NCBI GenBank assembly: GCA_944325585.1
Contig: CALVAS010000012.1
Coordinates: forward strand, 1 to 35,145
DNA length: 35,145 nucleotides
Source of the DNA: Candidatus Gastranaerophilales bacterium
GTDB taxonomy: Bacteria > Cyanobacteriota > Vampirovibrionia > Gastranaerophilales > Gastranaerophilaceae
Direction of reading: 5' to 3'
Made by a program: the position numbers and the translations under genes. Below, in pieces: positions 1-35,145 of the stretch; position 1 is the first letter of the stretch, and the number at the start of each line of letters is the position of its first letter. The notes beneath the pieces are model-generated. The model was given only the letters and a program-made list of their open reading frames with translations. It made no database searches and was not told the DNA's origin.

Positions 1-575
1 GCCAAAGAATTGCACGCCCGGTCTCTATTTATCCGCATAGCTATTATACCGTTTTCCCCGCCTCGTTGCTTAAAGCCTAGCTGCATATATTTAGCAACAG
101 CGCTAAACGGTCCGTTAGTAACGGCATCCAGATTGATAAAGGCAGCTTTACTATCCAGAAAATCCCGAAAGATAATAGAAAAGAGCGATTTACCAGTGAG
201 AGGGATTTTACCGTTATTTTGTGTAGGAATAGCGCATATGGTGTCGATTTTAAAGCTATGAGGTTTTCTGGTAAAAGCGGCGATACCGCAGGGCATGTCA
301 TTAAAACAAGCGAGGAGTCCGTTTTTAGTTTTAGCAGCGGCTTGCTGTATAGCGATATTAAAGATGTTATTCCAGACAGCGAGTTCGTTTTTATTAATAT
401 TCGGCATTAATTTTTCAAGATTTGTTTTTTGCTTAAGCTCCTGAAGAAAAGGTTTGTCCTCAACGCTTAGTTCGTAAATTTTTAATTCATTTGGAACATT
501 ATTCACAAAGTTTTTTGCATTAGCTATATGATACGCGCCAAAGGCCGGTGAATTATTTATGTTTGATATTTTCAT
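1..575 (-). CDS. GNAT-like acetyltransferase with N-terminal FG tag, 3' end outside window
   Basis: The minus strand is open from an ATG at 575 to the window edge (191 complete codons, no stop), so the C-terminus is missing. After a short tail (MKISNINNSPAFGAY) the protein shows features of a GNAT fold: a hydrophobic strand with 'PCGIAAF' near residue 90, a strand containing 'IDTICAIP', a Gly/Lys turn followed by a helix (GKSLFSIIFRDFL), and a final 'LGFKQRGG' block typical of acetyltransferase C-terminal strands. GNAT enzymes move an acyl group from acyl-CoA to an amine; the substrate cannot be told from the sequence. The tail with Phe12-Gly13 resembles the tails of three other proteins in this window. 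A weak AGGAT lies just before the start. It is divergent from the zinc-ribbon gene at 640. The fold call is moderate; the reading frame itself is convincing from its amino acid composition. Confidence 0.6.
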   Translation of the reverse strand, partial: MKISNINNSPAFGAYHIANAKNFVNNVPNELKIYELSVEDKPFLQELKQKTNLEKLMPNINKNELAVWNNIFNIAIQQAAAKTKNGLLACFNDMPCGIAAFTRKPHSFKIDTICAIPTQNNGKIPLTGKSLFSIIFRDFLDSKAAFINLDAVTNGPFSAVAKYMQLGFKQRGGENGIIAMRINRDRACNSL

Positions 576-639
576 ATCCTATATAAAACACAACAAGAAT
601 TTTTTTGACATTCTGCAAAAAAATATTATAAAGGAGAGT

Positions 640-1017
640 ATGATTATATTGGAGTTATTTAGAAAAAACAGAGTTTGTACGCATGACAGAGTGAAACCGG
701 ATGCGGAATTATCATATTGTCCTGATTGCGGAGAATTGATTCAAAATCAGTGGTTTTTAACCCGTTGTGCATGCTGCGGAGTAAAGTTAAAAGCAACAAT
801 TAAAAGCGGGGAGATTATTCCGGAAAATCATTTTTGCCGCAATTGCGGCGCAAGAGAATTTGTTGTGGAACGCTTGAAAAAGATTAATTTTATAGATATT
901 GATTATGCGGTTCTTGTAAAAACTGTTATAAAGCCTTCAGTTGACGAAAAAATTCAAAGCTGGGTCGATCTTAAAACATATAATGACACACAAGAATTGC
1001 TGCCGCAATTCCTATAA
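640..1017 (+). CDS. small zinc-ribbon protein of unknown function
   Basis: About 125 residues. Three Cys pairs are visible, YCPDCG, RCACCG and FCRNCG, plus an isolated Cys-Thr-His near the start, so one or two zinc ribbons are likely. Such ribbons bind nucleic acid or proteins, or simply stabilise the fold; no catalytic motif is seen. The frame is open upstream to 559, but AAGGAG at 631-636 points to ATG 640 (short 3-base spacing) or TTG 649 (better spacing) as the true start. The 3' end overlaps the convergent spmB gene by 47 bases. A second small Cys-rich protein lies at 28543-28938, with no clear sequence match between the two beyond the CxxC pairs. Function not recognised. Confidence 0.65.
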   Translation: MIILELFRKNRVCTHDRVKPDAELSYCPDCGELIQNQWFLTRCACCGVKLKATIKSGEIIPENHFCRNCGAREFVVERLKKINFIDIDYAVLVKTVIKPSVDEKIQSWVDLKTYNDTQELLPQFL

Positions 1018-1504
1018 AGTCAGCAATAAGACCTGTGAGAAGCGCATATCTGAATTTTGATATGCCGACGGCGCCAAAGTAAACTGCAAGAACATAAAAA
1101 GTTGTCTCACTTGAGCCGACCATAATTGCTGCAAGTTTCGTCGTATATGCATCCGGCCCTGCGTTGTGAGCAATATCGGAAAACACCCCTAAGGCTGCAG
1201 AACCTGAAAGTGAGCGTACTATCATAATCGGTATAACGTCCGCAGAAACGTTAAAATGTGATAAAACTGGAGCCAGAATTTCACCGATAGATTCAATGAT
1301 TCCGGATGCCCTAAACATAGAAATTCCGACAATTATTGCAACCAGATATGGAATTATATTGACTGCAACTTTAAATCCTTCTTTTGCACCGTCTGTAAAA
1401 ACTTCGTAGAGCGGTACTTTTTTGAATAATCCCAGTGTTAAAATCAGAATTAAAATAACGGGAAGAGTCCAGAGTGAAATAATGTTCATTATTTGTTGAA
1501 ACAT
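971..1504 (-). CDS. spmB: SpmB-like membrane protein (nucleoside-recognition/Gate domain)
   Basis: A 177-residue protein with about five hydrophobic segments and the SpmB pattern 'NIIPYLVAIIVGISMFRASG' followed by 'RSLSGSAALG' and 'GSSETTFYVLAVYFGAVGI'. The family shares the Gate domain of nucleoside transporters. In Bacillus SpmA and SpmB are needed for spore core dehydration, but homologues occur widely in non-sporulating bacteria, where the transported compound is unknown. The start codon overlaps the spmA stop as TAATG, and an AGGAGGTGA site lies inside the spmA 3' end, so the two are translationally coupled. Length is normal for the family. Confidence 0.88.
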   Translation of the reverse strand: MFQQIMNIISLWTLPVILILILTLGLFKKVPLYEVFTDGAKEGFKVAVNIIPYLVAIIVGISMFRASGIIESIGEILAPVLSHFNVSADVIPIMIVRSLSGSAALGVFSDIAHNAGPDAYTTKLAAIMVGSSETTFYVLAVYFGAVGISKFRYALLTGLIADFIGIAAAILVCHYMF

Positions 1505-2169
1505 TAATCTTCACCTCCTGAATTTTTTCCTGATATTTTTGATTCTGAAAAATCACGGTCAACTTTCAAATATATTTTTTCAGGTGCTTTTTGCGGAGTC
1601 CAGAATCTTTGAAATATTTTCGCAACAGCGATTGCGGATAAAAATGCAATTGTTGTAACTAAAAGTGTAGGTGCAATTATTTCTGTCGGATTTTTATAGC
1701 CTATTCCGATGAGAACAGAAATTACCGTTGCCGGAATCAGTTGGAAACCTGCGGTACTCATTGCAAGAAACATACACATTGCATTAGATGCCGATTTTTT
1801 ATCAATATTTTGTTTTTGCAGCTCTTCCATCGCTTTTATTCCGATAGGGGTTGCCGCATTGGCCAAACCAAGTGCATTTGCCGAAAAACTCATGGCAATA
1901 TCCCCGATTGCCGGTGAATTTTCGGGAATTTCATTGAATAGCCGTTTGGTGAGAGGTTTTATTATTTTTGCAATTATTTCGATAAGACCGCTTTTTTTTG
2001 CTATTTTCATCATTCCCAGCCAGAAAGCCATAATACCGATTAATGAAAACGCTACCTTAACCGATAATTCAGCGCCTGTTAAAATGGCATTCACAACGTC
2101 TGAAAGTTTACCGTTAATTGCACCGGCTATTATCGAAATTATAATCAGAAAATAGAATATATAATTCAT
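1504..2169 (-). CDS. spmA: SpmA-like membrane protein (nucleoside-recognition/Gate domain)
   Basis: A 221-residue integral membrane protein. It carries the SpmA hallmarks 'GIMAFWLGMMKIAKKSGL', 'MSFSANALGLANAATPIGIKAMEELQ' (quoted in part) and 'NAMCMFLAMSTAGFQLIPAT', which belong to the nucleoside-recognition domain. It precedes spmB in a two-gene unit with overlapping stop and start. No ribosome binding site is seen before ATG 2169; instead a promoter-like pair (TTGACG, 17 bases, TTTAAT) ends six bases before the ATG, so the mRNA may be leaderless. A cyanobacterium-like organism is not expected to form spores, so the role is more likely membrane transport or envelope-related than sporulation. 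Confidence 0.88.
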   Translation of the reverse strand: MNYIFYFLIIISIIAGAINGKLSDVVNAILTGAELSVKVAFSLIGIMAFWLGMMKIAKKSGLIEIIAKIIKPLTKRLFNEIPENSPAIGDIAMSFSANALGLANAATPIGIKAMEELQKQNIDKKSASNAMCMFLAMSTAGFQLIPATVISVLIGIGYKNPTEIIAPTLLVTTIAFLSAIAVAKIFQRFWTPQKAPEKIYLKVDRDFSESKISGKNSGGED

Positions 2170-2175
2170 AAAAGT

Positions 2176-2204
2176 ATTAAATCATCAAAGCAATTTAACG
2201 TCAA
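2176..2204 (-). promoter_or_regulatory. candidate spmA promoter, leaderless type
   Basis: Minus-strand TTGACG (2199-2204), 17-base spacer, TTTAAT (2176-2181), then six bases to ATG 2169. Transcription would start at the A of the start codon. Confidence 0.5.
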
Positions 2205-2205
2205 A

Positions 2206-2856
2206 TTATCTGTGATGATGGTGGTGGTGATGATGCGGCGGTGGCGGCGGAGGTACATGATGAATATGCGGTCTATGATAATAATATGGTCTGTAATATA
2301 GCGGCGGAAGTGTATAAATATACGGATATGTGTAGAGAGGTACAAAATCATTTGATTCGTTATAATCTTTCATTATCGCTTTATACTCATTATAATTTAT
2401 TGTATTTGGATTTGATTTATTCTGGTTATAAACTTCCGCAAGGTCATTAAATCTTTTCTGCGTATGTCTGGCCTGAGCGTTTGTGTAAGGGGTCAAGTTT
2501 TCTTCATTCCAGTTGGCACGTTCTGTGTTAACGACTTCTTTTGCACTGAGTACACCGTTTCCGTTCGTGTCTATTTCATCAAAAGTTTCCCGTAAAGTTT
2601 TGTTTTTATCCGGATTTACTGTAATGTCGCCTACAACAAAACATTTAGGAGTATTAATAGCATCGGCTGTTGTTGTATATGTTTCATAAATAAACGTAGG
2701 TGTGTAGGGAATAATTTGAGCCTCGGATTCTGCCATAGGCGCTGCTGTTGCAAGTGCAATTGCGGCTGCTCCTGCGGCTGTTTTCAGTTTGTTTGGCTTC
2801 TTGTCATTCCCTGCAAAATAAGGATTTGTTTGATACGTAACTGCTGAAATTTTCAT
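2206..2856 (-). CDS. exported EF-hand protein with Tyr/Pro/His-rich tail ending in eight histidines
   Basis: A 216-residue protein. The N-terminus is a tail with a Phe-Ala-Gly motif (NPYFAG, residues 11-16), followed by a basic stretch and an Ala-rich hydrophobic segment (about residues 27-42) that could act as a signal peptide, with a possible cleavage site near SEA-Q. The middle holds one canonical EF-hand loop, DTNGNGVLSAKE, expected to bind Ca2+. The last 45 residues are built from Tyr, Pro and His, with VPPPPPP followed by eight His and a final Arg. A ribosome binding site AAAGGGAG precedes ATG 2856. The tail suggests binding of Ni, Zn or Cu, or of heme or a surface; this is inference. 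The gene is followed by spmA after 36 bases. No named family is recognised. Confidence 0.8.
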   Translation of the reverse strand: MKISAVTYQTNPYFAGNDKKPNKLKTAAGAAAIALATAAPMAESEAQIIPYTPTFIYETYTTTADAINTPKCFVVGDITVNPDKNKTLRETFDEIDTNGNGVLSAKEVVNTERANWNEENLTPYTNAQARHTQKRFNDLAEVYNQNKSNPNTINYNEYKAIMKDYNESNDFVPLYTYPYIYTLPPLYYRPYYYHRPHIHHVPPPPPPHHHHHHHHR

Positions 2857-2890
2857 ATACTAACTCCCTTTGTTAAGACCACATGATTAT

Positions 2891-2919
2891 ATTAAATTGC
2901 TCAAAACTTTTTTTGACAA
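2891..2919 (-). promoter_or_regulatory. candidate promoter of the EF-hand/His-rich gene
   Basis: Minus-strand TTGTCA (2914-2919), 17 bases, TTTAAT (2891-2896). It gives a leader of roughly 30 bases that contains the AAAGGGAG ribosome binding site of the gene starting at 2856. Confidence 0.45.
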
Positions 2920-2963
2920 TTTATTAAAAATTCTTTACATTAATATTTTTTTTAATTAGATTA

Positions 2964-2990
2964 AAAAGGCCGGCATTAAGCCGGCCTTTT
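2964..2990 (-). terminator. intrinsic terminator after the acyl-CoA synthetase gene
   Basis: An 11-bp perfect stem (AAAAGGCCGGC with its complement, loop of 5) lies 24 bases after the stop at 3015 and is followed on the minus strand by a T-run. The A/T flanks would allow some function on either strand. Confidence 0.85.
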
Positions 2991-3014
2991 TATAATCTGA
3001 AATTTCAGAAAAGT

Positions 3015-5186
3015 TTATTTTCCGCATTCACATGTTACGGAACCGCATCCGCATTTACATCCCAATGCTTCAACAGCTTCATTCATTCTAACTTTGATAC
3101 GTCCGTCAACGGCAATACCTTCACCGGTTGATTCTGAAATCAATAACGGGTTGATATCAAGTTCGTCGATGAATTTGAAGTCGTTAACCAGTTGTGATAA
3201 TCTCAGCAATGTTTCTTTGATTTGGTCGATTTGTGCAGGTTTTGTGCCTCTTGCACCTTCTAACAATTTGTATGCTTTTACTGATTTAATCATTTCTTCT
3301 GCATCAACATCTGTCAACGGTGCAATTCTGAATGTTACGTCTTTCATAACTTCAACGAATACACCGCCAAGACCGAACATCATCATCGGACCGTATTGAG
3401 GATCTGTTGCAATACCGCAAACCATTTCACGGCTGCCTTTAACCATTTCCTGAATGATTACACCTTCCAGACCTTCAAGCAAGCCTTTTGCCTCAAGTCT
3501 TTCAAGAAGTCCTTTGTATTCTTTTCTCAATTGTTCTTCTGATTTGATGTTTACAACAACACCGCCAACGTCGGTTTTGTGTGAAGTTGTTTTTGAAGTC
3601 ATCTTCATAACAACCGGATATCCGATTGAATTTCCGAGTTCTACAACTTCTTCTTCGTTTGTTGCAAGGCCGTATTTGCAAGCACGGATTCCATAAGCCT
3701 GAAGTACGTCGATTGATTCTAATGTTGTAAGTTGTGCACGGTCTTCTGCAAGTGCATTTTTGATAATTTTTTCAACTTTAGCTCTGTCAACGTCGTAGCA
3801 TGGAATTTTGCCTTCCGGTCTTTCCATCCAGAGTCTTTGCTGATTCAATCTGTTCAAACCGTCAGCAGCTTGTTCTGCATACATAAAGAACGGCATATTA
3901 ACATTCATATCAGAAAGTTTTGAGAAGAATTCGTTCTTCGTCATAAATACGCCGATAACCGGTTTTTGCGGATTTTTAGCCTTAATTTCCATCAATGCTT
4001 CAGCAACATCAATATCTTTTAAGCCTAAGAACGGAAGATATATTGTGATAATCATATCAACATTTTCATCAGCTATAACAGTTTCAAGAGTTTGTTTGTA
4101 GTGTTCGATAGGTGCTGATGCAATCATATCTATCGGGTTCTTAACTGATGCGGCTGCGGGTAAGAAACTTCTCAATTTTTCTTTAGTTTCTTCAGAAATT
4201 TTAGCCATTTGCATTCCGTATTCGCAAACTGCGTCTGTTGCCATAATTCCGGGGCCGCCTGAGTTTGTGATGATTGCTACTCTGTCGCCTTTTGGAATCG
4301 GACAGTTAGCAAAAACTTTTGCTGTTTCAAAAAGGTTTTGAAGAGAAAATTCTCTGATAACACCTGACTGCTGCAACAATGCTGCGGCTGCTTTATCTGC
4401 ACCTGCAAGAGATCCTGTGTGAGATGATGCGGCAGAAGCTCCTGCTGCTGATCTTCCTGATTTCAATGCAAGAATCGGTTTCTTTTTAGAAACTCTTGAT
4501 GCTAATTTTCTAAAGTTAGCAGGATTTTGGATTGATTCCATATAAAGAAGAATTTGCTGAACATCATCATCATTTTCCCAGTATTCAATAGCTGTTTCAG
4601 CGTTAACATCAGCCTGGTTTCCGATTGAAATGAATTGTGCAAAACCGAGGTTGAGGTCTTTCAAGATGTTCAAAATACCGCCGCCCAATGCGCCTGATTG
4701 AGATACAAAACCGATATTTCCTCTTTCAGGAAGGCTTTCAGCGAAACATCCGTCCATTCTGATGTCGGGGTGAGTGTTTACAACGCCCAAACAGTTCGGG
4801 CCAACACATCTCATACCGTATTCTTTTAATTTTTCAACCAGTTGTTTTTCAAGTTCTGCACCTTCTTTGCCTGTTTCTTTGAAACCTGCTGTAATTATAC
4901 AAATACCTTTGATTCCTTTTTCGTGGCATTGATCAATTGTTGATAAAACAAATTTTGCATTTACAACAATGATAGCAAGATCAACTTCGCCAGGAACATC
5001 CAAAACTGTCGGATATGCCTGTAAACCTTCGATTATTCCGCCTTTAGGGTTAACAGGGTAAATTTTACCGTTGAATTTGTATTCCTGTAAGCGTTTCATG
5101 ATATCAGAACCAATGGTGTGCTCTTTTGTTGACGCACCAATAACCGCAATTGATTTCGGTTTCATGATTTTGTCTAAAATGTTCAT
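3015..5186 (-). CDS. ADP-forming acetate/acyl-CoA synthetase, fused alpha-beta type, with Cys-rich C-terminus
   Basis: A 723-residue enzyme that interconverts acyl-CoA, ADP and phosphate with the free acid, CoA and ATP, typical of fermentative energy conservation. Order of domains: CoA-binding Rossmann domain (SIAVIGAST near residue 12), succinyl-CoA synthetase-like ligase domain (RCVGPNCLGVVNT), the phospho-His site SSHTGS with His256, a flavodoxin-like domain, and a C-terminal ATP-grasp domain ('YPVVMKMTSKTTSHKTDVGG', then 'MMMFGLGGVFVEVMKDV'). Length fits the fused single-chain family. The start has AAAGGACGAG upstream. After the ATP-grasp domain the protein ends with GCKCGCGSVTCECGK, five Cys in eleven residues, which is not part of the catalytic core and looks metal- or cluster-binding. 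It may be the last gene of a unit with 5671-6294 and 5245-5652, and a strong terminator follows. Substrate acid is unknown. Confidence 0.92.
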   Translation of the reverse strand: MNILDKIMKPKSIAVIGASTKEHTIGSDIMKRLQEYKFNGKIYPVNPKGGIIEGLQAYPTVLDVPGEVDLAIIVVNAKFVLSTIDQCHEKGIKGICIITAGFKETGKEGAELEKQLVEKLKEYGMRCVGPNCLGVVNTHPDIRMDGCFAESLPERGNIGFVSQSGALGGGILNILKDLNLGFAQFISIGNQADVNAETAIEYWENDDDVQQILLYMESIQNPANFRKLASRVSKKKPILALKSGRSAAGASAASSHTGSLAGADKAAAALLQQSGVIREFSLQNLFETAKVFANCPIPKGDRVAIITNSGGPGIMATDAVCEYGMQMAKISEETKEKLRSFLPAAASVKNPIDMIASAPIEHYKQTLETVIADENVDMIITIYLPFLGLKDIDVAEALMEIKAKNPQKPVIGVFMTKNEFFSKLSDMNVNMPFFMYAEQAADGLNRLNQQRLWMERPEGKIPCYDVDRAKVEKIIKNALAEDRAQLTTLESIDVLQAYGIRACKYGLATNEEEVVELGNSIGYPVVMKMTSKTTSHKTDVGGVVVNIKSEEQLRKEYKGLLERLEAKGLLEGLEGVIIQEMVKGSREMVCGIATDPQYGPMMMFGLGGVFVEVMKDVTFRIAPLTDVDAEEMIKSVKAYKLLEGARGTKPAQIDQIKETLLRLSQLVNDFKFIDELDINPLLISESTGEGIAVDGRIKVRMNEAVEALGCKCGCGSVTCECGK

Positions 5187-5244
5187 TTCTCGTCCTTTCT
5201 TATTGCACTTTATTAAAAGCTCTCAGTCTTTTTTCGTGCGTTTT

Positions 5245-5652
5245 TTATTTACCTATATCTTCTAACATTTCGTAGTAATAATCTTCAAATTTAAAGTATG
5301 CAGTTTTTATGCGTTCCCAAAGTTTTTTGCTTTGAATTTTATCTTTGTATTCCTTTATAACACTTTCGGCTGCGCCTGGCATATCGCCTGTTTCTGATAT
5401 AAAGGCGCTTATTTTCTTATTATCTTTGTGTTCAAAATTATCAACAATATTTTGAGCATAAACTTCAATAATATTTTCGCCTTTTCTGTGCTGGGTTACA
5501 AATAAATCAAACGGTTCTTTTTTAATTAATTTTTTAAGTTCCGGAGCCGCTTGTCTAATCTGTTTTGTTGCAACTGTACCAAAGTCGCCTCTGAGAACCA
5601 GATAACCTTGGAAATTAGTGTTGTTTGAATTTGAGATGTTTTGTACTTGCAT
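5245..5652 (-). CDS. small unknown protein with N-terminal NFQG tag
   Basis: 135 residues from ATG 5652, which has AAAGGAAAG just upstream; the frame also extends 15 bases further to a TTG that I reject. The N-terminus MQVQNISNSNNTNFQGY is Asn/Ser-rich with Phe14-Gln-Gly16, matching the tails of other proteins here. The rest is a mixed alpha/beta, soluble, lysine-rich domain ending in an aromatic helix (YFKFEDYYYEML). No signal peptide, membrane segment or known motif is seen. It lies 18 bases after the radical SAM gene and 58 bases before the acyl-CoA synthetase, so it is probably cotranscribed with both. Function not recognised. Confidence 0.75.
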   Translation of the reverse strand: MQVQNISNSNNTNFQGYLVLRGDFGTVATKQIRQAAPELKKLIKKEPFDLFVTQHRKGENIIEVYAQNIVDNFEHKDNKKISAFISETGDMPGAAESVIKEYKDKIQSKKLWERIKTAYFKFEDYYYEMLEDIGK

Positions 5653-5670
5653 TTTCTTTCCTTTCAAGAA

Positions 5671-6294
5671 TTAATAACCGTTTACAATCCACTCTCTCAC
5701 TCTAAATTTTGCACCGAGTTCATTCGCAATTTTTTCGCAGGCATCAAGGTCAAGGTGTTGTCCCTTGTATCCTTCCACAACGCTTGCAACAACGGATATA
5801 TTTTCATCGTGACACGCTTTAATGAATTTTTTGACTTCCTCATATGCTTCATCGAATTTCGGACGGGAAAGTTCATTGTATTCTTCCTTTGTCGCTGCAT
5901 TAAGGCTCACCGAAAACTCATCAATAATATTTTTAAGTTCCGGAATGAGATTACGTTTGTTGACAAAGTTTGCATGTCCGTTTGTATTTACACGAATTTT
6001 AGTTGCGGGGTATTTGTTTTTAATATATTTTGCAACTTCTTTTAATACTTCAAACTTAAGCATCGGCTCACCGTATCCGCAGAAAATAACTTCTTCGGAC
6101 GGTGTTTGGTGATAAATGTTTTCAAACTGTTCTATAACATCTTTAGCAGTGGAATTTTCATCATCCAGCCAGAGTTCCTGACCTTTGACATCTGATTTGT
6201 CATTTCTCAGGCAAAAAATACAATCGTTTGTACAGCGGTTGGTTAAATTTATATAAATTTTTCCGTCTAATGTATAAACTAAAACGTTTGACAT
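5671..6294 (-). CDS. radical SAM protein, TatD-associated type
   Basis: 207 residues from ATG 6294 with AAGGAAAGG before it. The opening 'VLVYTLDGKIYINLTNRCTN' and the cluster motif CTNDCIFC (CxxxCxxC) mark a radical SAM enzyme that binds a 4Fe-4S cluster and S-adenosylmethionine. 'FCGYGEPMLKFEVLKEV' is the Gly-rich SAM-binding segment and 'IRVNTNGHAN' the following strand. The short length and opening resemble the small radical SAM family often linked to tatD; no tatD gene is in this window, so that name rests on similarity only. The reaction is unknown. It heads a likely unit with the NFQG protein and the acyl-CoA synthetase. Confidence 0.85.
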   Translation of the reverse strand: MSNVLVYTLDGKIYINLTNRCTNDCIFCLRNDKSDVKGQELWLDDENSTAKDVIEQFENIYHQTPSEEVIFCGYGEPMLKFEVLKEVAKYIKNKYPATKIRVNTNGHANFVNKRNLIPELKNIIDEFSVSLNAATKEEYNELSRPKFDEAYEEVKKFIKACHDENISVVASVVEGYKGQHLDLDACEKIANELGAKFRVREWIVNGY

Positions 6295-6313
6295 ATCTTG
6301 CCTTTCCTTACAA

Positions 6314-6342
6314 ATTATCACATGCTCAAATTTTATTTACAA
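6314..6342 (-). promoter_or_regulatory. candidate promoter of the radical SAM unit
   Basis: Minus-strand TTGTAA (6337-6342), 17 bases, GATAAT (6314-6319), preceded by TGT as in an extended -10. Start of transcription would be near 6307, giving a very short leader that begins at the ribosome binding site. Confidence 0.5.
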
Positions 6343-6367
6343 GTATAAAAGGGGAATTTTATTAACG

Positions 6368-7981
6368 TTATTTGTTGTTATTTTCGTTGCTTTTGGGGCT
6401 GTCTGCATATTCTGTTGTGCCGGGGAACTGGTCTTTGCCTGTAAGTTTTTTGGTAAGCCAGTATTGCATTTTAGGAATAAGTGTTGACAGGAACAGTGAT
6501 GAAATTATAAAGCCTGTTCCCCAGTTAAATGCATTTTTCATAAAGTTTGCTCGGCATGCTTTGTTCAAAATATCTTCGGTAATAAAGCCGTCTTTTGCTC
6601 GTTTGATGATGTCTTCAACATAATTTACCGCATCATCACGTATTCCGCTTAATTCTGCTTCCGCAACGAATTTAAATGGATTTTTTCTGTTTGATTGTTT
6701 TACTTTTGCAAACGGAATATCGTCTCTTGTTGCGACTTCAAAAAGGTTATCAAGGAATTTAGGATTATTCAGAACGCCGCCTTTAAATATACTTTCAACT
6801 TGATTTTTAGAAAGTAATTTAGCGCCTTCGACAGGAGGTTGCAAATCTGCCATCTCGGAGGCAATTGTTGAAAGTCTTGCGTAATCTTCACCTGATGTAA
6901 ATTTGGCAAGTTCTGTTAAAAATTCATCCAATTTTATTACACCGGTTTCTTTTCCGCTGAATTTGTTGTTTACAAATTCTGTTATAAGGTTTTGGTGTTT
7001 GCCTTCGTCTAAAACTTTTTGTCGGAAGTCCTCAACAGACATTTTTCCATTGCTGGTTTTTAGTAATGTTTTCAATTCATCTGTCGCATATTTGGCAGAA
7101 ACCGGATCAAGTCTGGTTTTATAACCGTTTTCCAGCTGATTAAGCCATTTGTTCACATTCGGCATATTGAACATGTAAAAATAGATTGAGGTTAAATCGC
7201 GGAACAATATTTCTGTCCGTTCATGTTTGTTTCTTGAACTTATTGCACGTCCGCCTGCGATACCAACGTCTGTTGACAAAAGCTGATATTTTGCATCATT
7301 TTCAAAGTGGTTTGCAAGAGACAAGAGTGTTTGTGTGTTCATTAATCCGCCAAAGGATGGCGTTTTGTCTTTTTTGTTTACTCTTGCAGAGTCTGACATG
7401 AAGTCGGAAATAGACGGCTTGTTTATATTTAAAAGCGGTAAATCAGAGGTTTTCTTTTGAGGAAGTTCTGATGGTTGGAAAGGTTGTTTTTTCAGCGCTC
7501 TTTTTTCGTCTTTCTTTTTGTAATATCTTGTCAGAGCCTGATTAAGTTTTGGTACGACCAATCCTACAAGGCAGTTTGCAAGAATAATACTGCTTGTTAC
7601 TTTGCCGAATTTAAATGCTGCAATTTTATTTTTTGAGATACCTGTTTGTTTGATGTAATTCTTCAACGGATTATGCAGGAAATCTTCGCCTACGTCAAAA
7701 TTCGTCTCAGGTAATTTTAACAGTTTTTTACCGACAAAATAGTCAATTAATTTGTTAAAGCCCTGTACACCGCTGAACCAAAAAACAGCACCGAGGGTTT
7801 CTTCTGTTACGCGTTCTCTTGCTTCGTGAAAACCGCCTCTTTTATGTGCCTGATAGGTCCGGCCGGATATTACTGTACTTTCAAGCAAAATTAACGGGGC
7901 TAAACCGCGGCTTGCCATTCCTTTTACAAAATGACGCGCAGTGTGATTGTTTTTAGTTATTGAGGGTTGTATCGTAGACAT
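6368..7981 (-). CDS. unknown large membrane-associated protein
   Basis: 537 residues. Hydrophobic segments are seen near residues 63-82, 126-146 and 488-506, so the protein is probably membrane-anchored with a large soluble middle part of mixed helical character. A basic, Pro-rich linker (about 152-206) leads to an internal 'TPSFGG' at residues 207-212, similar to the N-terminal tags of other proteins in this window but not at the N-terminus. No catalytic motif or known family is recognised. The region upstream of the ATG is pure A/T and has no ribosome binding site. It is divergent from another membrane protein at 8169, and both have short hydrophobic segments separated by basic loops. Function unknown. 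Confidence 0.75.
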   Translation of the reverse strand: MSTIQPSITKNNHTARHFVKGMASRGLAPLILLESTVISGRTYQAHKRGGFHEARERVTEETLGAVFWFSGVQGFNKLIDYFVGKKLLKLPETNFDVGEDFLHNPLKNYIKQTGISKNKIAAFKFGKVTSSIILANCLVGLVVPKLNQALTRYYKKKDEKRALKKQPFQPSELPQKKTSDLPLLNINKPSISDFMSDSARVNKKDKTPSFGGLMNTQTLLSLANHFENDAKYQLLSTDVGIAGGRAISSRNKHERTEILFRDLTSIYFYMFNMPNVNKWLNQLENGYKTRLDPVSAKYATDELKTLLKTSNGKMSVEDFRQKVLDEGKHQNLITEFVNNKFSGKETGVIKLDEFLTELAKFTSGEDYARLSTIASEMADLQPPVEGAKLLSKNQVESIFKGGVLNNPKFLDNLFEVATRDDIPFAKVKQSNRKNPFKFVAEAELSGIRDDAVNYVEDIIKRAKDGFITEDILNKACRANFMKNAFNWGTGFIISSLFLSTLIPKMQYWLTKKLTGKDQFPGTTEYADSPKSNENNNK

Positions 7982-8114
7982 AATTTTAAAATTTTAAAAA
8001 TATTGACAATTGGTTAAATATTCCTGAATGAAAAAATTTGCTAAATATTCAGTTTTTTTTAATAGTTTGTAACACTGGGGAATTTAAAGTTTTGTTAAAT
8101 TTTGCTGTATTAAT

Positions 8115-8137
8115 AACAAGAAAAAATTTTTCTTGTT
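8115..8137. repeat. perfect 11-bp palindrome in divergent promoter region
   Basis: AACAAGAAAAA and its exact complement around a single central A, six bases upstream of a TAAAAT hexamer (8143-8148) that could be the -10 of the gene at 8169. Placement fits an operator over the -35 position; a terminator-like role is also possible because a T-run follows. Confidence 0.45.
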
Positions 8138-8168
8138 TTTGTTAAAATGTGTGTGAAGGTGATTAATT

Positions 8169-9011
8169 ATGACATTCAGTCGAGTATCAAATTCAAAGAT
8201 TGAACCTAATTATTATAATAATGTAAATAAAATTCATCGACAAGAGCTGAATAAAAGAAAAGATAATAATATAGAAAAACAAGATGAATTTATCAATCCG
8301 GCTTTGAAAAGAGGTATTTTATTAAGTTCCATGGGCGGAGTCGGAATTGTTTCTGCGATAATCGCAAAAAGGCAAGGCTTTTCACTCAATCCAAAAGTTA
8401 TATTTTCACAAAATCCTAAGAATTGGGCTATGTTGAAAATTTTTAATAAGAAAAATCCTGATGCAAAGTTAATGGAAATTGAAGAAAAAGAGATTCTTGC
8501 ACTTGCGGGCGGTTCTGCACTTGGCGGATTGGCAGGCGGGGCTGTTTTAGACGACAAAAAATATTTTAAAGGAAAACTGAGAGAAACAGTCAACCAATTA
8601 TTGGGAAATGTTTTAGTTCCGGTAATTTGTGTGAGTGGCGTTTCTCATTTGTATGATAAAAACAAGCAGGCTATTTTAAGTTATGTTCCGCAGGCGCCGG
8701 GGTTTAACAGTAAAGGAATCTTATATTTTAATAAATTTTTAAAAGCTCTTCCTTCCGCATTTTTGACTGTTGCGGGACTGGGCGTCGGGATTGTCGGAGG
8801 TAATAAACTTTCTAATTTTATAAACGAAAAAATTTATCATAAACATGTTGAGAGAAAAATTAAGAAAACTGATTTTGCGCCGCATGTTGATGATTTAAGT
8901 ATGGCTGTAACTTTGATGGCTGATAGATCGGCTCTGTCTACAGCAATAACAAGAACAGTGCCTGGATTTTTGTGTGTGCCCGGATATCAAATCGGTATTC
9001 ACAGAGATTAG
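8169..9011 (+). CDS. unknown multi-pass membrane protein
   Basis: 280 residues, start ATG 8169 with GAAGGTGAT at the right distance. The N-terminal 45 residues are polar, Asn/Lys-rich and probably disordered. Hydrophobic segments lie near residues 49-66, 108-126 (very Gly/Ala-rich), 143-160 and 194-213, with a weaker one near 255-275. A basic loop (KHVERKIKK) sits near 225. No family is recognised. The gene stands alone between a divergent promoter region and a strong bidirectional terminator, so it is monocistronic. Gly-rich helices suggest close helix packing; nothing more can be said about its role. Confidence 0.75.
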   Translation: MTFSRVSNSKIEPNYYNNVNKIHRQELNKRKDNNIEKQDEFINPALKRGILLSSMGGVGIVSAIIAKRQGFSLNPKVIFSQNPKNWAMLKIFNKKNPDAKLMEIEEKEILALAGGSALGGLAGGAVLDDKKYFKGKLRETVNQLLGNVLVPVICVSGVSHLYDKNKQAILSYVPQAPGFNSKGILYFNKFLKALPSAFLTVAGLGVGIVGGNKLSNFINEKIYHKHVERKIKKTDFAPHVDDLSMAVTLMADRSALSTAITRTVPGFLCVPGYQIGIHRD

Positions 9012-9030
9012 TTATTGAGTGAATTTATTT

Positions 9031-9069
9031 AAACAACAAGGCGCCGGCTTTGCCGGCGCCTTGTTGTTT
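9031..9069. terminator. bidirectional intrinsic terminator between convergent genes
   Basis: An 18-bp perfect inverted repeat around a 3-base loop, with a GC-rich core GGCGCCGGC and A/T ends. It lies 20 bases after the stop at 9011 and 7 bases from the end of the minus-strand GH77 gene, so it serves both. Confidence 0.85.
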
Positions 9070-9075
9070 ATTCAT

Positions 9076-11103
9076 CTATTCTTTTTCCTTAAGCATTTTT
9101 TCATAATACTCTAATTTATCGAGAAGCGGTTTATATTTTTCATTAAGCTCTCTGCGGGTTTCATCGGGATTGCTGCTGTTTGCTATTGTCATATCCAGCT
9201 TTGCGCGTACAGCTATTTTTAAAACTTCTGGGATATTCAATGCTGTCGGATTGTCGCTTGAGAGGTTTTCGTAATATTTATCTATAAAGTCAGGTGCAAT
9301 TCTTTCGCGCCAGTTAATGTCATTTGAAGAACCGCCGATATTATAAACAATATTTTTGTCATTTATTCCTAAAATATCGGCAAAGGAAACCATAATTTTC
9401 TCTTTGGTAAATAATTCGGCAAATTTTGCTTTTACAAGTTCTCTGTCCGCATTTGCAAGATCATCTTCTATTTTGGGCGCTCCGTTTGAGTAGCCTGAAA
9501 TCTTATCAAGGAATTTTTCTTTTTCTTCTGCCCGCGCAGGATCCTGATTCAGATATTGTGCTAAGTATTCCGCATCCCAGGCCGGATTCCACCTTCTCCA
9601 ATCATTGTCATCTTTAAGCATATTCATTGCGGGTATTGAATCGTGCGAACCTACAAGGAACCAGTTTTCATTTCCTTCATTTGCAGCCTGTTTTCCTTCG
9701 GTTTGAATTATCTTAGGCAGATTATTTTCTTCGTAATATGTCTTTTTAAATGTTTCCGGCTCACAGCAAATATTTTCCCAAACCGGTTCAGTCTTATCAA
9801 TATCATGTTCTTTCAGTATCGGCAAAACCAGGCGCTCTAATATTCTCAAATAATTCTGGTAATCATCAAACTTGTTGCCTTCTTCATCTGTAATTTGTGA
9901 CATAAAGTTGCCATGAACTTTGCTTTTTATTTGCTTGCCGTTGTTATCAAATTCAATTGTGGATTCCTCGTATATGAACGGGTCAATCAAGCCTAACGCG
10001 TGGTCAATACGAATATTTTCACAATTTTCAAGTGCATGCTCAAGTTTTTCTTTCAAAAATTCGCCGCCGATATTAACCCCGTCATATCCTACAAAAAGTT
10101 TTCTTGGATTAAGTACCGGAATCCCCCAGGTTTGATACGGAGTGTCGCCGGATTCGTATGTGCCGACAGAATACCCGTCCAAAAATGCTTCACGGAATCT
10201 CCAGGCGTCCATTTTGGAGCAGCCGATTAGAAAATCCGAAAAATATTTGAAGTTTAATTTATCACGAAAATCTTTGTTTTCTTTTATTTGTTTTTTTACA
10301 ATAAACTGTTCAAATTGATATTCTTCAATCGGGTGTTTGAATTTTTCGGTAAGTTCTTTGTATCTTTCTGCCGCTGTAGGATTTCCGTTTCTGATTTCTG
10401 CCATCAGGTTGGAATCCAATCTGTCCCATTTTGTGTAATCTTCTGTGTTGTAAATTGAAGCCAGAACCCGATAAACGCCTTCTTCCTCTGTTTGTTGTCC
10501 GCGAGTTTTTTTACTGTATAATCGGGAGTTTTTAAAATTTGTGAATTCATTATTAAGCGTTATAGCATTTGGATGACCTTTTGCCAAATTCTTTCTGAAA
10601 TTTCTGTATGCTTCCTGCAATGCTCTGTAATAAATAATTTTGGCTTCTTTGAAGTCGGAAAATGCATAATTTTTGTCGTTAGGTTCAATAGGCAGCGTAA
10701 TATTTTCGTAAGTTTGTTTACTTAAAATCCTGCCGTATTTATCGGTAGTCAGAGCTTTTAAATCTATAAAGAGCGGATTTTCGTTAAGCGCAGAAGAGTT
10801 GTATGGCGACGGATTATCAGCATACAATGAACCGTTCGGACCGAGTTGATTGCCGGTAAATCCGTATAACTTTAAAAAGTTAATCCAGTTTTTGGCGCCT
10901 TCTCCGTATGGTGAACCGATAAATGTATCGCGGCCGGTTGCCGGAAAAACTGATCCGTGGGTAATTGCGATTCGTTGTTTTACTCCTGCAACTTTAAATC
11001 CGTCTTCAATCGTTAATTGTAAATCTCTTTCTTCATCCTTTCTCGGTCTGCGTTGAAAAGACGGACTATTGTATATTCTGTTTTGAACCGGTAATATGCG
11101 CAT
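9076..11103 (-). CDS. divergent 4-alpha-glucanotransferase (GH77, amylomaltase-like) with N-terminal FQ tag
   Basis: 675 residues. GH77 enzymes transfer alpha-1,4-glucan chains, acting in glycogen or maltodextrin metabolism. Catalytic positions can be placed: nucleophile Asp367 in RIDHALGL, acid/base Glu443 in WENICCEP (usual AEDLG-like site), and Asp488 in GSHDS (usual THD). 'YGFTGNQLGPNGSLYADNPS' near residue 80 matches the substrate-site region. The family core is about 500 residues; here an insert of about 130 residues lies before the catalytic strand. The first 20 residues (MRILPVQNRIYNSPSFQRRP) form a tail like those of other tagged proteins, with Phe16-Gln-Arg instead of Phe-x-Gly, and no signal peptide follows. 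It is the last gene of the bamA run, 50 bases after the FlhA-like gene, with a poor ribosome binding site. Confidence 0.78.
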   Translation of the reverse strand: MRILPVQNRIYNSPSFQRRPRKDEERDLQLTIEDGFKVAGVKQRIAITHGSVFPATGRDTFIGSPYGEGAKNWINFLKLYGFTGNQLGPNGSLYADNPSPYNSSALNENPLFIDLKALTTDKYGRILSKQTYENITLPIEPNDKNYAFSDFKEAKIIYYRALQEAYRNFRKNLAKGHPNAITLNNEFTNFKNSRLYSKKTRGQQTEEEGVYRVLASIYNTEDYTKWDRLDSNLMAEIRNGNPTAAERYKELTEKFKHPIEEYQFEQFIVKKQIKENKDFRDKLNFKYFSDFLIGCSKMDAWRFREAFLDGYSVGTYESGDTPYQTWGIPVLNPRKLFVGYDGVNIGGEFLKEKLEHALENCENIRIDHALGLIDPFIYEESTIEFDNNGKQIKSKVHGNFMSQITDEEGNKFDDYQNYLRILERLVLPILKEHDIDKTEPVWENICCEPETFKKTYYEENNLPKIIQTEGKQAANEGNENWFLVGSHDSIPAMNMLKDDNDWRRWNPAWDAEYLAQYLNQDPARAEEKEKFLDKISGYSNGAPKIEDDLANADRELVKAKFAELFTKEKIMVSFADILGINDKNIVYNIGGSSNDINWRERIAPDFIDKYYENLSSDNPTALNIPEVLKIAVRAKLDMTIANSSNPDETRRELNEKYKPLLDKLEYYEKMLKEKE

Positions 11104-11153
11104 GCTCTTTTAAAAATCGTGAAAATTTTTTTTTGCTAGAACTTAAAATTTTT

Positions 11154-12629
11154 TTAAATAATTCCTATAATTTCTATTCCGAAATTGCATCCGATTTCTT
11201 CTCTTGTGAGAACAGTTATGTTATTAAGATAATTTGACAAAAGTGTAAAAAATAAATGTCTCAATTCCATCGGAACCAGAATTTTCGGCTCTTTAATTCC
11301 GCTTTGTTTTGCCTTTTTGGTTAATTTTTGCGCGAGTTTTTCCGCATATTCTCCGTCAATTTTGATTATAAAATCTTCATCTTCTTCAAAACTGGGCATA
11401 AAAGATTCCAGAGTTTTTTCGGAAACTTCAAAAAGACTGATAACTCCGTTGTCATTTGCATATTTTGCACAAATTCTTCTTGACAGAGCAAGACGAACCT
11501 TTTTCAGTAAATCAGATTTTGCGCTGTCCTGTGCAAAATCATTCATCTTTTCAAAAATATAGGTGATATCTTTTATGGATACACGCTCGCGAATAAGGCT
11601 TGTCAAAATGAATTTCAAATCCGATAATGAAATAAAATCAGGAATCAAATTTTCAACAAGAAATTCGTTTCTTTTGCTTACAACATCTATATATTTTTCA
11701 ACGTCGCCGTAATCCATCAATTCTTCGACATATTTAACGGCAACATGCTCCAGAGCACGTCCGATATATTCTGCTCCGGTCATGCCCTTTTCCCAAAAAT
11801 CTTTTGTTTTGCTTTTTTCTATCCAGACGACTTTTTCTCCTGTTATAAAATCAGTGTCATATATTGAGTTTTTAATTTTTGTTTCAAGATTAAGTTCATC
11901 TTCAAAATACATTGTGTAATTCGGATAAACACACGCTCTAAATACGTCAAGCCCGCGGATTCTTATTGCAAATTCATACGGATTTAAACTTTCATCATCC
12001 TGAAAAACAATTTTTGGAATAATATATCCGAGTTCTTCTGTCAATTTTAATCTTGATTTAACTGTTTCTGCCAGAAGAGTTTCGTCGGTATATTCAGAGT
12101 CGCTTTCAACATATTCAATAAGTTCATCGCTCAAATGTATCGAAAGTTTCTCTTCATAAAGTTTTTCATACATAACATCAGGAGAGGTCGCTTTGGCAAG
12201 TTTTTGTTTCAATTCATCCAGCTCTTTGAGATTTGCGGAAATTTTATCGTTTAATTTTTTTCTGCTGACTGATGCCGGAGCCTCTTTTTCCAGTTCTTTT
12301 TTGATTTTTGTTATTTTGTTCTGCTGATTTTTAATTTTTGCCTGAATGTCAAGACAATTCTCATACGGCGAAAGTTTTGGAGAAAGCATTTTTTCCATCT
12401 GGCTTTTGAATGTTGAAATATTTATCACATCAGAGGTTGAAGATTCTTCATCCGTTTTTGTTTCGGACATAAAAATGCAGTTGAATTTAATCCCGTCGTC
12501 AGTTTCAACCTCATTCATGCTGTATAGCTCCCAGCCGTTCATAGACATTTCGTTCAGCAGATTTTGAAGTTCCTGCATATTTTCTCCTGAACAGGTTTTT
12601 ATAATATACTGCATTTTTTTGTTAAACAT
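11154..12629 (-). CDS. soluble FlhA-C-like protein: DUF4177-like domain + coiled coil + cytoplasmic domain of the type III export gate
   Basis: 491 residues, no membrane segment. Residues 6-56 look like a DUF4177-type domain (LLNEMSMNGWELYSM). Residues about 94-147 are a Lys/Glu-rich coiled coil. Residues about 160-491 follow the whole cytoplasmic domain of FlhA/SctV: a vWA-like start, 'ELGYIIPKIVFQDD', 'FAIRIRGLDVFRACVYPN', 'EKVVWIEKSKTKDFWEKG', 'GRALEHVAVKYVEELMDYGD', 'LVENLIPDFISLSDLKFILT' with 'LIRERVSIKDITYIFEKM', 'VRLALSRRICAKYA', and a C-terminal 'VLTREEIG' block. In flagellar and type III secretion systems this domain forms a nine-fold ring that receives chaperone-substrate complexes beside the FliI ATPase, but it is normally joined to eight membrane helices, missing here. 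AGGAG sits in the end of udp, four bases upstream, so translation is coupled. Role unknown; a docking or scaffold ring is an inference. Confidence 0.8.
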   Translation of the reverse strand: MFNKKMQYIIKTCSGENMQELQNLLNEMSMNGWELYSMNEVETDDGIKFNCIFMSETKTDEESSTSDVINISTFKSQMEKMLSPKLSPYENCLDIQAKIKNQQNKITKIKKELEKEAPASVSRKKLNDKISANLKELDELKQKLAKATSPDVMYEKLYEEKLSIHLSDELIEYVESDSEYTDETLLAETVKSRLKLTEELGYIIPKIVFQDDESLNPYEFAIRIRGLDVFRACVYPNYTMYFEDELNLETKIKNSIYDTDFITGEKVVWIEKSKTKDFWEKGMTGAEYIGRALEHVAVKYVEELMDYGDVEKYIDVVSKRNEFLVENLIPDFISLSDLKFILTSLIRERVSIKDITYIFEKMNDFAQDSAKSDLLKKVRLALSRRICAKYANDNGVISLFEVSEKTLESFMPSFEEDEDFIIKIDGEYAEKLAQKLTKKAKQSGIKEPKILVPMELRHLFFTLLSNYLNNITVLTREEIGCNFGIEIIGII

Positions 12630-12633
12630 TTAA

Positions 12634-13410
12634 CTACTCCTGATTTTTGTCTTTTTCAATGAGAATTTTCAACGCTTCAATTGCCGTTTTGATTGCCATA
12701 TCTGTGTCGTGAATTACCGGATTTTCAAGATTCAATTTTTCACGTTCCTGATTTGCAACGGTTAAAAATACTGATCCGACTTTGACATTTAAGGCGCTTC
12801 CGACAACAAACAGTGCCGCAGATTCCATTTCCGATGCCTTACAGCCCAATTTTTTCCATGCTTCCCACTTGTTTATCAGTTCATAACTTACCGGTGATTT
12901 TTCAGGGCTGTGCTGCCCGTAAAATGAATCTTTGCATTGTACGATTCCTGTATGAAACGGATGATTCAATTTTTTGCCGGCTTCAACAAGTGCGTTTGTT
13001 ATATCAAGGTCAGCAACTGCCGGAAATTCTATCGGAGCGTATTCTTTAGACGTTCCTTCCATTCTGACGGCTCCTGTTGCAATTACAAGGTCGCCGCCTT
13101 TGACGTTAATATCAATCCCGCCGCATGTACCGACACGGATAAATTTTTCCGCACCTATTTTGACAAGTTCTTCCAACGCAATTGAGGCTGACGGGCCGCC
13201 TATACCGGTAGAGGTAACTGATACTTTTTCACCGTTAAGGTAGCCGGTATAAGTCGTATATTCCCTTCTGTCCGCAATAAGTTGGGCGTTGTCAAAATAT
13301 TCGGCAATTTTTTTGCATCTTTTAGGGTCGCCGGGCAAGATTACATATTTCCCTGCATCGCCTTCTTTTAAGCCGATATGATATTGTTCTCCGTTTTGAG
13401 AATATTTCAT
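12634..13410 (-). CDS. udp: uridine phosphorylase family nucleoside phosphorylase
   Basis: 258 residues from ATG 13410, with AAAGGA eight bases upstream; an earlier TTG in frame is rejected. The enzyme splits a nucleoside with phosphate into base and ribose-1-phosphate. Seen motifs: '[17 protein letters not shown]' (phosphate site), '[16 protein letters not shown]', '[10 protein letters not shown]' and '[10 protein letters not shown]' (ribose site Met-Glu), '[11 protein letters not shown]'. The pattern 'STGIGGPS', 'EFPAVAD' and the length match uridine phosphorylase more closely than purine enzymes. It lies between skp and the FlhA-like gene with gaps of 24 and 4 bases, an unexpected place for a salvage enzyme. 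Confidence 0.9.
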
Positions 13411-13434
13411 ACATAATCCTTTCAAAAATTAAAA

Positions 13435-13884
13435 TTACGGCATTGCTTTAAGTTTTTGAATTACCTGATCGGTAATGTCAACTCCGCCTACAAATATTAC
13501 ACGGAAATCAACAATCGCATCAAGTTTCTGCTCTACAAGAACCTGTTTTGCTGCAGCCTGAATTTTATTGAAAACTTGCTCTTCTTTTTGTGCTTTCAAT
13601 TTGATAAGAGCTTCTTGCTTTGCATTAAATTCCCTTGCTGTTGCATCTTCAAAGTTTTGTTTTTTTAACGGCGTGTCGAGTGCTTTGTATTGTTTTTCTT
13701 TGTCAACCATAAATTGTTGAAGTTCCAAACTTTTTGCATCAACTTCTTTTATTGCAGCCTGTGCAAATGCAAAATTGTCTTGAACCTTCGGATAATTAAT
13801 ATATCCAACACCGCCTGCCATTGCTTTGCTGCCGAAGGCGCATAATCCTATAACCAATAAAGCTGCTGCTAAATTTTTTTTCAT
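13435..13884 (-). CDS. skp: Skp/OmpH-family periplasmic chaperone
   Basis: 149 residues with a clear signal peptide (MKKNLAAALLVIGLCAFGSKAMA, cleavage after AMA, shown here as three short parts of one segment at residues 1-23). The mature part begins 'GGVGYINYPKVQDNF', as Skp/OmpH proteins do, then a long Lys/Glu/Gln-rich helical hairpin (about residues 40-120) that would form the tentacle, then a short beta segment. Skp trimers hold unfolded outer-membrane proteins in the periplasm. Its place 16 bases after bamA supports this job. Ribosome binding site AGGAGG before the start. Confidence 0.85.
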   Translation of the reverse strand: MKKNLAAALLVIGLCAFGSKAMAGGVGYINYPKVQDNFAFAQAAIKEVDAKSLELQQFMVDKEKQYKALDTPLKKQNFEDATAREFNAKQEALIKLKAQKEEQVFNKIQAAAKQVLVEQKLDAIVDFRVIFVGGVDITDQVIQKLKAMP

Positions 13885-13900
13885 ATTACCTCCTAGTTTT

Positions 13901-16096
13901 TTAGTAAATTAAGTCACCTACACCGAATGTGAAGTATCCGCCTTGGTTTCCGTTTTCACCGGCATTGGTGAACGGAATACCGTAATCAATTGAGAGCGGT
14001 CCCATTCCCGGAATATACAATTTCAAACCGACACCTGCCGTGATTGCCTGGAGCGGTCTGTCGTACAATGTATTTGTAACTGTCGGGTTAAATACCTTAC
14101 CTGCATCAGCCCAGACAGTGAATCTGATATTGTTTAAGAAATTAACTTTTCTTGCCAGTCTTGTTCTGTCCAAAAAAGGAATAGGTGTTGCAAATTCTGC
14201 AGATCCCATTATGAACGCATCACCCGTACCTACACCGCTCATTTTGAAACCGCGGATTGTATAAGGGCCGCCTAATCTGTACATCATAACTTCAGGCATG
14301 TCATCACCATGGAGTTTGCCGCCGCCCTTGGCTGTGAATGATAATGATGATTTTTTACCTATCGGAATATAATGTTTAATAGATCCGGTCAATTTTCCGT
14401 GGGTTTTGCCAAAATCATTAAGTCCGATTTCTTCGTCAAATCTTAAACTTGCAATTGTTCCTTTTCTTGTTACGGTGCCGCCTTCACGTGAATCATAGAC
14501 CAGTGCTGGGCTTAATGACATAAAAAGACCGCCGTCAAGTTGTTTTGCACGTTCTTCAATCGGAATGTTATATCTTTGATATAGGCTTGCAATTTTGTTA
14601 AAGTCGCCTTCACGTACGTCAATATTTTCAACACCAAGAGAAAATGTTGAGGTCAAATGTTTTGCTTTTCTTATTCTGTGAGCAACAGTCATTTCCGCAC
14701 CGTAGCGTCTTTCAATAGCAAGCGGCACCTGATAACTTCCGAAGTCTCTAAAGAATAATTTGCTCATTAATGAAGTGTCTGCATTGAAGAAATAAGGTTC
14801 AAAGAAACTTAATTCAACCTGCATGTTCATTCTTCTTTTGATAGATGCGTCGTTAAGGATTACACCGGAACCGACCAGACCGTTAAGAGAAACTCTCTGA
14901 TTACGTCCGCGGAAGTTGTTGTCTGCGATTCCAAGAGAACCGAAAACCCCTGTTACTGTATCAATACCGCCGCCGATAGAGATATTTGCGGTCCGTTGTT
15001 CCTGAACATTAATTGTGATATCGTATGCATCCGGAATATCAGGGCATGGAGTAATTTCGCGGGTTACATCTTTGAACGCCTGAGAAGCGTATAATCTTGC
15101 AATATCTTCTTTTAAGATATTTTCATTGTAAATCATTCCGGGTTCTGACAGAACGTTTCTTTCTATTACGAAGTCTTTTGTTTTTTCGTTGCCGGCAATA
15201 AGAATACGATTAATTGTACCTTCTTTCAGGCTGATGTTGATTGTTCCGTCAGGATCGTCCGTTACGGAATCTATTCTTGCAAGAATATAACCTTTTGATG
15301 CATAACATTGCTGGATTTTTGCGATTGCTTCATTTAACCGGGCAATATTTTGCGGTTTTCCTTTCATGTCAATTAAGTACGAAAGAATTTCTTCCGTTGA
15401 CACAACTGTATTTCCTTCGATTGTGAAGTCTGTTACCGGTGCGTTTTCTTCAAGAATGATTTTGAGGGTAATTGTGCCGTCAGGATTGTTAACCGGAATT
15501 GCGCGCATTTTTTCGCTGAAGTAACCGAGTTGATAAATATTGCGCAAGTCTTCCTGAACAGTGTTTCGATTGTAGATTTCACCTTTCTTTTGTTTGATTT
15601 GAGTAAGAATTACGTCAGGTGAAATGACGTTTGTTCCGTGGATTTCTATATCTTTTATGTATTTGTCGCCTTTGGCGGATGTTCTTGAAACGGCCGGAGT
15701 TTCTTCTGTTCCTTCCTGATTTATGTAATATTGCTCTTGCGGCTTTGCTAACGGTTTAAATTGAGGGGTTTCCTCTGAATCCGGTGATATCGGAGGTTCT
15801 GTTTCAACAGGCTGCGTTTCCGGAGTTTCGTTCGGGGGCTCTTTTATTTCCTGTTTTTGTTCTTTATTCTTGAAAAAATTAAAGAATTTTTTTTCTTTTT
15901 TCTCTTTTTTGTTTTTTGCAATCAAAACATCAGAATCAACAGATTGGTTATAATCATAATTTTCTGCCATGTCACTTCCAACCGTGTCCATGGCATTATA
16001 ATCCCATAAACTGTCTGCTCCCAAGCTCGATAACGGATTTAATGTCATTAATGATAATGATATTAATATTGAATATATGATTCTTTTTGATTCCAA
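13901..16096 (-). CDS. bamA: BamA/Omp85 outer-membrane assembly protein, three POTRA domains
   Basis: 731 residues from a TTG at 16096 with GAGGA upstream. Order: signal peptide (to about residue 27), a Lys-rich then Pro/Glu/Thr-rich linker (about 60-140), POTRA1 (about 146-218, 'IEIHGTNVISPDVILTQI'), POTRA2 (about 222-295, 'FTIEGNTVVSTEEILSYL'), POTRA3 (about 296-370, 'ILIAGNEKTKDFVIERNV'), then a 16-strand barrel with the conserved 'GGPYTIRGF' loop motif and a C-terminal strand ending FGVGDLIY. It folds and inserts outer-membrane proteins. Three POTRAs and the Pro-rich linker match cyanobacterial Omp85 rather than the five-POTRA proteobacterial type, a useful taxonomic clue. It heads the run skp - udp - FlhA-like - GH77, all with short gaps. 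Confidence 0.93.
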   Translation of the reverse strand: MESKRIIYSILISLSLMTLNPLSSLGADSLWDYNAMDTVGSDMAENYDYNQSVDSDVLIAKNKKEKKEKKFFNFFKNKEQKQEIKEPPNETPETQPVETEPPISPDSEETPQFKPLAKPQEQYYINQEGTEETPAVSRTSAKGDKYIKDIEIHGTNVISPDVILTQIKQKKGEIYNRNTVQEDLRNIYQLGYFSEKMRAIPVNNPDGTITLKIILEENAPVTDFTIEGNTVVSTEEILSYLIDMKGKPQNIARLNEAIAKIQQCYASKGYILARIDSVTDDPDGTINISLKEGTINRILIAGNEKTKDFVIERNVLSEPGMIYNENILKEDIARLYASQAFKDVTREITPCPDIPDAYDITINVQEQRTANISIGGGIDTVTGVFGSLGIADNNFRGRNQRVSLNGLVGSGVILNDASIKRRMNMQVELSFFEPYFFNADTSLMSKLFFRDFGSYQVPLAIERRYGAEMTVAHRIRKAKHLTSTFSLGVENIDVREGDFNKIASLYQRYNIPIEERAKQLDGGLFMSLSPALVYDSREGGTVTRKGTIASLRFDEEIGLNDFGKTHGKLTGSIKHYIPIGKKSSLSFTAKGGGKLHGDDMPEVMMYRLGGPYTIRGFKMSGVGTGDAFIMGSAEFATPIPFLDRTRLARKVNFLNNIRFTVWADAGKVFNPTVTNTLYDRPLQAITAGVGLKLYIPGMGPLSIDYGIPFTNAGENGNQGGYFTFGVGDLIY

Positions 16097-16134
16097 GAAA
16101 TCCGGTTCCTCAAATCTTCTCTGTTCTTAAAAAT

Positions 16135-16163
16135 ATTATACCATAAACTTGTAAAAGTAAAAA
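16135..16163 (-). promoter_or_regulatory. candidate bamA operon promoter
   Basis: Minus-strand TATAAT (16135-16140) preceded by TGG, an extended -10. The -35 is weak (TTTTTA-like). It predicts a leader of about 32 bases before TTG 16096. Confidence 0.5.
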
Positions 16164-16191
16164 ACTTAATATTAAGATATGAAACATTTGT

Positions 16192-17004
16192 TTATATGTC
16201 CAAAACTCTTTTGTAGACGTCGTTTTTGTTTGCGTTGTAAAGTTCGGAAATGATTATTGAAATTTCTTTTGCGCTGAAATTTTTATTTTTTAATTTTTCG
16301 ATTTTTTCATCCATGTCCATGTCAATATTTTTTGAATTTTCATTAAAAACCATTCCGACGATTTCACCTTTTAAAACATTATTTTTAAAATATTCAATAA
16401 CATTTTCCGTGCTGTCGCAAACTATTTCTTCAAACACTTTTGTAAGTTCTCTGCCTATTGAAATTTGTGAATTCGGACGGGTTTCGTTAATTATTTTTAG
16501 CGTATTCAAAAGTCTGTTCGGGCTTTCGTAAAAAACTATGTTTGTTGTTTTATATTTTTTTAAAAGATTCTCTATTTGTTGTTTTGACTTCGGCAAAAAT
16601 CCCGCAAAATAAAAATCTTCATTTCCGCGTGCATTTTGTGACAAAAATGTTGCAACGGCATTTGCTCCAGGAAGTGCTGTTATTTTAAAATTATGTTTTC
16701 TCAATTCTTCCACAAGAATTGAGCCGGGGTCGCAAAAAAGAGGCGTGCCGGCGTCTGATACAAGTGCGATTTTTTTGCCTTCGTTCAAAATTTCGACAAA
16801 CTTATTTACGCGTTCTTTTTCGTTGAATTTGTGGTAGGAAATGCATTTCGTTTTAATTTCAAAATGATTTAGAAGTTTTTGTGTTACCCGCATATCTTCG
16901 CAGGCAATTAAATCGACTGATTTTAAAACTTCGATTGCGCGGATGGTTATATCGCCGAGGTTTCCGATAGGTGTCGGAACAATGTAAAAATCATATTCTT
17001 TCAT
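16192..17004 (-). CDS. rsmI: 16S rRNA (cytidine-1402 2'-O) methyltransferase
   Basis: 270 residues. The N-terminal 'FYIVPTPIGNLGDITIRAIE' and 'DLIACEDMRVTQKLLNHF', then 'ALVSDAGTPLFCDPGSILV' and 'ALPGANAVATFLS' are the signature of RsmI, a tetrapyrrole-methylase-fold enzyme that methylates the ribose of C1402 in the decoding centre. Length is usual. No ribosome binding site is seen; TGC-TAAAAT lies six bases before the ATG, so this gene may have its own leaderless transcript although it sits only 22 bases after the sugar-binding lipoprotein gene. Confidence 0.93.
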   Translation of the reverse strand: MKEYDFYIVPTPIGNLGDITIRAIEVLKSVDLIACEDMRVTQKLLNHFEIKTKCISYHKFNEKERVNKFVEILNEGKKIALVSDAGTPLFCDPGSILVEELRKHNFKITALPGANAVATFLSQNARGNEDFYFAGFLPKSKQQIENLLKKYKTTNIVFYESPNRLLNTLKIINETRPNSQISIGRELTKVFEEIVCDSTENVIEYFKNNVLKGEIVGMVFNENSKNIDMDMDEKIEKLKNKNFSAKEISIIISELYNANKNDVYKRVLDI

Positions 17005-17026
17005 AATCTGATTTTAGCATGAAAAT

Positions 17027-18190
17027 TTAAAAGAATTCCTGCTCAAGAATCTGTTTGGTTTTATCCAGAACTTCGTTATAATTTATATTTACCGGTGTAG
17101 GTTTTGAGGTTTCAATTACATCCAAAAATATTTTGGCATTTTGCGGTTTTTGGTTATCAAGAAAATATTCAGAGTTTGCCGCATCAATTCTTGCGGGAAC
17201 TATCAGACCGCTTTTTGAAAATTTTTCAAGACTTTCTTTTGAGGAAAGGTATTTGATTAATCTTTTGGATTCTTCTTTGTGTTTTGAGTCTGCGGAAATT
17301 GCCCATCCTGACGCATCAAGCGGAACTATGCTGCCAGCAGAACCTTTCGGAAAAGGTGCAATATCCCAATCAAATTCCGCGGCTTCTCTGTATTTTGGCA
17401 CGAGCCATCTTCCGGACAAATGCATTGCAATCTTCCCCTGCAAAAACATTTGAGCCATTGTGGCACTCGCACTTTCGTTTTGTTTCGGGGCAGCATTATA
17501 TTTTTTTCTTAAATCCGCATAAAATTTTATGCCGCGCCTGCTTGCGTCAGTGTCTAAAATATTTTCATCTCCGTCATCCGACAAAATTCCACCACCCTCA
17601 CTCATCAAATACGGAAGATAAAACAACGGCTCTTCCTCAAAACTTATTCCGAAAATCCCTTTTTCTTTGTCCGTTAATTTTTGCGCAAGATTTAAAAAAT
17701 CCTGAAAAGTTGTATTTTCGTCAGGATACGGAAGTCCTTTTTTATCAAATAAATCTTTATTATAAAAAATTACAAGATTTGAAATATCGCGCGGAACCGC
17801 ATAAATTTTGTTTTTATAGCTTAATGCCTCAACAGATTTTTTATAAAAGTTTTCATCAATCAGGCCTGTTTCGGTCAAGTCCTCCAGTTTGCCCGCGTTT
17901 GCGTAAACCGGCAGATAAAGATTGTTAATAAAAACAACATCAGGAGCCGTGTTGGAGGCAAAAAGAAGGTGAAGTTTCTGAAAATAATTCTGGGGAATAT
18001 GCATAAAATCAATTTTGATATCAGGATTTTCGGTTTCAAAATCTTTCAAAATCGGCTTTAAAATATCAATTTCCGATTTTGAACCCCAGCTTGAAAATTG
18101 AACAATAGTTCTTGAATCTTTCGGGGTGCAGCCGCATAAAAAAATCGTAAAAAATATCAGCGTGCATATTTTCTTCAGATTTTTGTTCAA
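17027..18190 (-). CDS. orphan extracellular solute-binding lipoprotein (family 1, sugar type)
   Basis: 387 residues from TTG 18190 with GGAGGGA upstream. The N-terminus has a lipoprotein signal peptide with lipobox LCGC, so the protein is lipid-anchored. The mature part matches family 1 binding proteins for sugars: 'VQFSSWGSKSEIDILKPILK', 'PDVVFINNLYLPVYANAGKL', 'FYNKDLFDKKGLP', 'MFLQGKIAMHLSGRWLVPKY', 'ISADSKHKEESKRLIKYLSS'. Such proteins feed ABC importers, but no permease or ATPase genes are next to it, so its transporter must be elsewhere. The start lies only about 15 bases past the terminator of the preceding gene, leaving no clear room for a promoter of its own. Confidence 0.88.
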   Translation of the reverse strand: MNKNLKKICTLIFFTIFLCGCTPKDSRTIVQFSSWGSKSEIDILKPILKDFETENPDIKIDFMHIPQNYFQKLHLLFASNTAPDVVFINNLYLPVYANAGKLEDLTETGLIDENFYKKSVEALSYKNKIYAVPRDISNLVIFYNKDLFDKKGLPYPDENTTFQDFLNLAQKLTDKEKGIFGISFEEEPLFYLPYLMSEGGGILSDDGDENILDTDASRRGIKFYADLRKKYNAAPKQNESASATMAQMFLQGKIAMHLSGRWLVPKYREAAEFDWDIAPFPKGSAGSIVPLDASGWAISADSKHKEESKRLIKYLSSKESLEKFSKSGLIVPARIDAANSEYFLDNQKPQNAKIFLDVIETSKPTPVNINYNEVLDKTKQILEQEFF

Positions 18191-18204
18191 CGCCTTCCCT
18201 CCTC

Positions 18205-18232
18205 AAAAAAGTGAGCCTGAAAAGGCTCACTT
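18205..18232 (-). terminator. intrinsic terminator after the AMIN-domain gene
   Basis: Ten-bp stem (AAGTGAGCCT) with loop GAAA, followed on the minus strand by six T. The T-run runs straight into GAGGAGGG, the ribosome binding site of the lipoprotein gene. Confidence 0.85.
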
Positions 18233-18240
18233 AAAAAAAA

Positions 18241-20334
18241 TTATAATTCTATTAAGACACCCATTTTCTCTTTATTAACTTCAACAAGAGATTTGAAATC
18301 GTCTGCTTTTACCATATAGACATTCGGATTATCTTTTCTTACCTGAAGCGGTTTGTTTATGTTTCTGTCGAATTTCTTTAATACAAAGACTTCGTCTTTA
18401 ATTCTTCCGATTACGGCAGATTTTCCGTCCAGTGATACCAGATAAAATCCGCGTTCTTTATCAATATCAAAACCTGATTTTACAATCAATCCGCTCAAAT
18501 AGTCTTCTTTTTCTTTTGGTTGAGTCTTTGTAATCGGGTTTGTTATTTTTGTAACCGGTTTTGCCGCAGGAATTGATTTGTCTTTCATTTTGCCCAGACT
18601 GTCCGCAATAGTATTTGAAAGCGGGCTGGTTACGTTTGATTTGTTATCTTCGATTATGTTGAAATATTCGTCAATTGAAATCATTTCATAATCATTTTTT
18701 TCTTCTTTAAATTCCGGTTGAAGATTTAATAATTTGTTGCTCTTTGCAATCAAATCTGAAACGCTTAAGGTTGCATTTTTGAAGGTTCTCGGATTGGTAT
18801 GAAGTTGTGAATAGCCGAGATTTATATGCTGCATTTCTTTCGGAATTTCAAGATGAACGCGTCTGTGTTTAATTTTTTTGTTTCTGTGAGTTTCTTCAAG
18901 CGCCATCTTTTCAGCAAATGCTTTAAGTCTGGTTGCTTTGTGAATCTCGTTGTGAATTGCTGCTGTTTCGTCAATCACATTACCGGAAATTAGTGAGTTG
19001 TTTTCCATTTCATCAATGTCGTTTTCAAGATTTGTTTTTTCAACGTCAGGTGATGATTGAAGTATTCTTTCAAGTTTTTCCGTTTGAGTTTCATCAGCAG
19101 GCTCAATAAATTCAGCTTTAACATTTTGCGTATCGTTTGGCTGCGCTACAAAATTATATTTCGGCGCTTTCGGTTTTTCCTGAGGCTTGTCGCCGGAAAC
19201 ATCAACGTATTGCTGATATTTTTCCTGCCAGCTTAAATTTTCGTTGTTTATAATGTTGTCATAATTTTGAGCTGCAGCTTTTTGAGGACGTTTGGAAATG
19301 TTTTCCATAAACGATTTTTTCAGAAGCTGTGAATTTTTTAATGATGCTCTGATTATATTAAACAATGTAATTATACAAAGCAAAGGAATTAAAATAAGTG
19401 CAATCGTAAGGGGCATGTTTTGAGGCATCCTTCCAAGCAGTGTCGCTTTTGCCGCTGAAACTTTTTCTGCGGCATTTTCCGTAGATTTTACTTTTTGCTC
19501 TTGTTTTGTCTCTGTTTTGGTTGTTTCAGGTTTAACAGAATCTTTTTTTACTTCGGTATTTTTTACAGGTTCGGTTTTTACCTCTTTCACTGTTTTTGCA
19601 ACTGTTTTGGGCTGTTCTGTCTTTTTCACTGAAACAGGTTTGATATTATTTTCTTTTTTGGGTTGTTGAACTTCTTTTTTCGGTTCAGCTTTTTTAGCAA
19701 CAGCGGGTTTTGCTTCTGCTTTTTTAACAGTTTCCGATTTAACAGGTTTTGTTTCCGGAACTATTTTGGACAATGCATCTTTTGCGGATGCAAGGTCAGC
19801 AGCTGTTTTGGTAGGCTGAATTTCCGGCAGTTTGAAACCTGTATTTTGATGAACCGGCTGTTGAGTCTGAACCATAGGCGGCGCAGCGGGTTTCGATTTT
19901 TGCTGTGCAATCAGAGCTCTGTATTCGCGCTGTTCTTGAGTAACAGGGGCTGCTTTTGCCGTGCTGGTTTTAATATCAACCGGACGGTTTGTTATTACGG
20001 TAACTTTTGTATAGCCGCCCTGTCCGTCATTAACTGCACGAACATCAACATCTGATACGACGTCTTTTACCGATGAAAAATCCGGTTTTGCGTTTGGTGC
20101 ATTGTTTACATTAGGCATTAAAATAACGTATTTGTTGTCGGATTTTTTGGTAACAACGACGTTATCCGCGTAAGGACTTGATGTATAAAGGGTAAATTCA
20201 AGTCCGTCTGAGGAATTTTTGCGGACATCTATTTGATTAAGCGTGTTTTCGGCTAATGCTTGACTGCCCGTAAAATTTGTTAAACTCAGGCATAATAGTA
20301 AAATAAGACCAAGTCTTTCGGATTTTTTAACCAT
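18241..20334 (-). CDS. AMIN-domain membrane protein with long cytoplasmic part
   Basis: About 697 residues from ATG 20334; a GTG at 20361 in the same frame is an alternative, as a TATAAT ends five bases before it. Order: signal sequence (LGLILLLCLSLTNF, ending ALA-EN), an AMIN-like beta domain (about residues 30-125, 'LEFTLYTSSPYADNVVVTKK', 'KVTVITNRPVDIK'), a long Lys/Pro/Thr/Val-rich linker, one transmembrane helix (about 312-332, 'LTIALILIPLLCIITLFNII'), then a mainly helical cytoplasmic part and a C-terminal beta domain. AMIN domains localise envelope proteins such as PilQ and AmiC by binding the cell wall. A type II layout with AMIN outside fits a role in type IV pili or envelope positioning, but no specific family is recognised. 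Confidence 0.72.
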   Translation of the reverse strand: MVKKSERLGLILLLCLSLTNFTGSQALAENTLNQIDVRKNSSDGLEFTLYTSSPYADNVVVTKKSDNKYVILMPNVNNAPNAKPDFSSVKDVVSDVDVRAVNDGQGGYTKVTVITNRPVDIKTSTAKAAPVTQEQREYRALIAQQKSKPAAPPMVQTQQPVHQNTGFKLPEIQPTKTAADLASAKDALSKIVPETKPVKSETVKKAEAKPAVAKKAEPKKEVQQPKKENNIKPVSVKKTEQPKTVAKTVKEVKTEPVKNTEVKKDSVKPETTKTETKQEQKVKSTENAAEKVSAAKATLLGRMPQNMPLTIALILIPLLCIITLFNIIRASLKNSQLLKKSFMENISKRPQKAAAQNYDNIINNENLSWQEKYQQYVDVSGDKPQEKPKAPKYNFVAQPNDTQNVKAEFIEPADETQTEKLERILQSSPDVEKTNLENDIDEMENNSLISGNVIDETAAIHNEIHKATRLKAFAEKMALEETHRNKKIKHRRVHLEIPKEMQHINLGYSQLHTNPRTFKNATLSVSDLIAKSNKLLNLQPEFKEEKNDYEMISIDEYFNIIEDNKSNVTSPLSNTIADSLGKMKDKSIPAAKPVTKITNPITKTQPKEKEDYLSGLIVKSGFDIDKERGFYLVSLDGKSAVIGRIKDEVFVLKKFDRNINKPLQVRKDNPNVYMVKADDFKSLVEVNKEKMGVLIEL

Positions 20335-20366
20335 AATTTTTCCGTTATTTTTACCTACCACTATAT

Positions 20367-20401
20367 ATTATATAATACATTGAGTAAAAAAAAATTGCCA
20401 A
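20367..20401 (-). promoter_or_regulatory. candidate promoter of the AMIN-domain gene
   Basis: Minus-strand TTGGCA (20396-20401), 18 bases, TATTAT (20372-20377), overlapping a TATAAT at 20367-20372. It is divergent from the era promoter. Confidence 0.4.
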
Positions 20402-20425
20402 ATTGTTAATAAATTGATACTTTTA

Positions 20426-20434
20426 TGTTAAGAT
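20426..20434 (+). promoter_or_regulatory. candidate extended -10 for era, leaderless type
   Basis: TGT-TAAGAT (hexamer 20429-20434) ends seven bases before ATG 20442. No good -35 and no ribosome binding site are seen. Confidence 0.42.
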
Positions 20435-20441
20435 TGTAAAC

Positions 20442-21329
20442 ATGAAAAGCGGATTTGTAACAATAATAGGTCGTCCGAATGTCGGCAAATCAACTCTTCT
20501 CAATCAGATTCTCGGACAGAAGATTGTGATTACAACTGATAAAGCGCAGACGACAAGAAAACGTATAAAAGGAATTTATACAACGGACAAAGGGCAGATT
20601 GTGTTTGTTGATACTCCGGGAGTGCACAAGCCTTTAAACAAACTGGGCGAGTTTTTGCTTGATGAGGCAAAAATAGCTATTCCTGATGCGGATGTTGTTC
20701 TGTTTCTCGTTGACGGTTCCGAACCTGCCGGAAAAGGTGACAAATGGATTTCGGAAAATCTTCTTGAAACAGAAATTCCCGTAATAATTGTTATGAATAA
20801 AGTCGACAAAATTAAAAAGCCGGAAAAAGTTGAAGAAAATCTTTTGACTTACAAAATGCTTTTCTATAAAAATCTTCCTGTAGTCAAGGTATCTGCAAAG
20901 ACCGGACGAAATATTGATACATTGATAAGCAATATTTATAAAAAACTTCCGGACGGTGAGCTGCTTTATCCTGAGGATGTTGTGACGGAAGAAACAATGC
21001 GCTCGGTTGCGGAAGAAGTGATAAGAGAAAAAATTCTTCTTAATACATCAGATGAAATTCCGCATTCGGTTGCCGTTAAAATTGACAGATATCAGGAGAC
21101 TGAGGAGATAGACCGAATTTATGCAAATGTTTTCTGTGAAACAAAAAGCCAGAAGGGAATTTTAATCGGCAAAGGCGGTTCAATGCTTAAAAAAATCGGA
21201 ACGGAAGCCCGTCAGGAATTGGAAAAAATAGTTGAAAAAAAAGTTTTTCTCGGGCTTGAAGTTAAAGTTGAAAAGGATTGGCGAAAGAAGGAAAGTTTAT
21301 TAAAAAACTTCGGTTATGAGCAGGAGTGA
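20442..21329 (+). CDS. era: GTPase Era
   Basis: 295 residues. G1 GRPNVGKS (residues 10-17), the effector segment 'TDKAQTTRKRIKGIYTT', G3 DTPG, G4 NKVD, and a C-terminal KH domain with GKGGSMLKKIG. Era binds the 3' end of 16S rRNA and helps 30S assembly. Length and all motifs are normal. There is no ribosome binding site; the -10-like box directly before the ATG suggests a leaderless mRNA. It converges on the pilin-like gene, with a hairpin over the short gap. Confidence 0.97.
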   Translation: MKSGFVTIIGRPNVGKSTLLNQILGQKIVITTDKAQTTRKRIKGIYTTDKGQIVFVDTPGVHKPLNKLGEFLLDEAKIAIPDADVVLFLVDGSEPAGKGDKWISENLLETEIPVIIVMNKVDKIKKPEKVEENLLTYKMLFYKNLPVVKVSAKTGRNIDTLISNIYKKLPDGELLYPEDVVTEETMRSVAEEVIREKILLNTSDEIPHSVAVKIDRYQETEEIDRIYANVFCETKSQKGILIGKGGSMLKKIGTEARQELEKIVEKKVFLGLEVKVEKDWRKKESLLKNFGYEQE

Positions 21330-21356
21330 ACCCGGTAAAGTGTTTTTACCACGGGT
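21328..21356. terminator. imperfect hairpin between convergent era and pilin-like gene
   Basis: AACCCGGTAAA pairs with TTTACCACGGGT with a small bulge, covering the 16 bases between the two stops and the pilin stop codon itself. There is no long T-run, so termination would be weak. Confidence 0.35.
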
Positions 21357-22029
21357 AATCGGATTTTATTTCCCAGTTGTCCTCCATAATTACTGCTGCG
21401 CACCAGTATCCGGCACCGGATTTTTTGCATGAGTTGTAGCTACTGCTTAAAAATTGTTCTCTTGTGCAGTTTTGACACAGCCAACTTGTGGGTGTACCTT
21501 CTTTGCCTAGCGGCTGCAAGCCTTTTTTAAAACTAAAGTAAAATAGAAAAGTATCACGTCCGACTGTGTTCGGATTTGCGAGTCCGTTTACGTCTATTCC
21601 TACCCACAAACCGTTTTCAGCCTCACTATTTAGAGAGAAAGTTATTAAACTTCCATCATTTGTCAGAAAATTCGCAGTGTTTGAACTTGTATATGTAGTT
21701 CCTGTATAGTCGCTTCCGTTGAGGAGTTTCCTTTTTACTTTTTTGTGCAGGTCTGTTGATGAAATTATTATCGGATGATTGAATTGTTTAGCCAGATATG
21801 TTTCAAAAAAATCTTCTCCTTTAAGTGTGAAATCCCAGTATTGCATTTCATTATGTTCATTTTCGGCAAGCCGTATTGCCTGCTGAATTATTGTGTATGC
21901 TCTTTTAAGCCGTATTGCAGTTTCTTTTTTCTGATACCCGCGAATAAGCTGTGGTATTGTGAATGCTGCAACAATCCCAATTATACCAAGTGTAATCAAG
22001 ACTTCTGCCATTGTGAATCCGTTTTTCAT
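21346..22029 (-). CDS. type IV pilin/pseudopilin-like protein
   Basis: 227 residues from ATG 22029, which has CGGAG six bases upstream; the frame extends further but that part is low-complexity A/T. The N-terminus MKNG-FTMAEVLITLGIIGI is a classical prepilin signal: cleavage after Gly4, N-methylation of Phe, Glu at mature position 5, then a hydrophobic helix. The globular part contains 'GIDVNGLANPNTVGRDTF' and four Cys near the end (CQNC, SCKK, YWCAA) that could form disulphides. Prepilin peptidase and the pilus ATPases are not in the window. It has a near-perfect promoter and faces a divergent HTH gene. Confidence 0.88.
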   Translation of the reverse strand: MKNGFTMAEVLITLGIIGIVAAFTIPQLIRGYQKKETAIRLKRAYTIIQQAIRLAENEHNEMQYWDFTLKGEDFFETYLAKQFNHPIIISSTDLHKKVKRKLLNGSDYTGTTYTSSNTANFLTNDGSLITFSLNSEAENGLWVGIDVNGLANPNTVGRDTFLFYFSFKKGLQPLGKEGTPTSWLCQNCTREQFLSSSYNSCKKSGAGYWCAAVIMEDNWEIKSDYPW

Positions 22030-22081
22030 AAGCGACTCCGTTGTAAATAGAATATTATAAATTATATTAATTTTAATATAA

Positions 22082-22110
22082 ATTATATTTATACAAATAT
22101 AATTTGTCAA
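22082..22110 (-). promoter_or_regulatory. consensus sigma-70 promoter of the pilin-like gene
   Basis: Minus-strand TTGACA (22105-22110), 17 bases, TATAAT (22082-22087): an exact match to the housekeeping consensus. It predicts a leader of about 46 bases. Confidence 0.75.
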
Positions 22111-22115
22111 GAGAT

Positions 22116-22144
22116 TTGTTTCAAATCTATTTAATGGCTATCAT
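22116..22144 (+). promoter_or_regulatory. candidate promoter of the HTH gene at 22151, leaderless type
   Basis: TTGTTT (22116-22121), 17 bases, TATCAT (22139-22144), then six bases to ATG 22151. Its -35 is five bases from the -35 of the divergent pilin promoter. Confidence 0.48.
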
Positions 22145-22150
22145 GAATAA

Positions 22151-22384
22151 ATGGATTACAAATTTGAAAATATTTCATTACTTGATTTTATAAAGACTAT
22201 TTGTGCCTATAAGGGGCTTTCGCTGCGTAAACTTCTTGTGCGGTTATGTGAAAAGTCCGGATTCAGCCCGAGTTATCCGGGGTTTTACAATAAATTAAAA
22301 AATAACACACTTAAATTTAAAGAGATAAATGATATAGCAAATGTTTTGGGCTATGAAATTGTTTTTAAGGATGTTAAAAACTAG
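22151..22384 (+). CDS. small helix-turn-helix protein
   Basis: 77 residues, helical, with 'DFIKTICAYKGLSLRKLLVR' followed by a putative recognition part 'FSPSYPGFYNKLKNNTLKF' and a closing 'INDIANVLGYEIVF', the layout of small Cro/C1-like or phage-type HTH proteins with LGYE at the end. It is divergent from the pilin-like gene with nearly touching promoters, so control of that gene or of itself is plausible but not shown. A decayed relative of its C-terminus lies nearby on the other strand (22695-22778). No ribosome binding site; probable leaderless start. Confidence 0.72.
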   Translation: MDYKFENISLLDFIKTICAYKGLSLRKLLVRLCEKSGFSPSYPGFYNKLKNNTLKFKEINDIANVLGYEIVFKDVKN

Positions 22385-22436
22385 CAAAAAAAAATTTTAC
22401 GATTTTTTATAAATATACATTTTAGAAAGGGAAAAT

Positions 22437-22694
22437 ATGAAAATAGAATTAAACACACTTGTACAGAGCAGTCAAAGCGGACTTGTCAAAGTCGGAGAAA
22501 TTGCAAAAGCAAAAAGAGCAGAATTGGCTTACAATAGAGCGATGGCCAGTATTTTAGGCCATACCGATCAGGATTACACCGTTTTATCCTACAAATTAAA
22601 TTCACAAGAACATGTTCATCTTCCGCAGCGCAAAACAGAAAAAACTTTTGCTGAAGGCCTGAAAAACTTTCTTGAAAAGGGATGTATGTTTTAA
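22437..22694 (+). CDS. small unknown protein
   Basis: 85 residues with a good ribosome binding site (AGAAAGGG) seven bases before ATG 22437. The N-terminus MKIELNTLVQSSQSG recalls the short Asn/Ser/Gln-rich starts of other proteins here but lacks the Phe-x-Gly motif. The middle is helical and Ala-rich (GEIAKAKRAELAYNRAMASIL), the end polar (QRKTEKTFAEGLKNFLEKG). No membrane segment or known domain. It lies 52 bases after the HTH gene, probably cotranscribed. Function not recognised. Confidence 0.65.
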   Translation: MKIELNTLVQSSQSGLVKVGEIAKAKRAELAYNRAMASILGHTDQDYTVLSYKLNSQEHVHLPQRKTEKTFAEGLKNFLEKGCMF

Positions 22695-22778
22695 TTACCT
22701 GCGTTTGACGAATTGAATATCATAACCTAGGATGTCCGCTATTTGGCGGACTTCTTCGTATTTAATGGTGTTAAGCCT
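22695..22778 (-). pseudogene. remnant of a helix-turn-helix gene (C-terminal end only)
   Basis: On the minus strand, in a frame other than that of the response regulator, codons just past and overlapping its 3' end read WRLNTIKYEEVRQIADILGY then DIQFVKRR and a stop at 22695-22697. This closely follows the C-terminus of the HTH protein at 22151 (NNTLKFKEINDIANVLGYEI). No start or N-terminal half exists, because the upstream bases belong to the response regulator. It looks like the tail of a lost gene left by a deletion. Its stop codon directly abuts the stop of the plus-strand gene ending at 22694. Confidence 0.6.
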
Positions 22779-23469
22779 CCAACTTATACCCGCCGCCGTA
22801 AATCGTTTCAATATATTTTTTCCCCTCTGAAATTTTGTCGAGTTTTGAGCGAAGATGTCGAATGTGAACCCGTATTGTTTCTACATCATCATCAGGCGCA
22901 TATCCCCAGATTTCCTTGAGCAGCTTTTGCGAAGATACCATATTCCCGTGGTTCTGGAAAAGCAGATTAAAAATATCAAATTCAATCGGTGTAAGTTTTG
23001 CAATTTTATCGTTGATTTTTACGCTGTAAACTTCAGGAAGCAATGTGATTTCACCTAATGTTAAAAGTTCCCGTGTCGCGATACTTTCCGGAATCATGTT
23101 TGATCTTTTCAAAAGTGCGCGGACTCTTACTTGCAGCTCTTCCATCTCAAAAGGTTTTACAAGATAATCGTCAACCCCTATATCAAAACCTTTAACTTTG
23201 TCATTAAGTTCTGATAGCGCTGTAAGCATTAAAATAGGAATGTTTTTCGTCTCTTCGTTTTTACGTATTCTCTGCGCCACCGTGAAACCGTCAACTTCCG
23301 GCATCATAACATCCAAAACAACAAGAGAAGGTTTCTCCTGTTTGCAAAGCGCAAATCCTTTTGTTCCGTCATATGCCTGAACAACTTTATACCCGCAAAG
23401 TTCAAGATTTACTTTAATCAGTTCGTTTATCGCTATATCGTCATCAATTACCAAAATTTTATTATTCAT
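22771..23469 (-). CDS. OmpR/PhoB-family response regulator
   Basis: 232 residues. Receiver domain 1-120 with acidic pocket Asp9-Asp11, phosphoacceptor Asp53 (VVLDVMMPEVDG), Thr83 and Lys105 (LVKPFEMEEL); winged-helix DNA-binding domain 135-232 ('LTPIEFDIFNLLFQNHGNMV', 'VETIRVHIRHLRSKL', 'IETIYGGGYKL'). It switches transcription on phosphorylation by a sensor kinase, which is not next to it. Overall it resembles RpaB/NblR-like regulators of cyanobacteria, but the exact orthologue cannot be fixed. TAAAAT ends six bases before the ATG, a possible leaderless start, with only a weak AGG nearby. Confidence 0.92.
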   Translation of the reverse strand: MNNKILVIDDDIAINELIKVNLELCGYKVVQAYDGTKGFALCKQEKPSLVVLDVMMPEVDGFTVAQRIRKNEETKNIPILMLTALSELNDKVKGFDIGVDDYLVKPFEMEELQVRVRALLKRSNMIPESIATRELLTLGEITLLPEVYSVKINDKIAKLTPIEFDIFNLLFQNHGNMVSSQKLLKEIWGYAPDDDVETIRVHIRHLRSKLDKISEGKKYIETIYGGGYKLEA

Positions 23470-23719
23470 AACCTGATTTTATAATAAAAATGTTCCGAAT
23501 ATTTTAAAGATTAATAAAACTTAATAAAAATAACCCGAAAAGAGCATTAATTACTGCGTGTTTAAAGGCATAATAATTTAAAGAATTGTAAAAAAATAAA
23601 ATTAAAGTGTAAAAAATACAAATTTTTTATTTTTTGTAGTAATATGTTGATTGCAAATTATATTGGATAATTTTGCAGTAAGGTAGTAAGTATACATTTA
23701 TACAAAGGAGGCACATGAA

Positions 23720-24175
23720 TTGGCAATAACATCACCATTTACAGCGTTTAAGGAAAACGGTAAGAAAGAAATCCACTTAGGACAACACGTTTTAGCAGAA
23801 TTTTTCGAATGTGATCCCAACACATTGAACAGTATTGATAAAGTAGAAAAGTACATGGTGGATGCCGCCCTTGAATGTGGTGCGACTATTGTCCAAAAAT
23901 GTTTCCACATGTTTAACCCCTACGGCGTTTCAGGCGTAGTAATTATTTCCGAAAGCCATCTTGCAATTCACACATGGCCGGAATTGGGTTATGCTGCAGT
24001 TGACTTGTTTACATGCGGAGACAAATGCGACCCGAAAGTTTCATATGAGTTTTTGAAGAAAAAATTCAACTCTAAAAAAGCGACTTTCACTGAATTAAAA
24101 CGCGGTATTATTGATGAAGAAACAATGCGCGTTGCAGAAAAACCGTTTGAGATTATGGAACAGCTCGTTAATTAA
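23720..24175 (+). CDS. speD: S-adenosylmethionine decarboxylase proenzyme
   Basis: 151 residues from TTG 23720, eight bases after AAAGGAGG. The proenzyme cuts itself at Glu78-Ser79 in IISESHLAIHTWPE, turning Ser79 into the pyruvoyl cofactor; His84 and Cys99 (LFTCGD) complete the active site. It makes the aminopropyl donor for spermidine. Compared with the short Bacillus and Thermotoga enzymes there are about 15 extra N-terminal residues. An ATG at 23715 opens a four-codon reading frame (Met-Asn-Trp-Gln-stop) overlapping the TTG start. No spermidine synthase gene follows; a terminator does. Confidence 0.95.
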   Translation: MAITSPFTAFKENGKKEIHLGQHVLAEFFECDPNTLNSIDKVEKYMVDAALECGATIVQKCFHMFNPYGVSGVVIISESHLAIHTWPELGYAAVDLFTCGDKCDPKVSYEFLKKKFNSKKATFTELKRGIIDEETMRVAEKPFEIMEQLVN

Positions 24176-24216
24176 TTTATTAAAAAATACGGGTTTTCAA
24201 TAACCCGATGCATATG

Positions 24217-24253
24217 AAAACAAAAGTCCGGTAATTTATCGGACTTTTGTTTT
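24217..24253 (+). terminator. intrinsic terminator after speD
   Basis: A 14-bp perfect stem (AAAACAAAAGTCCG) with a 9-base loop and a T-rich tail. A smaller hairpin, CGGGTT with AACCCG, lies just before it at 24190-24207. Confidence 0.85.
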
Positions 24254-24423
24254 TTAATTTTTTTCTTCCCGCAGTTTAAAGTTTTCCGGTTAAGGCTATG
24301 AATTTTTAATTTATGTAAAAAAATTGACTTATTCTGTTAAACATGAAGTATGTTTATTTTATGATTTTCCTAACAAAAGTTTCGCAAAAACTGTGCGGCT
24401 TTCCACAATAACTGGGGGTTTAG

Positions 24424-24906
24424 ATGCTTGAAGAAATTTTAGATAAAAAATCCAATTTTGATTTGACATCAAAGAGTGCTTTTTCAAAAGAAGATGAATC
24501 TTTTACATCACGTTCATATGCAGCGCTTCTTGCAAAGAATACAATTCCGTATTCGCATAGAAAAGTTGCCGACAATTACATAATTATTAAACGTGTATTT
24601 AAATTTCAAGCGGTAATGAGCAGAATTAATAATACAGAGCGTGCGCTTCTTGCAAAGTATGATTTTAACGTTCTGGAATACACTACAGTTAAGCAAATGT
24701 ATGAAGAATTGGCGCTTTTGCAAAAATGGTCTTCATCACAGGATGTCAAACTTAAAAACGACGCGGATGAAATACTTGAAATCCGTGCAAGAGAATTGAA
24801 GTTTATTGATGCGAACAGATACGCAAATATTTCAAACGAAATTTATAAAGGTTATATTGCGTTAGAGCATTATTTTGAAGAAATTAGTAAATATAAAGAA
24901 GTTTAA
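24424..24906 (+). CDS. unknown helical protein
   Basis: 160 residues, all-helical in appearance and rich in Lys, Glu, Tyr and Ala, without signal peptide, membrane segment or Cys. The first 30 residues are Ser/Asp/Lys-rich and probably flexible. The core has regularly spaced hydrophobics in 'LLAKYDFNVLEYTTVKQMYE' and 'NRYANISNEIYKGYIALEHY'. GGGGG lies five bases before the ATG and may serve as ribosome binding site. The gene stands alone between two terminators, so it is monocistronic. Function not recognised. Confidence 0.7.
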   Translation: MLEEILDKKSNFDLTSKSAFSKEDESFTSRSYAALLAKNTIPYSHRKVADNYIIIKRVFKFQAVMSRINNTERALLAKYDFNVLEYTTVKQMYEELALLQKWSSSQDVKLKNDADEILEIRARELKFIDANRYANISNEIYKGYIALEHYFEEISKYKEV

Positions 24907-24912
24907 AGAGAC

Positions 24913-24937
24913 CGGCGCTAACGCCGATTTTTTTTTT
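24913..24937 (+). terminator. short intrinsic terminator of the gene ending at 24906
   Basis: CGGCG/CGCCG stem with a 4-base loop and ten T after it. Confidence 0.75.
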
Positions 24938-24943
24938 ACATTG

Positions 24944-24969
24944 AAAAAGCTCCCATAAACGGGAGCTTT
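24944..24969 (-). terminator. intrinsic terminator of rpsP
   Basis: Nine-bp stem AAAGCTCCC/GGGAGCTTT with 6-base loop, followed on the minus strand by T-rich sequence. Confidence 0.8.
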
Positions 24970-24995
24970 CAGGTTTTGGTTTTATAAATCTGCTC

Positions 24996-25376
24996 TTACG
25001 CTTCAGCTGTGGTTTCTTCAGCGGCTTCAGCTGCAGCTTTTGCTTCTTCTTCAGCCTTTGCCTTAGCTTCAGCTTCTGCTTGGGCTTTTGCCTGAGCCTT
25101 TTTAGAAAGTTTAACAGTTTCTTTCTTTTGATAGTTTAAAGTGCCGTCATCATTGCAGTTTTTAATCAAATATGCAACTGTTTCGGTCGGTTGAGCACCT
25201 TTTTTAACCCAGTCAAGAGCAGAAACTTTGTCAAGCTGCATAACTTTTGTTTTCGGGTTGTAGTAGCCCAATTCTTGAACAGGTCTGCCTTCGCGTTTTG
25301 TTGTAGAGTTGATAACTATAATTCTGTATGACGGGTTCTTTTTTGCACCCATTCTTTTTAATCTGATTTTTAACAT
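24996..25376 (-). CDS. rpsP: 30S ribosomal protein bS16 with Ala/Glu/Lys-rich tail
   Basis: 126 residues. The first 80 are a normal bS16 (MLKIRLKRMGAKKNPSYRII, 'DSTTKREGRP'-like 'NSTTKREGRPVQELGYYNP'). The family is usually 80-90 residues; here about 40 more follow, a low-complexity helix of Ala, Glu and Lys (KAQAEAEAKAKAEEEAKAAA). AGAAGGAAA precedes the start. It is monocistronic: rimM, trmD and rplS, its usual partners, are absent, and a terminator follows. A 137-base structured leader precedes it. Confidence 0.96.
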   Translation of the reverse strand: MLKIRLKRMGAKKNPSYRIIVINSTTKREGRPVQELGYYNPKTKVMQLDKVSALDWVKKGAQPTETVAYLIKNCNDDGTLNYQKKETVKLSKKAQAKAQAEAEAKAKAEEEAKAAAEAAEETTAEA

Positions 25377-25513
25377 TTTAAAATTTCCTTCTTAATTTGT
25401 TTTGTAACGCAATTCCGCACGGGGCGAAATTTTTTAATCCGGATTTCCAAAACACTGCAGCCGCGCCGTATTTGGCAATCCTTGAACAAGGCTTAAGAGG
25501 AATTGCCCGTTCC
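25377..25513 (-). promoter_or_regulatory. structured rpsP leader with two alternative pairings
   Basis: From the predicted start near 25513 the leader reads into a segment GGCAATTCC (plus strand 25499-25507). This can pair with AGGATTGCC close by (25474-25482) or with GGAATTGC nearer the ribosome binding site (25409-25416), but not both. A GC-rich part with the CGCCCCGTGCGG segment lies between the second partner and the middle of the leader. This suggests a switch, perhaps autogenous control by bS16. No known riboswitch class is recognised. Confidence 0.4.
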
Positions 25514-25519
25514 GATTTA

Positions 25520-25549
25520 ATTATAACCACAAAAATATCTGATAATCAA
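25520..25549 (-). promoter_or_regulatory. candidate rpsP promoter
   Basis: Minus-strand TTGATT (25544-25549), 18 bases, TATAAT (25520-25525). Confidence 0.55.
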
Positions 25550-25566
25550 GGCTTCGGTTAACAAAA

Positions 25567-25732
25567 TTACATAAAGATTGTTGTATGAATTAAAATTTAT
25601 TTTTTATATTGTCCTCCGGACGGGGTCGCTTTGACAGCAAAGCGACGCAAACTGCCGGCTGGTTTTGCGCCGCTTTTGCCACCAAAAGCGGCTTTGTCAG
25701 TGCGGAACAAAAATACAACAATCTTTATGTAA
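25567..25732. mobile_element. 166-bp MITE-like element with 20-bp perfect terminal inverted repeats
   Basis: TTACATAAAGATTGTTGTAT at 25567-25586 returns as its exact reverse complement at 25713-25732. Inside are two strong hairpins, GTCGCTTTG/CAAAGCGAC (near 25626) and GCCGCTTTTG/CAAAAGCGGC (near 25670), and the interior is richer in G+C than its surroundings. It has no real coding frame and no transposase. It lies between the rpsP and fliI promoters; the fliI -35 begins six bases after its right end. A clear target duplication is not visible. Whether it is mobile or a structured RNA is open. Confidence 0.5.
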
Positions 25733-25737
25733 ATAAA

Positions 25738-25766
25738 TTGTCTTTTACTCTTTTTCTCATTATAAT
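25738..25766 (+). promoter_or_regulatory. fliI-like gene promoter, leaderless type
   Basis: TTGTCT (25738-25743), 17 bases, TATAAT (25761-25766), then exactly six bases to ATG 25773. Transcription would begin at the start codon. Confidence 0.65.
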
Positions 25767-25772
25767 TTTGAT

Positions 25773-27119
25773 ATGCAGAATTTGGATGAAAGCAGACTTA
25801 TTGATTTGAAACAGCGGGTTAAAAACAAACTTGATGAGACAACTCTTTTTAAGTTTAAAGGTACTGTTTCAAAACTTTTGGGTTTGACTGTTGAGGTTAA
25901 ACTTCCGGGGCTAAAAATCGGTGATTTGTGTTATATTGAAACTGATGCAGGTGAAAAAAAGCCTGCTGAAGTTGTTGCATTTAAGGGTGAAGCCGCGCAG
26001 CTTCTTCTTCTTTTGGACGGAAACGGCATCGGGCAGGGAAGTCTTGTAACATCTATGGGAAAACCGATTATTATTCCTGTAGGTGATTTTCTTCTCGGGC
26101 GCCTGATAAATCCGATGGGTGAACCGATTGACGGAAAACCGCTTGATACAACAGGTGCAACCTGGCGTCCTATTGAAGGGCCGCCGCCAGGGCCGTTTGA
26201 AAGACCGATTATTAATGAAATTTTCTCAACTGGTGTTCGTGCAATTGACAGCTGTATGACAATGGGATGCGGACAGCGTTTGGGACTGTTTGCGGGCTCA
26301 GGTGTCGGCAAAAGTACGCTTCTCGGTATGATTGCACGAAATTCCGACGCGGATGTAAACGTTGTTGCTCTGATTGGAGAACGCGGACGGGAAGTTAAAG
26401 AATTTGTCGAGGATGCTCTCGGTGAAGAAGGTATGAAAAAATCGGTTCTTGTCTGTTCAACGGGCGACCAGCCGCCTTTGATTCGTCAAAAGGCTTTGCA
26501 GGCGGCAACTGCGGTGTGTGAATACTTTAGAGATCAAGGGAAGAAAGTTTTCCTGATGACCGATACGGTTACAAGATGCGCGATGGCAGGGCGTGAAGTC
26601 GGGCTTTCAATCGGTGAACCTCCGACTATGAAGGGGTATCCTCCGTCAATATTTTCATGGCTTCAAAAGGTTCTGGAGCGCGCCGGAAACAGTCCGAAAG
26701 GTTCAATTACAGCCCTTTATACTGTTTTGATGGAAGGCGACGACATTTCGGATCCGATTGTTGATATTGTTAGAGGGATTGTTGACGGTCACATATTTCT
26801 GTCAAGAAAAGTCGCTGAGATGAACCATTATCCTGCTATTGATGTTCTGGGCAGTATTTCAAGGCTTATGTCCTCAATTGCGACGCCGGAGCATAAGGCT
26901 GCCGCCGGAAAAATGCGTGCGATAATGGCGTTGTATCGCGAAAACAAGGATTTAATTGATGTCGGGATGTATCAGCCGGGGACAAACCCGAAACTTGATG
27001 TTGCAATAGAGATGATGCCGAAAATTAATGCATTTTTGCAGCAGCGGACAACTGATATCGTGAGTATGGACACGACTGTCAGCACACTTGTTGATATGAT
27101 GAAGGATGTGGAAATTTAG
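25773..27119 (+). CDS. fliI: FliI/SctN-type flagellar or type III secretion export ATPase
   Basis: 448 residues, normal length. N-terminal beta-barrel (about 20-95), then the ATPase core with Walker A GSGVGKST (near residue 177), 'VVALIGERGREVKEFVEDAL', Walker B region 'KVFLMTDTVTRCAMAGREVG', and 'MKGYPPSIFSWLQKVLERAG', which sets the type III/flagellar ATPases apart from F1 and Rho. The hexamer unfolds and feeds export substrates with FliH, FliJ and FlhA. None of these partners is adjacent; the only related protein in the window is the soluble FlhA-C-like protein at 11154-12629. No ribosome binding site; the promoter indicates a leaderless mRNA. A flagellar versus non-flagellar role cannot be decided from this window. 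Confidence 0.93.
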   Translation: MQNLDESRLIDLKQRVKNKLDETTLFKFKGTVSKLLGLTVEVKLPGLKIGDLCYIETDAGEKKPAEVVAFKGEAAQLLLLLDGNGIGQGSLVTSMGKPIIIPVGDFLLGRLINPMGEPIDGKPLDTTGATWRPIEGPPPGPFERPIINEIFSTGVRAIDSCMTMGCGQRLGLFAGSGVGKSTLLGMIARNSDADVNVVALIGERGREVKEFVEDALGEEGMKKSVLVCSTGDQPPLIRQKALQAATAVCEYFRDQGKKVFLMTDTVTRCAMAGREVGLSIGEPPTMKGYPPSIFSWLQKVLERAGNSPKGSITALYTVLMEGDDISDPIVDIVRGIVDGHIFLSRKVAEMNHYPAIDVLGSISRLMSSIATPEHKAAAGKMRAIMALYRENKDLIDVGMYQPGTNPKLDVAIEMMPKINAFLQQRTTDIVSMDTTVSTLVDMMKDVEI

Positions 27120-27200
27120 ACCGGCAGGTTGTTCTTCCGGTGTCATTAGTTTCCCTTTTTTGTAAATAAATATTTCTATAAGGATAGTATAATATCTTTT

Positions 27201-27229
27201 TTGGCAACTGTAATATATATGGCTATACT
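27201..27229 (+). promoter_or_regulatory. promoter of the XRE regulator, leaderless type
   Basis: TTGGCA (27201-27206), 17 bases, TATACT (27224-27229), then six bases to ATG 27236. Confidence 0.6.
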
Positions 27230-27235
27230 GTTGCT

Positions 27236-27439
27236 ATGGTAATCATAAACATATATAAAGTCCGGTGGAAAAAGAAATATACAAGAAAAGAAATTTGTGA
27301 ATTGACAGGGCTTAGTCCTGCAACAGTGACAAAATTGACAAAGGGCGAACATGTTGACTTGAAACTCAGCACATTAGAAAAAATTGCCAAATTTTTAGGC
27401 TGTAGTGTAAAAGATATTATTGAAGAAGAGCCGGATTAG
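27236..27439 (+). CDS. XRE/Cro-C1-type transcriptional regulator
   Basis: 67 residues, a stand-alone HTH: 'KKYTRKEICELTGLSPATVT' (helices 1-3), 'LTKGEHVDLKLSTLEKIAKF' and 'LGCSVKDIIEEEP'. It matches the short HTH_26-like repressors without a sensor domain. It lies 46 bases before the ZIP transporter gene on the same strand, so it may be cotranscribed and may control it; this is inference. Predicted leaderless start. Confidence 0.88.
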   Translation: MVIINIYKVRWKKKYTRKEICELTGLSPATVTKLTKGEHVDLKLSTLEKIAKFLGCSVKDIIEEEPD

Positions 27440-27485
27440 GTTTATTTATTTTATTTTGTGATAGAATAATTGCGGAGATGAATTT

Positions 27486-28289
27486 ATGACATTACCGCAG
27501 AATTTTACAATCGCAATGTTAATGACGCTCTTTGCGGGGTTGACCACCGCAATCGGCGGCGCTATTGCTTTTATGGTGAAAAAAGATAATCTTCGTGCGC
27601 TCTCTGTTGGTCTGGGATTCTCTGCAGGGGTTATGATTTTCCTCTCTTTCACCGATATTATTCCTGAAGCCTCCGAAATGCTCGCAATCAACTATCCGAA
27701 TATGCATGAATGGATGGTGTTTGCAGGGTTTATTATCGGTATTGTCGTTGCAATTTTGATTGATTACTTCCTGCCTGATCACGTGGATCCGGATGAACTT
27801 GCAGATCCTGATGCCCCGTGTGCGCATCGCCACAAAATTAAACGCGCAGGCTTGCTTACGGCTGTCGCAATCTGTGTTCACAATTTCCCCGAAGGTATGG
27901 CAACATTTTTAACAACAACGCAGAATGTTACACTCGGGATTTCTGTCGGACTTGCGATTGCAATTCATAATATTCCGGAAGGTATTGCTGTTGCACTTCC
28001 TATTTATCACGTTACAGGCAAAAAACGTTATGCAATGCTTTATGCGGCATTGTCAGGAATAACCGAACCTATAGGCGCTTTAATCGGAATGTTTTTATTC
28101 ACACTTTTCCTTCCGCAGGTTCTGGTCGGAATTTTACTGGCCGCAGTTGCGGGAATTATGATTTACCTCTCTTTTGATACGCTGCTTCCTCTATCACGTG
28201 AATACGGCAACTGGCACCTTTCTATGATTGGTATTGTTACCGGCATGCTGTTTATCTGGGCAGGATTAATTCTTCTCGGGCATGCTTAA
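27486..28289 (+). CDS. zupT: ZIP-family divalent metal transporter (ZupT-like)
   Basis: 267 residues, eight predicted membrane helices. The metal-binding helices carry CVHNFPEG and AIHNIPEG, the ZIP hallmark pair, and 'FSAGVMIFLSFTDIIPEASE' matches ZupT helix 2. A cytoplasmic loop (about 97-118) holds DHVDPDELADPDAPCAHRHK, rich in Asp and His, a likely metal sensor or shuttle. It imports Zn2+ and perhaps Fe2+ or Mn2+. Ribosome binding site GCGGAGATG before ATG 27486. Length is close to E. coli ZupT. Confidence 0.93.
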   Translation: MTLPQNFTIAMLMTLFAGLTTAIGGAIAFMVKKDNLRALSVGLGFSAGVMIFLSFTDIIPEASEMLAINYPNMHEWMVFAGFIIGIVVAILIDYFLPDHVDPDELADPDAPCAHRHKIKRAGLLTAVAICVHNFPEGMATFLTTTQNVTLGISVGLAIAIHNIPEGIAVALPIYHVTGKKRYAMLYAALSGITEPIGALIGMFLFTLFLPQVLVGILLAAVAGIMIYLSFDTLLPLSREYGNWHLSMIGIVTGMLFIWAGLILLGHA

Positions 28290-28397
28290 TATATAAAAAT
28301 TTCGGGTTTAAACTATGTTTTCTGCCGGAATCCTGCTGAAACTGACGGATTTTAAATAGGTTAAATCCTTGTCTTTTAGACCGTTTTCGGGTTTGTC

Positions 28398-28447
28398 AAG
28401 TCCGTATTTTTACGTAAGTAAAACTACGTAAGTAAAATTACGGACTT
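28398..28447 (+). terminator. hairpin with internal tandem 13-mer repeat after zupT
   Basis: Nine-bp stem AAGTCCGTA/TACGGACTT, followed by a few T. The loop contains TACGTAAGTAAAA twice (28411-28423 and 28425-28437), one base apart; each copy includes the palindrome TACGTA. It can end the zupT transcript, and the repeats may also be a binding site. Confidence 0.5.
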
Positions 28448-28485
28448 TTATTATTTTGAGAATAGTTTATACTCATAATGTAATC

Positions 28486-28529
28486 ACGGTTGAAACCGGA
28501 TATCGGAAGGGAAGTAAAAATTCAACCGT
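28486..28529 (+). promoter_or_regulatory. leader hairpin before the zinc-ribbon gene at 28543
   Basis: ACGGTTGAA (28486-28494) pairs with TTCAACCGT (28521-28529). It ends just before the ribosome binding site GGGAG, and its loop holds a second purine-rich GGAAGGGAAG stretch. A possible -35/-10 (TTGAGA, 17, TGTAAT) precedes it. Confidence 0.4.
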
Positions 28530-28542
28530 AACGGGAGAAATA

Positions 28543-28938
28543 ATGGGATATATTCATTGTTGCAGCGGTTTACGCCGCACAAGGACTTATTTTGTTGTGC
28601 CGGAAAACGGGTTCAGTATGTGCAGAATAGACTATTTGGAAGAATGCCCCGTATGCGGTCACAAAGTAATCCAGCTTACAAGAAAAAGTGAAGACAATAA
28701 GGTTTCGATAGTCAGAAAAGTTAATCAGAAAGCTGTAAAGTTCTTTAATAAAGTGAAACGGCTTATTTTATACGAACAGGACGATTTTATGCCTTATAGC
28801 CTCAAGCGGGCAGCAAACGGTCCGGTATATTCGGAATTTGGTAAAAAACGTTTCTGTTCCTCCAACTTCAGCACTTTGAAAATCGGAAAATATGAAAACA
28901 AAAACTTAAGATTTGTTGATAATATCATTCTCAAATAA
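28543..28938 (+). CDS. small Cys-rich zinc-ribbon-like protein
   Basis: 131 residues from ATG 28543, seven bases after GGGAGAAA; the frame is open further upstream but lacks a start signal there. Cys positions: CC near residue 6, Cys near 26, then ECPVCGH, and a later FCSS, consistent with one zinc site. The rest is basic (KVNQKAVKFFNKVKRLI) and ends in 'VYSEFGKKRFCSSNFSTLKI'. No membrane segment. It stands between zupT and the phage block and could belong to either; a strong terminator after it separates it from the phage genes. Function not recognised. Confidence 0.68.
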   Translation: MGYIHCCSGLRRTRTYFVVPENGFSMCRIDYLEECPVCGHKVIQLTRKSEDNKVSIVRKVNQKAVKFFNKVKRLILYEQDDFMPYSLKRAANGPVYSEFGKKRFCSSNFSTLKIGKYENKNLRFVDNIILK

Positions 28939-29014
28939 GTTAAAACTCCAACTCTAAGATACACGGAAAATTCGTTTACCAAAACGGAAATATTCTTAAA
29001 TTATCTTACTCTTA

Positions 29015-29044
29015 CGGGAGGAGTAATCCTCCCGCTTTTTTTTT
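29015..29044 (+). terminator. intrinsic terminator before the phage block
   Basis: CGGGAGGA/TCCTCCCG stem, loop GTAA, then C and nine T. Confidence 0.88.
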
Positions 29045-29091
29045 AACAAGAAATATTATTAATTAACGAATTTATGTGTACGCTAAGATTT

Positions 29092-29110
29092 AAGATAACC
29101 CAAGATAACC
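29092..29110 (+). repeat. AAGATAACC direct repeats before the LuxR-type gene
   Basis: AAGATAACC occurs at 29092-29100 and 29102-29110, with related AAGATTT just upstream and AAGATAA across the start at 29130. Ten-base phasing on one face of the helix suggests a regulator site. Confidence 0.4.
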
Positions 29111-29135
29111 TGTTAAAAACATAGGAATTAAGATA

Positions 29136-29339
29136 ATGATATTATCGCCAAAGGAATTGAGAGTTTTGACTTTGGTTGCCGAAGGTTATTCAGATAAGGA
29201 AATCGGTGTCAAATTGAAGATTTCGGAACGTACTGTCCAGAGTCATATGACTCGGATTATACTGAAACTTGATGCAAAAAACAGAGTCAATGCAGCAGTC
29301 TTATTTTTCATAAAAAATCCGAAAGTATTTGCAAAGTAA
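29136..29339 (+). CDS. stand-alone LuxR/GerE-type HTH protein, phage block
   Basis: 67 residues that are only the LuxR DNA-binding domain: 'LSPKELRVLTLVAEGYSDKE', 'IGVKLKISERTVQSHMTRII', 'LKLDAKNRVNAAVLF'. No receiver or ligand domain. AGGAA precedes the start at a moderate distance. It is the first gene of the plus-strand phage block, 21 bases before the amidase, so it probably controls the late genes or is cotranscribed with them. Confidence 0.85.
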   Translation: MILSPKELRVLTLVAEGYSDKEIGVKLKISERTVQSHMTRIILKLDAKNRVNAAVLFFIKNPKVFAK

Positions 29340-29360
29340 TTTGTTCAGATAAGGTATGCT

Positions 29361-29858
29361 ATGAAAAGAATTATTATACATTGGACCGCAGGAAGATATT
29401 CACCTTCTGCGGTAGAGAAAAACTATTATCATTTTTTAGTAGATAAAGACGGAAATATTCATAAAGGGAATTTCGCGCCGGAAGACAATTTGGTATGTAC
29501 AAAAGGTCATTATGCGGCTCATACTGGCGGAGGCAATACCGGAGCAATCGGAGTTGCAATGTGTGCAATGTGCGGGTTTAAAAGCAAATCGCTTATCGGA
29601 GATTATCCGATAACCCGAAAACAATTTGAAGCTGCAATGAAGTTATGTGCTGAGTTGGCGCTTAAATATAATATACCCGTTAATTCGGCAACCGTGATGT
29701 CTCATTATGAATTCGGAATAAAAAATCCCCAAACATCAAGTGCGGGAAAAATAGATGTTACTTATATACCACCATATCCCTGGGTTGACAAAAATGAAGC
29801 GGGAAGTTTCATGCGTTCAAAAATCAAATGGTATATGTCAAAAGCGAAAGAGGTTTAA
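29361..29858 (+). CDS. phage N-acetylmuramoyl-L-alanine amidase (endolysin)
   Basis: 165 residues, an Amidase_2/PGRP-type fold. Opening 'RIIIHWTAGRYSPS' with His7, 'YHFLVDKDGNIHKG', 'AAHTGGGNTGAIGVAMCA', and 'MSHYEFG' with His115 followed by 'GKIDVTYIPPYPW' with Asp132. His7, His115 and Asp132 are the expected zinc ligands. It cuts the amide bond between MurNAc and L-Ala. There is no signal peptide and no separate wall-binding domain, and no holin gene is seen beside it. Unusually, it comes before the structural genes. Confidence 0.87.
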   Translation: MKRIIIHWTAGRYSPSAVEKNYYHFLVDKDGNIHKGNFAPEDNLVCTKGHYAAHTGGGNTGAIGVAMCAMCGFKSKSLIGDYPITRKQFEAAMKLCAELALKYNIPVNSATVMSHYEFGIKNPQTSSAGKIDVTYIPPYPWVDKNEAGSFMRSKIKWYMSKAKEV

Positions 29859-29860
29859 TT

Positions 29861-31381
29861 ATGGAAACTGCTTATTACAATTTATCCGGCGGTATAAATC
29901 AAGCCTTAACCAAAACAGAATTGGGTTTGGATACCAAAAAACTTTACTGGGCGGACAGCGAAAATGTAGAAATTTATAAAAAACGCGGAATTAAAAAACA
30001 AGCAGGTAATACGGTTTTAGTTACGCTTCCTGAAGAAGATGCCATAACCGGTTTACATGAAATGATTTATAAAGATGATAAAAAACTCGTTATTACAACC
30101 GATTCGGGCAAGATTTATATTTATGTTCCGCAGACCGGAACATTGACTGCGCTTGACAAAACTATAACAGGCAAAAAGCCTCATTTTGTTTCTTTTTTGA
30201 ACGGGGTTCTTGTAATAACAGAAAGTGACGGATTGTTTTACATAAAAAACAGCGACGGATTTGAAATTGTGGATTGTAATCTTAAAAATGCCTCGGGGCT
30301 TCCCGTTACCGGCAGTGTTTTAACTGTTTACCGGAGTCGTGTGTGGGTTGCCAGCCAGTCAACAATTTATTACTCTGCGCTTGGAACGTACAACGATTTT
30401 ACAACAGAGGGTGACGCCGGTTATATAAGTGATTTTCATACGGATACGGATGAAATAACTGCATTGAAAGCGTATAAAGATTATCTGGCTATTTACAAGC
30501 GAAACAAAGTCTATTTGTTAACAGGAACAAGTGCTGATGATTTTGCAATAGTCCCGTTTGCGGATAAAGGAACAATTGCACCGAGAAGCGTTGTTAACGT
30601 TGAAAATAAACAATATTTTTTATCAACTGGAATTTATGCACTTGAACAGGTCGGTGAATTAAATCAAATTCAATTAGGTTCGGAAATTTCTCAAAGCATC
30701 CGTCCTGAATTTGACAGTTTTAACAAAACCAATCTTTCTGACACGATTTGTATTCACTATGAGAATAAAAACCAGATGTGGTATTTTATCCCTTATAATT
30801 CCGACGATTATTTCCATACTGTTTGGATAAATGATTATGTGAATAAAGCGTGGTATAAACGAATTTTGCCGCAAAATATCACTACTGCAGGCCTTTTTGA
30901 TGATTATGTTCTGACAGGTGACAACAGCGGTAAAATTTATAGAGAAGACTATGGAACAACATTTAACGGTCAGGCCGTAAAATTTATGTGGAAATCGCCG
31001 TTTCTGGCAATCGGTTCAGCATTTCACCGAAAGATTATAGATGAATTTTATTTTATTCTGGACGACGCAAGTGATAACAACTTCAACTTTTCCGTCTACA
31101 AAGATTATGACAGCGAAATGTCTGACGATCCGGAAAAAATTTCGTCATATCATTTCGAACACTTGATTTGGGCTGATGATACGACGTCTGATGATTTGCC
31201 ATGCCACTGGACTCCTGATGATGCTGATATTCCGGTTTGGCCTGTAAATAAAGATGTTCTTGAAAAAGCAGAGATTTCCGAAGCAAATTATGCAATTCAG
31301 CTTTGCGTGGAAGGCTCTGAAATAACTGACGATGTAACAATTATAGGACTTCAATTCAGAGAAATTTATAATGACGACTAG
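29861..31381 (+). CDS. phage virion protein, P22 gp10-like (packaged DNA stabilisation) or related tail component
   Basis: 506 residues from ATG 29861 with AGAGG upstream, two bases after the amidase stop. It is mainly beta: repeated strands of the type 'LVITTDSGKIYIYVPQTGTL', 'FLNGVLVITESDGLFYI', and a conserved-looking 'WVASQSTIYYSALGTYNDFT' as in P22 gp10-like proteins that plug the portal after packaging. Start 'YYNLSGGINQALTKTELGLD' is also typical of podovirus virion proteins with a propeller. The exact equivalence is uncertain, but a tail or head-completion role is likely from its place before the capsid gene. Confidence 0.6.
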   Translation: METAYYNLSGGINQALTKTELGLDTKKLYWADSENVEIYKKRGIKKQAGNTVLVTLPEEDAITGLHEMIYKDDKKLVITTDSGKIYIYVPQTGTLTALDKTITGKKPHFVSFLNGVLVITESDGLFYIKNSDGFEIVDCNLKNASGLPVTGSVLTVYRSRVWVASQSTIYYSALGTYNDFTTEGDAGYISDFHTDTDEITALKAYKDYLAIYKRNKVYLLTGTSADDFAIVPFADKGTIAPRSVVNVENKQYFLSTGIYALEQVGELNQIQLGSEISQSIRPEFDSFNKTNLSDTICIHYENKNQMWYFIPYNSDDYFHTVWINDYVNKAWYKRILPQNITTAGLFDDYVLTGDNSGKIYREDYGTTFNGQAVKFMWKSPFLAIGSAFHRKIIDEFYFILDDASDNNFNFSVYKDYDSEMSDDPEKISSYHFEHLIWADDTTSDDLPCHWTPDDADIPVWPVNKDVLEKAEISEANYAIQLCVEGSEITDDVTIIGLQFREIYNDD

Positions 31382-31440
31382 CACCGCTCATTAAAATTAT
31401 ATGTATTTACACTATTTAAAAGACGAAAGGAAATTTGAAA

Positions 31441-32319
31441 ATGGCTGAAAATTCTTATTCTGCATTTATCCCGGAAATTTGGAGTGCAAAACTTAATACA
31501 ATGCTTGAAAAAGATTGTGTAATGCTTCAGTGTGTCAACAGAAATTATGAAGGCGAAATTAAAAATCAAGGGGATAAAGTAAAAATTATCACACCTGCTG
31601 CCGTTACAATTGAAACCCTTGCAGATTCATCAATTACATATGATGAATTGACACCGACATCATTGGATCTGTTAATTGATCAAAAGAAATTCTTTGCCTT
31701 TAAGATTAATGATGTAGCGCAGGTTCAATCAAATGCTGACATAATGGAAGCACACTTGACTAACGCTAAAAATGCAATCGAAGAAGTTCAGGATGCATAT
31801 TTGTTGTCAATGCATGCAAACGTTGATTCAAATAATATTGTAGGTTCTGATTCCGCACCGGTAGAGTTGAACAAAACTACAATTTATGAACAGTTTGTAA
31901 ATCTTGCAATGAAGTTAAAAGATTCAAATGCTGTAAAAGCAGGCAAACGCCCCTGGGTTGTAATTAACCCGCTTGTTGAATCGTATCTTCTTCAAAGTAC
32001 TGAATTTATAGGTGCAAACAAAGTTGCGGACGAAACTTTGAGAGAAGGTGCAATCGGAAGAATTGCAGGCATGGATGTACTTGTCAGCACAAACTTAACA
32101 GCAGTTTCAAGCAAATATTATATTCTGGCAGGAACAAATGATGCAATTACGTTTGCGTCACAATTGGCAAAAATTGAAAGTTTAAGAGACAAAGACAGCT
32201 TCTCTGATCTGGTAAGAGGGTTGTATTTGTACGGTGCAAAAACAGTTCAACCGAAAGCTCTTGCAAAAATGGTTGTAAAAGAACCGACAGCAGCAGCTTC
32301 AACGGGTTCAGGCTCTTAA
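31441..32319 (+). CDS. phage major capsid protein, P22 coat-like
   Basis: 292 residues from ATG 31441, with GAAAGGAAA upstream. The opening 'SYSAFIPEIWSAKLNTMLEK', 'VKIITPAAVTIETLADSSIT', 'LLIDQKKFFAFKINDVAQVQ' and the later 'RPWVVINPLVESYLLQS', 'GRIAGMDVLVSTNL', 'FASQLAKIESLRD' match the HK97-fold coat proteins of the P22/podovirus-like group: N-arm, P-domain helix and A-domain. Shorter than P22 coat (430 residues), so the insertion domain is missing. The last 12 residues are a Thr/Ala/Gly/Ser tail. A stable hairpin follows. Confidence 0.83.
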   Translation: MAENSYSAFIPEIWSAKLNTMLEKDCVMLQCVNRNYEGEIKNQGDKVKIITPAAVTIETLADSSITYDELTPTSLDLLIDQKKFFAFKINDVAQVQSNADIMEAHLTNAKNAIEEVQDAYLLSMHANVDSNNIVGSDSAPVELNKTTIYEQFVNLAMKLKDSNAVKAGKRPWVVINPLVESYLLQSTEFIGANKVADETLREGAIGRIAGMDVLVSTNLTAVSSKYYILAGTNDAITFASQLAKIESLRDKDSFSDLVRGLYLYGAKTVQPKALAKMVVKEPTAAASTGSGS

Positions 32320-32330
32320 ACTTAATTAAA

Positions 32331-32366
32331 AAGTACCCTTAAACCTCTTTATGTTTGAGGGTGCTT
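32331..32366 (+). promoter_or_regulatory. hairpin between capsid and scaffold-like genes
   Basis: A 14-bp stem with two G-U pairs (AAGTACCCTTAAAC with GTTTGAGGGTGCTT), 8-base loop, only a short T-run. It fits a partial terminator or an mRNA 3' stabiliser that raises capsid output over the next gene. Confidence 0.5.
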
Positions 32367-32393
32367 TCCCCACAAAACACAAGGAGAAAAAAC

Positions 32394-33083
32394 ATGAATA
32401 ACAATATTTTAAATCAAGTTTCATCTGCTGCCGTGCCTCAACAATCAGCATTTGGTTCTGCATATTCCGCCCAGTTAATGCCGGGTACGGCATCTGCGGC
32501 TCCTTCTGGTAGCACAACGGATTATATGACTTCTGCCAGAAACACTGCGATAAGAGACATAGGAATTATCGACAATTTTATAAAGGCAGGACTCATCAAT
32601 CCGGTACAAGGACAACATTTGATGAACTATGTTCTTAGTAAGGCCCAAGAATTCATAGTAAAACAACAACAAATGGGTGCTGCTCAGCCGTCAAACGGCA
32701 GAACTGTTTCAGGTATTGAAGATTTTGTTCGTGAAAATCCGAATTTTTTCACTCAAAACGGACGAAATCAGGTTTTGGATTATTTACGGAATTCTAATGC
32801 AATTGTTGACAAAGATGAAATTTCGCGGATATCTCAGTTGATTGAATCTTTAGAACAGAGTGCAATCAACGGCTATCTGCAAAATCAGGCTCATGCGAAA
32901 TCATTAAATGACGAGAACGAAGCGGCGAAACAAAAATTGAGAGCAAACGCTCAAAATGCAAATGCCGCAGATGCAAATGCGAGGGTATTTACGCGTGAGC
33001 AAATCGGCAAGATGAGCGGTGCTGAATTTGCCAAAAATGAACGGGCAATTATGGAACAATTGCGAAAAGGATTGATTCGTTAA
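32394..33083 (+). CDS. phage scaffold-like or internal virion protein
   Basis: 229 residues from ATG 32394, with AAGGAG upstream. The N-terminal 45 residues are Ala/Ser/Gln-rich and disordered; then helical segments ('GIIDNFIKAGLINPVQGQHL'), a Gln/Asn/Ala-rich helix, and a C-terminal basic helix-turn 'FTREQIGKMSGAEFAKNE' and 'IMEQLRKGLIR'. A helical protein with a basic C-terminal helix next to a capsid gene is the classic scaffold layout, where that helix binds the coat. Here it follows the capsid gene instead of preceding it. Function is inferred from composition and position. Confidence 0.55.
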   Translation: MNNNILNQVSSAAVPQQSAFGSAYSAQLMPGTASAAPSGSTTDYMTSARNTAIRDIGIIDNFIKAGLINPVQGQHLMNYVLSKAQEFIVKQQQMGAAQPSNGRTVSGIEDFVRENPNFFTQNGRNQVLDYLRNSNAIVDKDEISRISQLIESLEQSAINGYLQNQAHAKSLNDENEAAKQKLRANAQNANAADANARVFTREQIGKMSGAEFAKNERAIMEQLRKGLIR

Positions 33084-33099
33084 TCGAGGCAAATTAAAT

Positions 33100-33138
33100 A
33101 AATCTGCGGGCGGTTTTAACTGCCGCCCTTGCAGGTTT
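33100..33138 (+). promoter_or_regulatory. strong hairpin between scaffold-like and adaptor genes
   Basis: AAATCTGCGGGCGG pairs with CCGCCC-TT-GCAGGTTT: 14 pairs with one G-U and a two-base bulge, 9-base loop. No good T-run follows, so attenuation or processing seems more likely than full termination. Confidence 0.5.
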
Positions 33139-33158
33139 ATAAAAACCAAGGAGAACTT

Positions 33159-33797
33159 ATGAATTATTTTGAATTAGTGAACAAATGTCTGGTCGAACTA
33201 AGTTATAAACAGGTGAATGCTTTTTCCGAACTCACAAAGAACGATCATAAAAAGATTAAAAACATAATAAACGTAATAAATACGGAAGTTTGCGGCTATG
33301 ACAACTGGAATTTTAAATTGAGAAAAACAACATTGTCATTGCCTGCAAACCAGTCTGAACTGGAAAATTCAGTGGACGGGAAAATAGCATCACTTGTTAT
33401 AGACGGACATGTGTATAAATATTTTGAAAAACCGGAAGTGTTTATAACAGGCAAAGCCCCGTCACACACATACAGCAGTTTTAATGATACCCTTTTGCTT
33501 CCGGAGTTTGACGAGGCAAAACAGATTAATGTTGTTTATTACACTTCTAACACGGCTAAAACAGCAGAAGGAACCGAAAAGAAAGCTCTTGAAAATGAAG
33601 AGGATACATCTTTAATTCCTGATGTATATGCCGAACCGATTCTGGTTTACGGAACCTGCATGCGTTTAAAATCAAACCCGCAGCATGTCAAATTCTCATA
33701 CTGGCTAAGCATGTATAACAGCGCGCTTGCAAACATGCGTTCAAAAATTTCAGTAGACGCAAATTATGCTCCTTCCGTAAAACTAAAGCGTTATTAG
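33159..33797 (+). CDS. phage head-tail adaptor-like protein
   Basis: 212 residues from ATG 33159, with AAGGAGAA upstream. Helical N-terminus ('NYFELVNKCLVELSYKQVNA'), then 'INTEVCGYDNWNFKLRKTTL', a beta part, and 'YAEPILVYGTCMRLKSNP' with 'SYWLSMYNSALANMRSKIS' at the end. This is the pattern of podovirus adaptor proteins (P22 gp4 / T7 gp11-like), where an acidic start is followed by a helix bundle that ends in 'YNSALANMR'-like helices. It would sit under the portal. Call by pattern and place; moderate certainty. Confidence 0.6.
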   Translation: MNYFELVNKCLVELSYKQVNAFSELTKNDHKKIKNIINVINTEVCGYDNWNFKLRKTTLSLPANQSELENSVDGKIASLVIDGHVYKYFEKPEVFITGKAPSHTYSSFNDTLLLPEFDEAKQINVVYYTSNTAKTAEGTEKKALENEEDTSLIPDVYAEPILVYGTCMRLKSNPQHVKFSYWLSMYNSALANMRSKISVDANYAPSVKLKRY

Positions 33798-33872
33798 TAT
33801 TTCGGAGTAAACAGGCAAAAAAAAACAGGAAGTTTTCATTCCCCCCTGTTAAGATTTACACTAGCCGAAATA
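33798..33872. promoter_or_regulatory. nested hairpin element between adaptor and small terminase
   Basis: Outer stem TATTTCGG/CCGAAATA starts right after the adaptor stop codon and encloses an inner AACAGG/CCTGTT stem (33824-33850). Next to the inner stem is a run of nine A (T-run on the minus strand), so as a terminator it would face the minus strand, against the genes. Confidence 0.45.
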
Positions 33873-33939
33873 TAAATAGCAATATTATTATACAATTTTT
33901 TTCCAAAAAATACAAACTTTACTAAGAAATGTAAACATT

Positions 33940-34374
33940 ATGAAAGAACTGACACAACAGCAAAAACGGTTTGTAACCGAATATATAAAGTCTCTGGACG
34001 GCGAGCTTTCAGCCAAAAACGCGGGGTATAAATCCAAGGATTTGAAAACTGTAGCAAATAATCTGCTTTCAAACAATTTTGTAATAAACGAAATAAAAGA
34101 GCAGTTAAAGAGCCAGATATCATCATTGAGGGTTCATAAAGGCTACGTTATTCAAAAACTTTTACAAATTGCGGAATTTTCACTGGAAGAAGAAGAGATT
34201 CTTGATAAAGAAGGGAATTTTACCGGAAAGAAAAAACTCCGCGATACTTCTGCTGGTTTGAAAGCTCTTGAAAGTCTTTGCAAATATCTCGGGTTTAATT
34301 CAGACAACTCGCAGGATGATTATAAACAGGCAAAGATAATTACAATTTCAAATTTGGATGATGACAAGATTTAA
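33940..34374 (+). CDS. terS: phage terminase small subunit
   Basis: 144 residues. 'ELTQQQKRFVTEYIKSLDGE', 'AKNAGYKSKDLKTVANNLLS' and 'FVINEIKEQLKSQ' match the Terminase_2-type small subunit, whose N-terminal HTH binds the packaging site; the following helices ('KGYVIQKLLQIAEFSLEEEE') form the oligomer core. The large subunit is not in the window and is probably just beyond its right end. No strong ribosome binding site. Confidence 0.85.
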   Translation: MKELTQQQKRFVTEYIKSLDGELSAKNAGYKSKDLKTVANNLLSNNFVINEIKEQLKSQISSLRVHKGYVIQKLLQIAEFSLEEEEILDKEGNFTGKKKLRDTSAGLKALESLCKYLGFNSDNSQDDYKQAKIITISNLDDDKI

Positions 34375-34410
34375 AAAATGCCGGTAAACGGCTTCAGAAA
34401 GGAAGATTTT

Positions 34411-34782
34411 ATGAAAAATAAAGACGAAGATATTGAAGAAATGCTTCTAAATCATGCAAGTCTTGACGATTTAATCAAAATGAAAATCGAAGCGGAATTT
34501 AAAGACGAAATGAAAAAAGCCAAAGAATTGGAAGCAAAACGTGAAACAAAAATTTACACAAAAATAAATGAAGTTCCGAAAAAGTATATTTTTTCCAAAT
34601 ATGCGGTTTACAAGTTTTATAACAGAAGAACAAAACTTGAAACTTATATAAACGGGATTCAGGCAGAAGCCTTACTCGGGCTTCAGACCAATATCCGCAG
34701 TAAAATTCTGAACGGAGAAATGAGTACATTTTCGACTGATGACGCTTATATAAAATTCGAGCAGGTATGTGTAAAATTGTAA
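34411..34782 (+). CDS. unknown phage protein
   Basis: 123 residues from ATG 34411, eight bases after AAAGGAAG; the frame is open upstream to 34378. It is charged and helical at first ('DEDIEEMLLNHASLDDLIKM', 'EAEFKDEMKKAKELEAKRET'), then has 'IFSKYAVYKFYNRRTKLETY' and 'INGIQAEALLGLQTNIRSKI', with a small beta element at the end. No known domain. It overlaps the next gene by 17 bases, so the two are coupled. The place between small terminase and an acetyltransferase-like gene suggests a packaging-region accessory protein. Confidence 0.6.
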   Translation: MKNKDEDIEEMLLNHASLDDLIKMKIEAEFKDEMKKAKELEAKRETKIYTKINEVPKKYIFSKYAVYKFYNRRTKLETYINGIQAEALLGLQTNIRSKILNGEMSTFSTDDAYIKFEQVCVKL

Positions 34783-35145
34783 GATTAATAATAAACAGAC
34801 GGCAATCATATTTCAGGAATACAAAATACCTTTCAAACGTAATTTTTTTGTATTTAAGATACCGGAAATTCTTGAATGATGATTATGCACCCGAGGCGAC
34901 GTATGAAAATATTTTAAATTTAATCGAAAAATGCGGGGATTTATTTTTTGTTGTTTTGAATGATGAAGATAATGATTTTGCAGGGTTCATTTACCTTGAC
35001 AACCCGATAGGCAGCGATGAGCGGTTGCATAGTTGTGAAGTTACGGTTTGTTTAGAGAAAAAATACTGGGGAAATTTTACAAAAAGACTGGCGATAGAAT
35101 TTTTTGACTATTGTTTCAACACCCTGAAACTTAAAAAGATAAAGG
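34766..35145 (+). CDS. GNAT-like acetyltransferase of the phage block, 3' end outside window
   Basis: The frame opens at ATG 34766, inside the end of the previous gene, with GAGCAGG just upstream, and runs to the window edge (126 complete codons). Pattern of a GNAT fold: 'DLFFVVLNDEDNDFAGFIYL' (strands 2-3), 'CEVTVCLEKKYWGNFTKRLA' (strand 4, acetyl-CoA site region) and 'EFFDYCFNTLKLKKI' (helix 3 and strand 5). Acetyltransferases of this type occur near terminase genes in phages; the substrate is unknown. It has no Phe-x-Gly tail, unlike the GNAT-like gene at the left window end. Confidence 0.6.

Follow-up and report, generated by a model that had tools for sequence, protein, structure and literature searches.

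In the usual account, FlhA/SctV is a gate in the membrane, and cargo docks on its cytoplasmic ring. The window analyzed here, a stretch of 35,145 nucleotides from a Candidatus Gastranaerophilales bacterium (source genome G000; 96% complete), raises the question of what the cytoplasmic domain of such a protein (FlhA-C) does when it is encoded without the gate. The gene concerned lies at positions 11154..12629 of the minus strand, and its 491-aa product, a free-standing FlhA-C paralogue, is referred to below as sFlhAC.

A free-standing FlhA-C protein

We found that the gene is an intact open reading frame with an ATG start, exactly as the preliminary description of this DNA had it, and that it is conserved across the order. 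In a search with the PF00771 (FHIPEP) profile, positions 307–653 (of 657) matched residues 136–480 of sFlhAC (E = 1.8e-50), and profile positions 1–306 were without a match in the protein. Similarly, positions 314–678 of the FlhA profile TIGR01398 matched residues 129–491 (E = 5.8e-46), with a score of 157 bits as compared with the full-length cut-off of 772 bits. The best PDB sequence matches obtained with phmmer were solved FlhA-C chains (3mix, E = 3.8e-25).

The N-terminal membrane half of about eight transmembrane (TM) helices is absent: no hydropathy window of sFlhAC was ≥1.6, and the scan detected no hydrophobic stretch fit for a signal peptide or membrane anchor. The same scan applied to FlhA1, the membrane FlhA of the order, from the source genome detected seven segments. 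A membrane part hidden by a frameshift or an assembly error could be ruled out, because the upstream udp gene ends 4 bases before sFlhAC and leaves no space for a lost membrane part, because no hydrophobic window was found, and because the gene is a free open reading frame in 38 of 40 related genomes. Together with the four-subdomain fold predicted by AlphaFold (see below), these results bear out the earlier claim of a complete soluble FlhA-C domain. By domain, sFlhAC belongs to the FHIPEP superfamily; it is not a FlhA/SctV export gate, since it lacks the membrane half and since its standard docking residues are, apart from the D456 equivalent, replaced.

Distribution and origin of sFlhAC

We surveyed related genomes and found sFlhAC in 38 of 40 relatives, with identities down to 35% in other families; these copies are free open reading frames of about 480–545 aa, one of which is cut by a contig end. 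In a 386-genome sample of the phylum, counted as rows with matches, sFlhAC was present in 169 of the 170 sampled genomes of the same family. The exception, G015, scored only at the lower level usual for full-length FlhA, and sampled genomes from other orders of the class gave only weaker FlhA-type matches. Both G015 (98% complete) and G016 (93%) contain FlhA1 and lack sFlhAC, which indicates that sFlhAC is dispensable at times. Another genome, G248 (97% complete), encodes sFlhAC intact (C3:34668-36125; L208, L209) together with FlhB. FlhA1 was not detected in it, and fliI was not found within about 19 kb of sFlhAC; the lack of FlhA1 may reflect an assembly gap or a loss.

A tree was computed from 52 FlhA-C domains, 16 of which were from sFlhAC. 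All 16 formed a single clade (support 100/100), so that the protein spans seven families as one clade, and a branch supported at 98/88 separated FlhA1, sFlhAC, the chimeric protein p593 (see below) and an FlhA1-like protein of G360 from the flagellar FlhA (FlhA2) and most other FlhA proteins of the phylum. The tree program warned of long branches and of an unlike amino-acid make-up in several sFlhAC rows, and the attachment point of the clade is therefore less sure than its single origin. Judging from these sequences, sFlhAC arose once on the FlhA1 lineage, no later than in the common ancestor of Gastranaerophilales. In this event, the membrane half was replaced by a DUF4177-like domain and one helix, with the break near the border between TM8 and the linker.

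Domain architecture and predicted fold

The AlphaFold model of the single chain, built from an alignment of 18 family members (mean pLDDT 80, pTM 0.63), places a small DUF4177-like domain and then a helical hairpin ahead of a full FlhA-C fold. From the N-terminus, and with all coordinates on the minus strand, the model comprises a beta-alpha-beta-beta domain at residues 6–56 (12462..12614; pLDDT 91 when predicted alone with AF2, 12 invariant columns), a disordered spacer at residues 57–83 (12381..12461; pLDDT <50 at residues 58–83), the hairpin at residues 88–147 (12189..12368; helices 88–114 and 121–147) and the FlhA cytoplasmic domain at residues 158–491 (11157..12158), in which VIA-align and Foldseek comparisons recovered all of the subdomains D1–D4. 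The hairpin takes the place of the coiled coil assumed in the preliminary description. The model aligned with 7amy, the nonameric FlhA-C of V. parahaemolyticus, at a VIA-align Z of 30.1 (338 aligned residues, 4.6 Å), and with 6ch2 at a Foldseek E of 2.5e-22. Moreover, phmmer aligned residues 126–488 with residues 326–693 of FlhA1 from the source genome, and the hairpin from about residue 126 onward aligned with the FlhA linker. This alignment indicates that the linker is partly kept, which puts the break close to where TM8 meets the linker.

The proposed DUF4177-like character of the N-terminal domain is a reasonable label that falls short of a formal assignment. PF13783 (DUF4177) was matched at E < 0.1 by 13 of the 18 family members (best 3.1e-4), below the Pfam cut-off; the copy in the window scored 14.8 bits, as compared with a curated cut-off of 25. 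No protein in 13 Gastranaerophilales genomes exceeded the Pfam cut-off, and sFlhAC alone was detected there in a search for other DUF4177 proteins as a clue to partners. The N-terminal domain had no PDB sequence match, and its best structural scores (Foldseek E 0.04, VIA-align Z 6.6) were too weak to mean much for a fold assignment. Among these weak matches (Z 5–6.6 overall), the nearest predicted fold was the C-terminal domain of human KCTD5 (Z 6.6), and dodecin, a ring-forming protein, was among the weaker ones.

Replacement of the docking pocket

In FlhA, the dimple that binds chaperones is formed by D456, F459 and T490 (PMC8166844). We compared these positions, on the D2 side of the domain (11778..11921, minus strand), among the 16 sFlhAC copies and found that the D456 equivalent is Asp in 16/16, that the F459 equivalent is T/S/N (or K/L) in all, and that the T490 equivalent is replaced in 16/16, mostly by R/K. 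The H491 equivalent is likewise replaced in 16/16 (A/N); both of the latter positions sit just C-terminal of D2. In the GYXLI motif, every sFlhAC copy has Ser at the G368 equivalent, where every FlhA1 and FlhA2 row has Gly, and the FlhA1 and FlhA2 rows also retain the dimple positions (D/E, Y/F, T/S) and H491.

Eight residues are newly fixed in sFlhAC (S167, E169, W279, G282, I289, D306, Y307 and N363), which indicates constraint rather than decay, and five fixed residues are common to sFlhAC and FlhA (P205, W269, E348, E360 and R379). Subdomains D1 and D3 are retained. D3 (11481..11717, minus strand) is both the most conserved subdomain within sFlhAC (0.55) and the nearest to FlhA1 (0.39), and D2, D4 and the linker are furthest from FlhA1 (0.15–0.20). 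The good conservation of D3 may bear on the formation of a nonameric ring, for which it is suggestive only. Within the genus, dN was about 0.08 and dS about 1.5, indicating strong purifying selection.

Gene neighborhood

In the window, sFlhAC stands fourth in a minus-strand row headed by bamA (Omp85 with POTRA; 13901..16096), followed by skp (OmpH-like; 13435..13884), udp (nucleoside phosphorylase; 12634..13425), whose stop is 4 bases before the sFlhAC start, and, beyond sFlhAC, a malQ-like 4-alpha-glucanotransferase (9076..11103). The gaps of 4–50 bases are consistent with cotranscription of the five genes. Promoter and terminator sites around sFlhAC were no more numerous than in shuffled sequence. 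The gene order given in the preliminary description is real, and most of the 80 closest loci preserve the row, some with a pyrimidine phosphorylase in place of udp; the bamA-skp linkage was also observed in two loci (L144 and L146) with identity down to 45%. However, this linkage is missing in families f2–f7 and in the f1 genera of L141–L143 and L145, in which sFlhAC is still present. Thus, sFlhAC is kept across the order, and the bamA operon is limited to part of family f1. Outside this part, the neighbors of sFlhAC are unrelated and mostly not export genes.

Export genes nevertheless recur near sFlhAC in a number of genomes. A fliI gene lies 4–18 kb from sFlhAC in many relatives of the same family, and in the window it is on the opposite strand, about 13 kb away. 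In G022 and L108, sctQ-fliOPQR or fliPQR was found 5–9 kb from sFlhAC, and in family f7, fliJ-fliK-flgD-flgE is directly downstream, although that row could be part of the flagellar system and not of the FlhA1 one. Most of the other families gave no export gene within about 10 kb of sFlhAC. As several of about ten independent placements of sFlhAC are near export genes, the link is suggestive, not decisive.

The FlhA1-type export machine of the host

The fliI (sctN) gene of the window (25773..27119, plus strand) encodes the type III secretion (T3SS) ATPase of the FlhA1-type system (PF00006, 1.3e-82; PF18269 T3SS_ATPase_C, 3.4e-27), which is 79% identical to the FliI adjoining FlhA1 in another family. 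The remaining parts are encoded elsewhere in the source genome: fliF (YscJ_FliF_C PF08345, 5.1e-15), a fliG-position gene without a FliG match in Pfam, fliH and flhA1 as one row (L006); sctQ-fliO-fliP-fliQ-fliR (L155); flhB with fliJ-, fliK- and FlgE-like genes (L154); and the rod genes flgF-flgG-flgB-flgC (contig C21, L206). FHIPEP proteins were found in 40/40 relatives searched, and FlhB, SpoA (SctQ/FliN-type) proteins, FliI and rod proteins each in 39/40.

By comparison, flagellin was present in 18 of the 40 relatives and was found neither in the source genome nor in its 13 congeners. Relatives with flagellin generally hold second copies of the flhA, flhB, fliI and SpoA genes. From these two observations, we conclude that the FlhA1 set is a flagellum-derived core with a rod and without a filament. 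Partial flagellar gene sets are known in Gastranaerophilales, including MEL.A1, in which the filament and L/P-ring genes are absent, and earlier work took them for flagella that are incomplete or in decay (PMC5877343, PMC3787301). The retention of the export core across the order without flagellin argues instead for a function. Across families, D3 of FlhA1 (96% identical) and FliI (79%) are unusually conserved. Upstream on the contig of the FlhA1 operon, a 529-aa protein starting MGMAASQARYLGLTARKTNVEYEGQQ and having no Pfam match is encoded (L006:625-2214); a relative of it (58%) lies 7 kb from sFlhAC in L136 (G037), and the protein is a possible export substrate.

Other reduced or free FlhA-C proteins

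Contrary to the preliminary description, FlhA-C is not invariably attached to the membrane gate, as other free-standing FlhA-C proteins occur elsewhere in the phylum (G042 and G061). In G042, an HTH_17 DNA-binding domain is fused to FlhA-C in a 413-aa protein (L201:6315-7556) that is divergent from fliP, fliR and flhB and is possibly a regulator sensing the export state. G061 encodes several further FHIPEP-domain proteins with differing N-terminal parts (L202:4651-5754, L202:5841-7577, L203:4629-6410, L204:1657-3114 and L205:1773-3089), most of which lack the usual membrane half; the N-terminal half of the L202:5841-7577 product is hydrophobic and divergent. Like sFlhAC, these proteins of G042 and G061 combine a free FlhA-C with another N-terminal part, and L201 is beside export genes; however, their N-terminal modules differ from that of sFlhAC and they belong to other lineages of the phylum, and the likeness in domain may or may not reflect a common origin.

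The source genome itself encodes p593 (contig C70, L005:383-2164), a 593-aa chimera in which an N-terminal part like the FliG-position protein and two TM helices precede FlhA-C. Similar copies were found in L196, L197 and L198, and the protein is confined to the genus in our sample; it looks like a collapsed copy of a fliG-fliH-flhA operon. Like sFlhAC, p593 is a copy of FlhA-C that falls on the FlhA1 side of the 98/88 branch and retains D1, D3 and D4; it differs from sFlhAC in its FliG-like N-terminal domain, its two TM helices, its deletion of D2 and its limitation to one genus. In G037, a 335-aa reduced FlhA (L199:472-1479) has two TM segments, D1 and D3, and lacks D2 and D4.

Possible functions of sFlhAC

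We propose, with about even confidence, that this FlhA-C paralogue works in the cytosol with the FlhA1-type export apparatus, as an adaptor or regulatory subunit whose docking face is altered. This proposal draws on the two FlhA-C paralogues of the source genome, sFlhAC and p593, in both of which the docking domain is changed and the core is kept, and it points to a soluble component, not described before, of flagellum-type export in Gastranaerophilales. The protein would be a cytosolic accessory of the FlhA1-type machine, for which the source genome has the rod and no flagellin. Because D1 and D3, which form the framework of the FlhA ring, are kept and the standard chaperone pocket is lost, sFlhAC would act on the FlhA1 ring or on its soluble partners, either by stacking on the ring, by entering it as a docking-altered subunit or by binding FliJ, FliH or FliI. 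The N-terminal domain might recruit a partner or hold an oligomer together, and the effect on export could be in either direction. A wider conjecture, which we advance tentatively and consider rather unlikely, is that FlhA-C was freed several times in non-photosynthetic Cyanobacteriota and that sFlhAC, joined in one genus by p593, provides ring-competent subunits unable to dock the usual chaperones; in mixed or stacked rings with FlhA1-C, these would modulate secretion by a flagellum-derived machine that has only a rod, and flagella and injectisomes are not known to have a regulatory layer of this kind.

There is some chance, although not a large one, that sFlhAC is instead a soluble docking or holding platform, a free counterpart of the FlhA-C ring, which would bind other substrates or chaperones via a remodelled D1/D2 face and pass them to the FlhA1 gate. 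The invariant D456 equivalent and the new invariant residues around the pocket (W279, G282, I289, S167 and E169) indicate a face remodelled under constraint and not decayed, and soluble cytosolic shuttling parts have been described for the Yersinia injectisome (PMC5490264); on the other hand, the aromatic residue and the threonine that hold known chaperones are gone, and no chaperone gene was identified near sFlhAC. We regard it as unlikely that the freed domain has moved out of type III export and serves some other process, as an oligomeric scaffold or a sensor whose output would be the DUF4177-like domain. Such a role would fit G248, which retains sFlhAC without a detected FlhA1, the neighborhoods mostly unrelated to export beyond part of one family, and the fusion in G042, which shows that the domain can bear an output module. 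However, export-core genes occur in 40/40 relatives, and the G042 fusion is itself divergent from fliP-fliR-flhB.

The preliminary description had pointed to another membrane system, with sFlhAC as a possible free-standing ring enlisted for outer-membrane protein assembly (BAM/Skp). This reading agrees with the arrangement bamA-skp-(udp or pyrimidine phosphorylase)-sFlhAC, which recurs in L144, in L146 and in almost all of the 80 closest loci; we nevertheless judge it highly improbable: the row with bamA, skp, udp and malQ is confined to part of one family, sFlhAC being retained elsewhere; udp and malQ suggest ordinary housekeeping neighbors; and sFlhAC has neither a signal peptide nor an anchor segment, whereas Skp and the POTRA domains of BamA act in the periplasm. 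The branching of sFlhAC on the FlhA1 side, the matching export apparatus and the fliI gene in the window also speak against it. That sFlhAC is a functionless, decaying FlhA duplicate or an assembly artefact can hardly be entertained; the protein has no more than the C-terminal half of FlhA, but order-wide conservation refutes this reading in practice, given one clade in seven families, intact open reading frames, the low dN relative to dS, the fixed new residues and the fixed N-terminal domain. Under the favored reading, that of an accessory subunit of the FlhA1 machine, a soluble order-wide copy with an altered docking face would open ring function to study apart from the membrane, and sFlhAC would mark an unstudied flagellum-derived export machine retained by abundant gut bacteria.

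Relation to known systems

Compared with FlhA/SctV, sFlhAC shares the D1–D4 fold, part of the linker, fixed residues, and matches in sequence and structure. It differs in having a DUF4177-like domain and a helix instead of the TM half, in the replacement of the chaperone dimple and GYXLI, and in being encoded away from the flhA operon. Among open-access papers, we found none naming a free-standing FlhA-C protein, which is weak evidence. Filament-less flagellar basal bodies in Buchnera and flagella-like loci in non-flagellated species (PMC3459982) resemble the source genome in having a flagellar export core without a filament, and a free-standing FlhA-C is without mention in that paper's passages on these loci. 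Di Rienzi et al. 2013 listed two flhA entries common to all four Melainabacteria genomes; the second is on a separate contig, is present even in MEL.A1, which lacks filament genes, and appears in the gene listing of that paper as a plain flhA, without remark on a missing membrane half (PMC3787301). We infer that this second flhA is probably sFlhAC.
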